Source: Lachnospiraceae bacterium NK4A179 (GTDB lineage: Bacteria; Bacillota; Clostridia; Lachnospirales; Lachnospiraceae). Taken from it: a stretch of 45,152 nucleotides of DNA. Both the position numbers and the translations under genes were made by a program. The DNA lies in contig ATWC01000026.1 of the NCBI GenBank assembly GCA_000421045.1, positions 1 through 45,152 of the forward strand. Reading direction: 5' to 3'. The notes under the pieces were generated by a model. The model did not search any database. It was not told the origin of the DNA and was given only the letters and a program-made list of their open reading frames with translations. This document shows, one piece after another, positions 1 through 45,152 of this stretch; within the stretch, counting starts at the first letter, position 1, and each line of letters begins with the position of its first letter.

Positions 1-1
1 A

Positions 2-88
2 ACTGAATTACATAACACAAAAGAATCATTCATTCTATTCCTTAAAGCTCAAGATCAAATCAAAAAAGTTGCGACTGAATTACATAAC
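2..88. repeat. Pair of 15-nt direct repeats at the left edge
   Basis: ACTGAATTACATAAC occurs at 2-16 and again at 74-88, a period of 72 nt. The DNA between is AT-rich and holds no convincing gene. The series could continue left of the window. Only two units are visible, and the shared part is shorter than a CRISPR repeat. It may be an iteron, a mobile-element end or chance. Confidence 0.4.
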
Positions 89-166
89 TCGAAATAAATC
101 ACTTTCATACAATGGTTGCTTGCCTATTTACGATACTAATGCTATCAGCCGGCGCTGCATCATTAC

Positions 167-360
167 GTTGACTGCAGTGCGGCGGTGCATATGTGTTCAT
201 TCCGTACCCTGAGCTGCGGCGATAAAGTTACGGGGCTGATGCCCGGCGAACAGCGCCTGGCAACATCAAAGTCTGACAGGACTTTGATGTTCCGCGGTGT
301 GAGCGCCCGCTTGCGAAGGGTTAAGGAAGGAATCACATATCACCGCCAAAGCACTGTAAC
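167..360 (+). repeat. Structured repeat element, copy 1 (long-helix RNA/MITE-like)
   Basis: This 194-nt element begins GTTGACTGCAGTGC and ends GCACTGTAAC. Its two ends form a long interrupted helix: GGCGGTG (181-187) with CACCGCC, ATATGTG with CACATAT, and TTCATTCC with GGAAGGAA. Inside are short hairpins (GGGC/GCCC, GGCG-AACA-GCGCC) and a 12-bp perfect hairpin (262-273 with 280-291, loop TGACAG). Positions 170-219 are identical over 50 nt to 17151-17200, and CGCTTGCGAAGGGTTAAG recurs in the 3' half of both copies. The internal hairpin is completely different between copies but perfectly paired in each. Strand is assigned arbitrarily. It could be a structured RNA (HEARO/omega-RNA-like is one possibility) or a non-autonomous mobile element. 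Confidence 0.7.
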
Positions 361-435
361 ATACATCGCGCTGCGACACATCCTGCAGCGCCTCCTATAT
401 CACTTGATATTACACACGATAATTCAAAGCGAGCA

Positions 436-464
436 TTGAAAACACCCTTTTTATGTTTTAAAAT
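436..464 (+). promoter_or_regulatory. Candidate promoter of the AraC regulator gene
   Basis: TTGAAA (436-441), a 17-nt spacer, then TAAAAT (459-464). Both hexamers match 5 of 6 consensus positions. It lies about 50 nt upstream of the AraC-type gene and just right of the structured repeat. Confidence 0.5.
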
Positions 465-515
465 CATAACAATATTGCACGGAAAAAAATACAAAACGAG
501 CGGAGGGAAAGTGCC

Positions 516-1424
516 ATGCGCAGGGACTGGATGGGCATCATTCAGCAGAAGGAAGACGGTTCCGAGATACTGAATTACAACGATGAATCATTTCCGGTGT
601 ATCTGTACCAGGGATGGATAGAGCCGGGCGTGACCTGGGCAGAAGTGGCGCATTTTCATGATGAGCTGGAGATAATGACGGTCACAAGGGGCGAGATAGG
701 CTACAATGTGAACGGCGAGGAGCTGAGGCTTCATGAAGGAGAGACTCTGATCGTCAATTCCAGACAGATCCATTTCAGTATTCCGGTAAATGAATACAGG
801 GAGACCTATAATCTGTGCATCATTCATCCCAGTCTTCTCTGCGGATGCTGTTCCATAGCCGACCGCTATGTAAAGCCTGTGGTGGGAAATCCATCGATCC
901 CGTACATATTGTTAAAGAACGGTACCGAGCCGGCAAGACAGATGTACAAAGAGTCTTTCAATATGATCGGTTGCATGGGTGATAACTTCGATATCAACGC
1001 CCAGTTCTTCAATATGTGGAAGATTGTTATAAAGTATTGTAAGAATGAACTGCATCTTGAAGATGAAGAGACGGATTCCAATCCGGCGATCCAGAGCATT
1101 AAAAAGATGATGAACTTCTGCCGCACCAACTATGACAAGCCCATAACCCTTGATGATATTGCAAAAGAGGGCGGTGTGAGCAGGACATACTGCAACCGTC
1201 TCTTCCATAAATATACGGGCAGGTCACCCATGGACAGTCTCATGCGGGAGCGCGCCGAAAAGACGGCGGAGTATCTTGCACATTCCGATATGACCATGGC
1301 AGAGATAGCCGACAGGACCGGGTTTGCGGGAGCAAGCTATATGGCCGAGATCTTTAAACGCTACTATAAGATGTCTCCGAGAGAGTACAGACGTGCCTCC
1401 ACAATGCCTGATGCTCAAAAATGA
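516..1424 (+). CDS. AraC family transcriptional regulator with N-terminal cupin
   Basis: Predicted DNA-binding regulator of 302 residues, a normal AraC length. Residues about 30-110 look like the cupin sensor (HFHDELEIMTVTRGE, then LHEGETLIVNS and RQIHFSIP), which in this family binds a sugar or other small ligand. Residues about 200-295 carry the paired helix-turn-helix domain: ITLDDIAKEGGVSRTYCNRLF for the first helix pair and MTMAEIADRTGFAGASYMAEIF ending in MSPREYRR for the second. GGAGGG lies about 10 nt upstream of the chosen ATG. A sugar ABC transporter is encoded downstream on the same strand, so it may control that locus; this is inference from position only. Confidence 0.9.
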   Translation: MRRDWMGIIQQKEDGSEILNYNDESFPVYLYQGWIEPGVTWAEVAHFHDELEIMTVTRGEIGYNVNGEELRLHEGETLIVNSRQIHFSIPVNEYRETYNLCIIHPSLLCGCCSIADRYVKPVVGNPSIPYILLKNGTEPARQMYKESFNMIGCMGDNFDINAQFFNMWKIVIKYCKNELHLEDEETDSNPAIQSIKKMMNFCRTNYDKPITLDDIAKEGGVSRTYCNRLFHKYTGRSPMDSLMRERAEKTAEYLAHSDMTMAEIADRTGFAGASYMAEIFKRYYKMSPREYRRASTMPDAQK

Positions 1425-1478
1425 GAGATATAAGGCAATTTTTGTATAGCGTATAGGCAAAGTGCACAACTACTGATA

Positions 1479-1507
1479 TTGTAAGAAAAAGAAAGTTGTT
1501 ATATAAT
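1479..1507 (+). promoter_or_regulatory. Strong promoter upstream of the small lipoprotein gene
   Basis: TTGTAA (1479-1484), 17-nt spacer, perfect TATAAT (1502-1507). The transcript would have a leader of about 130 nt, containing a small perfect hairpin GACGA-AATC-TCGTC (1577-1590). Such a long leader could be regulatory, but no known riboswitch pattern is recognised. Confidence 0.65.
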
Positions 1508-1640
1508 TGCATACAGTTTTGAACAATCTGCAAAAATTGTATATGGGGGGAGCAGAGAAATTCTATTTATTCATCAGACGAAATCTCGTCAGCCCTCATA
1601 AATAATGAATAGATTGTGAACTAAGGAGAAACAAAAAATT

Positions 1641-2216
1641 ATGAAGACCGGAAAGTTTGTATCGGTCGTATTGAGTGCAGTACTTATTGCAGCCGCTGCC
1701 TGCGGATGTCAGAAGTCTGAAACGCTTGAGAGCTGGGCATACAGTTATGAAAGCGGGACCGAAGCACTTAAGCTGTGTAACAATGGCACGGCAGTGTTTG
1801 ACGGAAACGATTATACATATACGAAAGATAATGAATATATTGACCTGAAGGATAAGAACGGTCAGGAAATAAAAATGCGTTACACCGTAAGCGGTGATGA
1901 GATGACACTTTACAAGATTTCATCTTATACGCTTCAGGGCGACGGTGATGCTGATGGGATAGTCGGTGTTTGGAACTGCGGTAATTCAGCATTTGAGTTC
2001 ACCGATAAGGGAACATTTCTGGAAGACAATATCTTCCCGGGACATTTCCTTGTGGATGAGGAAGCCGGAACAATAAAGCTTATGTACACCACACAGCTTG
2101 AAGATACTGTAATGTACTACAGCCTTGACGGCAACGTGCTGACAATAGAGTATCCCTGGCCGATGGTAAAGACAGGAAGCGGTTCCAAATCGGTATCGGG
2201 ACAGACTGTCGGATGA
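1641..2216 (+). CDS. Small secreted lipoprotein with two similar beta-rich repeats
   Basis: A 191-residue protein starting with a lysine, a hydrophobic stretch and a cysteine-containing lipobox-like end (AAAACGCQ; Cys21 or Cys23 as lipidation site), so it is probably a surface lipoprotein. The mature part seems to hold two related units: residues ~28-90 (WAYSYESGTEALKLCNNGTAVF...) and ~108-175 (GVWNCGNSAFEFTDKGTFLEDN...), each with a short Trp-containing start, a Gly-rich turn and a closing MTLYK/LTIEY strand. This pattern is seen in lipocalin-like or DUF5640-type Clostridia lipoproteins. The function is unknown. AAGGAG lies about 10 nt before the ATG. It sits between the AraC regulator and the sugar transporter. 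Confidence 0.8.
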   Translation: MKTGKFVSVVLSAVLIAAAACGCQKSETLESWAYSYESGTEALKLCNNGTAVFDGNDYTYTKDNEYIDLKDKNGQEIKMRYTVSGDEMTLYKISSYTLQGDGDADGIVGVWNCGNSAFEFTDKGTFLEDNIFPGHFLVDEEAGTIKLMYTTQLEDTVMYYSLDGNVLTIEYPWPMVKTGSGSKSVSGQTVG

Positions 2217-2222
2217 ATGATG

Positions 2223-2250
2223 ATCGTTAACGGCTATGCCGTTTTACGAT
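2223..2250 (+). terminator. Stem-loop after the lipoprotein gene
   Basis: AACGGC-TAT-GCCGTT (2229-2243) is extended by ATCGT/ACGAT outside. It is not followed by a T tract, so it may be a weak terminator, an mRNA-stabilising hairpin or a 5' leader structure for the binding-protein gene. A second small hairpin, GGGGTAACCCC, follows just before the next ribosome binding site. Confidence 0.35.
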
Positions 2251-2298
2251 AAATAACAAATCTGGGGTAACCCCCCGCAAAAGAACAAGGAGGCCTTT

Positions 2299-3687
2299 AT
2301 GAAGTTTAGGAAAATCGCTGCACTTATGCTTGCAGGTATGATGACTGTATCTGCAACAGCTTGCGGCAACACACCTGCAACACCCGCTGAGCCTGCTGCA
2401 CAGACTCAGACAACTCCTGAGACAAAGGAGACACCTGAGACAACAGAGGAGACAGCTCCTGAGACAACAGACACATCTTCTACAGAAGGTGGATCAGTTG
2501 ATCTTGCTTCAGCAAATGTATCACTTGATATGTGGTGCATAGCTACAGAGAGTGATTCAAACCGTCATTCTTATGAAGCAGCTATCGAAGAGATGGCTTC
2601 AGAGTATCCCGGAATCACCCTTAACTGGGAAGCTTTCGAGAACGAGTCTTACAAGACAAAGATCAAGGCTGCAGTTGCTGCAGACGAGATGCCTGACATC
2701 TTCTTCACATGGTCATGCGCATTCCTTGGCGATTTCGTAAGCCAGGGTAAGGTATACTGCCTTGACGATGCATATCAGGATTATGCAAGCGAGCTCCCTG
2801 AGGTTATGCTTGCTAACTCAACATACGATGGAAAGCACTATGGTGTTCCTCTTACAATGAACATCGTTGGTCTTTTCGCTAACATGGATCTTCTTAAGGA
2901 AGCTGGCTACGATGAGGTTCCCGGCACATATGATGAGTTCATCAAGTGCTGCGACGCTCTCAAGGCTAAGGGAATCGTTCCTTTCGGCTGCGCTGGTAAG
3001 GAGACATGGTGCGTTACAGAGTATCTTGAGCCCATCATGGAGAAGAGCATCGGCGCTGAGCAGATGAACAAGATCATGCTTGGTCAGGATACATGGAACA
3101 ACCCTGATGTTGCTGCATCAGTTGATACATTCCAGAAGATGATCAACGATGGTTACTTTGATCCTAACGGAATCTCACTTGGTAATGACGAAGTTAAGGC
3201 TAACTTCATGCAGGGCAAGTATGCATTCTACATGAATGGTACATGGAACTGCGCTGACTTCGCTAACGATGCTGAGTTCTTCCCTAAGGTTAAGGTTTCA
3301 GAGTTCCCCGTTGTTAACGCTGACAAGTCTAAGCTCGGCGAGCTTATCGGTGGACCTTCAGATACACTTGCTGTAGCAGCAGGCTCTGAGAACGCTGATA
3401 TTGCTGCTAAGTACACATTCGAACTTGGTAAGAGAATCTGCCACTATGGTTACCTTGATGGATGCGGACTTCCCGCATGGACACCTTACGGTGACACAAG
3501 CTCAGTTAACGAGCTTACTCAGACAGTTGCAGGTATCTGCAACAACGCTAGCGGATACGTTCTCTTCGGTGATACAGCTCAGAACGCTGATGATGCTCAG
3601 ACATACCTTGATTATGTAGCTCAGGTTTACGGCTGCGCAATCGATGGCCAGGGCTTCATTGATGGTCTTTCAAGCGATATCAGATAA
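2299..3687 (+). CDS. Sugar ABC transporter substrate-binding lipoprotein (CUT1 type)
   Basis: Extracytoplasmic solute-binding protein of 462 residues. A signal peptide ends in VSATAC, giving lipid anchoring at Cys22, and is followed by a Thr/Pro/Glu-rich linker of about 50 residues. The rest matches family 1 solute-binding proteins (MalE/UgpB-like): YPGITLNWEAFENESYKTKIKAAVAADEMPDIFF and later FMQGKYAFYMNGTW. It would capture a sugar or oligosaccharide for the two permeases encoded just downstream. The codons are visibly skewed to a few synonyms (GCT, AAG, GAG, CTT) more than in neighbours, which fits very high expression. AAGGAGG precedes the ATG. Confidence 0.93.
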   Translation: MKFRKIAALMLAGMMTVSATACGNTPATPAEPAAQTQTTPETKETPETTEETAPETTDTSSTEGGSVDLASANVSLDMWCIATESDSNRHSYEAAIEEMASEYPGITLNWEAFENESYKTKIKAAVAADEMPDIFFTWSCAFLGDFVSQGKVYCLDDAYQDYASELPEVMLANSTYDGKHYGVPLTMNIVGLFANMDLLKEAGYDEVPGTYDEFIKCCDALKAKGIVPFGCAGKETWCVTEYLEPIMEKSIGAEQMNKIMLGQDTWNNPDVAASVDTFQKMINDGYFDPNGISLGNDEVKANFMQGKYAFYMNGTWNCADFANDAEFFPKVKVSEFPVVNADKSKLGELIGGPSDTLAVAAGSENADIAAKYTFELGKRICHYGYLDGCGLPAWTPYGDTSSVNELTQTVAGICNNASGYVLFGDTAQNADDAQTYLDYVAQVYGCAIDGQGFIDGLSSDIR

Positions 3688-3700
3688 TTACTGATGGTTT

Positions 3701-3750
3701 GCGGTCTTTCCGGGGAGGCATCGCGCACATCCCGGAGGGACCGCTTTTTT
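3701..3750 (+). terminator. Attenuator/terminator between binding protein and permease genes
   Basis: GCGGTC...CCGGG pairs with CCCGG...GACCGC, directly followed by six T. It lies in the 81-nt gap between the binding-protein and permease genes. Such partial terminators typically give more binding protein than permease from one transcript. Confidence 0.8.
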
Positions 3751-3768
3751 AGAGGAGAAACGTAAAGT

Positions 3769-4698
3769 ATGAAAGGCAAATTATATAAAAGATTTACGGT
3801 TGTACTCTTCCTTCTGCCAGCTATTGTACTTTTTGTAAGTGTTTTGGTAGCACCGATCATAATGAGCGGTTACTACAGTTTCTTTGATCTCAGAAGTATT
3901 TCGACTGAAGGTATGGAATTCTGCGGAGTAGAGAACTATAAAGAGTTGTTTACCAGCGGTTCCATAAGTTTCTGGAAAGCTCTTGGAAACTCAATGATAC
4001 TGGCTGCGTTATCGGTATTCATACAGCTGCCGCTTTCTCTTGGGCTTGCATTGATGCTTGGTAAAGGTATTAAGGGTGAGAGGATATTCCTTTCGATCTA
4101 TTTCCTGCCGGTTCTGATCTCGACTGTTGTTATAGGTCAGCTCTGGCTGAAGATCTACAATCCCGATTATGGTATTCTTAATTCGGTACTTGCAAATCTT
4201 GGTTTTAAGGATGTAATGCCTGCAGGCGGTTGGCTTGGAAACAAGAGTTCTGCTTTATGGTGTGTATTCATTCCGACTCTGTGGCAGTATGTAGGTTATC
4301 ATATGCTGCTTATGTACGCCGGTGTAAGGAGTGTATCTCCTGAGCTGCGTGAAGCTGCAAAGCTTGACGGTGCCACAGATTCACAGGTTGACAGATATAT
4401 AGTTATTCCTACTATCAAACCCATTATCAAAGTCAGCGTTATATTTGCGGTAACAGGATCCCTCAAATCCTTCGACCTTATATACGTCCTGACGAACGGT
4501 GGTCCTTTCCATGCGACCGAAGTTCCCAGTACTTTGATGATCAACATGCTGTTCTTAAGAAACAGATATGGAATGGGTAGTACGATAGCGATCCTTCTTA
4601 TAGTATTGAGTTTCTTCTTTGCAATACTTATAAGCATAGCATTCAAGGAGAGAGATATTTATGGCAAAAACAGAAGCGAAGCCGCAGATGAAGTATGA
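3769..4698 (+). CDS. Sugar ABC transporter permease (MalF/UgpA-like)
   Basis: Integral membrane protein of 309 residues with about six hydrophobic segments, the first at residues 10-35. The cytoplasmic EAA loop that docks to the ATPase is visible as LREAAKLDGATDSQVDRYIVIPTIKP (residues ~200-225). It pairs with the next permease to form the CUT1 channel. GAGGAGAAA lies 9 nt upstream of the ATG. The 3' end overlaps the next gene by 38 nt, implying translational coupling. No ATP-binding subunit is encoded nearby; in Gram-positives this class commonly uses a shared MsiK-type ATPase encoded elsewhere (inference). Confidence 0.93.
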   Translation: MKGKLYKRFTVVLFLLPAIVLFVSVLVAPIIMSGYYSFFDLRSISTEGMEFCGVENYKELFTSGSISFWKALGNSMILAALSVFIQLPLSLGLALMLGKGIKGERIFLSIYFLPVLISTVVIGQLWLKIYNPDYGILNSVLANLGFKDVMPAGGWLGNKSSALWCVFIPTLWQYVGYHMLLMYAGVRSVSPELREAAKLDGATDSQVDRYIVIPTIKPIIKVSVIFAVTGSLKSFDLIYVLTNGGPFHATEVPSTLMINMLFLRNRYGMGSTIAILLIVLSFFFAILISIAFKERDIYGKNRSEAADEV

Positions 4699-5548
4699 TC
4701 TGGATAAATACCAGGTCAAAAAGACAAATAAGGTTGCAAGAGTATTTATCTATATAGGTCTTATTGTCTGGGCGCTGATAGATCTGTTTCCTATATACTG
4801 GATGTTTACTTTCTCATTGAAATCCAATGATGAAGTGTACGGTATGAATGTAATGGGTCTGCCTAAACACTGGCTCTGGAGCAACTATACAAGGGCTCTT
4901 ACAACCGGCAATATGCCGCTCTATTTCCTTAACAGTATTATTGTTACGGTAGCGGCTATAGCAATCTCGCTTGTTGCTGCAATGATGGCAACATATGCGA
5001 TGACACGTATCGTCTGGAAGGGACGCAATCTTATGAACAGCTTCTTTATGCTGGGACTTACGATCCCCATCCATGCTTCGATCGTGCCTATTTTCATTAC
5101 ACTGAGTAAACTTCATATGGTTAACTCATATCTGTCGCTGATCCTTCCCTATGCGGCATTCTCACTTCCGATGGCGATACTCATCTGCACCGGATTTATG
5201 AATGATATCCCGCATGAGCTGGATGAGGCGGCATGTATAGACGGATGTGGATTATGGAAGACATTCTTCTATGTCATCATCCCTCTTATGAAACCCGCAC
5301 TTTCAACTATCACGATCTATTCATTCCTGCAGTGCTGGAATGAGCTTATGTTTGCAAACGTATTCATAAGCAAGGATTCGTTGAAGACACTGCCTGTAGG
5401 CATACAGGCCCTTTCGGGTCAGCATACCACTGACTGGGGTCCTATAGGCGCAGCTCTTGTAATAGCTACATTCCCTACACTTATTGCTTATGTATTCTTA
5501 AGCAAGAAGATACAGGAAAGCTTTATTGCCGGTGCTGTAAAGGGTTGA
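4661..5548 (+). CDS. Sugar ABC transporter permease (MalG/UgpE-like)
   Basis: Second permease subunit, 295 residues. It has a charged N-terminus, a first membrane segment at about 25-50 (VFIYIGLIVWALIDLFPIYW) and about five more. The EAA loop is ELDEAACIDGCGLWKTFFYVIIPLMKP (residues ~187-212). The start at 4661 is supported by AAGGAG ten nt upstream and lies inside the previous gene. It ends the transporter operon, followed by a terminator. Substrate cannot be told from sequence. Confidence 0.93.
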   Translation: MAKTEAKPQMKYDLDKYQVKKTNKVARVFIYIGLIVWALIDLFPIYWMFTFSLKSNDEVYGMNVMGLPKHWLWSNYTRALTTGNMPLYFLNSIIVTVAAIAISLVAAMMATYAMTRIVWKGRNLMNSFFMLGLTIPIHASIVPIFITLSKLHMVNSYLSLILPYAAFSLPMAILICTGFMNDIPHELDEAACIDGCGLWKTFFYVIIPLMKPALSTITIYSFLQCWNELMFANVFISKDSLKTLPVGIQALSGQHTTDWGPIGAALVIATFPTLIAYVFLSKKIQESFIAGAVKG

Positions 5549-5557
5549 TCTTGTTTT

Positions 5558-5607
5558 ACACAGACGCTTCTGCGGGCTATGTCTGCAGGGGCGTCTGTAT
5601 TTTATTT
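5558..5607 (+). terminator. Intrinsic terminator of the sugar transporter operon
   Basis: ACAGACGC..CTGC pairs with GCAG..GCGTCTGT (5558-5598), followed by ATTTTATTT. Confidence 0.8.
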
Positions 5608-5649
5608 ACTGCTAAAAAGATTTAGACAAAATGAGGAGGTAGATAGTAT

Positions 5650-6210
5650 ATGGCAATGGCAGCAGCATCAGGTTTGGCAACGATCTTTGTTATTGTATGT
5701 ATCGTTATAATAGCAGCATCGTTGGTCTGTATAGTCGGACTGTGGAAAATGTTCGAGAAGGCAGGATACGCAGGATGGAAATCTCTTATACCGATACTGA
5801 ATGTGTACATTATGTTTGAGATATCCGGGAATAAAAAATTGTTTCCTGTTCTGATCGTTTCAGATATTGTTTATTTGATATCAATGATATGGAGATCAGT
5901 GATCTATGCTTCAGATCCCTCAGCAAGTTCACCGTTCTTAACGGCGCTTGCGGTTCTGGGAGTGATCTCCGCAGTTGTAATGTTTATAGTAGTTCTGAAG
6001 ATGCTTGCAGGACTGGCTGTAGCATTTGGACAGGGAATGCTCTGGTTCTTCCTTCTGCTTTTCTTTGCTCCTATTGCGTTTGTGATAATGGGCTTTTCGT
6101 CTTCGATAAACTTCAATGGACCTCTTTCAAGTTTTAAAGATGCGAATCCTGATTATGCAGAGGATACTAAGTCGAGATTTGAAAATCCATACACAAGTTA
6201 TAAAGACTGA
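5650..6210 (+). CDS. DUF5684-like small integral membrane protein
   Basis: A 186-residue membrane protein with about four hydrophobic segments (residues ~8-32, 58-78, 96-122, 124-148) and a short polar C-terminal tail. The stretch FEKAGYAGWKSLIPILNVY after the first segment is the hallmark of DUF5684 proteins, whose role is unknown. GAGGAGGT sits 9 nt upstream of the start. It lies between two terminators and is probably a single-gene unit. Confidence 0.8.
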   Translation: MAMAAASGLATIFVIVCIVIIAASLVCIVGLWKMFEKAGYAGWKSLIPILNVYIMFEISGNKKLFPVLIVSDIVYLISMIWRSVIYASDPSASSPFLTALAVLGVISAVVMFIVVLKMLAGLAVAFGQGMLWFFLLLFFAPIAFVIMGFSSSINFNGPLSSFKDANPDYAEDTKSRFENPYTSYKD

Positions 6211-6221
6211 TCATGAAAATG

Positions 6222-6257
6222 AAAAAGCCGCTCAGCTGAGCGGCTTTCCTTTTTTAT
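6222..6257. terminator. Bidirectional terminator between convergent genes
   Basis: AAAAAGCCGCTCAGCTGAGC-GGCTTT is a near-perfect palindrome flanked by A and T runs, so it can end transcription from both sides. The stop codon of the minus-strand PHP gene (6232-6234) lies within the stem. Confidence 0.8.
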
Positions 6258-7020
6258 CAAACCACTGTACTCCGTTTGTGAGCACATAATCTTCTCCGCT
6301 AAGGATTGCGTCGCAGTAATCCCTTCCGGAAGTGATGCGGCGTTTGAAAGCAACGCCACCGTCAAACAGATCGGTTGAATGTATGTCAGAGCCGGCTGTG
6401 ATAGGCAGCGAGTGCTCATGAGCGTAGGCTATGGCCTTGGTGTCATATTCGGGATCGTTGTGAGACTGTGACTTGGGATTTGAATGTGTTGCATTTATTC
6501 CTTCCACGCCGTCCACATATTCCGGATAAAGCCTTATCTCGGGTATATAGAATTCTTCCCTGAAGGGATGTGCATGTATCACCATGCCGCCGGCTTCGTG
6601 TATGAGGGGATATTGCTTCTCGGGTGTCATGTTAAAGTCCGGATCATCAATTTCGTCTACGGGACTTCTAAGCTCCGGATGCTCCTTCATCCATTCGGGG
6701 CTGAGACCGTATATGAGGAACTCCGTGCCTTTAAAGCCTGATTCCCATCCAAAGAATACATCGAGGCCTATTTCATCGCCGCATTGTTTAGCGTCGCGGT
6801 AACCGGCGGCAAATGCTTCTGCCCATTTATCCCAGGGGAGAGACTTGTCTACGGCTGTATTTCCGCCCCAGTGGTGATCGGTTACGAATATCCCGGTGTA
6901 GCCTGCTTCCTTTGCAGCTCTGGCCATTTCGGCTCCGGTGCAGCGTGCGCAGCGACTCACCTGTGAAGTGTGAAGATGTGTTTCATAAAGATAAGGGTAA
7001 TCCTTAAGAAGTTCGATCAT
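6232..7020 (-). CDS. PHP domain metal-dependent phosphoesterase
   Basis: A 262-residue PHP-superfamily protein. Metal-binding motifs are visible: the N-terminal HLHTS (residues ~15-19), TDHHWGG (~46), VIHAHPF (~148) and the C-terminal GSDIHSTD (~221). These resemble histidinol-phosphatase-like and nucleotide/oligoribonucleotide phosphoesterases, but the substrate cannot be assigned. It is convergent with the DUF5684-like gene and shares its terminator. A TATAAT-like box lies upstream at about 7065-7070 on the minus strand, while the ribosome binding site is weak (AAGG). Confidence 0.85.
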   Translation of the reverse strand: MIELLKDYPYLYETHLHTSQVSRCARCTGAEMARAAKEAGYTGIFVTDHHWGGNTAVDKSLPWDKWAEAFAAGYRDAKQCGDEIGLDVFFGWESGFKGTEFLIYGLSPEWMKEHPELRSPVDEIDDPDFNMTPEKQYPLIHEAGGMVIHAHPFREEFYIPEIRLYPEYVDGVEGINATHSNPKSQSHNDPEYDTKAIAYAHEHSLPITAGSDIHSTDLFDGGVAFKRRITSGRDYCDAILSGEDYVLTNGVQWFDKKGKPLS

Positions 7021-7113
7021 TATGCCTTGTCAAAGCGTTATGCGCCTTGCTCCTTTCAGCACAACATTATAAATAATTATCGTTATTATTTCTACAAAAA
7101 GCCCTTACTTAAA

Positions 7114-7122
7114 TGGTATAAT
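7114..7122 (+). promoter_or_regulatory. Extended -10 promoter of the mntP-nspC-aguA operon
   Basis: TGG-TATAAT (7114-7122) is an extended -10 element. No clear -35 is seen at the usual distance. It lies 36 nt before the mntP start, in the divergent gap with the PHP gene. Confidence 0.5.
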
Positions 7123-7157
7123 TCATAAGTATTGTTTTTTCTTGGAGGATCATCTTG

Positions 7158-7733
7158 ATGATAGCATTTTTGATAAACAGCATACTTCTTGGTATAGGAC
7201 TGGCAATGGATGCATTTTCGGTATCCTGCGCAAACGGACTTGGCGAACCGGATATGAAGAAGGGAAGAATGGCCGGTGTTGCAGGAGTATATGCGGTATT
7301 TCAGTTTATGATGCCTATGATCGGCTGGCTTTGTGTCCGCACCATTGACGGGATATTTGCAGGGTTTAGGTCTGTAGTTCCATGGATCGCACTCGTGCTT
7401 CTTCTGTGGATAGGCGGAAAAATGATATTTGGATTTTTTAAGAAGGATAAGGAAGAGGAAAAGAAAATTCTTACCTTTGGGCTGCTGATAGTGCAGGGTA
7501 TTGCCACATCTGTAGACGCTCTTTCGGTAGGCTTCGCGATAGCGGGTTATAAAGTGACTACTGCACTTGCGGCCTGCGCGATCTTCGGTATTGAAACTTT
7601 CATCATATGTGTGTGCGGTATCGTTATAGGTAAAAAGGTTGGAACAAAGTTTGTCGGAAAAGCATTGCTTCTTGGCGGTATCATTCTTATCGCTATAGGT
7701 ATTGAGATAGTAGTAAAAGGACTCTTGGGATGA
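7158..7733 (+). CDS. mntP: Putative manganese efflux pump MntP
   Basis: A 191-residue polytopic protein of the MntP (DUF204) family with six hydrophobic segments in two homologous halves. Each half begins with the family's Asp-containing helix: GLAMDAFSVS at the N-terminus and TSVDALSVGF in the middle. The family exports Mn2+ across the cytoplasmic membrane. ATG 7158 is preferred, with GGAGG nine nt upstream; TTG at 7155 is also possible. No manganese riboswitch is visible in the short leader. The stop overlaps the nspC start by four nt (ATGA), so the two are translationally coupled. Confidence 0.88.
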   Translation: MIAFLINSILLGIGLAMDAFSVSCANGLGEPDMKKGRMAGVAGVYAVFQFMMPMIGWLCVRTIDGIFAGFRSVVPWIALVLLLWIGGKMIFGFFKKDKEEEKKILTFGLLIVQGIATSVDALSVGFAIAGYKVTTALAACAIFGIETFIICVCGIVIGKKVGTKFVGKALLLGGIILIAIGIEIVVKGLLG

Positions 7734-8896
7734 ACATAAATGAAATACCCACACCTTCATATGTTATCGATGAGGGCAGATTGGAAGATAATCTGAAGAT
7801 CCTGCAGTCTGTTGCAGAAGCATCGGGCTGCTCTATATTGCTTGCGCAGAAAGCTTTCTCTGCATTTTCCGAATATCCGCTCATAGCAAAATATCTTGCG
7901 GGCTGCACAGCAAGCGGCCTGTATGAAGCGCGTCTTGGAGCCGAAGAGATGGGAAAGGAGAATCATGTTTTTTCTCCTGCATATAAAGAGAGCGAGATAG
8001 AAGAGATAGCTTCCATCTGCGATCATGTGATCTTTAATTCATTTAATGAGCTGGAACGCTTTGCATCAAAAGTTTATGAAATACAGAAGGTGCGCGGCAT
8101 CACTGATGGTATAGGCATACGCATCAATCCCGAGTGCTCCACACAGGATGAACCTATTTACGATCCGTGTGCACCGGGCTCAAGGCTTGGCGTGACTGAA
8201 AAGAATTTCCGAAAAGGAATGAAGGAGCGTCCCGAAGTCTTCGCACTTGTCTCCGGCTTACACTGCCATACTTTATGCGAGCAGGATTCTGATGCGCTTG
8301 AGACAACGCTTGCTGCTGTGCGTGAGCGTTTTGGTGATGTGCTCGCTCTTCCGCAGATGAAGTGGCTCAATCTTGGCGGTGGGCATCACATATCAAAAAA
8401 GACATACGACCGCGACAGACTGATACGTCTCGTGAAAGGATTAAAAGAAGACTATCCGTTAAACATTTATCTGGAACCGGGTGAGGCGGTGGCTTTGAAT
8501 GCCGGCTATCTGGTAACGGAAGTGATGGATGTGGTGGATAACGATAAGCAGATCCTCATTCTTGATGCATCGGCAGCATGCCATATGCCCGATGTACTGG
8601 AGATGCCTTATCGCCCGCCTCTTAAGGATTCAGGCCTTCCGGATGAGAAGAAATATACATACAGGCTTTCTTCCTGCACCTGTCTTGCAGGAGACATCAC
8701 GGGAGATTATTCCTTTGATACGGAGAAGAAACGCGGTGACCGCCTTGTGTTTGAAGACATGGCGATATATTCAATGGTTAAGAACAATACCTTCAACGGT
8801 ATGCCGCTGCCATCGATCTATGCGATGGATGCAGGCGGAGAATGCAGACTTATAAAGGCTTTTGGATATGAGGATTTTAAAAACAGACTCTCTTAA
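7730..8896 (+). CDS. nspC: Carboxynorspermidine decarboxylase
   Basis: PLP-dependent alanine-racemase-fold decarboxylase of 388 residues, converting carboxyspermidine or carboxynorspermidine to spermidine or norspermidine. The PLP lysine is in the N-terminal strand ([10 protein letters not shown], residue ~44). Other marks are GLHCHTLCE (~185), LNLGGGHH (~214) and the C-terminal CLAGD near 321, typical of the group. Its usual partner, carboxyspermidine dehydrogenase, is not in the window. It overlaps both neighbours and is followed by agmatine deiminase, so the cassette is about polyamine synthesis. Confidence 0.93.
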
Positions 8897-10016
8897 GATG
8901 CCCGGTGAATTTGAAGGGCACAAAGGGACTTTAATGATATGGCCGGTGCGTCCGGGTTCATGGACCAATAAGGGCAAAGAAGCAAAGAAAGTATTTACAG
9001 AGATCGCACGAAAGATCGCAGAGCATGAGGAACTGTATATGCTCGCGTATGATGGATCTGTTGATGAAGCGGCAGCAGCACTGGATGCTGACGAGATAGT
9101 ATATGCACCGGGTGATGTGAAGGTTCTTAAAACTCCGTCGAAGTTTAAGATATCCGTGCTTGCGATAAAGACAGATGATGCATGGGCCCGCGATGTGTGT
9201 CCCACATTTGTAAGGAATGATGATGGAAACATATGCGGCACAGGCTGGTGCTTCAATGCCTGGGGCGGCTCATTTGACGGCCTTTATGCGGATTATGAAA
9301 ATGATGCGAAGGCAGCGTTTAATGTCTGTGAATATCTTGATATCGATTTCAAGGATGCGCGTGACTTCGTCCTTGAAGGCGGCTCCATCCACAGCGACGG
9401 TGAGGGTACGCTGCTCGTAACTGAAAGCTGTCTTCTTAGCAAAGGCAGAAACCCTGAACTTTCAAAGCAGCAGATAGAGGACAGGTTAAAAAAAGAACTT
9501 GGCGTTTCTAAAGTAATATGGCTTCCCTATGGTATCTATAATGACGAGACCAATGAGCACGTGGATAACGTGTGTGCCTTTGTGCGTCCCGCGGAAGTGC
9601 TGCTTGCATGGACTGATGATAAGTCTGATCCGCAGTATGCCATGAGTGCGGCGGATCTTGAAGTACTCGAGAACGAAACTGATGCAAAGGGAAGAAAGAT
9701 AAAAGTGCGTCTCCTTCACATACCGGGAAAACATGTTTGCATCACTGAAGAAGAGCTTAACTCTCTTGAAGCCGAGCCGGGTGAGGATGAGAGAGAATAT
9801 GGAGAGCGCCTTGCTGCAAGCTATGTCAATTTTTATATTGCAAACGGACTTATAGTTTATCCGAGGTTCGGCGATGTAAATGATGACAGGGCTCAGCGGA
9901 TCCTTGAAGAATGCTTCCCCGACAGAGAAGTTTACGGCGTAGATGCACGCCCGATCATCGTGGGCGGCGGAAATATACACTGCATAACACAGCAGATACC
10001 GGAGGTGAGACTGTGA
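8868..10016 (+). CDS. aguA: Agmatine deiminase
   Basis: Guanidino-group hydrolase of about 382 residues that makes N-carbamoylputrescine from agmatine. Family marks: [16 protein letters not shown] near the start, [37 protein letters not shown] and the C-terminal catalytic-cysteine loop GGGNIHC. The start is uncertain: ATG 8868 gives [15 protein letters not shown] and overlaps nspC by 29 nt, ATG 8898 starts directly at MPGEF, and TTG 8862 is also in frame. None has a strong ribosome binding site, which fits coupling to nspC. N-carbamoylputrescine amidase (aguB) is not present here. Confidence 0.93.
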
Positions 10017-10900
10017 TCATAGTCCGTTTCAGAGGTGGCATGGGAAATCAGATGTTCCAGTATGCTTTCCTCAGATATCTTGAAATGAAGGGCGCCACTT
10101 TGAAGGCGGACCTTTCCGAATTCAAGTGCATGAAGACGCATGCCGGATATGAACTGGATAAGGCGTTTGACCTGCATCCCGCAGAGGCTTCATATAAAGA
10201 GATACGTGCGGTTGCGGATTATATCCCGGTTATGCACCGCTTTCCTTTTTCAAGAAAAGTCTTCGAGATTCTCTACAAAAAAGAAACAAAGCGTGTTGAA
10301 GCCGAAGGTCCGAAGAAGAGTCACATATCGGAAGAAAAATATTTTGACATGAGCGAAGATGAAAGACTGCATCTCGCTTCATCATCAGAAGATCTGTATA
10401 TGGACGGCTTCTGGATAAAGCCTGACATGTATGATGATGAAGTGCTTAAGTGTTTTACTTTCAGTAAGACACTTGATGAAAAATACAAAGGAACGATAGA
10501 GGATGAGCATTCATGCTCAGTTCATGTGAGGTGCGGGGACTATACCGGTACCGGCCTTGATATACTTGGCAAGGAATATTATGAAAAGGCGGCCGAAAAG
10601 ATCCTTTCGGAAGATGCCGATGTGAAGTTCTATGTTTTTTCGGATGACAGAGAAAAGGCAGAGAAGCTCCTTTCACCTTTCATGAAAAAGATGGTCTTTT
10701 GCGACACGCCTGCCTCTCATGCATATGACGACATGTATCTGATGAGCCGTTGCAGGCACCATATCATAGCCAATTCCACCTTCAGTTTCTGGGGTGCAAG
10801 GCTTTCGGCTGATAAGAGCGGCATCACCATCTGTCCAAAATATGAGGACAAGAACAATACCGCCAATCGCCTTGTTCACGAAGGCTGGCAGATGCTGTAA
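10013..10900 (+). CDS. Glycosyltransferase family 11 (alpha-1,2-fucosyltransferase-like)
   Basis: A 295-residue GT11 protein. The GTG start at 10013 overlaps the aguA stop (GTGA) with GGAGGT seven nt upstream, giving an N-terminus [18 protein letters not shown], the classic GT11 opening. [12 protein letters not shown] near the C-terminus is another family motif. The family moves fucose from GDP-fucose to galactose in surface glycans. Odd: the conserved HxRRxD donor motif reads HVRCGD here, with the second Arg replaced by Cys, so activity or donor choice may differ. It is the last gene of a polyamine/manganese operon, an unusual place for a glycan gene. Confidence 0.88.
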
Positions 10901-10937
10901 AAATGAGATAAATAAAGGCTTTATCCCTGTTTTAGGA

Positions 10938-10966
10938 TTGAACAGACTTCCCGATAATGCTACAAT
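10938..10966 (+). promoter_or_regulatory. Strong promoter ahead of the structured leader RNA
   Basis: TTGAAC (10938-10943), 17-nt spacer ending in TGC, then TACAAT (10961-10966), i.e. a -35 plus an extended -10. Transcription would begin near 10973, giving a leader of about 305 nt before the acyl-CoA ligase start. Confidence 0.7.
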
Positions 10967-11023
10967 TCAAGGGTTGTAAGGCTTATAAATACAGACTCTA
11001 TATATTAAAAAATTATTAGCTAA

Positions 11024-11237
11024 AACTTCCTACACCGTGCAGTGTTATCTGACGGTGTTTGAGAGAGCCGTAGTAGTTCTCGAAAATGCATAAGATCACC
11101 AGGAACGGGCTGCCACGGATGGCGGACCGATGCGAACTGTGAGCGGTTCCGGAAAAAAGAATAGCCTTGGGCATTTTCGTAAGAACTACTTAGCGAACGA
11201 TTCCACCGTCAGATAAGGCTGCATGGTGTGGGAAGTT
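11024..11237 (+). ncRNA. Large structured RNA element in the acyl-CoA ligase leader
   Basis: A 34-nt arm (11024-11057) pairs with 11204-11237 with essentially one mismatch plus a few G-U pairs. After an asymmetric internal loop of 12-14 nt per side, AGTAGTTCT/CGAAAATGC (11072-11089) pairs with GCATTTTCG/AGAACTACT (11171-11190) around a 2-nt bulge. The apex holds smaller hairpins, e.g. GCCA-CGGA-TGGC and GGACCG...CGGTTCC. A small hairpin, GTGTT-AGC-AACAC, follows before the AGGAGG site. The order of paired and unpaired parts fits an RNA more than a simple palindrome. No known riboswitch is recognised; it could also be a mobile element related in architecture to 167-360 and 17148-17340. Confidence 0.65.
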
Positions 11238-11280
11238 GGTGTTAGCAACACAAATTTAATCAATTCCAGGAGGAAAGGAA

Positions 11281-12918
11281 ATGCCGGTTACAGATTTACT
11301 GAGGCGCAATGCCAGAGAGCATGGGAGCGAGGTTGCACTTGTTGAACTCAACCCTTCTATGGAGGATATGAGACGATATTCTTTCAAAGAATATGATCTG
11401 GTTCAGCAGACAAGTCCCAGGCCTTTCAGAAGAGAGATCACATGGCAGGTATTTGATGAGAAGTCAAACCGGGTAGCAAATATGCTGCTTGAGCGAGGGA
11501 TCGAGAAGGGCGACAGAGTTGCGATACTCATGTTCAACTGCCTTGAATGGCTTCCTATTTACTTTGGTATATTAAAGGCCGGCGCCATTGCTGTTCCTTT
11601 CAATTTCAGATATACGGCCAACGAGATATCATACTGCGCAAATCTTGCTGATGTATCCGTTCTTCTTTTCGGACCGGAATTCATCGACAGACTGAATATT
11701 AATGCTGATGAGCTTTCACATAACAGACTGCTCATCTATGTGGGCGAAGGTGAGAGCCCTCAGTTTGCAGAGAATTATTACAGTCTTGTAGCAGATTATC
11801 CGAGCAGCGATCCCGATATTAAGCTCACAGAGGAAGACCTGGCTGCGATCTATTTCTCATCCGGCACAACAGGTTTCCCCAAGGCTATACTTCATCCTCA
11901 CAGGAGCCTTACTCAGGCTGCCGAGATGGAGGCTGTTCATCACAAGACTACAAAGGACGATTGCTTCTTATGCATTCCTCCTCTTTATCATACAGGTGCC
12001 AAGTTCCACTGGATGGGTTCGCTTTGGACATGCAGCAAGGCAGTACTCTTAAAGGGTACCAAGCCCGAGGTTATACTCAAGGCTGTTTCCGAAGAGCATT
12101 GCACCATCGTCTGGCTCCTTGTGCCCTGGGCTCAGGATATTCTTGATGCCCTCGACAGAGGCGATGTGAAGATCTCCGATTACGAACTGGATCAGTGGAG
12201 ACTGATGCATATAGGCGCACAGCCTGTGCCTCCTTCACTCATCCGTCATTGGAAAGAGTATTTCCCTGACCATCAGTATGATACAAACTATGGTCTTTCG
12301 GAATCAACAGGCCCGGGCTGCGTTCATCTGGGACTGGAGAATACGAACAAAGTGGGTGCCATCGGTGTGCCCGGTTATCGTTGGGAGTGCAAGATCATCG
12401 ACGAAGAAGGCAATACCGTAAAGCAGGGTGAAGTGGGCGAGCTTTGCGTAAAGGGCCCCGGCGTTATGCTTGAGTATTATCACAATCCTGAGGCAACAGC
12501 CGAGACACTTCATGACGGCTGGCTCTACACAGGTGATATGGCGCGTCAGGATGAAGACGGATTCTATTTCCTCGTTGACCGCAAGAAGGATCTGATCGTA
12601 AGCGGCGGTGAGAATATTTACCCTGTTGAGATAGAAAACTTCCTTCAGGAATATCCTAAGGTAAAGGACGTGGCTGTTATAGGCCTGCCCGACAAGCGTC
12701 TCGGTGAGATAACCGGCGCTATCGTTGAGCCGCAGCCCGGCAGCGACTGCACTGTTGAAGAGCTTGAAAAGTTCTGTACACAGCTTGCAAGATACAAGAG
12801 ACCTAAGAAGATAATTCTTGCAGATGTTCCGAGAAATGCTACAGGCAAGATAGAGAAACCGCTTCTTCGTAAACGTTACGGCGCAGAGCGTCTTGTGGAA
12901 CAGGAAAACAACGGCTGA
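11281..12918 (+). CDS. Acyl-CoA synthetase (class I adenylate-forming enzyme)
   Basis: A 545-residue AMP-binding enzyme that activates a carboxylic acid with ATP and joins it to CoA. Motifs in order: YFSSGTTGFPKA (P-loop, ~198), YGLSEST (~338), YTGDMARQDEDGF (~418), DRKKDLIVSGGENIYP (~433) and PRNATGKIEK with the catalytic Lys near the C-terminus. The fold resembles medium/long-chain fatty acid and bile-acid or aromatic acid CoA ligases; the substrate is not evident. AGGAGG lies 7-8 nt upstream. It is followed 16 nt later by a Na+/solute symporter, suggesting joint uptake and activation of a carboxylate (inference). Confidence 0.9.
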   Translation: MPVTDLLRRNAREHGSEVALVELNPSMEDMRRYSFKEYDLVQQTSPRPFRREITWQVFDEKSNRVANMLLERGIEKGDRVAILMFNCLEWLPIYFGILKAGAIAVPFNFRYTANEISYCANLADVSVLLFGPEFIDRLNINADELSHNRLLIYVGEGESPQFAENYYSLVADYPSSDPDIKLTEEDLAAIYFSSGTTGFPKAILHPHRSLTQAAEMEAVHHKTTKDDCFLCIPPLYHTGAKFHWMGSLWTCSKAVLLKGTKPEVILKAVSEEHCTIVWLLVPWAQDILDALDRGDVKISDYELDQWRLMHIGAQPVPPSLIRHWKEYFPDHQYDTNYGLSESTGPGCVHLGLENTNKVGAIGVPGYRWECKIIDEEGNTVKQGEVGELCVKGPGVMLEYYHNPEATAETLHDGWLYTGDMARQDEDGFYFLVDRKKDLIVSGGENIYPVEIENFLQEYPKVKDVAVIGLPDKRLGEITGAIVEPQPGSDCTVEELEKFCTQLARYKRPKKIILADVPRNATGKIEKPLLRKRYGAERLVEQENNG

Positions 12919-12934
12919 TCAAGGGGACTGACAT

Positions 12935-14500
12935 ATGGCTATCAAAATTATTTTTCTCATAGTATTCTTTATCGTCATGATCGCTATAGGCGTTATGACA
13001 CGAAAGAAAGCAAACAGCGTGGACGGCTTTGTTCTGGGTGGACGTACTGCAGGCCCGTGGCTTACTGCTTTCGGTTACGGTACATCATACTTTTCGGCAG
13101 TGGTATTCATAGGTTATGCAGGACAGTTCGGATATAAGTACGGTCTTGCATCCACCTGGGTAGGAATAGGAAATGCAGTTATAGGTTCGCTTCTTGCATG
13201 GATAGTTCTGGGCAGACGTACACGTGTTATGACAAAGCACCTTGACTCAAAGACCATGCCGGATTTCTTCGGAAAACGTTTTGACAGCCAGGCTCTTCGC
13301 ATTGCAGCCGCACTTATATCTTTCGTATTCCTTATACCTTACACATCTTCGGTCTATAACGGTTTATCAAGGCTCTTCAACATGGCCTTCAATATAGACT
13401 ATAAGATCTGCATCATAGTAATGGCTGCACTTACCTGCGTGTACGTTATACTCGGCGGATATATGGCTACAGTCGTTAACGATTTTGTGCAGGGAATAAT
13501 AATGCTTTTTGGTATCTGCGCAGTTATCATTTCTGTTATCAACAGTAACGGAGGTTTCATGACAGCGCTCACAACACTGTCTCAGACACCTTCCGATCTG
13601 CCTGTTTCAGAGGGAATGCAGGGCGCATTCATCTCATTCTTCGGTCCCGATCCGTTAAACCTTTTAGGCGTTGTGATACTCACATCACTTGGAACATGGG
13701 GCCTTCCTCAGATGGTCGGAAAGTTCTATGCCATCAAGGATGAGAAGTCCATCAAGGCAGGTACGGTTATCTCTACGGTATTTGCAATCGTTGTTGCCGG
13801 AGGATGCTATTTCCTCGGCGGCTTTGCAAGACTTTATCAGGGCAACCCCAACATACTTAAGGAAGACGGCGTGGGCATAAACTATGATGCCATCGTTCCC
13901 GAGATGTTAAGCGGCCTGCCTGATCTGCTCCTTGGTATCGTTATCGTGCTGGTGCTTTCAGCTTCGATGTCCACACTTTCATCACTTGTGCTCACATCCA
14001 GCTCAACTGTTACGCTTGATCTGATCGCTCAGATAGTACCGGACAAAAAGCTTGATAAGAAGAAAATAGAGAAGAGAAACCTTCTTACCATGAGACTGCT
14101 TCTTGTATTCTTCATCGTTGTTTCGGTAGCACTTGCTCTTAATCCGCCCACATTCATAGCTCAACTCATGGGCTACTCCTGGGGCGCACTTGCAGGTTCA
14201 TTCCTTGCACCTTTCCTCTGGGGCATCTACTGGAAGAGGACAACAAAGCTTTCCGTATGGGTTGCCTTTATTTCAGGCGTAGGCCTTACGGTATCAAACA
14301 TGTTCCTTCATTATGTGGCATCTCCCATCAACATGGGTGCCATCACAATGATCGCAGGCCTCATCATAGTTCCCATTGTGAGCCTCATCACACCGAAGCT
14401 TCCCGAGGATAAAGTGAAGGGCATCTTCTCCTGCTATGATGAAACCGTCACAATCGAAAAGAGATACAGCCTCCCCGAGAATGCGGATGAGGAAGAATGA
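12935..14500 (+). CDS. Sodium:solute symporter family transporter
   Basis: A 521-residue SSS-family protein with about 13 hydrophobic segments. It opens with a membrane helix followed by SVDGFVLGGRTAGPWLTAFGYG, a typical SSS start. Further marks are GYMATVVNDFVQGIIM and SASMSTLSSLVLTSSSTV, the segment associated with Na+ binding in this family. It likely imports a carboxylate, amino acid or similar solute. It is co-transcribed with the acyl-CoA synthetase and ends before a clear terminator. Confidence 0.92.
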   Translation: MAIKIIFLIVFFIVMIAIGVMTRKKANSVDGFVLGGRTAGPWLTAFGYGTSYFSAVVFIGYAGQFGYKYGLASTWVGIGNAVIGSLLAWIVLGRRTRVMTKHLDSKTMPDFFGKRFDSQALRIAAALISFVFLIPYTSSVYNGLSRLFNMAFNIDYKICIIVMAALTCVYVILGGYMATVVNDFVQGIIMLFGICAVIISVINSNGGFMTALTTLSQTPSDLPVSEGMQGAFISFFGPDPLNLLGVVILTSLGTWGLPQMVGKFYAIKDEKSIKAGTVISTVFAIVVAGGCYFLGGFARLYQGNPNILKEDGVGINYDAIVPEMLSGLPDLLLGIVIVLVLSASMSTLSSLVLTSSSTVTLDLIAQIVPDKKLDKKKIEKRNLLTMRLLLVFFIVVSVALALNPPTFIAQLMGYSWGALAGSFLAPFLWGIYWKRTTKLSVWVAFISGVGLTVSNMFLHYVASPINMGAITMIAGLIIVPIVSLITPKLPEDKVKGIFSCYDETVTIEKRYSLPENADEEE

Positions 14501-14529
14501 TCTTAAGTAAAGAAAGATTAGGTCTTAAC

Positions 14530-14577
14530 GCCCACGGAGTCGGTTATGAACCGCTTCGTGGGCCTTATCTATTTTTT
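14530..14577 (+). terminator. Terminator of the acyl-CoA ligase-symporter operon
   Basis: GCCCACG...CGTGGGC encloses an inner CGGTTATGAACCG hairpin and is followed by CTTATCTATTTTTT. Confidence 0.8.
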
Positions 14578-14635
14578 GTGGCAATTTGCAGATCGGGAGC
14601 AGTGCTATAAAGTGTTCCTTGATCTGTATCTTGAA

Positions 14636-14720
14636 CGTATACTATGTCAATAAAAATGCGGTCATATGACCGCATTTTTATTGACAAGCCGGATCCGCTG
14701 AGTATAATATAAAGTATACG
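14636..14720. promoter_or_regulatory. 42-nt perfect palindrome and promoter of the toxin-antitoxin operon
   Basis: Positions 14645-14686 form a perfect 21+21 nt palindrome beginning TGTCAATAAAAATGCGGTCA. Its right end is TTGACA (14681-14686), which is also a consensus -35: after 16 nt comes a perfect TATAAT (14703-14708). An outer inverted pair, CGTATACT (14636-14643) and AGTATACG (14713-14720), brackets the whole promoter. This arrangement fits an operator for autorepression by the DNA-binding antitoxin. As RNA the palindrome could also act as a terminator for upstream transcription. Confidence 0.75.
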
Positions 14721-14731
14721 GAGGAGACTGA

Positions 14732-15076
14732 GTGAGTAATCAAGCGAGCACATCGGACATTGCCTCTTATCTTACAGAAGTTAAGAGACTGTTGTCCGCA
14801 GGAAAATATGATTTTGTTCCAAGAAGAAAAAATATGCAAGCATTGGCGCAACATGGTCTTACAATCGCAGATGCAAAGAATGAGATTTTAGGGCTTGTTG
14901 TCGGTGATTACTACAAAGGCCCTAAGCAGGATTTTGATCCAAATCGTCCCGGCGACATATGGGAATTCAAAAAGGATATTGATGGAATGCAGTTTTATGT
15001 AAAAGTAAAAATTGTAAAGGAAAACGGCGAAGATATTTTGAAATGTCTTTCATTCCATGAGGACGATTTCGCTTAG
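14732..15076 (+). CDS. MqsR-like toxin (type II toxin-antitoxin)
   Basis: A 114-residue protein resembling MqsR, a RelE-fold mRNA interferase. The pattern YLTEVKRLLSAGKYDFVPRRKN, then DYYKGPKQDFDPNRPGDIWEFKKDIDG and a terminal CLSFHED, matches the family in order and length. The likely start is GTG 14732, with GAGGAG just upstream and a consensus promoter 24 nt before it. The antitoxin gene follows after 17 nt, the toxin-first order typical of mqsRA. It would cleave mRNA when not bound by the antitoxin. Confidence 0.85.
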   Translation: MSNQASTSDIASYLTEVKRLLSAGKYDFVPRRKNMQALAQHGLTIADAKNEILGLVVGDYYKGPKQDFDPNRPGDIWEFKKDIDGMQFYVKVKIVKENGEDILKCLSFHEDDFA

Positions 15077-15093
15077 GAAAGGAGGTGGCGTCA

Positions 15094-16098
15094 ATGAGAA
15101 AGTATTGCGAAGAATGCGGAAGAGAAGTTGAGACAAAAGTCATTACAAAGAAAGAAGCATATGACGTTTGTGGTGAATCTATTGAAGTAGATGCACAGAT
15201 ATTAGTTTGTGCAGAGTGTGGTGAAGAGTTTTATTGTGAGGAGCTTGATAACGCCACTCTTATACGGGCATATAATGAGTATCGAAGAAGACATAAGCTC
15301 TTATTTCCTGAAGAAATAAAAAAGATCAGAGAGCAGTATGGGCTTAGTCAGAGAAGCTTTGCAAAACTTCTGAATTGGGGAGATAAAACAATCTGCAGGT
15401 ATGAGAATGGATCCATTCAAGACAAGGCGCATAATAGCCTTCTATTATTCTTGCGTGAGCCTGAAAATATGAGAACATATCTTACAGAAAATGAGATTGT
15501 TCTCGATGAAAGGCAGAAGGCAAAATTATTGAATACTGTTGATAAGCTTGAGCAGGATACAGAATGTCGAACGGGAAGACGGTTTTTTGATCTTTTCTTT
15601 TCAAGAATTCCATCAGAGGAGAATGGATTTAAGGGCTTTGATTATGAGAAACTCTGTGCAATGGTCCTGTTTTTTGCGCATAAAAGCACAGGATTACTTA
15701 AAACAAAGCTGATGAAACTGCTGAATTACTCGGATATGATTTTCTATAAAGAAAATGGAGTATCTATCTCAGGCTTGAGATATGCGCATCTTCCTTATGG
15801 ACCGGTACCGGATAATTTTGATATGATTCTGGGGAAGATGGCAGCGGATCATCTTGCTCATATTGAAGTTATTTATGATGGAACATATGAAAAGCATCAG
15901 GTGATTCCGGAGTGTGATGTTCCGGAAGGTGTTCTTTCAGATTTGGAAATTGAAGTGCTTAACCGTATCTATGAAAAGTTTAAGAGTTTCGGCTCCGTGG
16001 AGATTTCTGATTATTCTCATAAAGAGAAGGGATATAAAGCCACAAAGACAGGACAGATTATATCCTATGCGTATGCGATGGATATTCAGCTGAATTAA
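15094..16098 (+). CDS. MqsA-type antitoxin fused to a Panacea (DUF4065) domain
   Basis: A 334-residue antitoxin with three visible parts. Residues 1-60 form a zinc-finger-like domain (CEEC at the start, later CAEC), as in MqsA, which binds the toxin. Residues ~70-130 hold a helix-turn-helix (FPEEIKKIREQYGLSQRSFAKLLNWGDKTICRYENG) for operator binding. Residues ~190-330 match the Panacea/SocA-like DUF4065 domain (KTKLMKLLNYSDMIFY, GLRYAHLPYGPVPDNF). MqsA itself is only ~130 residues, so the extra domain is notable; Panacea is known as a versatile toxin-neutralising domain. ATG 15094 is preferred, with AGGAGG eight nt upstream. Confidence 0.88.
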   Translation: MRKYCEECGREVETKVITKKEAYDVCGESIEVDAQILVCAECGEEFYCEELDNATLIRAYNEYRRRHKLLFPEEIKKIREQYGLSQRSFAKLLNWGDKTICRYENGSIQDKAHNSLLLFLREPENMRTYLTENEIVLDERQKAKLLNTVDKLEQDTECRTGRRFFDLFFSRIPSEENGFKGFDYEKLCAMVLFFAHKSTGLLKTKLMKLLNYSDMIFYKENGVSISGLRYAHLPYGPVPDNFDMILGKMAADHLAHIEVIYDGTYEKHQVIPECDVPEGVLSDLEIEVLNRIYEKFKSFGSVEISDYSHKEKGYKATKTGQIISYAYAMDIQLN

Positions 16099-16111
16099 TC
16101 ATAAACGAAAG

Positions 16112-16150
16112 AATAGCGGCCATCGGTATAAAACGGTAGCTGCTATTTTT
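16112..16150 (+). terminator. Terminator of the toxin-antitoxin operon
   Basis: ATAGCGGC pairs with GCTGCTAT (one G-U) around an ATCG/CGGT inner stem, followed by TTTTTAT. Confidence 0.7.
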
Positions 16151-16164
16151 ATGAGGACTCTAAA

Positions 16165-17103
16165 GTGTCATATTATCAAAAGAACTTGAATGCGAATAAA
16201 AGCTCAGTAATAAAGATAATTGTTTTTATCATGATGTTGCTTTTGGTGGGGGGATGCGGAAAGAAAGAGCCCCCTGCGATGGAGATAGGATATTGTTACC
16301 TTACTGGGGATGATGCTAAAGTGGTCTATCCAGATGGTTCGTCATATAGTTGTAGGATAGAGTATCAAGCTGATTTTGATTATGATAATGGCTGTATATA
16401 CTTTGCTAATTTGTATAATGTGTTTAAAGCAAATGTAAGTCAGAATGAAATTTGTCCACTGGCTGATAAAAATGAGTATAAGAGAATTAGGGATAATTAT
16501 GATGTCGATTCGGTTGTTTCGTTGGGGGCTTCCGGGAATGTAGCATTACAGCTGTATAATCAGGGGGATGATCATTCGGATATTTATATCATTGATAAAG
16601 GAATGCTGGAGTTTCTTTGTGAAGTAGATGGACACGGTATAAATAATAATAGCAGTCCCAATCTGAACGAAGTAGCTGTCTGTTCAGATAAAAGTGGAGA
16701 AAACCTGTTTATTAAACAAAATGATCAATTAGTTAAATATAATATTCAGAGTAAAACAGGGACTACATTAATATCTGATTTCAAGTATGAAATCTTTGAT
16801 GTTGATGGATCAGGCGATAAGGTGGCTTATATATATGGAGACTGCATTTATCTTTATGAAATATCAAGTGGAAATGAAACTTTGATAGGAGAAATGGAGT
16901 TTCCATTAGGAAAGATCTGTATATCAGATGATGGAAACTGGATAATGGTTATAGATGAAAAGGAGGAGAAAGGGATTTTGCCGAACCCTTATCCAGGTGT
17001 CATACACAATCTATATATTTATGATTGTGTAAATAAAAAAATGAATTTAGTTCTTGACCATGATTGCGGGAGTTACAGAGGGGCTTTTGATTTTGCGGAG
17101 TAA
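16165..17103 (+). CDS. Uncharacterised AT-rich lipoprotein, possibly beta-propeller
   Basis: A 312-residue protein whose N-terminus holds a hydrophobic stretch ending in LLLVGGC, a good lipobox with Cys31, so it should be surface-anchored. The rest has recurring short beta units such as VAYIYGDCIYLYEISSG and ICISDDGNWIMVIDEKEE, reminiscent of TolB/WD-like propeller blades, but no family is firmly recognised. The start is GTG 16165 with weak GAGG upstream. It is markedly more AT-rich than its neighbours and sits between a toxin-antitoxin operon and a structured repeat, which suggests recent acquisition (inference). Confidence 0.7.
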   Translation: MSYYQKNLNANKSSVIKIIVFIMMLLLVGGCGKKEPPAMEIGYCYLTGDDAKVVYPDGSSYSCRIEYQADFDYDNGCIYFANLYNVFKANVSQNEICPLADKNEYKRIRDNYDVDSVVSLGASGNVALQLYNQGDDHSDIYIIDKGMLEFLCEVDGHGINNNSSPNLNEVAVCSDKSGENLFIKQNDQLVKYNIQSKTGTTLISDFKYEIFDVDGSGDKVAYIYGDCIYLYEISSGNETLIGEMEFPLGKICISDDGNWIMVIDEKEEKGILPNPYPGVIHNLYIYDCVNKKMNLVLDHDCGSYRGAFDFAE

Positions 17104-17147
17104 ACTGCTTTGTTGCAGCTAAGCTCCACGAGTATAAAGAACAATAC

Positions 17148-17340
17148 GTCGACTGCAGTGCGGCGGTGCATATGTGTTCATTCCGTACCCTGAGCTGCGG
17201 AGATACAGTTACTGAGCCAAACATTTGCGAACAGCGCATAAGAAAAAAGAAATCCCAACAGGGATTTCTTTTTTTGCGGTGTGAGCACTCGCTTGCGAAG
17301 GGTTAAGAAATGAACCACATATCACCGCCGCACTGTAGAC
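17148..17340 (+). repeat. Structured repeat element, copy 2 (carries a swapped terminator hairpin)
   Basis: A 193-nt relative of the element at 167-360. The 5' part 17151-17200 is identical to 170-219, and the 3' part shares GCGGTGTGAGC and CGCTTGCGAAGGGTTAAG. The end helix is kept: GGCGGTG/CACCGCC, ATATGTG/CACATAT, TTCATT/AATGAA. The outermost pair is GTC/GAC where copy 1 has GTT/AAC, a compensatory change. The internal variable site holds a different hairpin (17243-17274). The element lies between the AT-rich lipoprotein and the convergent HerA-like gene, and its internal hairpin can terminate both. Confidence 0.72.
17243..17275. terminator. Bidirectional terminator inside structured repeat copy 2
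   Basis: AAAAAAGAAATCCC-AACA-GGGATTTCTTTTTT is a 14-bp perfect stem with a 4-nt loop, A-rich on the left and T-rich on the right, so it can stop transcription from either side. Confidence 0.8.
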
Positions 17341-17363
17341 ACAAATTATATTCCAGCGCGCTC

Positions 17364-18938
17364 TTACAGCTTAAACAGCGTATCCAGTATTCCGCGCCCA
17401 AGGCTTGCGCCTACGTTGCCGCCCAGCCTCTTTCCGATTTTTCCGAAGGGACTTCCGGCAGCCTTGCCTATCTCGCGGCCCACAGTGCCGGTCACGGCAT
17501 GTCCGATGCTCTTGGTCACGCGCTTTTCTCTTGCCTGTTTTTCTTTTTCAGCCTTGGCCTCAGCCTTCTCCTTTTCTCTCAAAGCAGCAGCTTCAGCCTT
17601 CGCCTGTTCCTTTGCAGCTGCAGCATCAGCAGCTGCCTGCTCGGCAGCAGCCTGCGCTTCCAGGCCACGCCGCTGAAGGAACTCATAGGCCGAATCATTA
17701 TCAACAGCCTGCGCATATTTGGAATAAAGAATGGCTCCCTTTACAGCAGCATCCTTTGATACTGCATCAGCCTCGCCTAAAGCACTCTGCGGAGGAAGTA
17801 TGGTTGCTTTCTCTGCCATGGTAGGAGCGCCGTCCTCGCCAAGGAGTGATATAACAGCTTCGCCGGTGCCAAGTCCCATGATGGCTTCATAAGTATCAAA
17901 CTCAGGATTCTCGCGGAATGATGCGGCCGCAGCCTTCACTGCTTTCTGCTCGGCAGGTGTGTAAGCATGAAGCGCATGTTCTATCCTGTTGCCAAGCTGT
18001 GCCAGCACACCGTCCGGGATGTCGCGCGGATTCTGTGTTATGAAATAGATGCCCACACCCTTTGAACGCACCAGCTTCACCACCTGTTCTATCTTTTCGA
18101 GCAGATGCGAAGGTGTGCCTTTGAAGAGCAGGTGAGCTTCATCAAAGAAGAATACAAATTTAGGCTTATCAAGGTCTCCTACTTCTGGAAGATTTTCAAA
18201 CAGCTCGGAAAGCAACCAGAGAAGGAACATCGAATAGAGTGTATTGTTCTGTATGAGACTCTTTGAATCAAGAATGTTCACAGTGCCGCGGCCTTCAGTC
18301 CCAAGTGAGATCAGGTCATGGATGGAAAGAGCAGGCTCACCGAAGAAGGTTTCGCCGCCGGCCATCTCAAGAGCGACCACGGCTCTGAGGATTGCCGAGA
18401 TCGATACCGGACTCATCTTGCCGTATTCGGCAGCCAGCTCCTTGTTGTTTTCAGATATGTAATTAAGCAGAGCTTTCAGATCCTTTGTGTCGGTAAGCAG
18501 CAGACCTTCGTCATCGGCTATCTTGAAAGCTACCGTGAGTATGTCACCCTGCGTATCATTAAGTCCCAGTATGCGTGAGAGAAGGAGCGGTCCCATTTCG
18601 GAAACGGTGGTGCGAAGCGGTATGCCGCTCTGTCCGTAGATGTCCCAGAATACTGTCGGGTAGTTTTTATATGCAAAGCCTTCAAGTCCGAGAGCCGATA
18701 CGCGCTCTTCCATGCCGGCCCCGGGCTTTATCATTCCCGAAAGATCGCCCTTAACATCTGCAAGGAATACGGGCACGCCCAGATCCGAAAATGATTCGGC
18801 AAGGACCTTCAGAGTAACTGTCTTACCTGTTCCGGTCGCGCCTGCTATCAGTCCGTGACGGTTTGCCATCTTCGGAAGCAGCACTGTATCTTTGCCCTGA
18901 GAACTTCTGCCAATAAGTATTTTTCCGTCTTTTAACAT
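17364..18938 (-). CDS. HerA-like helicase/DUF853 family ATPase
   Basis: A 524-residue ATPase of the HerA/FtsK-like group annotated as DUF853. Walker A is GATGTGKT (residues 33-40); Walker B is FVFFFDEAHLLF (~263). A later FITQNPRDIPDGVLAQLGNRIEHAL is the sensor/arginine-finger region typical of the family. Residues ~430-480 are an Ala/Glu/Lys-rich coiled coil, followed by a Gly-rich C-terminus. HerA proteins pump or process DNA, but the DUF853 branch has no settled role. AAGGAG lies 8-9 nt upstream of ATG 18938. It appears to be a single-gene unit ending against the structured repeat. Confidence 0.88.
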   Translation of the reverse strand: MLKDGKILIGRSSQGKDTVLLPKMANRHGLIAGATGTGKTVTLKVLAESFSDLGVPVFLADVKGDLSGMIKPGAGMEERVSALGLEGFAYKNYPTVFWDIYGQSGIPLRTTVSEMGPLLLSRILGLNDTQGDILTVAFKIADDEGLLLTDTKDLKALLNYISENNKELAAEYGKMSPVSISAILRAVVALEMAGGETFFGEPALSIHDLISLGTEGRGTVNILDSKSLIQNNTLYSMFLLWLLSELFENLPEVGDLDKPKFVFFFDEAHLLFKGTPSHLLEKIEQVVKLVRSKGVGIYFITQNPRDIPDGVLAQLGNRIEHALHAYTPAEQKAVKAAAASFRENPEFDTYEAIMGLGTGEAVISLLGEDGAPTMAEKATILPPQSALGEADAVSKDAAVKGAILYSKYAQAVDNDSAYEFLQRRGLEAQAAAEQAAADAAAAKEQAKAEAAALREKEKAEAKAEKEKQAREKRVTKSIGHAVTGTVGREIGKAAGSPFGKIGKRLGGNVGASLGRGILDTLFKL

Positions 18939-19062
18939 ATCTGTTATCTCCTTTTCGGAAAGCTTTTTGTATAACTTCTTTTAAAGTATAAAGAACTTCA
19001 TGCCTCTTTGCAAATGTGATATAAACTGCATATTTTTAATATACATGACAGAATTCTTAGGG

Positions 19063-19068
19063 TATAAT
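19063..19068 (+). promoter_or_regulatory. -10 box directly before the MATE gene start
   Basis: TATAAT ends only 7 nt before the ATG at 19076. Transcription from this box would begin at or within a base or two of the start codon, giving a leaderless mRNA. No good -35 at normal spacing was found, so the box may also be chance in AT-rich DNA. Confidence 0.4.
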
Positions 19069-19075
19069 TTTTCTC

Positions 19076-20470
19076 ATGCTTGCAAAATTAAAGAAAAAAT
19101 ATATAGGCGATAAGGCCTTTTACAAAAGATATATCAGACTTGCTGTCCCGATGATAATACAGAGTGCCATCACGAATTTCGTGAGCTTCTTAGACAATAT
19201 CATGGTAGGACGGCTCGGAACTGAAGAAATGTCAGGTGTGGCGATAATAAACCAGTTTGTCTTCGTTTTCAACATCGCTACATTCGGAGTCATCTCGGCG
19301 GCAGGTATATTCGGCGCACAGTATTATGGCAAGGGCGATCATAAGGGACACATGTATACGTTCAGGTTCCGTATGCTTTCCGCGCTCCTTTTCGGACTTG
19401 CTGCGGTATTGCTGCTGCTGTTTTCCGGTGATACCCTTGTATCCTTTTATCTGACAGTATCTCCTACAGAAGCTGACATAGATATAGTAAAAACTGCGGC
19501 TTCTGCCAGAGAGTATCTGATGATTGTACTTATCGGTCTGATACCGTTTGCTATCACTCAGGCCTATGCATCGGTAGTCAAGGAGACAGGACAGACCTTC
19601 GTTCCGATGGTTGCCGGAATGGCGAGCGTTATCGTAAATGCAATACTGGACTGGCTTCTCATTTTCGGTATAGGTCCTTTTCCTGAGCTTGGAGTATCCG
19701 GTGCAGCTATCGCTACCGTCATTGCGAGATTCATCGAGCTTGGCATAGTCGTCATCTGGTCGCATACGCACACGGCTCAAAACAAGTTCTTAGTAGGTGC
19801 GTACAGGGGATTTACCATACCCTGGCCCGTGTTTAAGCAGATATGCATTAAGGGATTCCCTCTTATGCTCAATGAGCTGTTCTGGGCTGCCGGTATCACG
19901 ATGCTCAATCAGACATATTCGATGCGTGGCGTAGATGTCGTGGCAGCAATGAACATAACAGCCACTATATCCAATCTCTTCAATATAGTATTTATCCAGC
20001 TGGGTATCTGCATCTCGATAGTTGTAGGTCAGTATCTCGGTGCAGGCAAGTTTGAAGAGGCGAAGGATGCGTCAACCAAGATGATATTCTTCACGGTTGC
20101 CTGCTGTATAGGCACGGCCACTCTGATGCTCATCACGGGAAGATTCTTCCCTGCGATATACAACACTCAGGATAGTATAAAGGCGCTTGCCTCTACATTC
20201 ATTTACATTCAGGCACTTGTGATGCCTTTCTGTTCTTTCAGCCATGCCACCTATTTTACTTTAAGGTCCGGCGGAAAGACGCTCATCACTTTCGTCTTCG
20301 ACAGCGTGTTCACATGGATGATCATGGTAACGCTGGCCGAAGTACTTGTACGTTTTACTGCGCTTGATATAGTCACCATTTATTTTGCGGTTACTTTTAC
20401 GGAGTTGATCAAGAATATATTGGGATACATTATGTTAAAGAGTGGTACCTGGGTAAACAGGATTGTATAA
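19076..20470 (+). CDS. MATE family efflux transporter
   Basis: A 464-residue polytopic protein with about 12 hydrophobic segments and the MATE N-terminal pattern RLAVPMIIQSAITNFVSFLDNIMVGRLGTEEMSGVAI. A second-half repeat starts near residue 245 (ICIKGFPLMLNELFWAAG). It would export cationic drugs or metabolites using a Na+ or H+ gradient. The start at 19076 fits homologues in length, yet no ribosome binding site precedes it. The downstream AAA ATPase start lies 16 nt past its stop. Confidence 0.92.
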   Translation: MLAKLKKKYIGDKAFYKRYIRLAVPMIIQSAITNFVSFLDNIMVGRLGTEEMSGVAIINQFVFVFNIATFGVISAAGIFGAQYYGKGDHKGHMYTFRFRMLSALLFGLAAVLLLLFSGDTLVSFYLTVSPTEADIDIVKTAASAREYLMIVLIGLIPFAITQAYASVVKETGQTFVPMVAGMASVIVNAILDWLLIFGIGPFPELGVSGAAIATVIARFIELGIVVIWSHTHTAQNKFLVGAYRGFTIPWPVFKQICIKGFPLMLNELFWAAGITMLNQTYSMRGVDVVAAMNITATISNLFNIVFIQLGICISIVVGQYLGAGKFEEAKDASTKMIFFTVACCIGTATLMLITGRFFPAIYNTQDSIKALASTFIYIQALVMPFCSFSHATYFTLRSGGKTLITFVFDSVFTWMIMVTLAEVLVRFTALDIVTIYFAVTFTELIKNILGYIMLKSGTWVNRIV

Positions 20471-20486
20471 ACAGGAGGATATGCAT

Positions 20487-21407
20487 ATGATACGCGGGCT
20501 TAAGAAACAGATGACAGAATATTTTGTCGGCAAGGAAGATGTTGTTGATAATATCATGATCTGTATGCTGGCAGGAGGACATGTCCTTCTTGAGGACGTG
20601 CCGGGTGTGGGCAAGACTACACTTGCTAAGACTCTGGCTAAGTCAGTGGACTGCGATTTCGGCAGGATCCAGTTTACGCCTGATACTCTCCCCGGTGATG
20701 TGACCGGAACTTCTATTTATAACATGAAGAGCGGAGAGTTTACGTATCGTGAAGGTGCGATAATGCATCAGATAATACTCGCGGATGAGATAAACCGTAC
20801 GTCTCCCAAGACTCAGGCCAGTCTTCTGGAAGCAATGGCCGAGGGCCAGGTAACTGTTGATGGCAAAGTTTACAAGCTTCCTTCACCTTTTATGGTCATC
20901 GCCACACAGAACCCCGTGGAATTTCTTGGAACCTATCCGCTCCCCGAAGCACAGATGGACCGTTTTATGATGAAGCTTTCTGTAGGCTATCCTTCAGAGG
21001 AAGAGGAACTTCGGATGGCGCAGGGCTTTATAAGCGGAAAAGTTGTTGATGATGCAGAGAGCGTATGCACCGCACAAGAAGTGGTCTCCATGAAGGAGAA
21101 GGTGAAAGAGGTGCATGTAAGCGACGGAGTTCTTACATATATAAGACACATAGTCGAACTTACCAGAAAAGAGCCTCAGTTTGTGCTGGGTGCAAGCCCG
21201 CGTGCTACCCTCTTCCTTGTAAGGGCTGCACAGGCGAAGGCATTCCTTGATGAGAGAGATTTTGTAAAGCCCGATGATGTGAAGGCGGTTGCGGTAAACA
21301 CCCTTCACCACAGACTTGTGCTCACTGCAGAAGCCAAGATGCATAAGACGGATATAGACAAAGTGCTTACGGGACTTGTGCTTAAGGCAAAGGTACCTGT
21401 GGAATAA
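20487..21407 (+). CDS. MoxR family AAA+ ATPase
   Basis: A 306-residue MoxR-type ATPase. It has Walker A (EDVPGVGKTTLAKT, ~residue 37), Walker B (LADEINRTSPKTQASLLEAM, ~100), sensor 1 (FMVIATQNP) and the lid domain (VLGASPRATLFLVRAAQA). MoxR proteins act as chaperones for metal or cofactor insertion or complex assembly. ATG 20487 is preferred because AGGAGG (20473-20478) is 8 nt away; ATG 20481 is too close. It forms a MoxR-DUF58-transglutaminase trio with the next two genes, a widely conserved cassette. Confidence 0.92.
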   Translation: MIRGLKKQMTEYFVGKEDVVDNIMICMLAGGHVLLEDVPGVGKTTLAKTLAKSVDCDFGRIQFTPDTLPGDVTGTSIYNMKSGEFTYREGAIMHQIILADEINRTSPKTQASLLEAMAEGQVTVDGKVYKLPSPFMVIATQNPVEFLGTYPLPEAQMDRFMMKLSVGYPSEEEELRMAQGFISGKVVDDAESVCTAQEVVSMKEKVKEVHVSDGVLTYIRHIVELTRKEPQFVLGASPRATLFLVRAAQAKAFLDERDFVKPDDVKAVAVNTLHHRLVLTAEAKMHKTDIDKVLTGLVLKAKVPVE

Positions 21408-21421
21408 ACGGGAGTCTTCAG

Positions 21422-22585
21422 ATGAAAAAGAATCGTATCATCTGGGCAATCTTACTGATAATATCGCTGGTGGGGATCAGCTGGTTCGGCGGTCCCGTCA
21501 GCTACGGTTTTTTTGCTGTTTTAGTCATCATACCTTTAGTGTCGCTGCTTTATCTTTTGTTAGTGTCGATACTTTTCAGGATATATCAGGATCTTCCGGG
21601 CAAGCAGCTCACTGCCTGTCAGACATATCCCTTCACTTTCAGGCTCATGAATGAATTTCCTTTTGCATTTGCGGGTGTAAGAGTAGGATTCTTCTCATCG
21701 TTCTCGAGCATAAAAGGTCTGAATGATGATGAGGAATATGAACTGCTCCCGAAGACGGGTATACGTGAGGATACAGAGCTTGTCTGCAAATATCGCGGCG
21801 AATATGAAGTGGGCATTAAAAAAGTGGTGCTCCAGGATTATTTCAGACTCTTTAAGATCAGCCTGAATAACAATGAGACCAAGCGAGTCTTGGTAAGACC
21901 TGCGCTTATCGATCTGGAGGACCTGCGTGATGTGGATTTTTCAAATATGATGCGCAGGGATATCGAGATCAATCCCTCCGAGCCTGATGTGCTCACGCGT
22001 GAGTATGAGCCGGGTGATGATGTGCGTTTCATTAACTGGAAGGTAAGTGCCGGCAGCGGAAAGCTTATGGTGCGCAAGCTGATAGGTGAAGAGAAGGAAG
22101 GCATTGCGATCCTTGCCGGGACCGAGCGTTTCTCCGAAAAGCAGGAGGAGCATCTTCCGTTAGAGAATAAGATGATGGAGTGCGCCATTGCTCTGGCTCT
22201 GTATTGCCACAGAAAGAATATCCCGGTGACGGGATACTTTCTTGCCGATCAGATCGTAAAGCTTGCAACGGGCGGAGCCGATCAATTCGATCTGTTCTAT
22301 GATGAATTCTCAAATATAAAATTTAACAGCATGTATAAGGAAGCAAAGTTTATGGAGATGGCAGCAGCTTCGCAGGAACTTTTCAACTGCAAGGCTGTGT
22401 TCATTGTCATACATGAGTGGTCGGATAAAGTAACGGAGCTCCTTACGCTGCTTGGCGGAAACAATGTCTATACGATCGTTTATCTTATAGGAAACGAAGA
22501 GAAACAGGATCTTCCGCGAGCCCAGTTCCCGAGGGCTCTTCTCATGCAGTTTGAGACGGATGCAGACTTAAAGGAGGTGATGTGA
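21422..22585 (+). CDS. DUF58 domain-containing protein
   Basis: A 387-residue protein with two hydrophobic segments at the N-terminus (residues ~5-50) and a DUF58 core marked by TREYEPGDDVRFINWKVSA (residues ~190-208) followed by KLMVRKL. DUF58 proteins carry a von Willebrand A-like fold and work with MoxR ATPases. The stop overlaps the transglutaminase start by four nt (ATGA), showing translational coupling. Confidence 0.9.
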   Translation: MKKNRIIWAILLIISLVGISWFGGPVSYGFFAVLVIIPLVSLLYLLLVSILFRIYQDLPGKQLTACQTYPFTFRLMNEFPFAFAGVRVGFFSSFSSIKGLNDDEEYELLPKTGIREDTELVCKYRGEYEVGIKKVVLQDYFRLFKISLNNNETKRVLVRPALIDLEDLRDVDFSNMMRRDIEINPSEPDVLTREYEPGDDVRFINWKVSAGSGKLMVRKLIGEEKEGIAILAGTERFSEKQEEHLPLENKMMECAIALALYCHRKNIPVTGYFLADQIVKLATGGADQFDLFYDEFSNIKFNSMYKEAKFMEMAAASQELFNCKAVFIVIHEWSDKVTELLTLLGGNNVYTIVYLIGNEEKQDLPRAQFPRALLMQFETDADLKEVM

Positions 22586-24819
22586 TGATCGCCGCCATAT
22601 ATGATCTGCTTTATTTACTGCCGATGTGCATAGTCGCTATGATAGCAGCGTCTCAGTACATGCCGTTCCCTGCTCAGCCCATACTGCCCTACATTCTGAT
22701 GGCAGTCGTATTTGCCGTTGCCCTGTGTCTTGCGCACTGGAAGAACAGGCTCAAGTACTTTCTGCCGGTGATGGTCATCATCTCGGTCTCGGTTCCCGTC
22801 CTGCTCCAGCCTGCAGATGACAGGGTCGCTTTCATGTTTGCAAATATATGGGTTGCCTGGGTCACAGTGGTGGTGTCTCTGAGCTTTATCATAGGCAGGC
22901 TAATCCTTAGCAATAAATGGACAAAGAGGGTATTTGCCGTGCTTATAATTGCGGCACTCTTCGTTATCATGTGGATGCATATAGAAGTACCCAAGATCGC
23001 AGTGGCACTTTCATTTTTCCCTGCACTTTTGATATTGGCAGAGGAGATACAGAGAGCATGGAAGAAGGTCGGCTACACGGATCCGGTAAAGCATCTGGTA
23101 TTCATATCTCCGTTTATCGCACTCACTACGATCCTTGTATTCGTAGCGCCTGCTCCCGATGAGCCTTACAGCTGGGATATGGTCGTTAAGCTGTGGGAAA
23201 AGGCATCGGAGGGAATAGAGCTCAGTTTCAGGTTCCTGCATTCCGAGGATGAGGATTTCCGTGCGCAGACCGGATTTGCCGAAAACACGACTATGAGCGG
23301 AGAACTTCAGGATGAAGTTAGCGAGATAATGGAAATGAAAACTCCCAAAGGCGTCAACGGAGTGGTTTATCTCGCTGGCAGCGTCTGCGATACCTTTACC
23401 GGAAGAGGATGGGAGACCGGGCACACACCTGATGCTGCCGAGCGTATGTTTGATGTGCTCGAGACCAGGACCGCAGCAGAAGCAAAGGACAGTAAGCATT
23501 TCACGGATTATGTGAGAAAGACAGATATAGGACTTAAATATCTGCGTTTCAATACGAGATATGTATTCGCACCGTTAAAAACTGTCCTTGCAGGCAATGA
23601 GATCGGTGACGTGTCCTTTGATGACAAGGACGGCGGCCTCATATCAGACAAGGCTCTCGGATATAACACGGAATATGATCTTTCATTTTACAGGTTAAAC
23701 CGCGGTAATGAGGTTTTTGATGAGCTTGCTAATGAACCGGTCCCGATCGACGAGGAAACCTGGGATAAGGTAAGACGCGTTGTGGTGCCTGAATCCGGAA
23801 TTTTTAAAGGTGATAAGGCAGAGCATGATACGAGTTTTGCAGCTTATAAGGAGTACAAAAAAAGTATTTCCAAAAACTATCTCCCTGAAACAGAGGTGTC
23901 CGAAAAGACACGCGAATTCTTAGATGAGCTGACGGAAGGCTCCGGGAGCGATTACGAGAAACTTTCGCGCATCGAGTATGTGCTTGGCGATATGGATTAT
24001 AATAAGAATCCCGGTCCGCTTCCGAAGGATGTCGACTCGTCTTCGGAGTTCCTGGACTATTTCCTCTTTAACTCACAGACCGGCTACTGTGTTCACTACG
24101 CTACGGCCTTTGTACTGCTTGCAAGAGCAGAAGGCATACCGGCAAGATATGTGCAGGGCTATTACGTAAAGCATTTTGATACGCAGCTTACGATCGTTAA
24201 GAGTTCCATGTCGCATGCATGGGCCGAAGCTTATATTGACGGAGTAGGCTGGGTGACTTTTGAACCCACTCCGGGCAAGAGACTCGTTGATAATTGGAGG
24301 GGGAGTAACGATCTGGCTGAAGATGCAGGTTCGGGAAGCGGTAAGGCAGCTCTGATGGAGGAGGCAAAACCGGAGATCGAGGAAGAACCGGTTCCGCTTA
24401 AAGAAAACATAAGTATAGATCCTAAGCAGGTCCTTATAGTCGTTATACCTTTTGTGACGCTGATCGTTTTGCTCGTTCTGTTTATCGCGCTGGCCCATAT
24501 GATATCTTCGCTGCGCTACAGGAGACTGAAAGATGCCGAAAAGTTCAGAGTCATGTGCAGGAAGAATCTGCTGATCCTTTCAATGATAGGCTTTGATCGA
24601 AGTGCATATGAAACCCTTGAGGAACTGAAGGGAAGAGTGGGCGAGAGCGTGCCTCCCGAGCATATGGGATTCATCAAAGGATACGAAAAGATGCTGTACG
24701 CAGAGAAGGATCCCAGGACGGATGAACTAAGGGGAGCCGAGCTTGCTTACAGGTATCTGCTTGGCCTGCTTAAGGAAAAAAAGGGAAAAAGGTATATTTT
24801 TTACAGGTTACGCCTGTGA
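22582..24819 (+). CDS. Membrane transglutaminase-like protein (TgpA type)
   Basis: A 745-residue membrane protein. Five or six hydrophobic segments lie in residues 1-200, then a large extracytoplasmic part. The transglutaminase/protease-like core shows the catalytic Cys in TGYCVHYATAFVLLARAEGIP (~residue 506), His in HAWAEAY (~547) and Asp/Glu-Pro in FEPTPG. A further membrane segment near residues 620-640 precedes a cytosolic DUF4129-like tail. Such proteins complete the MoxR-DUF58 cassette; their substrate is unknown, possibly cell-envelope peptides. Confidence 0.9.
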   Translation: MMIAAIYDLLYLLPMCIVAMIAASQYMPFPAQPILPYILMAVVFAVALCLAHWKNRLKYFLPVMVIISVSVPVLLQPADDRVAFMFANIWVAWVTVVVSLSFIIGRLILSNKWTKRVFAVLIIAALFVIMWMHIEVPKIAVALSFFPALLILAEEIQRAWKKVGYTDPVKHLVFISPFIALTTILVFVAPAPDEPYSWDMVVKLWEKASEGIELSFRFLHSEDEDFRAQTGFAENTTMSGELQDEVSEIMEMKTPKGVNGVVYLAGSVCDTFTGRGWETGHTPDAAERMFDVLETRTAAEAKDSKHFTDYVRKTDIGLKYLRFNTRYVFAPLKTVLAGNEIGDVSFDDKDGGLISDKALGYNTEYDLSFYRLNRGNEVFDELANEPVPIDEETWDKVRRVVVPESGIFKGDKAEHDTSFAAYKEYKKSISKNYLPETEVSEKTREFLDELTEGSGSDYEKLSRIEYVLGDMDYNKNPGPLPKDVDSSSEFLDYFLFNSQTGYCVHYATAFVLLARAEGIPARYVQGYYVKHFDTQLTIVKSSMSHAWAEAYIDGVGWVTFEPTPGKRLVDNWRGSNDLAEDAGSGSGKAALMEEAKPEIEEEPVPLKENISIDPKQVLIVVIPFVTLIVLLVLFIALAHMISSLRYRRLKDAEKFRVMCRKNLLILSMIGFDRSAYETLEELKGRVGESVPPEHMGFIKGYEKMLYAEKDPRTDELRGAELAYRYLLGLLKEKKGKRYIFYRLRL

Positions 24820-24844
24820 AATTGATACTATATATCAAAGAATG

Positions 24845-24853
24845 TGTTATAAT
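24845..24853 (+). promoter_or_regulatory. Extended -10 promoter ahead of proC
   Basis: TGT-TATAAT (24845-24853), an extended -10. TTGATA lies upstream, but 20 nt away, longer than ideal. The transcript would carry a leader of about 190 nt containing three strong hairpins. Confidence 0.5.
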
Positions 24854-24871
24854 AATGCCGTATGCATTCTT

Positions 24872-25003
24872 TATAGTAAGCGCAATAAAGCGCTTACTAT
24901 AACGCTCCGCGAGGATGCACACGAATTTTGTAAGGGAATATGCCGCTTTCAGCGGCCAAAATTCGGCGCAGCAAACGACAAAACAAAAAGAGTTTTGTCG
25001 TTT
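24872..25003 (+). promoter_or_regulatory. Three-hairpin leader upstream of proC
   Basis: Hairpin 1 is 12 bp perfect (24872-24883 with 24890-24901, loop AATAAA). Hairpin 2 has GAATTTTG (24923-24930) with CAAAATTC (24957-24964), enclosing an 11-nt bulge and an inner GCCGC-TTTCA-GCGGC. Hairpin 3 is 12 bp perfect (24973-24984 with 24992-25003). The 5' arm of hairpin 1 (TAGTAAGCG) can alternatively pair with CGTTTACTA at the end of hairpin 3, enclosing the whole region. No T tract follows. It could be a regulatory leader or a small mobile or intergenic repeat; no known riboswitch or T-box pattern is seen. Confidence 0.6.
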
Positions 25004-25049
25004 ACTACAAATATAAAAACCGGCTGCTCAGAAAGAGAGGGGAAATGAC

Positions 25050-25844
25050 ATGAAAGTTGGATTCATCGGACTTGGCAATATGGCAGGCGCTATGATAGGA
25101 GGCCTTATTAAGAGCCTTGCAGTAAGACCTGAGGATATATACGGTTCTGATGTGAATGTCGAGATTGCAAAGAAGCGCGCAGAAGAATTCGGTATTAATA
25201 CTGCTATTGATAATGCCAGAACAGTTGAAGCCGCCGATTACATCGTCATTGCGGTAAAGCCCCAGTATGCGGCAGAAGCGATCCGTACCATAAAGAGCAG
25301 CTTAAGACCTGATCAGGTCATCATATCGATCGTTGCAGGCAAGTCTCTTGCATGGTTCAATGAGCAGATCGGACGCGATCAGAAATGCGTGCGCTGCATG
25401 CCCAATACGGCAGCTCTTGTAGGCGCAGCCATCACGGGTGTAACACCCAACAAGTTTGTAACGAAAGAAGAGCTTACCAATGCTCTTACCATAATCAAAT
25501 CATTCGGAAGAGCTTCCGTTGTGCCCGAGCATCTTATGGATGCCGTATGTGCCGTTAGCGGAAGTGCTCCCGCATATGTTTTCATGTTTATAGAAGCCAT
25601 GGCTGATGCGGCTGTCGAAGAAGGCATGCCCAGACAGCAGGCTTATGAGTTTGCAGCCAATGCCGTTTACGGCAGTGCCAAGCTTATGCTTGATACCGGA
25701 ATGCATCCCGCTCAGCTCAAGGATATGGTATGCTCACCTGCCGGCACGACCATTGCGGCAGTCAGGGTACTTGAGGAGTCAGGTTTCCGCGGTGCCGTTA
25801 TAGATGCGGTTGAGGCAGCAGCTGAGAGATCAAAGGAATTATAA
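25050..25844 (+). CDS. proC: Pyrroline-5-carboxylate reductase
   Basis: A 264-residue enzyme making proline from pyrroline-5-carboxylate with NAD(P)H. The N-terminal Rossmann motif is GFIGLGNMAGAMIGG (residues 4-18). The C-terminal dimer/active-site helices carry SGSAPAYVFMFIEAMADAAVEEG (~170) and SPAGTTIAAVRVLEE (~230), both typical of ProC. Length is normal. The upstream leader has three strong hairpins. The methyltransferase gene begins right after the stop codon. Confidence 0.95.
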   Translation: MKVGFIGLGNMAGAMIGGLIKSLAVRPEDIYGSDVNVEIAKKRAEEFGINTAIDNARTVEAADYIVIAVKPQYAAEAIRTIKSSLRPDQVIISIVAGKSLAWFNEQIGRDQKCVRCMPNTAALVGAAITGVTPNKFVTKEELTNALTIIKSFGRASVVPEHLMDAVCAVSGSAPAYVFMFIEAMADAAVEEGMPRQQAYEFAANAVYGSAKLMLDTGMHPAQLKDMVCSPAGTTIAAVRVLEESGFRGAVIDAVEAAAERSKEL

Positions 25845-25845
25845 G

Positions 25846-27051
25846 TTGGGAAGCATAGTCACTCTTAAAAAGGGCGAAGGCCGTCTGCTCAAAGGCGGCG
25901 GAGCCTGGATATTTGACAATGAGATAGCTTCCGTAATGGGCGGTTTTGAAGACGGTGATATCGTAGAGGTGCGTGATTTTGACGGATATGCGATGGGCCG
26001 TGGCTTTATCAACAGCCGTTCGAAGATAAGAGTTCGAATGCTGACAAGGCAACCTTCTGAGGAGATAGATGATTCTTTCTTCAAAAGAAGGGTACAGATG
26101 GCGTGGGAATACAGGAAGAGGACAGTCGATATTTCTTCCTGCCGCGTGATCTTCGGTGAGGCAGATTTCCTGCCGGGTTTCGTAATGGATAAATATGAGG
26201 ATGTTCTTGTTGTGCAGTCGCTTGCCCTTGGCATAGACCGTCACAAGGAGACCATCATTGCTGCCGCAAAGGAAGTGATGGCTGAAGATGGCATCATTAT
26301 CCGCGGCGTTTACGAGAGAAGCGACGCCAAGGAGCGTGAGAAGGAGGGGCTGGAGCGCACAAAAGGCTTCATAGGTCCTGAGTTTGATACGGATGTCCTT
26401 ATCACTGAGAATGGCGTTAAATATGTAGTTGATGTAGCGGATGGTCAGAAGACCGGCTTCTTCCTTGATCAGAAATATAACCGCAAGGCTATATGGCCCA
26501 TGTCAAAAGGCGCCGAGGTGCTGGACTGCTTTACCCACACAGGTTCCTTCGGGCTCAATGCGGCTCTTGCCGGTGCAAAGAGCGTTCTTTCCGTGGATGC
26601 TTCGGAAAGCGCCCTGGCTACAGCTGCAAGGAATGCCGAGATGAACGGCCTTTCCGACAAAGTTACATATATGTGTGCCGATGTCTTCGAGCTGCTTCCG
26701 GAGCTCCTTCATAACGGCAGAAAGTTTGATCTGGTCATACTCGATCCGCCGGCCTTCACCAAATCCAGAAGCTCCGTGCACAATGCTGCAAAGGGCTACC
26801 GTGAGATAAACACGGCAGGCATGAAGCTTGTTAAGAACGGCGGCTTCCTTGCCACATGTTCCTGCTCGCATTTTATGACAGAGGAACTCTTTCTCAAGGC
26901 AGTGGAAGATGCAGCCAGAGCGGCGCATGTGTGGGTACGTCAGGTTGAGTTCCGCACGCAGTCTCCGGATCATCCCATACTCTGGTCGTATGCGGATGCC
27001 GAGTCTTATTATCTTAAGTTTTTGATATTGCAGGTTATTGGGAAGAAGTAG
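25846..27051 (+). CDS. Class I rRNA methyltransferase, RlmI-like
   Basis: A SAM-dependent methyltransferase of ~401 residues resembling RlmI, which makes m5C in 23S rRNA. An N-terminal PUA-like domain (LKGGGAWIFDNEI, GDIVEVRDFDG) is followed by a Rossmann fold: VLDCFTHTGSFGLNAALAGA (SAM binding, ~225), DLVILDPPAFTKSRS (~300) and the catalytic-cysteine motif CSCSH (~345). The likely start is TTG 25846, just past the proC stop with AAAGGA nine nt upstream; extending further upstream would only add proC-overlapping sequence. It is co-transcribed with proC. Confidence 0.88.
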   Translation: MGSIVTLKKGEGRLLKGGGAWIFDNEIASVMGGFEDGDIVEVRDFDGYAMGRGFINSRSKIRVRMLTRQPSEEIDDSFFKRRVQMAWEYRKRTVDISSCRVIFGEADFLPGFVMDKYEDVLVVQSLALGIDRHKETIIAAAKEVMAEDGIIIRGVYERSDAKEREKEGLERTKGFIGPEFDTDVLITENGVKYVVDVADGQKTGFFLDQKYNRKAIWPMSKGAEVLDCFTHTGSFGLNAALAGAKSVLSVDASESALATAARNAEMNGLSDKVTYMCADVFELLPELLHNGRKFDLVILDPPAFTKSRSSVHNAAKGYREINTAGMKLVKNGGFLATCSCSHFMTEELFLKAVEDAARAAHVWVRQVEFRTQSPDHPILWSYADAESYYLKFLILQVIGKK

Positions 27052-27092
27052 ATGCCGGAAGATTACAAATGGTAAATCCGCGTATTTAACTG

Positions 27093-27183
27093 TATAATTA
27101 AGACAGATCAGGAAACTGATTGGGGCTGACCGAAAGGTCTTGGTCCACCGAAACGGCGTGGGGATCCCGCGCCATTTTTTTTT
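27093..27183 (+). ncRNA. Candidate small RNA/terminated leader
   Basis: A TATAAT (27093-27098) is followed by ATCAG-GAAA-CTGAT, GACC-GAAA-GGTC, then a GC-rich hairpin (27155-27173) with nine T at 27175-27183. The result would be a transcript of about 80 nt ending in a textbook terminator. The two GAAA-capped hairpins suggest a compact fold. Alternatively it is simply the terminator of the proC-methyltransferase operon plus read-through structure, as the -35 is poor. No named RNA family is recognised. Confidence 0.5.
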
Positions 27184-27239
27184 GCAAAACCCTCCGGGGG
27201 ATGCATATTCGTGCAGGAAATCCGGGGGACTCCGCCGGT

Positions 27240-27268
27240 TTGACAAGCATTTTGGGTTTGAGTATAAT
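27240..27268 (+). promoter_or_regulatory. Consensus promoter of the SH3-SleB wall hydrolase gene
   Basis: TTGACA (27240-27245), 17-nt spacer, TATAAT (27263-27268): both hexamers perfect. The leader of ~55 nt is AT-rich with three TTAACA-like repeats and lacks a visible ribosome binding site before ATG 27330. Confidence 0.85.
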
Positions 27269-27329
27269 TTAACAAAATTGTAACATTATGTTAAAGAATG
27301 CAACAAATGATTAACAGACATTAACAGTT

Positions 27330-28523
27330 ATGAACAGAAGTATAAATCTGCTAACGGCAGCCGTATGTGTTACAGCTACTGCCGTCATGACGAATATAGC
27401 GGTTCCTCCGGTTTACGGAGAAGGCGTGGAGACCGAAGTGTACGAGGTCGGTGCCACACCCTCTGTTAATCTTGCTTTCTGTGATCGTGATAAAGAGGTG
27501 CAGGCTCCTGCACATGTGATCACTTCCAAAGATGTATTGAGCATATGCAGTGCCGGCGCAGGCGATGTGACCGACAGCGGTGTTGATCTTACCGATGAAG
27601 AAGTGAATGGCTATATTTATGCAGCCGAGAACGCATGGAAGAGCGAAGGCGCTCTTGTCATGGCAGATGTCAATCAGTCTGTAAATATGCGTGAGGAGCC
27701 GGACGAGACTTCCGAGCTCACAGGAAAGCTTTATAAGGACTGTGGCGGTACCATAATCGAATATACCGATGAATGGACAAAGATAAAGTCGGGCGAGGCT
27801 GTCGGCTGGGTAAGCAATGATTATCTGCTCTTTGCTGATGAGGCACAGGCTCTTTACGAAGAAGTGGGATGCCTGCAGGCCAAGGTCAACGGCCAGACAC
27901 TGCGTGTGCGTGTGGATACCAGCACTGATTCGGAAGTGCTCGGAATGGTGACTGAGGGTGATGTCTTCGAAGTGGTCTCACAGGAAGACGGATGGGTTGC
28001 CATCGATTTTGAAGGCGAGGATGCCTATATATCAGCAGAATACGTGGATCTCAGTTACAAGATAGACCACGGTGAATCTATAGAAAAGATCAAGGCCAGA
28101 GAGAAGGCTGAAGCTGATGCGAAAGCCCGTGCAGCAAAACAGGAAGCTTCAAGGCATAAGACATTCGGCGCATATGCGGCTGACGCGGATGATGTGACTT
28201 TACTTGCAGCTCTCATTCAGTGCGAAGCAGGCAATCAGTCTTACGAAGGCAAGCTTGCCGTAGGTGCGGTTGTTATGAACCGTGTCAGAAGCGGAGCTTA
28301 TCCGTCGACTCTCTACAGTGTTATCTATGCATCCGGTCAGTTCTCACCGGCCGGCAGCGGAAAGGTGGACAGAGCCATTGCATCAGGCAATCTGAAGTCA
28401 TCCTGTGTGCAGGCTGCCAGAGAGGCGCTTTCAGGCACATCCAATGTCGGAACCGCAACCCATTTCAAACGCGCCGGAGCTCATCATGAGGGAATAGTGA
28501 TAGGCGGTCATGTCTTCTGGTAA
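27330..28523 (+). CDS. Secreted SH3-domain cell wall hydrolase (SleB type)
   Basis: A 397-residue exported protein. A signal peptide (residues 1-~30, ending near VYGEG) is followed by two bacterial SH3 domains: ~112-170 (VNMREEPDETSELTGKLY...GWVSNDYL) and ~185-245 (LRVRVDTSTDSEVLGMV...YISAEYVDL). A charged helical linker then leads to a hydrolase_2/SleB catalytic domain from ~285 (LLAALIQCEAGNQSYEGKLAVGAVVMNRV, QFSPAGSG, THFKRAG). It should cut peptidoglycan; in spore formers relatives act in cortex lysis, but vegetative roles are also known. No Shine-Dalgarno is seen. Confidence 0.9.
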   Translation: MNRSINLLTAAVCVTATAVMTNIAVPPVYGEGVETEVYEVGATPSVNLAFCDRDKEVQAPAHVITSKDVLSICSAGAGDVTDSGVDLTDEEVNGYIYAAENAWKSEGALVMADVNQSVNMREEPDETSELTGKLYKDCGGTIIEYTDEWTKIKSGEAVGWVSNDYLLFADEAQALYEEVGCLQAKVNGQTLRVRVDTSTDSEVLGMVTEGDVFEVVSQEDGWVAIDFEGEDAYISAEYVDLSYKIDHGESIEKIKAREKAEADAKARAAKQEASRHKTFGAYAADADDVTLLAALIQCEAGNQSYEGKLAVGAVVMNRVRSGAYPSTLYSVIYASGQFSPAGSGKVDRAIASGNLKSSCVQAAREALSGTSNVGTATHFKRAGAHHEGIVIGGHVFW

Positions 28524-28532
28524 ATGACGGGG

Positions 28533-28561
28533 TTACAAACGTGATTCTTCTATGCTATACT
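28533..28561 (+). promoter_or_regulatory. Promoter of the nfeD-SPFH operon
   Basis: TTACAA (28533-28538), 17-nt spacer ending TGC, then TATACT (28556-28561): a -35 plus an extended -10. Confidence 0.65.
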
Positions 28562-28563
28562 TT

Positions 28564-28615
28564 AGCTGTCTGTGGATTCTGCAGACAGCTATTTACTTTT
28601 TACAAAGTAAATAGC
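28564..28615 (+). promoter_or_regulatory. Two competing hairpins in the nfeD leader
   Basis: AGCTGTCTG (28564-28572) pairs with CAGACAGCT (28582-28590), and GCTATTTACTTT (28588-28599) pairs with AAAGTAAATAGC (28604-28615). Both stems are perfect and share GCT (28588-28590), so they compete by three base pairs. They start almost at the transcription start. They may stabilise the mRNA 5' end or switch; no ligand family is recognised. Confidence 0.5.
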
Positions 28616-28672
28616 CCGTGGATGCGGAACTCTATTTTAGTATCGCAGAGCCGATGAAGGGAATATCAAATT

Positions 28673-29119
28673 ATGACTTTTAATATGACAGTGTTATGGC
28701 TCATCCTGTTTATAATAATGGTGATCATTGAAGCGCTCACTCAGGGACTTACCACGATATGGTTCGCTGCAGGCGCGCTGGTAGCACTGATCATTTCCAT
28801 TTTTGTTCCGAACGTGCTCGTTCAGACGTTTGCATTCATAGCGGTATCCGTAGTGCTGTTAGTGTTCACCAGACCCCTACTTGCGGGGTATTTCAACAGG
28901 AAGGTTACACCTACCAATGTTGATTCCCTTCTTGGCAAAAAGGGCATGGTCACCGAGGATATCTGCAATTCAGAAGAAAAGGGCACCGTAAAGCTCGATG
29001 GCCTTGAGTGGATGGCCAGGTCGGCAGCAGGTGACTCGATAGTCATCCCCAAGGGATCCGAGGTGGTGGTACAGAGAGTTGAAGGCGTAAAGCTTATGGT
29101 CACCATCGAAGCGTCATAA
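28673..29119 (+). CDS. NfeD family membrane protein
   Basis: A 148-residue protein with three hydrophobic segments in residues 5-75 and a C-terminal OB-fold-like domain (LLGKKGMVTEDICNSEEKGTVKLDGLEWMARS...). This is the short NfeD form that pairs with an SPFH protein, as here with the next gene 36 nt away. NfeD-SPFH pairs are thought to organise membrane microdomains or membrane quality control. AAGGG lies about 11 nt before the ATG. Confidence 0.88.
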   Translation: MTFNMTVLWLILFIIMVIIEALTQGLTTIWFAAGALVALIISIFVPNVLVQTFAFIAVSVVLLVFTRPLLAGYFNRKVTPTNVDSLLGKKGMVTEDICNSEEKGTVKLDGLEWMARSAAGDSIVIPKGSEVVVQRVEGVKLMVTIEAS

Positions 29120-29155
29120 AAACACATTTTTTTCTATGAGGAGGAGGAGAAACAA

Positions 29156-30076
29156 ATGGAGTACGTAATAGCAATTCTTGTAATAGTTCTTATAATCATC
29201 GTCATCTCTTGTATCAAGATCGTACCGCAGGCAAATGCTTATGTCATTGAGCGTTTGGGAACCTATCTTGAGACATGGCATACGGGACTTCATTTCAAGA
29301 TGCCGCTTATCGATAAGGTGGCAAAGAAGGTCATCCTTAAGGAGCAGGTTTATGATTTCCCGCCGCAGCCCGTTATCACAAGAGATAACGTTACAATGCG
29401 TATAGATACAGTCGTATTCTTCCAGATCACCGATCCCAAGCTTTATGCTTACGGTGTGGAGAATCCGCTGATGGCTATCGAGAACCTTACAGCTACCACT
29501 CTCCGTAATATCATCGGTGATCTTGATTTTGACTCAACCCTTACTTCAAGAGAAGTTATAAATACCAAGATGCGTTCATCCGTTGATGTGGCTACAGATC
29601 CCTGGGGCATAAAGGTTAACCGTGTTGAGCTTAAGAACATCATGGCTCCCGCAGAGATACAGAATGCCATGGAAAGACAGATGAAGGCTGAGCGTGAGCG
29701 AAGAGAGTCAGTTACACGTGCGGAAGGTGAAAAGAGATCATCAATCCTTGTTGCAGAAGGTAAGAAGGAATCTGCGATCCTTAACGCGCAGGCTGAAAAG
29801 GAAGCACAGATCCTCAGAGCAGAGGCTCAGAAGGAAGCTCTTCTCAGACAGGCAGAAGGTCAGGCAGAGGCTATCCGTAAAGTGCAGGAAGCTACAGCTG
29901 ACGGTATCAGAATGCTCAAGGAGGCAGGCGCAGATGAAAGCGTGCTTCAGTTAAAGAGCCTTGAAACTCTTGGTCAGATGTCAAACGGCCAGGCTACAAA
30001 AATAATAATCCCTTCAGATCTGCAGGGTATCGCAGGTCTTGCCACAACCTTCAAGGAAGTGGTTACGAAGGACTGA
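29156..30076 (+). CDS. SPFH/band 7 (stomatin/QmcA-like) protein
   Basis: A 306-residue protein with an N-terminal membrane anchor (residues ~3-22), the SPFH core (VPQANAYVIERLGTYLETWHTGLHFKMPLID..., through ~185) and a long Ala/Glu/Lys-rich coiled coil (~185-260) for oligomer formation. It is most like QmcA/stomatin. GAGGAGGAG lies upstream of the start. With NfeD it forms a two-gene operon closed by a terminator. Confidence 0.92.
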   Translation: MEYVIAILVIVLIIIVISCIKIVPQANAYVIERLGTYLETWHTGLHFKMPLIDKVAKKVILKEQVYDFPPQPVITRDNVTMRIDTVVFFQITDPKLYAYGVENPLMAIENLTATTLRNIIGDLDFDSTLTSREVINTKMRSSVDVATDPWGIKVNRVELKNIMAPAEIQNAMERQMKAERERRESVTRAEGEKRSSILVAEGKKESAILNAQAEKEAQILRAEAQKEALLRQAEGQAEAIRKVQEATADGIRMLKEAGADESVLQLKSLETLGQMSNGQATKIIIPSDLQGIAGLATTFKEVVTKD

Positions 30077-30101
30077 ACCTGAAATAACCGGAGTACCAAT
30101 T

Positions 30102-30132
30102 GCTGCTGCGGCGGTGGCCGCGGCAGTTTTTT
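30102..30132 (+). terminator. Terminator after the nfeD-SPFH operon
   Basis: CTGC(T)GCGGC...GCCGC(G)GCAG followed by TTTTTT. Confidence 0.8.
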
Positions 30133-30161
30133 CTTAAAGATATACAGGAGGCATTGTTATC

Positions 30162-31160
30162 ATGAATCTTAAAGGTCGCGATTTTCTTACATTGAAGGAC
30201 TTTACTGCAGAGGAGATCCTCTATCTTGTGGATCTTGCCGCAGAGCTCAAAAAGAAAAAGAAAGAGGGGATTCCTGTTGACGTGCTGCGAGGAAAGAACG
30301 TGGCGCTGATATTTGAGAAGACCAGCACACGTACGCGCTGTTCATTTGAAGTGGCTGCGCACGATCTGGGAATGGGGACCACATATCTCGATCCCAAGGC
30401 ATCCCAGATAGGAAAGAAGGAGAGCATTGCCGATACCGCAAGGGTGCTCGGCAGCATGTTCGAGGGCATTGAATACAGAGGATTCGGCCAGGAGATAGTT
30501 GAGGAGCTTGCGAAATATTCAGATGCTCCTGTCTGGAACGGCCTTACAAATGAGTATCATCCCACACAGATGCTTGCCGATCTGCTTACCATAAGGGAAG
30601 TATTCGGTGATTACAGGGGAAGAAAGCTCTGCTACATGGGCGATGCAAGGTATAATACCGGCAATTCGCTTATGATACTCTGCAGCAAAATGGGTATGCA
30701 CTTTTCTGTCGGGGCACCTGAGAAGTATTTCCCGGAAAAGGAGCTTGTGGAGACCTGCAAAAAATGGGCAGCTGAAAGCGGCGGGTCGATCGAGCTGAAT
30801 ACCGATCCGATGGCAGCAGCAAAAGATGCCGATGTCATTTACACTGATGTGTGGGTTTCAATGGGTGAGCCCGATGAGATATGGTCTGAGCGTATAAATG
30901 ACCTGAAACCTTACAGTGTTACTTCAGCACTGATGAAGCAGGCAAAACCGTCTGCCATATTCCTTCACTGCCTCCCGGCTTTCCATGATCTGGGTACAGG
31001 CATCGGAATGCAGATACACGAAAAGTTCGGATTGGATGAGCTTGAAGTGACTGATGAAGTGTTTGAGAGCAGCCAGTCAAAGGTCTTTCTTGAGGCTGAA
31101 AACAGAATGCATACTATCAAGGCTGTAATGGCTGCAACTCTTGGCGCATTTGCCGGCTGA
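30162..31160 (+). CDS. argF: Ornithine carbamoyltransferase
   Basis: A 332-residue transcarbamylase making citrulline from ornithine and carbamoyl phosphate. The carbamoyl-phosphate motif STRTR is at residues 55-59. HPTQ (~133) and HCLPAFHD (~270, the ornithine-specific HCLP motif with the catalytic Cys) separate it from aspartate transcarbamylase. It may serve arginine synthesis or, given no other arg gene nearby, catabolic use; the sequence does not decide. AGGAGG precedes the ATG. birA follows after 29 nt. Confidence 0.95.
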   Translation: MNLKGRDFLTLKDFTAEEILYLVDLAAELKKKKKEGIPVDVLRGKNVALIFEKTSTRTRCSFEVAAHDLGMGTTYLDPKASQIGKKESIADTARVLGSMFEGIEYRGFGQEIVEELAKYSDAPVWNGLTNEYHPTQMLADLLTIREVFGDYRGRKLCYMGDARYNTGNSLMILCSKMGMHFSVGAPEKYFPEKELVETCKKWAAESGGSIELNTDPMAAAKDADVIYTDVWVSMGEPDEIWSERINDLKPYSVTSALMKQAKPSAIFLHCLPAFHDLGTGIGMQIHEKFGLDELEVTDEVFESSQSKVFLEAENRMHTIKAVMAATLGAFAG

Positions 31161-31189
31161 CATTTGTTGTTTAAACAGGAGAGAAGAGA

Positions 31190-32191
31190 ATGGGAGAAAG
31201 GATAAGCTTAAAAGCTGAGATACTGAGACGGCTTCGCAATTCAAAGGACTACGTGTCCGGTCAGGATATATGCGATTCCATGGGCGTTTCAAGAACTGCC
31301 GTCTGGAAGGTCATCAAGCAACTTGAAAACGAAGGCTATGATATTGAAGCTGTGACCAACAAGGGCTACAGGCTGTTAAGCTATCCTGAGATCCTTTCCG
31401 GAAGCGAGCTCATGAGCCGTATGAATACCGTCTGGGCCGGAAAAAGAGTATATTTCCACAAGGAGACCGCATCCACGAATGAAGATGCGAAGTATCTTGC
31501 TGATGAGGGCATGGAGCATGGTTCGCTCGTGGTCGCAGATGAACAGACAGGAGGAAAAGGGAGACGTGGCAGAGCCTGGGCATCTCCCGCAGGAGAGAGC
31601 ATTTCATTCAGTTTGCTTCTCAGACCCGATTTTTCACCTGACAAGGCTTCAATGCTGACGCTTCTTATGGCTATAAGTGTTGCCGAGGTCATAAGCAGTC
31701 TTCATCCCGATCTGGATGTGAAGATCAAATGGCCAAACGATGTTATCGTAAATAATCACAAAGTGTGCGGTATACTTACCGAGATGTCGGCAGAGCCTGA
31801 TTTCATACACTATGTTGTCATAGGCGTGGGAGTGAATGTCAATCAGACAGTTTTCCCCGATGAACTGAAGGATATCGCTACTTCCTTAAGGATAGAGAAG
31901 GGCGAGCATATCGACAGAACGGCGATCATACTTGGGATAATGGAATATTTCGAATATTATTACGGCCTGTTCTGTGAGCATCTGGATGTGTCAGCCTTTG
32001 TAGATATATATGACAGATATTTGGTAAACAGAAACCGTGAAGTGAGGGTGCTCGATCCCAAGGGCGAGTATACAGGTATTGCGGAAGGCATCAATGACAG
32101 TGGTGCTCTTATCGTAAAGACCGCTGACGGCACCATAAAGGCAATATCTTCAGGTGAGGTTTCTGTAAGAGGTATATACGGATATGTCTGA
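31190..32191 (+). CDS. birA: Bifunctional biotin protein ligase/biotin operon repressor
   Basis: A 333-residue group II biotin ligase. Residues ~5-60 form a winged helix (VSGQDICDSMGVSRTAVWKVIKQLE) for operator binding. The catalytic domain shows ETASTNEDAK, GGKGRRGRAWASP (biotinyl-AMP loop, ~125) and KIKWPNDVIVNNHKVCGILTE, then an SH3-like C-terminal domain. It attaches biotin to carboxylases and represses biotin genes. GGAGAGAAG lies upstream. The next gene begins 8 nt before its stop. Confidence 0.95.
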   Translation: MGERISLKAEILRRLRNSKDYVSGQDICDSMGVSRTAVWKVIKQLENEGYDIEAVTNKGYRLLSYPEILSGSELMSRMNTVWAGKRVYFHKETASTNEDAKYLADEGMEHGSLVVADEQTGGKGRRGRAWASPAGESISFSLLLRPDFSPDKASMLTLLMAISVAEVISSLHPDLDVKIKWPNDVIVNNHKVCGILTEMSAEPDFIHYVVIGVGVNVNQTVFPDELKDIATSLRIEKGEHIDRTAIILGIMEYFEYYYGLFCEHLDVSAFVDIYDRYLVNRNREVRVLDPKGEYTGIAEGINDSGALIVKTADGTIKAISSGEVSVRGIYGYV

Positions 32192-32579
32192 TACTGTAAA
32201 TAAGAAGATAACAGAAGATAATGACACCGCCCGCAATATAATATGCGGTGCGAATGCTTACGATCAGAAATATTATTTCAATAAAGAAATGTATGGAAAT
32301 ATCCCGCAGTCGATACAGGAAGAGCTGCATGTAATATGTGTGCTCTTTACGGAAGAGTGCGGCGGTATTTTTACCATACGCTTTGAGGAAGACGGCGGAA
32401 TAGCCATGGATACCATTTCAGAAGAAACGGATTATCTTTATGATGAGGTTTCCGCAGGGCTCCTCATGGGCGAGATAAGAAGAAAGAGGCAGGAACTGTT
32501 TGAGTCTCTTTCAATGTATTACAAGGTGTTCGTACTTCACGAACCCCTTACGGATGTAGAGGAAAATGAGGATGAGTAA
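32184..32579 (+). CDS. Uncharacterised protein, DUF6145-like
   Basis: A 131-residue acidic soluble protein with no membrane segment or recognised catalytic motif. The run [25 protein letters not shown], then [23 protein letters not shown], resembles the Lachnospiraceae family DUF6145, which has no known role. It is embedded in the birA-coaX operon, overlapping both neighbours, so its translation is coupled to vitamin/cofactor genes. The DUF assignment is from memory. Confidence 0.65.
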
Positions 32580-33348
32580 GATGCTTCTTACGGTTGATGT
32601 CGGAAACACAAATATCACCTTTGGACTTTTTGAAGGAGAGAATCTGAAGCACAGTTTCAGGATGATGACGGGTACACCCCGCACATCGGATGAATACGGT
32701 GCAGATCTTATGGGAATGCTCGGACATGCCTGCGTAACCAGCGACATGATAGAAGGCGTCATACTTGCAAGCGTTGTGCCCGGCGTGATGCATGCTCTTA
32801 CAGGAGCACTTGAGAGATATGCCGGAAAGAAGCCGCTGATAGTAGGCCCCGGCACCAAGACGGGCATCAAGATAGTGACTGAGAATCCGCGTGAGATAGG
32901 TGCCGACCGTATAGTTGATGCGGTAGGTGCGTATGTGAAATACGGCGGACCGGTGCTCGTAATGGATTTCGGAACAGCTACGACTTATGATCTTATCGGC
33001 GCCGATGGAGAATTCCTTGCGGGAATAACCGCACCCGGCATTAAGATCAGCGCAAAGGCTCTGTGGGAAGATACCGCAAAGCTTCCTGAGATAGAGATAA
33101 GGAAGCCGGATTCGATACTTGCGCAGAATACTGTTACAAGTATGCAGGCAGGTCTTGTTTACGGACAGATCGGTCAGACAGAATATATCATAAAGAAAGT
33201 AAAGGAAGAGGCAGGCCTTGATGAGATGCGTACGGTTGCAACAGGCGGACTGGGAAGCATAGTAGCAGATGAGACCGACAGCATCGAGGTTTATGACAGG
33301 ATGCTCACGCTTGACGGACTGCGCTTCATATATGAGAAGAATAAATGA
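32572..33348 (+). CDS. coaX: Type III pantothenate kinase
   Basis: An acetate-kinase-fold enzyme of ~258 residues catalysing the first step of CoA synthesis. Family motifs: [17 protein letters not shown] (phosphate binding), [11 protein letters not shown] (~105), [15 protein letters not shown] (~125) and GAxITAPGI-like [14 protein letters not shown] 32572 has AGAGG nine nt upstream; ATG 32566 and 32581 are also possible, the last matching the usual family start. It overlaps the DUF6145-like gene and shares ATGA with dusB. Confidence 0.93.
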
Positions 33349-34334
33349 TACTGCCTCCTTTTAGGATCGGAAATGTCTGCATCGACACACCTCTCATAGC
33401 GGCTCCGATGGCCGGAGTCAGCGATATGTCTTTCAGGACACTCTGCAGGGAGCAGGGCGCCGGGATGGTGTGCATGGAGATGGTGAGTGCAAAAGCCATT
33501 CACTTTAAGAATAAAAATACCGAAGCACTTCTTAGAACTTCAGAAAATGAACATCCTGTGTCTCTCCAGATCTTTGGATCCGAACCGGAATTAATGGCTG
33601 AGGTTGCGGCATCCATTGAGGAGAGACCTTTTGATGTGCTGGATGTGAACATGGGCTGCCCTGTGCCGAAGGTTGTGAACAACCATGAAGGTTCAGCACT
33701 CATGAATGATGAGAAGCTTGCAGGCGAAATTATTGAAGCGCTGGTAAAAAGCGTGAAAAAGCCTGTTACCGTCAAGTTCCGCAAAGGCTTTGATGATGCC
33801 CATGTAAATGCGGTGGAATTTGCCAAACGAATGGAGGCTGCCGGTGCATCGGCAGTATGCGTTCATGGCAGGACCCGTGCACAGTACTACAGCGGAAAGG
33901 CAGATTGGGATATAATAGCGGAAGTGAAAAAGGCGGTGAAGATCCCTGTCATCGGAAACGGTGATATTACAGGGCCTGAGTCGGCACTTGCCATGATAGA
34001 ACATACAGGATGCGATGCTGTGATGATAGGAAGAGCAGCTCAGGGGAATCCCTGGATATTCGCTTCCGTAAAAAAGGCGCTTGAGACAGGAGAAGCTGTT
34101 AAAGAAGAGAGACCTTCGCTTCCTGAAATAAAGAGAATGATAAGAAGGCATGCTTCCCTTATGAAAGAAGAAAAAGGGGAGTATATAGGCATACGTGAGA
34201 TGCGAAAGCATATGGCTTGGTATCTTGCAGGTTTTCCGAATGCAGCAGCGCTCAGAAAAAGAGCATGCAGTCTGGAAAGCTTTGAAGAGATAGATGAATT
34301 GTTGGATGAAGTACAGGAGGAAAGAAAACCATGA
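33345..34334 (+). CDS. dusB: tRNA-dihydrouridine synthase (DusB-like)
   Basis: A 329-residue flavoenzyme reducing uridines in tRNA. It opens with [20 protein letters not shown], contains the catalytic-cysteine motif [12 protein letters not shown] (~100), [16 protein letters not shown] (~167) and the FMN-phosphate loop GNGDIT...[11 protein letters not shown]. Length and motif order fit DusB. The start overlaps coaX by four nt and its own stop overlaps the cyclophilin gene by four nt, showing tight coupling. Confidence 0.93.
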
Positions 34335-35029
34335 AAAAAGTAAAGATCTTAAAGATGATGGCAGCACTGCTTTCATCTGCAATGATGATGACAGCCTGCG
34401 GTGGAGAAGGCTCTGCACCTGTTGCTGCTACCGGCTCTGATCCCGAGCCTGCTGCAAGCGAGACTTCCGCTGAACCTGCAGCTACAGAGGCAGCAGCTAC
34501 AGAAAGCACTGCAGAAGCTGAGCCTGCTGAAGGTGGCCTTCATCATGTGACCATCACCGTAAAGGATTACGGAACCATAGAGCTGGAACTTGATGCTGAA
34601 GCAGCGCCTATCACAGTACAGAATTTCCTTGATCTGGCAGGACAGGGATTTTATGACGGACTTACATTCCACCGTATCATTTCAGGCTTTATGATCCAGG
34701 GTGGCGATCCCCTTGGTAACGGTACAGGCGGATCTGATAAAGAGATCGTTGGTGAGTTTTCAGAGAACGGTTATGAAAACAATATCTCTCATAAGAGAGG
34801 CGTCATTTCAATGGCACGCAGCATGGATCCCAACTCAGCAAGCTCACAGTTCTTCATCGTGCATGCAGATGCAGATTTCCTTGATGGACAGTATGCCGGT
34901 TTCGGTCATGTGACAAGCGGTATGGAAGTGGTAGACAAGATCTGCGAGGATGCCCGTCCCATCGATAACAACGGAACCATCCCCAAGGATAAGCAGCCTG
35001 TCATAGAGAGCGTTAAGGTTATCGATTAA
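34331..35029 (+). CDS. Cyclophilin-type peptidyl-prolyl isomerase lipoprotein
   Basis: A 232-residue exported isomerase. A signal peptide ends in MMMTAC (lipidated Cys23), followed by an Ala/Glu/Pro/Thr-rich linker of ~45 residues and a cyclophilin domain from ~72: GTIELELDAEAAPITVQNFLDLA, FYDGLTFHRIISGFMIQGGDP, SQFFIVH and FGHVTSGMEVVDKI. It would help fold secreted proteins at the outer membrane face. It is coupled to dusB by an ATGA overlap and preceded by AGGAGGAAAG. Confidence 0.92.
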   Translation: MKKVKILKMMAALLSSAMMMTACGGEGSAPVAATGSDPEPAASETSAEPAATEAAATESTAEAEPAEGGLHHVTITVKDYGTIELELDAEAAPITVQNFLDLAGQGFYDGLTFHRIISGFMIQGGDPLGNGTGGSDKEIVGEFSENGYENNISHKRGVISMARSMDPNSASSQFFIVHADADFLDGQYAGFGHVTSGMEVVDKICEDARPIDNNGTIPKDKQPVIESVKVID

Positions 35030-35041
35030 TAGGCTCGATTG

Positions 35042-35071
35042 TTGACAGTGGCTGACTATTGGCGTTATAAT
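35042..35071 (+). promoter_or_regulatory. Promoter of greA
   Basis: TTGACA (35042-35047), 18-nt spacer, TATAAT (35066-35071), both perfect. CGATTG (35036-35041) and CAATCG (35072-35077) form an inverted pair hugging the two hexamers, possibly an operator. Confidence 0.75.
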
Positions 35072-35119
35072 CAATCGGTTGTGTGAAAATGTGTGAATCT
35101 TTAAGGAGGTTTGGTCCGC

Positions 35120-35602
35120 ATGGCAAAGAATAAACTTACAAGAGAAGGTCTTGAGAAATATCAGGAGGAGCTCGATTACTTAAAGAGCGTCAGACGTAAG
35201 GAGATTTCTCAGAAGATCAAGGAAGCCAGAGAACAGGGCGACTTATCCGAGAATGCCGAGTACGATGCTGCAAGAGATGAGCAGAGAGATGTTGAGGCCA
35301 GGATCGATGAGATAGAAGCTCTTCTTAAAGATGTTGAAGTCATTGATATAGAGAGCAAGAGCGGAAGGATCACAAAGGTATCCTTCGGATGTTCCGTAAA
35401 GCTTCTTGATGTAGCAGAGGATGAGGAATTCACTTTCACCATCAAGAGTGCCAGTGAGGCATCTTCACTGGGCGGAGTCATTTCAGACGAGTCTCCTATT
35501 GGACGTGCTATCATCGGCGCAAAGAAGGGTACGGTTGTAAAGGTTGATACCGAGGCCGGCACACTTGAGTACAAGATAGAGGACATCTGGCTTGATAAAT
35601 AA
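35120..35602 (+). CDS. greA: Transcription elongation factor GreA
   Basis: A 160-residue factor that rescues backtracked RNA polymerase by stimulating transcript cleavage. The N-terminal coiled coil (LTREGLEKYQEELDYLKSVRRKEISQKIKEAREQGDLSENAEYDAARDEQ) includes the tip acidic residues (DLSENAEYD). The C-terminal FKBP-like domain ends SPIGRAIIGAKKGTVVKV. ATG 35120 is used because AAGGAGGT lies nine nt upstream. lysS follows, an arrangement common in Firmicutes. Confidence 0.96.
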   Translation: MAKNKLTREGLEKYQEELDYLKSVRRKEISQKIKEAREQGDLSENAEYDAARDEQRDVEARIDEIEALLKDVEVIDIESKSGRITKVSFGCSVKLLDVAEDEEFTFTIKSASEASSLGGVISDESPIGRAIIGAKKGTVVKVDTEAGTLEYKIEDIWLDK

Positions 35603-35642
35603 AGCCGTTTGAATCGATCATAGTGATTTTAGATTTAAGAAA

Positions 35643-35673
35643 GAAAGCGGACCGGTTACACAAGTCCGCTTTC
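35643..35673 (+). terminator. Hairpin between greA and lysS
   Basis: GAAAGCGGAC pairs perfectly with GTCCGCTTTC around an 11-nt loop. The following CATTGCTTCTTT is a poor T tract, so it is probably a partial terminator that sets greA and lysS levels. Confidence 0.6.
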
Positions 35674-35717
35674 ATTGCTTCTTTAGGATATTTAAACGGA
35701 GAGGAAAGGAAAAAGAT

Positions 35718-37346
35718 ATGGCTGAAGAGAAGAAGAACACGGGTGCAGGAAAGGGCGAGCAGCAGCAGGATACAAAGCAGCTGCTTAAGGTAAGACGTGA
35801 AAAGCTTGAGAATCTGCAGGCTGATGGACGTGACCCGTTCAAGATAACAAAGTTTGATCAGACTCATCATACGGAAGAGGCAAAGGCTGTATATGAAGCA
35901 CATGAAAAGGAAGTGCTCGGTGACAGACCTGCATTTGATCCTGCTCCTTATGGTGATGATGAGGAAGCTTTAAGACAGGCAAAGAAAGAAGAATATAATG
36001 AGCGCCGTGCGATCATGGATGCAAAGCCTATCAGTGTAAAGCTTGCAGGCCGTATCATGAGCAAGCGTGTCATGGGCAAGGCTTCCTTCTGTCATATTCA
36101 GGATGTGCAGGGCACAATGCAGCTCTATGTATCAAAGGATGGTCTTGGTGAAGAAGAGTATGCCGGCTTCAAGAAGCTTGATGTGTGGGATATCATCGGC
36201 GTGGAAGGTTATCTTTTCAGAACACAGACAGGTGAGATTTCTGTTCATGTAGAGAAGCTCACTCTCCTTACAAAGTCTCTGCAGCTTCCGCCTGAGAAAT
36301 TCCACGGCCTTACAAATACTGACATGAGATATCGTCAGAGATATATAGACCTTGTAATGAACGAAGATGTGAAGAGGACATTCATTATCCGTTCAAAGGT
36401 CATTGCTTCTATAAGGAATTACTTAAACGGAATGAATTTCCTTGAGGTGGAGACTCCGATGCTTGTGCACAATGCAGGCGGTGCGGCTGCACGTCCTTTC
36501 GAGACACATTTCAATGCACTTGATGAAGACCTTAAGCTTCGTATTTCACTTGAGCTTTACTTAAAGCGTCTTATCGTTGGTGGTCTGGAAAGAGTATACG
36601 AGATAGGCAGAGTGTTCAGAAACGAAGGCCTTGATACAAAGCACAATCCCGAGTTCACACTGATGGAGCTCTATCAGGCATATACAGATTATAATGGCAT
36701 GATGGATCTGACCGAGAACATGTTCAGACATGTGGCACAGGAAGTGCTCGGTACCACAGTTGTTGAATACATGGGTCACGAGATAGATCTGGGCAAGCCT
36801 TTCAGACGCCTTACAATGGTGGATGCCATAAAGGAAGAGACCGGCATCGACTTTGATGCTGTTGACGGCGATGATGCAGCAAAGGCTCTTGCTAAGGAGC
36901 GTCATATCGAATTTGAGGATCGTCACAAGAAGGGTGATATCATCAACCTCTTCTTCGACGAGTACTGCGAGGAGAAGATGATACAGCCTACATTCATCAT
37001 GGACCATCCCATCGAGATAAGCCCGCTCACAAAGAAGAAGCCCGATGATCCTTCAAAGGTTGAACGTTTCGAGCTGTATATAAACGGCGCTGAGATGTGC
37101 AACGCTTATTCGGAGCTTAACGATCCTGTTGATCAGCGTGAGCGCTTCGCAGCGCAGGATGCACTTGCGGCAGCAGGCGATGAAGAAGCCCAGCACACCG
37201 ATGAGGATTTCCTTACCGCTCTTGAAGTGGGCATGCCTCCTACCGGCGGCATCGGCTACGGCATCGACCGACTGGTAATGCTTCTGACCGGAAGCCCGGC
37301 AATCAGAGATGTACTTTTGTTCCCGACAATGAAGTCTATCAACTAA
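35718..37346 (+). CDS. lysS: Lysyl-tRNA synthetase, class II
   Basis: A 542-residue class II synthetase. The N-terminal OB-fold anticodon-binding domain includes AGRIMSKRVMGKASFCHIQD. The catalytic core carries motif 2 (RVFRNEGLDTKHNPEFT, ~295) and motif 3 (GIGYGIDRLVMLL, ~510), with HNAGGAAARPFETH between. The N-terminus has an extra ~40 residues, rich in Lys and Gln, compared with E. coli LysS. GGAGAGGAAAGG precedes the start. A strong terminator follows, after which the accessory region begins. Confidence 0.96.
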   Translation: MAEEKKNTGAGKGEQQQDTKQLLKVRREKLENLQADGRDPFKITKFDQTHHTEEAKAVYEAHEKEVLGDRPAFDPAPYGDDEEALRQAKKEEYNERRAIMDAKPISVKLAGRIMSKRVMGKASFCHIQDVQGTMQLYVSKDGLGEEEYAGFKKLDVWDIIGVEGYLFRTQTGEISVHVEKLTLLTKSLQLPPEKFHGLTNTDMRYRQRYIDLVMNEDVKRTFIIRSKVIASIRNYLNGMNFLEVETPMLVHNAGGAAARPFETHFNALDEDLKLRISLELYLKRLIVGGLERVYEIGRVFRNEGLDTKHNPEFTLMELYQAYTDYNGMMDLTENMFRHVAQEVLGTTVVEYMGHEIDLGKPFRRLTMVDAIKEETGIDFDAVDGDDAAKALAKERHIEFEDRHKKGDIINLFFDEYCEEKMIQPTFIMDHPIEISPLTKKKPDDPSKVERFELYINGAEMCNAYSELNDPVDQRERFAAQDALAAAGDEEAQHTDEDFLTALEVGMPPTGGIGYGIDRLVMLLTGSPAIRDVLLFPTMKSIN

Positions 37347-37362
37347 ATAATTCAGTATTTTA

Positions 37363-37394
37363 AAGGCCTCCGACGGTTTGTCGGAGGCTTTTTT
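37363..37394 (+). terminator. lysS terminator
   Basis: GCCTCCGAC-GGTTT-GTCGGAGGC followed by six T. Confidence 0.88.
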
Positions 37395-37410
37395 GACCCA
37401 TTTTGACCCA
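37391..37410 (+). repeat. Tandem direct repeat beside the integrase gene
   Basis: TTTTGACCCA occurs twice in a row, beginning in the T tract of the lysS terminator and lying ~140 nt before the integrase start. It could be an integrase arm-binding or attachment site; no second copy further right was found by eye. Confidence 0.45.
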
Positions 37411-37550
37411 CGTAGGATCTGTGATCGTAAGATGTGGTTTTGCAGACGGATAAATCTTAATTGTGTGCTTTTCACGCAATGATTATAAGACTTATAGTTT
37501 CGGCTTCTGAATGATATCATCACTTCACTAATATACAGGAGGAAATGATG

Positions 37551-38771
37551 ATGATCATCGAGAAAACAGATTCTAAGGGCAACAGATTATTCAAGGGAGA
37601 GCGTGAGAGGTCGGATGGCAGATATGAATACCGATATACCGATCATAGAGGTATTAAACACAGCATATACGAAAGCCGCTTGCATCAGCTGAGACTCGAA
37701 GAGGCGAAGATTGCATTCAGGGAGCAGAAGAATATCCTTCTGGGGCTCAAAGAATTGCATCTTAACGATGTCTTTGAAATGTGGATTGCAACCAAGACTG
37801 CCATTAAGGACAATACCCAAAAGGGATATCAACAAATTTATGACGCATACGTCAGAAACGGTTTAGGAAAAAGAAATATAGAAGAGATCAGATCATCAGA
37901 TGTGAAGATATATTACACAGGCCTGATATCTGAACGGTGTCTTTCTGTAAATACTATCTGTAGGATTCAGAATGTTCTGTTTCAGGTTTTTCAATATGCT
38001 GTAGACAGCGATGTTATATGGAAAAATCCTGCAACATTGGCAACAAAGGGACTCAAAAGAAATCATCCCAAAAGAGTCAGCACCCGTTCAGGGATTAATG
38101 AGTCAGAGGCAAAGAAGCTCACCGACTTTATATACGCTGCTCCCGAATTCAGACACTGGTATCCGGTGATTTACGTACTGATCCATACCGGGATGCGGCT
38201 GTGCGAATTCGTTTCCCTCAGATGGTGTGATGTGAATATGACTGAAAAGTATATTGATATAAATCACAATATGGTTTATTACGCAAAGCCCGGGGAGCAG
38301 GCAAGATATCATGTATCTGACGGCAGTAAGACTATTTCCGGAATGCGTAAGATCCCTTTTGATAATTCGGTTGCAGAAGCCTTTGAACTGGAAAGATCAA
38401 TACTGAGAAATAAGGGAATACAATGCACTCAGGAAATAGAAGGCTATACGGATTTTGTATTCCTGAATGAAAATGGAAAAGCTTTTGGTCAATCATCGAT
38501 AAACAGGGCATTGATGAGAATCGTAGATGCTTATAACAGCCTTATTGGGGAGGATGATAAGACGAATCCGATTCCACATTTATCATGTCATAGTCTCAGG
38601 CATACATATGCCACTATCCTTTATGAAAGAGGAGTCAGTTTAAAGGTGATGCAGAAATTGTTGGGGCATTCGGATGTTTCTACTACAATGGATATATACA
38701 CCGGTGTTTCGGATGAATATGTATTTGAAGAGTACAGAAAGAAAAACTTGATCCAGAAAATGTATAGATGA
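37551..38771 (+). CDS. Tyrosine recombinase/integrase
   Basis: A site-specific recombinase of ~406 residues like those of Tn916-type elements and phages. An N-terminal arm-binding region (residues ~1-55) and a core-binding helical domain (~60-150) precede the catalytic domain. All catalytic residues are visible: Arg in HTGMRLCEFVSLRW (~225), HSLRHTYAT (His-x-x-Arg, ~350), GHSD (~375) and Tyr in MDIYTGV (~385). It looks intact. ATG 37551 has AGGAGG eight nt upstream. Excisionase, relaxase or phage structural genes are absent nearby, so this is a remnant or a minimal island. Confidence 0.93.
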   Translation: MIIEKTDSKGNRLFKGERERSDGRYEYRYTDHRGIKHSIYESRLHQLRLEEAKIAFREQKNILLGLKELHLNDVFEMWIATKTAIKDNTQKGYQQIYDAYVRNGLGKRNIEEIRSSDVKIYYTGLISERCLSVNTICRIQNVLFQVFQYAVDSDVIWKNPATLATKGLKRNHPKRVSTRSGINESEAKKLTDFIYAAPEFRHWYPVIYVLIHTGMRLCEFVSLRWCDVNMTEKYIDINHNMVYYAKPGEQARYHVSDGSKTISGMRKIPFDNSVAEAFELERSILRNKGIQCTQEIEGYTDFVFLNENGKAFGQSSINRALMRIVDAYNSLIGEDDKTNPIPHLSCHSLRHTYATILYERGVSLKVMQKLLGHSDVSTTMDIYTGVSDEYVFEEYRKKNLIQKMYR

Positions 38772-38937
38772 TCCGCATGACAAGTATATCGGTGAAATCG
38801 TGGATATAATCTGATAGTGATGAAAGAAATGGAAGCTCTGATTCTATTCGTTCATTAGCACATGCATTGCAAATTATCTTATATACCTTTGATTATAAAA
38901 ACAATTCTCCTTAGAAAAATGGTGGCATAAGCAGATG
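38772..38937. other. AT-rich spacer with no gene
   Basis: No convincing coding region, repeat or RNA gene is visible between the integrase stop and the terminator-like hairpin. Confidence 0.5.
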
Positions 38938-38968
38938 GGGTCAGCATTTCGCTGGCCCTTATATTTGC
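38938..38968 (+). terminator. Terminator-like hairpin after the integrase
   Basis: GGGTCAGC-ATTTC-GCTGGCCC (one G-U pair) followed by TTATATTTG. Confidence 0.6.
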
Positions 38969-38969
38969 C

Positions 38970-39028
38970 TTGACGCGTAGTCATTGACTACATATAATAA
39001 AAGCAGAGATGCACGCATTGACTACATA
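38970..39028 (+). promoter_or_regulatory. Promoter with palindromic operator ahead of the HTH gene
   Basis: TTGACG (38970-38975), 17-nt spacer, TATAAT (38993-38998). Nearly the whole spacer is the palindrome GTAGTCATTGACTAC (from 38977). CATTGACTACATA occurs at 38982-38994 and again at 39016-39028, after the -10. Repeated operator sites around a promoter are typical of autorepression by a small HTH protein such as the next gene product. Confidence 0.72.
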
Positions 39029-39040
39029 AAAGAGGTGCCT

Positions 39041-39316
39041 ATGAGGAAGGAAATATATAACCTCGAAGGAATCGAGATTGAAGTAGAAAAGTATGACAAA
39101 AATGACAAGGATGCTGAGCGTCGTCGCCTGGCTTATTGTTTCAGAATGATCAGGGAAAAGTCCGGTATGAGTAGAACTGATTTTTCTGTATGGTTGGGTG
39201 TACCTTATCGGACCATGCAGGAGTGGGAACTTGGCCGTAGAGCCATGCCAGAATATGTTTTACGTTTGATCGCTTACAAGGTGATGAACGAGCTGCGCGA
39301 AGGGAGGATTGGTTAA
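39041..39316 (+). CDS. Small XRE-type helix-turn-helix protein
   Basis: A 91-residue DNA-binding protein. Residues ~30-85 form the HTH domain: RRLAYCFRMIREKSGMSRTDFSVWLGVPYRTMQEWELGRRAMPEYVLRLIAYKV. ATG 39041 is chosen because AGAGGT lies just upstream and it follows the operator repeats; an upstream extension would begin inside the promoter. It probably represses its own promoter and the next two genes. It may also be an antitoxin-like regulator, but no clear toxin partner is next to it. Confidence 0.8.
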   Translation: MRKEIYNLEGIEIEVEKYDKNDKDAERRRLAYCFRMIREKSGMSRTDFSVWLGVPYRTMQEWELGRRAMPEYVLRLIAYKVMNELREGRIG

Positions 39317-39317
39317 T

Positions 39318-39602
39318 ATGTTCATATTACGAAAACTCTTGAAGGTCTTGTTGTTACCGGTTGCTTTTGTTCTGCTTTTTATAAGATGGGCTTTGGAGGC
39401 TTCGGTGAAGCTGACAGAATGGGCAGTAGGGCTGCTAACATTAATAGTTGGAACAGCTATTATCTATAGCATCGTTATCCATAGGTGGGGGGATCGGTTC
39501 CTTTATTCACTGATATTTGCTGGTATCCTGGCTATACTGATGGCGGTAGTTGTTGTACAGGATTTTTGTAGTTCTATGCTTGAAAAGATAAGCATGTTGT
39601 AA
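39318..39602 (+). CDS. Small membrane protein of an integrative element
   Basis: A 94-residue hydrophobic protein with about three membrane segments (residues ~5-25, 33-55, 62-85). The start FILRKLLKVLLLPVAFVLLFIRW recalls small membrane proteins common in Lachnospiraceae integrative elements; their role is unknown. GGGAGG is ten nt before ATG 39318. It follows the HTH gene by one nt and is probably co-transcribed. Confidence 0.65.
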   Translation: MFILRKLLKVLLLPVAFVLLFIRWALEASVKLTEWAVGLLTLIVGTAIIYSIVIHRWGDRFLYSLIFAGILAILMAVVVVQDFCSSMLEKISML

Positions 39603-39620
39603 TTTGATGAGGTTATAGAA

Positions 39621-40163
39621 ATGGTATTTTTTACAGCAGATATGCACTTTGGCCACAGAGCCATAATAAATATGCAGAATCGGCCCTTTGAGTCTGTTGA
39701 AGAAATGGATAGAATACTCCTTCAGAATTACAATTCCTTGGTTCGACAAAATGATACAGTTTATATCCTTGGTGATATCTGTCATCACATGAAGATCGAA
39801 GAAGCGGATAACTTGATCAGAAAGCTGAATGGAAAGAAATACCTGATAGTCGGGAATCATGATAAGAAATATGATCCGCGACTCTTTGAAGATATAAAGG
39901 ATTTTATGAAGATTTCTGTGGAAGGACGCAACTTTGCGCTGATGCACTATCCGATGTTGTCCTGGCCGAAGAAGAGCAGCGGAGGATACCAGCTGCACGG
40001 TCATATCCATGCACGCATGGAATATAATGAAAAAAATCGAGCAGAAGGCATCAGACGATATGATGTTGGCGTAGATGCCAATAACTTCTTTCCGGTTTCG
40101 GTGAAGCAGATAATAGATTTTTTTGGAGAGCAGGTGAATATAGATGATCACAACATTGTATGA
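39621..40163 (+). CDS. Metallophosphoesterase (calcineurin-like)
   Basis: A 180-residue phosphoesterase with the full metal-binding series: TADMHFGH (residues 5-12), LGDICHH (~50), GNHDKK (~79), LMHYPM (~111) and LHGHIHAR (~127). DVGVDANN near the C-terminus is typical of small cyclic-nucleotide/oligonucleotide phosphoesterase-like members. The substrate is unknown. It is the third gene after the HTH operator and could process a nucleotide signal or be a passenger (inference). Confidence 0.88.
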   Translation: MVFFTADMHFGHRAIINMQNRPFESVEEMDRILLQNYNSLVRQNDTVYILGDICHHMKIEEADNLIRKLNGKKYLIVGNHDKKYDPRLFEDIKDFMKISVEGRNFALMHYPMLSWPKKSSGGYQLHGHIHARMEYNEKNRAEGIRRYDVGVDANNFFPVSVKQIIDFFGEQVNIDDHNIV

Positions 40164-40196
40164 ACCGTGCCTTTACGAAGCAAGCCGCGATTTTAA

Positions 40197-40253
40197 TTGA
40201 TTTATTCCAATCAGTGTGCTATATTTGATTTGTAAATAAAAATGGTTTACAAA
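40197..40253 (+). promoter_or_regulatory. Promoter and inverted-repeat operator of the AbiE-like pair
   Basis: TTGATT (40197-40202), 17-nt spacer, TATATT (40220-40225), then a perfect inverted repeat TTTGTAAA (40229-40236)/TTTACAAA (40246-40253), 9 nt apart, at the transcription start. This fits negative autoregulation by the winged-helix antitoxin. Confidence 0.65.
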
Positions 40254-40269
40254 ATAAAAAGGACGCATT

Positions 40270-41214
40270 ATGGAAAAATATCTTACTGAAATGCTTCATA
40301 TGGATACTAAATTAGTCGAGGCTACAGAATTATATGATCATCTCCCGCTTTTATTTAAAGGGACTTATGTTATTTACAAGGTAAACACAGGTGGAGTTGA
40401 ATGGATAGCCTTACAGCCCAACACAAATGTAAGGCTTAGCCAAATCAGGAAGAATCGAGCCTTTTTGGAACAAAAACAGCAAATGAATGTTGCAGTATTT
40501 TTGGAAAAAGCTTCGCTCTACTCAAAGGATAAGATGACGGAGGAGGGAATTCCTTTCGTGATCCGTAATGATACTGTGTACCTCCCGTTTATGGGGCTCC
40601 TTTTGGGAAAGAAACAAAGAGAACTCAAGCCGGTTCATCAGATTTCTTTCCTGACACAACGCATATTGCTCCAGGGATTATATGAAGGGTACGACCATGA
40701 TACCGTCTCTAAATTGGCGGAGCATCTTGATGTATCCAAAATGGCGATAAGCAAGAGCTTTGATGAGATGGAATATATGGATATAGAAATCATAGAGATT
40801 CGGAATCGGCGCCGTACCATTACGATCCGCAAAGGTGATAAAGAAGCATGGGAACGGTTTCGCCCGCTAATGAGAAACCCAGTCATAAAAGTGTTTGAAC
40901 TGAAAGAGGATGTAAAGCTGCCTGTAAAGGCAGGAATATCTGCCCTTTCAGAGTATTCCATGCTTGCTGATAACAATTATCCAACATATGCGATCGAGAA
41001 GAAGGAAATCGCATCATCCGGTATTAGGGATATGAAGCAGGTAGGACGAGGCGAAGATACTGGATGCCGTGTTTTCGAACTTGGCTATATTATTGACAAG
41101 ATAAAAAAAGATGTTCAGGATCCCTTAAGCGTGATGCTTTCTATCAGAGATGAGATGGACGATGAAAGGGTGGAGGCATCAGTAAATGAAATGCTAAAGG
41201 AGTATGTATGGTAA
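40270..41214 (+). CDS. Winged-helix antitoxin-like protein (type IV TA partner)
   Basis: A 314-residue soluble protein. Residues ~1-115 form an N-terminal domain of unknown type (YVIYKVNTGGVEWIALQPNT, VFLEKASLYSKDKMTEEGIPF). A winged helix follows at ~130-200 (GYDHDTVSKLAEHLDVSKMAISKSFDEMEYMDI), then a C-terminal domain (PVKAGISALSEYSMLADNNYPTYAI). The gene overlaps an AbiEii-like nucleotidyltransferase gene by seven nt, the usual antitoxin-then-toxin order of type IV systems. Domain order differs from classical AbiEi, so the antitoxin role is inferred from context and its operator. Confidence 0.75.
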   Translation: MEKYLTEMLHMDTKLVEATELYDHLPLLFKGTYVIYKVNTGGVEWIALQPNTNVRLSQIRKNRAFLEQKQQMNVAVFLEKASLYSKDKMTEEGIPFVIRNDTVYLPFMGLLLGKKQRELKPVHQISFLTQRILLQGLYEGYDHDTVSKLAEHLDVSKMAISKSFDEMEYMDIEIIEIRNRRRTITIRKGDKEAWERFRPLMRNPVIKVFELKEDVKLPVKAGISALSEYSMLADNNYPTYAIEKKEIASSGIRDMKQVGRGEDTGCRVFELGYIIDKIKKDVQDPLSVMLSIRDEMDDERVEASVNEMLKEYVW

Positions 41215-41654
41215 CAGGACTTAATATTTTTAGAGATTATTTTGCGGATGATACTGACAAGTATGTTCTTATTGGCGGAGCTGCTTGTGATATCGTGTTT
41301 ACAAGCAATGATGCAACATTTAGAGCGACTAAAGATCTGGATATGGTGCTGATAGTGGAAGCACTATCTCCCGAGTTTGGTGAAAAGTTTTGGAAATTTA
41401 TCGATGAGGGCGGATATGAGAATTGCAATACTACTTCCGGAAAATCTCAGTTTTTCCGATTTACTGAACCTAAGGATCCTTCATACCCGAAGATGATAGA
41501 GCTGTTTGCCAGAACGGAGTTTCCGCTTCGTGAGCCGAATGTGCTTACGCCGATACATATTGATGACGATATCGCCAGCATTAACGAGTTTTACGAACTG
41601 TTGCAACAACCTAATATGGCTAACGTAATCTGTATTGGGGAAGAAAAGATATGA
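41208..41654 (+). CDS. AbiEii/AbiGii-like nucleotidyltransferase toxin, probably C-terminally truncated
   Basis: A 148-residue protein with the nucleotidyltransferase core: KYVLIGGAACDIVF (residues ~17-30) and KDLDMVLIVEAL with the metal-binding DxD (~43-46). AbiEii-type toxins add nucleotides to tRNA acceptor ends. Relatives are generally longer (about 200 or more) and continue past HIDDDIASI with a helical domain; here the sequence diverges to NEFYELLQQPNMANVI and stops, so the C-terminal third seems lost. The toxin may be inactive. It overlaps the antitoxin-like gene by seven nt. Confidence 0.72.
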   Translation: MVTGLNIFRDYFADDTDKYVLIGGAACDIVFTSNDATFRATKDLDMVLIVEALSPEFGEKFWKFIDEGGYENCNTTSGKSQFFRFTEPKDPSYPKMIELFARTEFPLREPNVLTPIHIDDDIASINEFYELLQQPNMANVICIGEEKI

Positions 41655-41773
41655 CAGAATATGTGGCAAATTATGTGGAAGATATACATGCTTTGACGGG
41701 GAGCGATTGTATTGTAGCAATCAACATGTACAATAATCCGGACGCTAACTCACAACCCGGCCAAAAGTTTTAA
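41651..41773 (+). pseudogene. Short open frame at a recombination junction
   Basis: A 40-residue frame starting in an ATGA overlap with the nucleotidyltransferase stop (MTEYVANYVEDIHALTGSDC...). Its last 29 nt overlap the 3' end of the minus-strand S24-like gene. The coupled start suggests a formerly longer downstream gene cut by a junction near 41740. No family is recognised. Confidence 0.4.
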
Positions 41774-42197
41774 ATGTTTCTCCTTCAACAATCTCAATAG
41801 GATCGTACTTGTCATTCAGTGAAATGAGGTACGTTCCTTTTTTATTGAATAGAAGCTTCTTACAGTAGGTGTTTCCGTTGTAATAGAAGATCCCGATCTC
41901 TCCATCATTCAGTTTATCTGTCTTCTGGATCCACACGATCTGTTTATCCAGGTATCTCGGCATCATGCTGTCTCCACTGATGCGCACTCCGAAATCGGCC
42001 GTCCCCGGAACTTCAGGTCCGACTTCAACTTCTTCATAGCTGTCGTTGTCAAGAAACTGACCGGTTCCTGCGGATACAGGCATATCATAGAGATTGAGTA
42101 TCCTGACAGGCTGCGGGATACGGACGGGAGCTGACTGATACTTTTCGGAGCCCTTCAGCAGGTCAATATTTATATTAGATACTCGTAAGGGGTACAC
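41745..42197 (-). pseudogene. S24/LexA-like peptidase domain, N-terminally truncated repressor
   Basis: About 150 residues matching the C-terminal half of LexA/CI-type repressors: GVRISGDSMMPRYLDKQIVWIQ with the catalytic Ser of SGDSM, then GIFYYNGNTYCKKLLF with the catalytic Lys. The N-terminal DNA-binding HTH of such ~220-residue repressors is absent. The only start (GTG 42197) has no ribosome binding site and the frame stays open ~75 nt upstream, so the 5' part was probably deleted. A stand-alone S24 protein cannot be excluded. Confidence 0.7.
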
Positions 42198-42355
42198 ATA
42201 CTGGCCGGCCGGCAGAATGATACCCCATACACAAGTAACTTTTTGGGAAGGTGCTTGCGGACCACGCTAACCTTCGGCGGTCGGAACTTGGTTCGCTGCT
42301 AGTTTGGGATGGAGGTAATGAACATGCCTATGATTGTTTACACGCGTAGGAGGAT
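42198..42355. other. Junction sequence with small inverted repeats
   Basis: No gene is supported beyond a possible 13-residue peptide (from ATG 42319, behind GGAGG). The stretch 42250-42310 has interleaved complementary words (GACC/GGTC, AACC/GGTT, GCxAACC/GGTTxGC), suggesting a decayed structured element. Confidence 0.35.
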
Positions 42356-42562
42356 ATGAGTGATCTTCTTTCTGCGCAGGAAGAAAAATTGAATAAAGAG
42401 GTTTTTAGTGAGCTGCCCGGACCTCGGGGGATTATAGTCAGCTCGCTTTGCGGATTGACTAATCAACGTTGCGCAGTAATCTGTAAAGGTGACTTTCCCT
42501 TTCCTTTTCAGACTTCAGATCAAAACATTGAATTGGAGGTGAAGAGCGGATTTAGCCATTGA
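42356..42562 (+). CDS. Uncharacterised short frame, possible gene remnant
   Basis: A 68-residue frame (MSDLLSAQEEKLNKEVFSEL...). AGGAGG lies only two nt before the ATG, too close for good initiation. No motif is recognised. It runs into a pRiA4b ORF-3-like remnant in another frame, so it may be part of the same broken gene or an unrelated leftover. Confidence 0.3.
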   Translation: MSDLLSAQEEKLNKEVFSELPGPRGIIVSSLCGLTNQRCAVICKGDFPFPFQTSDQNIELEVKSGFSH

Positions 42563-42752
42563 TAAGATAGGGTTGGTAAAGGGTCAGAATTTTTCGCTAC
42601 ATTATGACTATGGTGATGACTGGATGTTCACGATACACGTTCAGAAAATTGAGGATGAGCAGCGAAAGACAAATCCTGAGCTGATCAAGTCTGTCGGGGT
42701 TCTGGAGCAATACTCGGACTACGAAGATTGGGATGAGGATGACGAATTTTAA
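42543..42752 (+). pseudogene. Remnant of a plasmid pRiA4b ORF-3-like protein
   Basis: About 69 codons without an ATG: ...FSLHYDYGDDWMFTIHVQKIEDEQR... to an acidic end DYEDWDEDDEF and a stop at 42750-42752. YDYGDDWMFTI is the signature of pRiA4b ORF-3 family proteins, usually found in mobile elements; normal members are longer at the N-terminus. GGAGGT lies just before the frame, but an in-frame stop precedes it and no good start follows, so this is a decayed fragment. It is too start-poor to be called by ordinary gene finding. Confidence 0.7.
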
Positions 42753-42802
42753 GTAACGAGAGTTAATTTTTTGGGAAGTTCACATTAAATGAATATAGGT
42801 TC

Positions 42803-42831
42803 TTTACAGTGCAGCATAATTGTGCTACATT
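42803..42831 (+). promoter_or_regulatory. Promoter and operator of the Phd/RelE operon
   Basis: TTTACA (42803-42808), 17-nt spacer, TACATT (42826-42831). The spacer contains the imperfect palindrome AGCATAATTGTGCT (42813-42826), a probable site for autorepression by the antitoxin. GGAGGTG follows at 42841. Confidence 0.65.
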
Positions 42832-42855
42832 TATGTCACGGGAGGTGGATTGACT

Positions 42856-43125
42856 ATGCCGATGATTATGCCGATACGTGATTTGAGAAATACAAGTGAA
42901 ATATCCGACCTGGCTCACAAAAGACAGGAACCCATCTATATTACTAAAAATGGTTATAGTGATCTTGTTGTTATGAGTGCAGAATTATTTGACAAATTTG
43001 CGCGAGTTAACAAGATTGATCAGGCGATTGAGGATGCGGAGAGAGAAGTTGCTGAGGGCGCACCCCCTATTTCTGCAAAGATAGCGAGAAAGAAGTTGGA
43101 CGAGAAGTATTATGGACAAGTATGA
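42856..43125 (+). CDS. Phd/YefM family antitoxin
   Basis: An 89-residue antitoxin. The N-terminal part MPIRDLRNTSEISDLAHKRQEPIYITKNGYSDLVVMS is the Phd/YefM DNA-binding fold, and the tail (~55-89) is charged and likely unstructured until it wraps the toxin. ATG 42856 is chosen because GGAGGTG lies eight nt upstream; upstream extension would overlap the -10. It overlaps the toxin gene by 14 nt, the standard coupled arrangement. Confidence 0.9.
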   Translation: MPMIMPIRDLRNTSEISDLAHKRQEPIYITKNGYSDLVVMSAELFDKFARVNKIDQAIEDAEREVAEGAPPISAKIARKKLDEKYYGQV

Positions 43126-43414
43126 AGTAATGCTATATCCGCAGGCCTATCGTGATATAGATGAGATATATGCCTATATCGCTTTGGAAAAACAGGCTCC
43201 GGAAAATGCGCAGGGGCAGACGGATAGAATTTGGGATGCGATAGATTCTTTGGAATTTTTTCCGCAATCCCATCAAGACAGGCTTGAGGGAAAGTATGCC
43301 GGAAAAGGATACAAGCAGCTTCTCATAGATAATTATTTGGCTGTCTTTAAGATAGATGAGGATGCTAAAATTGTCTATGTCGTGACGGTGCAGTATCAGG
43401 GACGAGATATCTGA
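43112..43414 (+). CDS. RelE/ParE family toxin
   Basis: A 100-residue RelE/ParE-superfamily toxin: YPQAYRDIDEIYAYIALEKQAPENA at the start, LEGKYAGKGYKQLLIDNYLAVFKIDEDAKIVYVVTVQYQGRDI at the end, matching length and beta-strand order of the family. It may cleave mRNA on the ribosome (RelE-like) or poison gyrase (ParE-like); the sequence alone does not decide. It is the second gene of a two-gene operon. Confidence 0.9.
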   Translation: MDKYEVMLYPQAYRDIDEIYAYIALEKQAPENAQGQTDRIWDAIDSLEFFPQSHQDRLEGKYAGKGYKQLLIDNYLAVFKIDEDAKIVYVVTVQYQGRDI

Positions 43415-43441
43415 TTTAAATAGAATAGAGAAACCAATGAT

Positions 43442-44692
43442 CTAAAAGCGTTGACCATCCTTTATGAAGTTAATGAGATTCGCATGGATGATCCCGTTCC
43501 TTTTCTGAAGAAGACTGTCGGTGGTAAGAAGATATTTGGGATAATTATCCCATGTAACCTGTTCCAACGATCTGTATTCTCTGTCCTCGGTATCTTTGCT
43601 TTCTAGAATCGTATAGGCGACTTGAACATAGGAATAGTTCATTTCATTATCTCTTAGAATGAAGTCACATTCCAGCTTGCCAATCCTTCCGAAGCTTATC
43701 ATATAGTCCATGCCGGCAGCATAGGTGTATACAATGTTTTCAAGCACCGGACCGAAGTTGATGCGATTGTCGGTGTTCAGTGCATAATAGAACGATAAGT
43801 CTGACAGATAGTACTTTTTCTCACCCATGATGGATTTTCTTGACTTCATATCAAATTTGTCACATGGTATAAGAATTTTTGCACTTATAAGTGCATTAAT
43901 ATAGCGGTTCACCGTCTCACGTTTAATTTTTCTGCCCTTCTTTATGATATCATCTGTGATGTTCTGAATGCTTGTGGTGGATCCGAAATTGTTGATAACG
44001 TATTTCATTATGGCTTCGAAAGTAGCCCGGTTTCTGATCTGGATACGCTTTCTGATATCTTTTTCATAGATCTCGTTTATCAGGTTTTGAACGTAAAGCC
44101 GCTTATCATTCATCGAATTCAGCTTTGCTACATACGGGAACCCACCCTCAAGGATATAGTTGCGTAATTCAGTCATATCGTCGGGGGAAAGCTGCTTTCC
44201 GAAGAACTTTTTGATCTCGAGATACTCATCAAAGGTAAGCGGCAGGATATTGAATTCAATGTAACGCCCGGTAAGTTTTGTGACCAGTTCACCGGAAAGA
44301 AGATAAGAGTTAGACCCTGTAATGAATATGGAGAAGTCCCCCTCTTCTCTCCAGGAGTTGATAACCCGCTCAAATCCCTTAACATTCTGAATCTCATCTA
44401 TAAAAAGATACTTGATACCTTTTGCGGTGCTGTTATCGGCGATCAGTTTGTCCAGGGCATCTGTTGTACTTACAGTGTCATAAGGTTTTTTATCAAGGTT
44501 GAAATAGAGAATATTCTCGGCCTTAACACCGTTTTCGGTCAGTTCTCCGGCAATAAGGTTCATGATAGAAGATTTTCCGCATCGTCTGACGCCGGTTAAA
44601 ACTTTGATAATCTCTGTTTCGTGATAAAAGCCACGGATCTTATTAAGATATTTTTCACGCTTATATAAATCTTTCTTGATTTCATATTCCAT
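43442..44692 (-). CDS. AAA ATPase with DUF4143 domain
   Basis: A 416-residue AAA_14-type ATPase. Walker A is GVRRCGKSS (residues 34-42), Walker B is KYLFIDEIQNV (~94), and a sensor-like FITGSNSYLL follows (~126). The C-terminal half has the DUF4143 region (KKYYLSDLSFYYALN, then ENIVYTYA and LECDFILRD), which resembles a nuclease-like fold. These proteins are common in accessory DNA; their task is not settled. It is convergent with the RelE gene. A hairpin precedes it on the minus strand. Confidence 0.88.
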   Translation of the reverse strand: MEYEIKKDLYKREKYLNKIRGFYHETEIIKVLTGVRRCGKSSIMNLIAGELTENGVKAENILYFNLDKKPYDTVSTTDALDKLIADNSTAKGIKYLFIDEIQNVKGFERVINSWREEGDFSIFITGSNSYLLSGELVTKLTGRYIEFNILPLTFDEYLEIKKFFGKQLSPDDMTELRNYILEGGFPYVAKLNSMNDKRLYVQNLINEIYEKDIRKRIQIRNRATFEAIMKYVINNFGSTTSIQNITDDIIKKGRKIKRETVNRYINALISAKILIPCDKFDMKSRKSIMGEKKYYLSDLSFYYALNTDNRINFGPVLENIVYTYAAGMDYMISFGRIGKLECDFILRDNEMNYSYVQVAYTILESKDTEDREYRSLEQVTWDNYPKYLLTTDSLLQKRNGIIHANLINFIKDGQRF

Positions 44693-44761
44693 AGGTATTT
44701 AGCCTCCGATCGCATAAATTCCATTTAATAATACTATTTTAAGGGGCAAAAGACAATAATA

Positions 44762-44798
44762 GGGGGTAAGAATTTGAGCTATTGCAAATCTCACCCCC
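44762..44798 (-). terminator. Strong hairpin upstream of the DUF4143 ATPase gene
   Basis: GGGGGTAAGAATTTG pairs with CAAATCTCACCCCC with one mismatch and a bulge. On the minus strand it is followed by TATTATTGTCTTTTG, so it may end a transcript entering from the right or form part of the ATPase leader. Confidence 0.5.
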
Positions 44799-44818
44799 TG
44801 TTATGAAGTGACCTTTGT

Positions 44819-44852
44819 CAAGAGGTAAACTCCAACTTACTTTTTTCTCTTG
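44819..44852. repeat. Hairpin next to the long-helix element
   Basis: CAAGAG (44819-44824) and CTCTTG (44847-44852) enclose GTAA/TTAC. T-rich on the plus strand right of the inner stem. It may be an end of the neighbouring element. Confidence 0.4.
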
Positions 44853-44872
44853 AACAGTCACATTTGTTTGTC

Positions 44873-45076
44873 TTTGACAGCATCTGGCAAGAGCCATTCT
44901 AACAGTCTCCGGCATGTAGCCACTCTGTTATTCGTGGATTGGTTACCAACAGGCTAATGGTCCGCCGAGAGCCTTGCTATCTAAAATCGTGGATCGCAGA
45001 TTTCTCTGTGCCAACATAGGGGGTTCGCAATTAGCTCGAACCGTAGTGTTTATGGCTCTTCCCAGATACTGTCAAA
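44873..45076. repeat. Long-helix structured element near the right edge
   Basis: A 25-nt arm starting TTTGACAGCATCTGGC (44873-44897) pairs with 45052-45076 with one mismatch and one G-U pair. Inside are several hairpins: CCAC...GTGG, TTGG-TTA-CCAA, GGCT...AGCC and GGTTCG-CAATTAGCT-CGAACC. At 204 nt it matches the other long-helix elements of this window in size and plan but not in sequence. Which strand is transcribed is unknown. It could be a structured RNA tied to a mobile element beyond the right edge. Confidence 0.55.
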
Positions 45077-45097
45077 TTTGTTTCTTTGTTATGTGTG

Positions 45098-45129
45098 GCA
45101 GAAATCTGCGCTCTGCCGCTGATTTCTGC
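45098..45129. repeat. Hairpin at the right edge
   Basis: GCAGAAATC (45098-45106) pairs with GATTTCTGC (45121-45129). AGAAATCTGC here is also complementary to GCAGATTTCT at 44998-45007 inside the long-helix element, so it may belong to the same larger fold. The feature continues to the window end region. Confidence 0.4.
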
Positions 45130-45152
45130 TTAATTACCCAAATCGTTCGGAT

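Follow-up and report, generated by a model that had tools for sequence, protein, structure and literature searches.

The window analyzed here, a stretch of 45,152 nucleotides from Lachnospiraceae bacterium NK4A179, carries two copies of a structured sequence with shared outer parts and different internal hairpins, and it raises the question of whether such a pair reflects a selected RNA structure, a modular element that accepts new hairpins or, as the first-pass annotation suggested from architecture, a HEARO/omega-RNA. The window is contig C26 of a 3.2 Mb draft genome in 73 contigs (G000); we call its two copies C26a (copy 1) and C26b (copy 2), and name the others after their contigs. Both copies were verified at 167-360 and 17148-17340, as was the identical 50-nt 5' block ascribed to them, 170-219 matching 17151-17200 letter for letter. 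With up to three mismatches allowed, the first 26 nt of this block are found at two places in the window and at none in 100 shuffles, and the two copies fold far better than their dinucleotide shuffles, with z-scores of -9.5 and -10.0 and none of 200 shuffles folding equally well. The internal hairpins, described as having 12 and 14 bp, do differ in this way when each insert is folded alone: that of copy 1 forms an unbroken stem of 12 Watson-Crick pairs and one G-U pair, with two further pairs past a bulge, and that of copy 2 forms 14 Watson-Crick pairs and one G-U pair. A closing pair said to change from T-A to C-G (169 versus 17150) can be read by eye, but it is ambiguous because of an insertion at that point on the 3' side.

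The conserved frame folds into a single long, imperfect hairpin, modelled with 37 pairs, in which the arms are followed by a helix of ACCCU-GA-GC against GC-GA-AGGGU, then GCGG against YCGC, and a one-sided loop of 26 nt; beyond the loop, GC-GA-ACA-G-CGC faces GCG-G-UGU-GA-GC, and the apical insert follows. All features given here lie on the forward strand. The core frame of copy 1, as modelled by our covariance model R1 (162 positions, 37 pairs), spans 184-344 and scores 172.9 bits. Within it, the 5' side of the ACCCU-GA-GC helix lies at 206-214, with the first tandem G-A motif at 211-212 opposite 315-316, the 26-nt one-sided loop, of variable sequence, at 220-245, and the 5' side of the apical helix at 246-256, which includes the second tandem G-A motif (248-249 opposite 301-302) and a G-G mismatch (253/297). 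The 3' side of the core, GCGGTGTGAGCGCCCGCTTGCGAAGGGT, occupies 294-321, and its first 23 nt are, by eye, among the stretches best kept across species. In copy 2, arms and core run from 17151 to 17337, the modelled core being 17165-17326 (170.8 bits), and the 26-nt loop at 17201-17226 is unlike that of copy 1 in sequence. The insert is the replaceable unit: in copy 1 it is a 37-nt hairpin of the type AACATCAAAGTC (257-293), which agrees with those of C49 and C15 in 36 of 37 letters, and in copy 2 a 38-nt hairpin of the type AAAAAAGAAATCCC (17238-17275), which is 97% identical to that of C19. The element may extend further outward, in copy 1 to 151-392 by sequence reading, which would include an outer stem of GGCGCTGCA (151-159) and TGCAGCGCC (384-392). 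Such a stem, which would correspond to the terminal inverted repeats of a MITE, is visible by eye in 7 of the 10 copies having both flanks; in a partner test that left out C49, own left and right partners were not significantly better paired than reshuffled ones (p = 0.09), and the outer ends of the element are uncertain.

The annotation had named a lack of further copies anywhere as an outcome that would refute it; further copies exist, and they form a dispersed family. The window's genome, that of a gut bacterium, holds 11 complete copies, defined by an end-to-end match to the model, together with fragments: two on C26 (model matches at 160 and 17142) and one each on C49, C15, C2, C12, C59, C10, C6, C9 and C19. 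Two more are cut by contig ends, on C27 and C29. The C29 copy is probably the same locus as C15, since the two ends overlap by 343 identical bases, and the end of C27 shares 107 identical bases with that of C49, which would fit a single locus but is no proof of it. Lone right-arm fragments are found on C1, C15 and C19. Beside the C10 copy lies a mini-copy from which the core is deleted (L066:5115-5154), its arms joined as TTCCGGAAGGAA. At C15 (L070:7599-7648) and C19 (L069:4655-4712), an inverted copy of the element's own right arm precedes the full copy and shares with it, by eye, letters specific to that locus.

Outside this genome, the distribution of the element is sporadic. Among 35 genomes of the genus, 23 of which reach 90% completeness with no more than 5% contamination, model R1 found it in three, namely the window's genome, the metagenome-assembled RUI090 and Lachnospiraceae bacterium XPB1003, and found none in the other 32. 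RUI090 and XPB1003 represent two other species of the genus, and their copies are diverged and partly arranged in tandem arrays. A scan of 397 genomes of the family under stricter filters gave three matches, of which those in the window's genome and XPB1003 are clear; the third (G109; 29.8 bits, covering model positions 55-124 only) was judged from reading the DNA to be a chance match. A 23-nt pattern, allowed up to three mismatches, occurred in the same 397 genomes only in the window's genome and XPB1003. In a collection of named genomes, which possibly lacks the window's own, exact matches to a degenerate core pattern were confined to XPB1003 and RUI090. The plasmids and phages searched gave no match to the element, and viral contigs gave none to the exact core pattern; a looser pattern picked out 27 viral stretches, and all 27, scanned with the model, remained without a match at E up to 10. 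The arrays (L031:1400-2130 in RUI090, L032:1460-2110 in XPB1003) combine full copies with partial units of about 82 bp that contain the 3' half only, and the 3' strand of these units could, by eye, pair with a new partner (ACTTGCAAGC/GCTTGCGAGT). A CRISPR reading of the 82-bp arrays was discarded, as no spacers were seen by eye.

The frame is kept as a fold. In a refined alignment of 18 rows (17 distinct), which was fitted to the structure model and contains related copies whose kinship was not removed, 97.0% of cells are paired, compared with 90.9% in shuffled and 31-54% in slid controls. Cells in which both partners have changed number 29 against 7.7 in shuffles, and pairs with such double changes number 10 against 5.5, a value reached by none of 500 shuffles. 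One of the five measures, the number of further pair types, was not above chance (17 against 16.0, equalled in 199 of 500 shuffles). A plain MAFFT alignment of 11 rows gave 94.0% paired cells and 12 double-change cells against 3.5, and again no excess of further pair types (14 against 14.2). In the copies of XPB1003 and RUI090, the first helix reads UCAC/GUGA, the arms are different yet paired, and the apical hairpin is shorter. Unpaired features are kept as well: the first tandem G-A motif is GA/GA in 14 of 15 complete copies and GA/GG in one, the second motif and the G-G mismatch are each present in all 15, and the one-sided loop, variable in sequence, is 26 nt long in 10 of the window genome's 11 complete copies and 27 nt long in C12. 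In this respect, correction of quasi-palindromes could produce paired changes without selection, yet it should erase conserved mismatches.

The fold also has a preferred strand. With RNA and with DNA parameters alike, the named strand folds more stably than its reverse complement in all 15 complete copies, which, being related, are not 15 independent observations; the mean advantage is 9.8 kcal/mol with RNA and 4.7 kcal/mol with DNA parameters. For comparison, two copies of an unrelated repeat family had strand preferences of opposite signs. A count of G-U against A-C cells gave 29 versus 7, with four arm pairs of the XPB1003 and RUI090 rows out of register; once those cells were removed it gave 21 versus 3, at 6 and 3 pairs. 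One pair dominates this count, so the polarity rests on the folding comparison. The modelled polarity points to a folded single strand, with RNA and single-stranded DNA not told apart. Covariation and strand polarity thus agree on a selected fold, in keeping with the first part of the earlier proposal, and the arms change with compensation rather than by the uncompensated drift that it had named as the opposite outcome.

Whether hairpins move between frames was addressed with ten copies of the window's genome and a frame of 100 columns, using Mantel tests. These left out the half copies at contig ends (C27 and C29), the mini-copy beside C10 and the copies of XPB1003 and RUI090, as well as C9, which lacks a hairpin, from the tests that involve hairpins. 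In the ten copies of this genome that carry one, the apical insert is 34-42 nt long and folds with an unbroken stem of 13-17 pairs. By eye, seven of the ten hairpins look related and make up an A/T-rich group, within which some differ by paired changes, and a second type is common to three complete copies (C26a, C49 and C15). Distances between left and right halves of the frame are correlated (r = 0.72, p = 0.003), while frame and hairpin distances are not (r = -0.02, p = 0.52). Four combinations of C19, C59 and C15 were then left out in turn. Leaving out C19 gave 0.37 for left-right (p = 0.03) and 0.11 for frame-hairpin (p = 0.18); leaving out C19 and C59 gave 0.39 (p = 0.06) and 0.18 (p = 0.12); and leaving out C15 and C19 gave 0.26 (p = 0.08) and -0.14 (p = 0.74). 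With left-right values down to 0.26-0.39 and frame-hairpin values up to 0.18, the contrast shrinks and the test leans on few copies, so that more weight falls on single cases. Between C26b and C19, 18 of 100 columns of the frame are different, and no other frame is as distant from that of C26b; their hairpins are nonetheless 97% identical. Conversely, the two window copies have identical left frames (0 of 38 columns) and hairpins that differ by 47%, and C2 has the same right frame as C49 and C15 (0 of 51) with a hairpin 42% different. C26a combines the hairpin type of C49 and C15 with a frame that belongs to another subgroup. Convergence is possible, given how short and A/T-rich the hairpins are. 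Because hairpins do not follow the frame while the frame halves follow each other, these comparisons lend modest support to a swap of the hairpin between copies; of the alternatives first offered, the modular element that accepts hairpins is accordingly favoured by this mosaic more modestly than the selected fold is by its own evidence.

All complete copies sit between longer genes as called by our own simple gene caller, and C26a, C59 and C49, near contig ends, lack one flank each. Short ORFs of 70-124 aa overlap 7 of the 11 copies on different strands, and no ORF overlapping a copy reaches a Pfam cut-off (best HTH_Tnp_Tc3_2, E = 0.0042, 17.8 of 31.5 bits). Among 20 neighbouring proteins scanned, 18 have Pfam families. 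They represent unrelated housekeeping genes, including an AraC regulator, a HerA helicase, an amidohydrolase, glutamine synthetase III, DNA polymerase III alpha and RecD2, and no transposase or RNA-guided nuclease is among the 20. No target-site duplication was seen by eye at the copies. Searching the 73-contig draft with both ends of the element returned only copies, fragments and weak matches (E of 0.3 or more), and an autonomous partner could be absent from this assembly. At one locus the element is present in some congeners and missing in others: a gene that we take to be serA-like adjoins a presumably DUF1015-like gene in 7 of 30 loci compared, with element arrays in RUI090 and XPB1003 and none in five other congeners. 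The five element-free spacers measure about 190-560 bp, reach at most 11.4 bits with the unfiltered model (E of 0.11 or worse) and are too diverged to display an insertion joint. In the window's genome, the DUF1015-like gene (C8) lacks both an adjoining serA and an element.

Several other repeats and RNA matches were observed in the same genome. A second, unrelated palindromic family of about 290 bp by eye, with a central hairpin AAAAATCGGTC/GACCGATTTTT and a predicted energy of -148 to -167 kcal/mol, lies at L069:4700-4960 (C19) and L065:4783-4996 (C59), where it adjoins the first, and at L179, L180 and L181 (C63, C47 and C52); its places include several contig ends. The window contains, at 11024-11237, an Rfam TwoAYGGAY RNA (11058-11201) inside 34-nt inverted arms, and the arm is met again, over about 27 nt, at L065:5052-5080 and L180:232-260, next to members of the second family. 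In this genome, TwoAYGGAY is possibly a palindromic element that has become dispersed. Window positions 27122-27170 match the Rfam DUF3800-XI RNA with 48.5 bits. On C20, a RAYT-like Y1 transposase gene (L175:1811-3043) lies between inverted repeats of about 104 bp that are near-perfect palindromes and unrelated to the element.

Several explanations of the family have to be weighed. An orphan HEARO/omega-RNA, the remnant of an IscB or TnpB element, would share with it the general look of a structured sequence in several copies. Unlike such RNAs, however, the element has no match in Rfam release 15, a search of 100-450 with models including HEARO gave no HEARO match even at E up to 10, and no partner nuclease was found: the three carrier genomes contain no TnpB domain and no IscB over the curated cut-off, and no nuclease is present among the 20 neighbours. 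One weak IscB stretch of 77 aa lies on C51 of the window's genome; in controls, 9 of 14 genomes matched below the cut-off and none over it, so that the sensitivity of this search is unproven. This candidate is already largely refuted, and we consider it extremely unlikely. Four weak Rfam matches at E up to 10, the best to sR19, a model of a C/D snoRNA that contains no pairs (E = 0.009, 20.2 bits where the gathering threshold is 45), were put down to chance, and an idea of guide or bridge RNA was dropped, the longest matches between loop and flank being 7.1 for own and 7.0 for other flanks (10 copies, C49 left out). The covariation, the strand polarity and the conserved tandem G-A motifs would also suit a structured RNA used by the host, either a small RNA or a cis-acting 3' element, that is multi-copy by chance and whose fold is selected for a function in the cell. 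It also agrees with this that the left neighbour reads in the direction of the element in 7 of 9 copies with a called left neighbour; C26a and C59 are not counted, and the opposite-reading cases are C10 and C15, the latter having a 183-aa ORF without a Pfam match. Against a host function stand the 32 of 35 genus genomes without the element, the unrelated neighbouring genes, the orientation in XPB1003 and RUI090, where the element strand is opposite to the upstream serA-like gene, and the existence of fragments and a core deletion, and we regard it as unlikely.

Movement as palindromic DNA by a transposase of the REP type (RAYT/Y1) that acts on single-stranded DNA, as in REPs or TIRtrons, draws on a published hypothesis of palindromes moved by RAYTs (PMC3733652, from the portion available), on two Y1_Tnp genes in the window's genome and on a polarity that holds with DNA parameters too. 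Yet RUI090 has the element without a Y1_Tnp match, and Y1_Tnp is present in 15 of 35 genus genomes, 13 of them element-free, which shows no relation between the two. Neither Y1 locus (C20 and C56) carries the element, the C20 gene being flanked by its own palindromes, and no tag is consistent, with GTAG in 5, CGTC in 2 and neither in 4 of 11 copies by eye; we give this explanation little credence. Intrinsic, possibly two-way transcription terminators that have been copied around would account for the A/T-rich hairpins with T-runs in several copies and for convergent neighbours at four, but a scan of the two window copies found no terminator, the C26a hairpin type has no T-run, C9 has no hairpin, and a terminator alone does not need a conserved frame on its far side, all of which makes this very unlikely. 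Finally, the family could be a mobile element that functions as a single folded strand of RNA or DNA and trades loop and hairpin cassettes through its conserved frame. Two of its parts would then be variable, the loop with its fixed length of 26 nt and the plug-in hairpin at the apex, and a partner enzyme would have to be postulated; we see only a slim chance of this.

We think it likely that the element instead represents a family of interspersed repeats in Lachnospiraceae, about 190-240 bp long, non-coding and non-autonomous, that works like BOX, bcr and MITE-type repeats. This is because its copies are scattered between genes and keep a one-strand fold, because hairpins differ or are missing independently of the frame, and because the distribution is sporadic, with one locus occupied or empty among congeners and with fragments and a core-deleted copy. 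Copies would be spread in trans by an enzyme that acts on, or tolerates, the folded strand. With a frame conserved on either side of the hairpin, copies would be able to trade hairpins by gene conversion, which would be the simplest mechanism, and, where co-transcribed, the folded strand might serve in RNA as a 3' end or a structured spacer. A benefit to the host would not be required.

The likeness to BOX, bcr, ERIC and REP is one of the way of working and does not imply homology; for the BOX and bcr kind it consists of dispersed short copies, mostly intergenic and non-coding, with a conserved, highly paired fold. In the part of the BOX literature consulted here (PMC3049150), boxA and boxC form most of the fold, and boxB, which interacts little with them, may be missing or occur several times; clustering and mutual insertion are described for BOX, RUP and SPRITE, which are regarded as parasitic, and mobilisation of BOX in trans by an IS is proposed rather than established. 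Like BOX of Streptococcus as described there, our element is a small dispersed repeat whose outer modules make the main fold and whose inner module is self-folding and optional, a likeness of architecture by description with no sequence comparison to boxA, boxB or boxC behind it. Unlike BOX in that account, its inner hairpin is replaced rather than multiplied, and conservation extends to two tandem G-A motifs and to the length of a loop. The bcr repeats known from the Bacillus cereus group are likewise dispersed and limited to a group, with lengths of 100-400 bp; in the excerpts available, bcr1-3 are MITE-like and bcr10 and bcr18 likely RNA elements with conserved structure (PMC3446304, PMC6542083), and the copy number of our element is below that of bcr1 (average 39 per strain) and above that of bcr4-18 (average two). 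Stem-loop repeat families share a predicted fold, ERIC giving one long stem-loop, and the accessible text on them does not mention an exchangeable apical hairpin (PMC2267715). With REP/RAYT systems, as far as the available text describes them (PMC3733652), the element shares folded palindromic repeats in a genome with Y1 genes; it differs in being about 190 bp instead of 20-40 bp, in having no consistent GTAG/CGTC tag and in that the Y1 genes are not flanked by it.

Among the papers surveyed for such repeats in Lachnospiraceae, nothing relevant appeared. On the best reading, the family is a new case of an established kind of small structured bacterial repeat, and it adds one without a match in Rfam release 15 to a class that is poorly understood. 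Its preference for one strand makes the choice between a DNA palindrome and a folded single strand directly testable. If it is true that the two halves of the frame share a history that the hairpin lacks, these repeats would offer a natural system for how palindromic DNA exchanges its centre.
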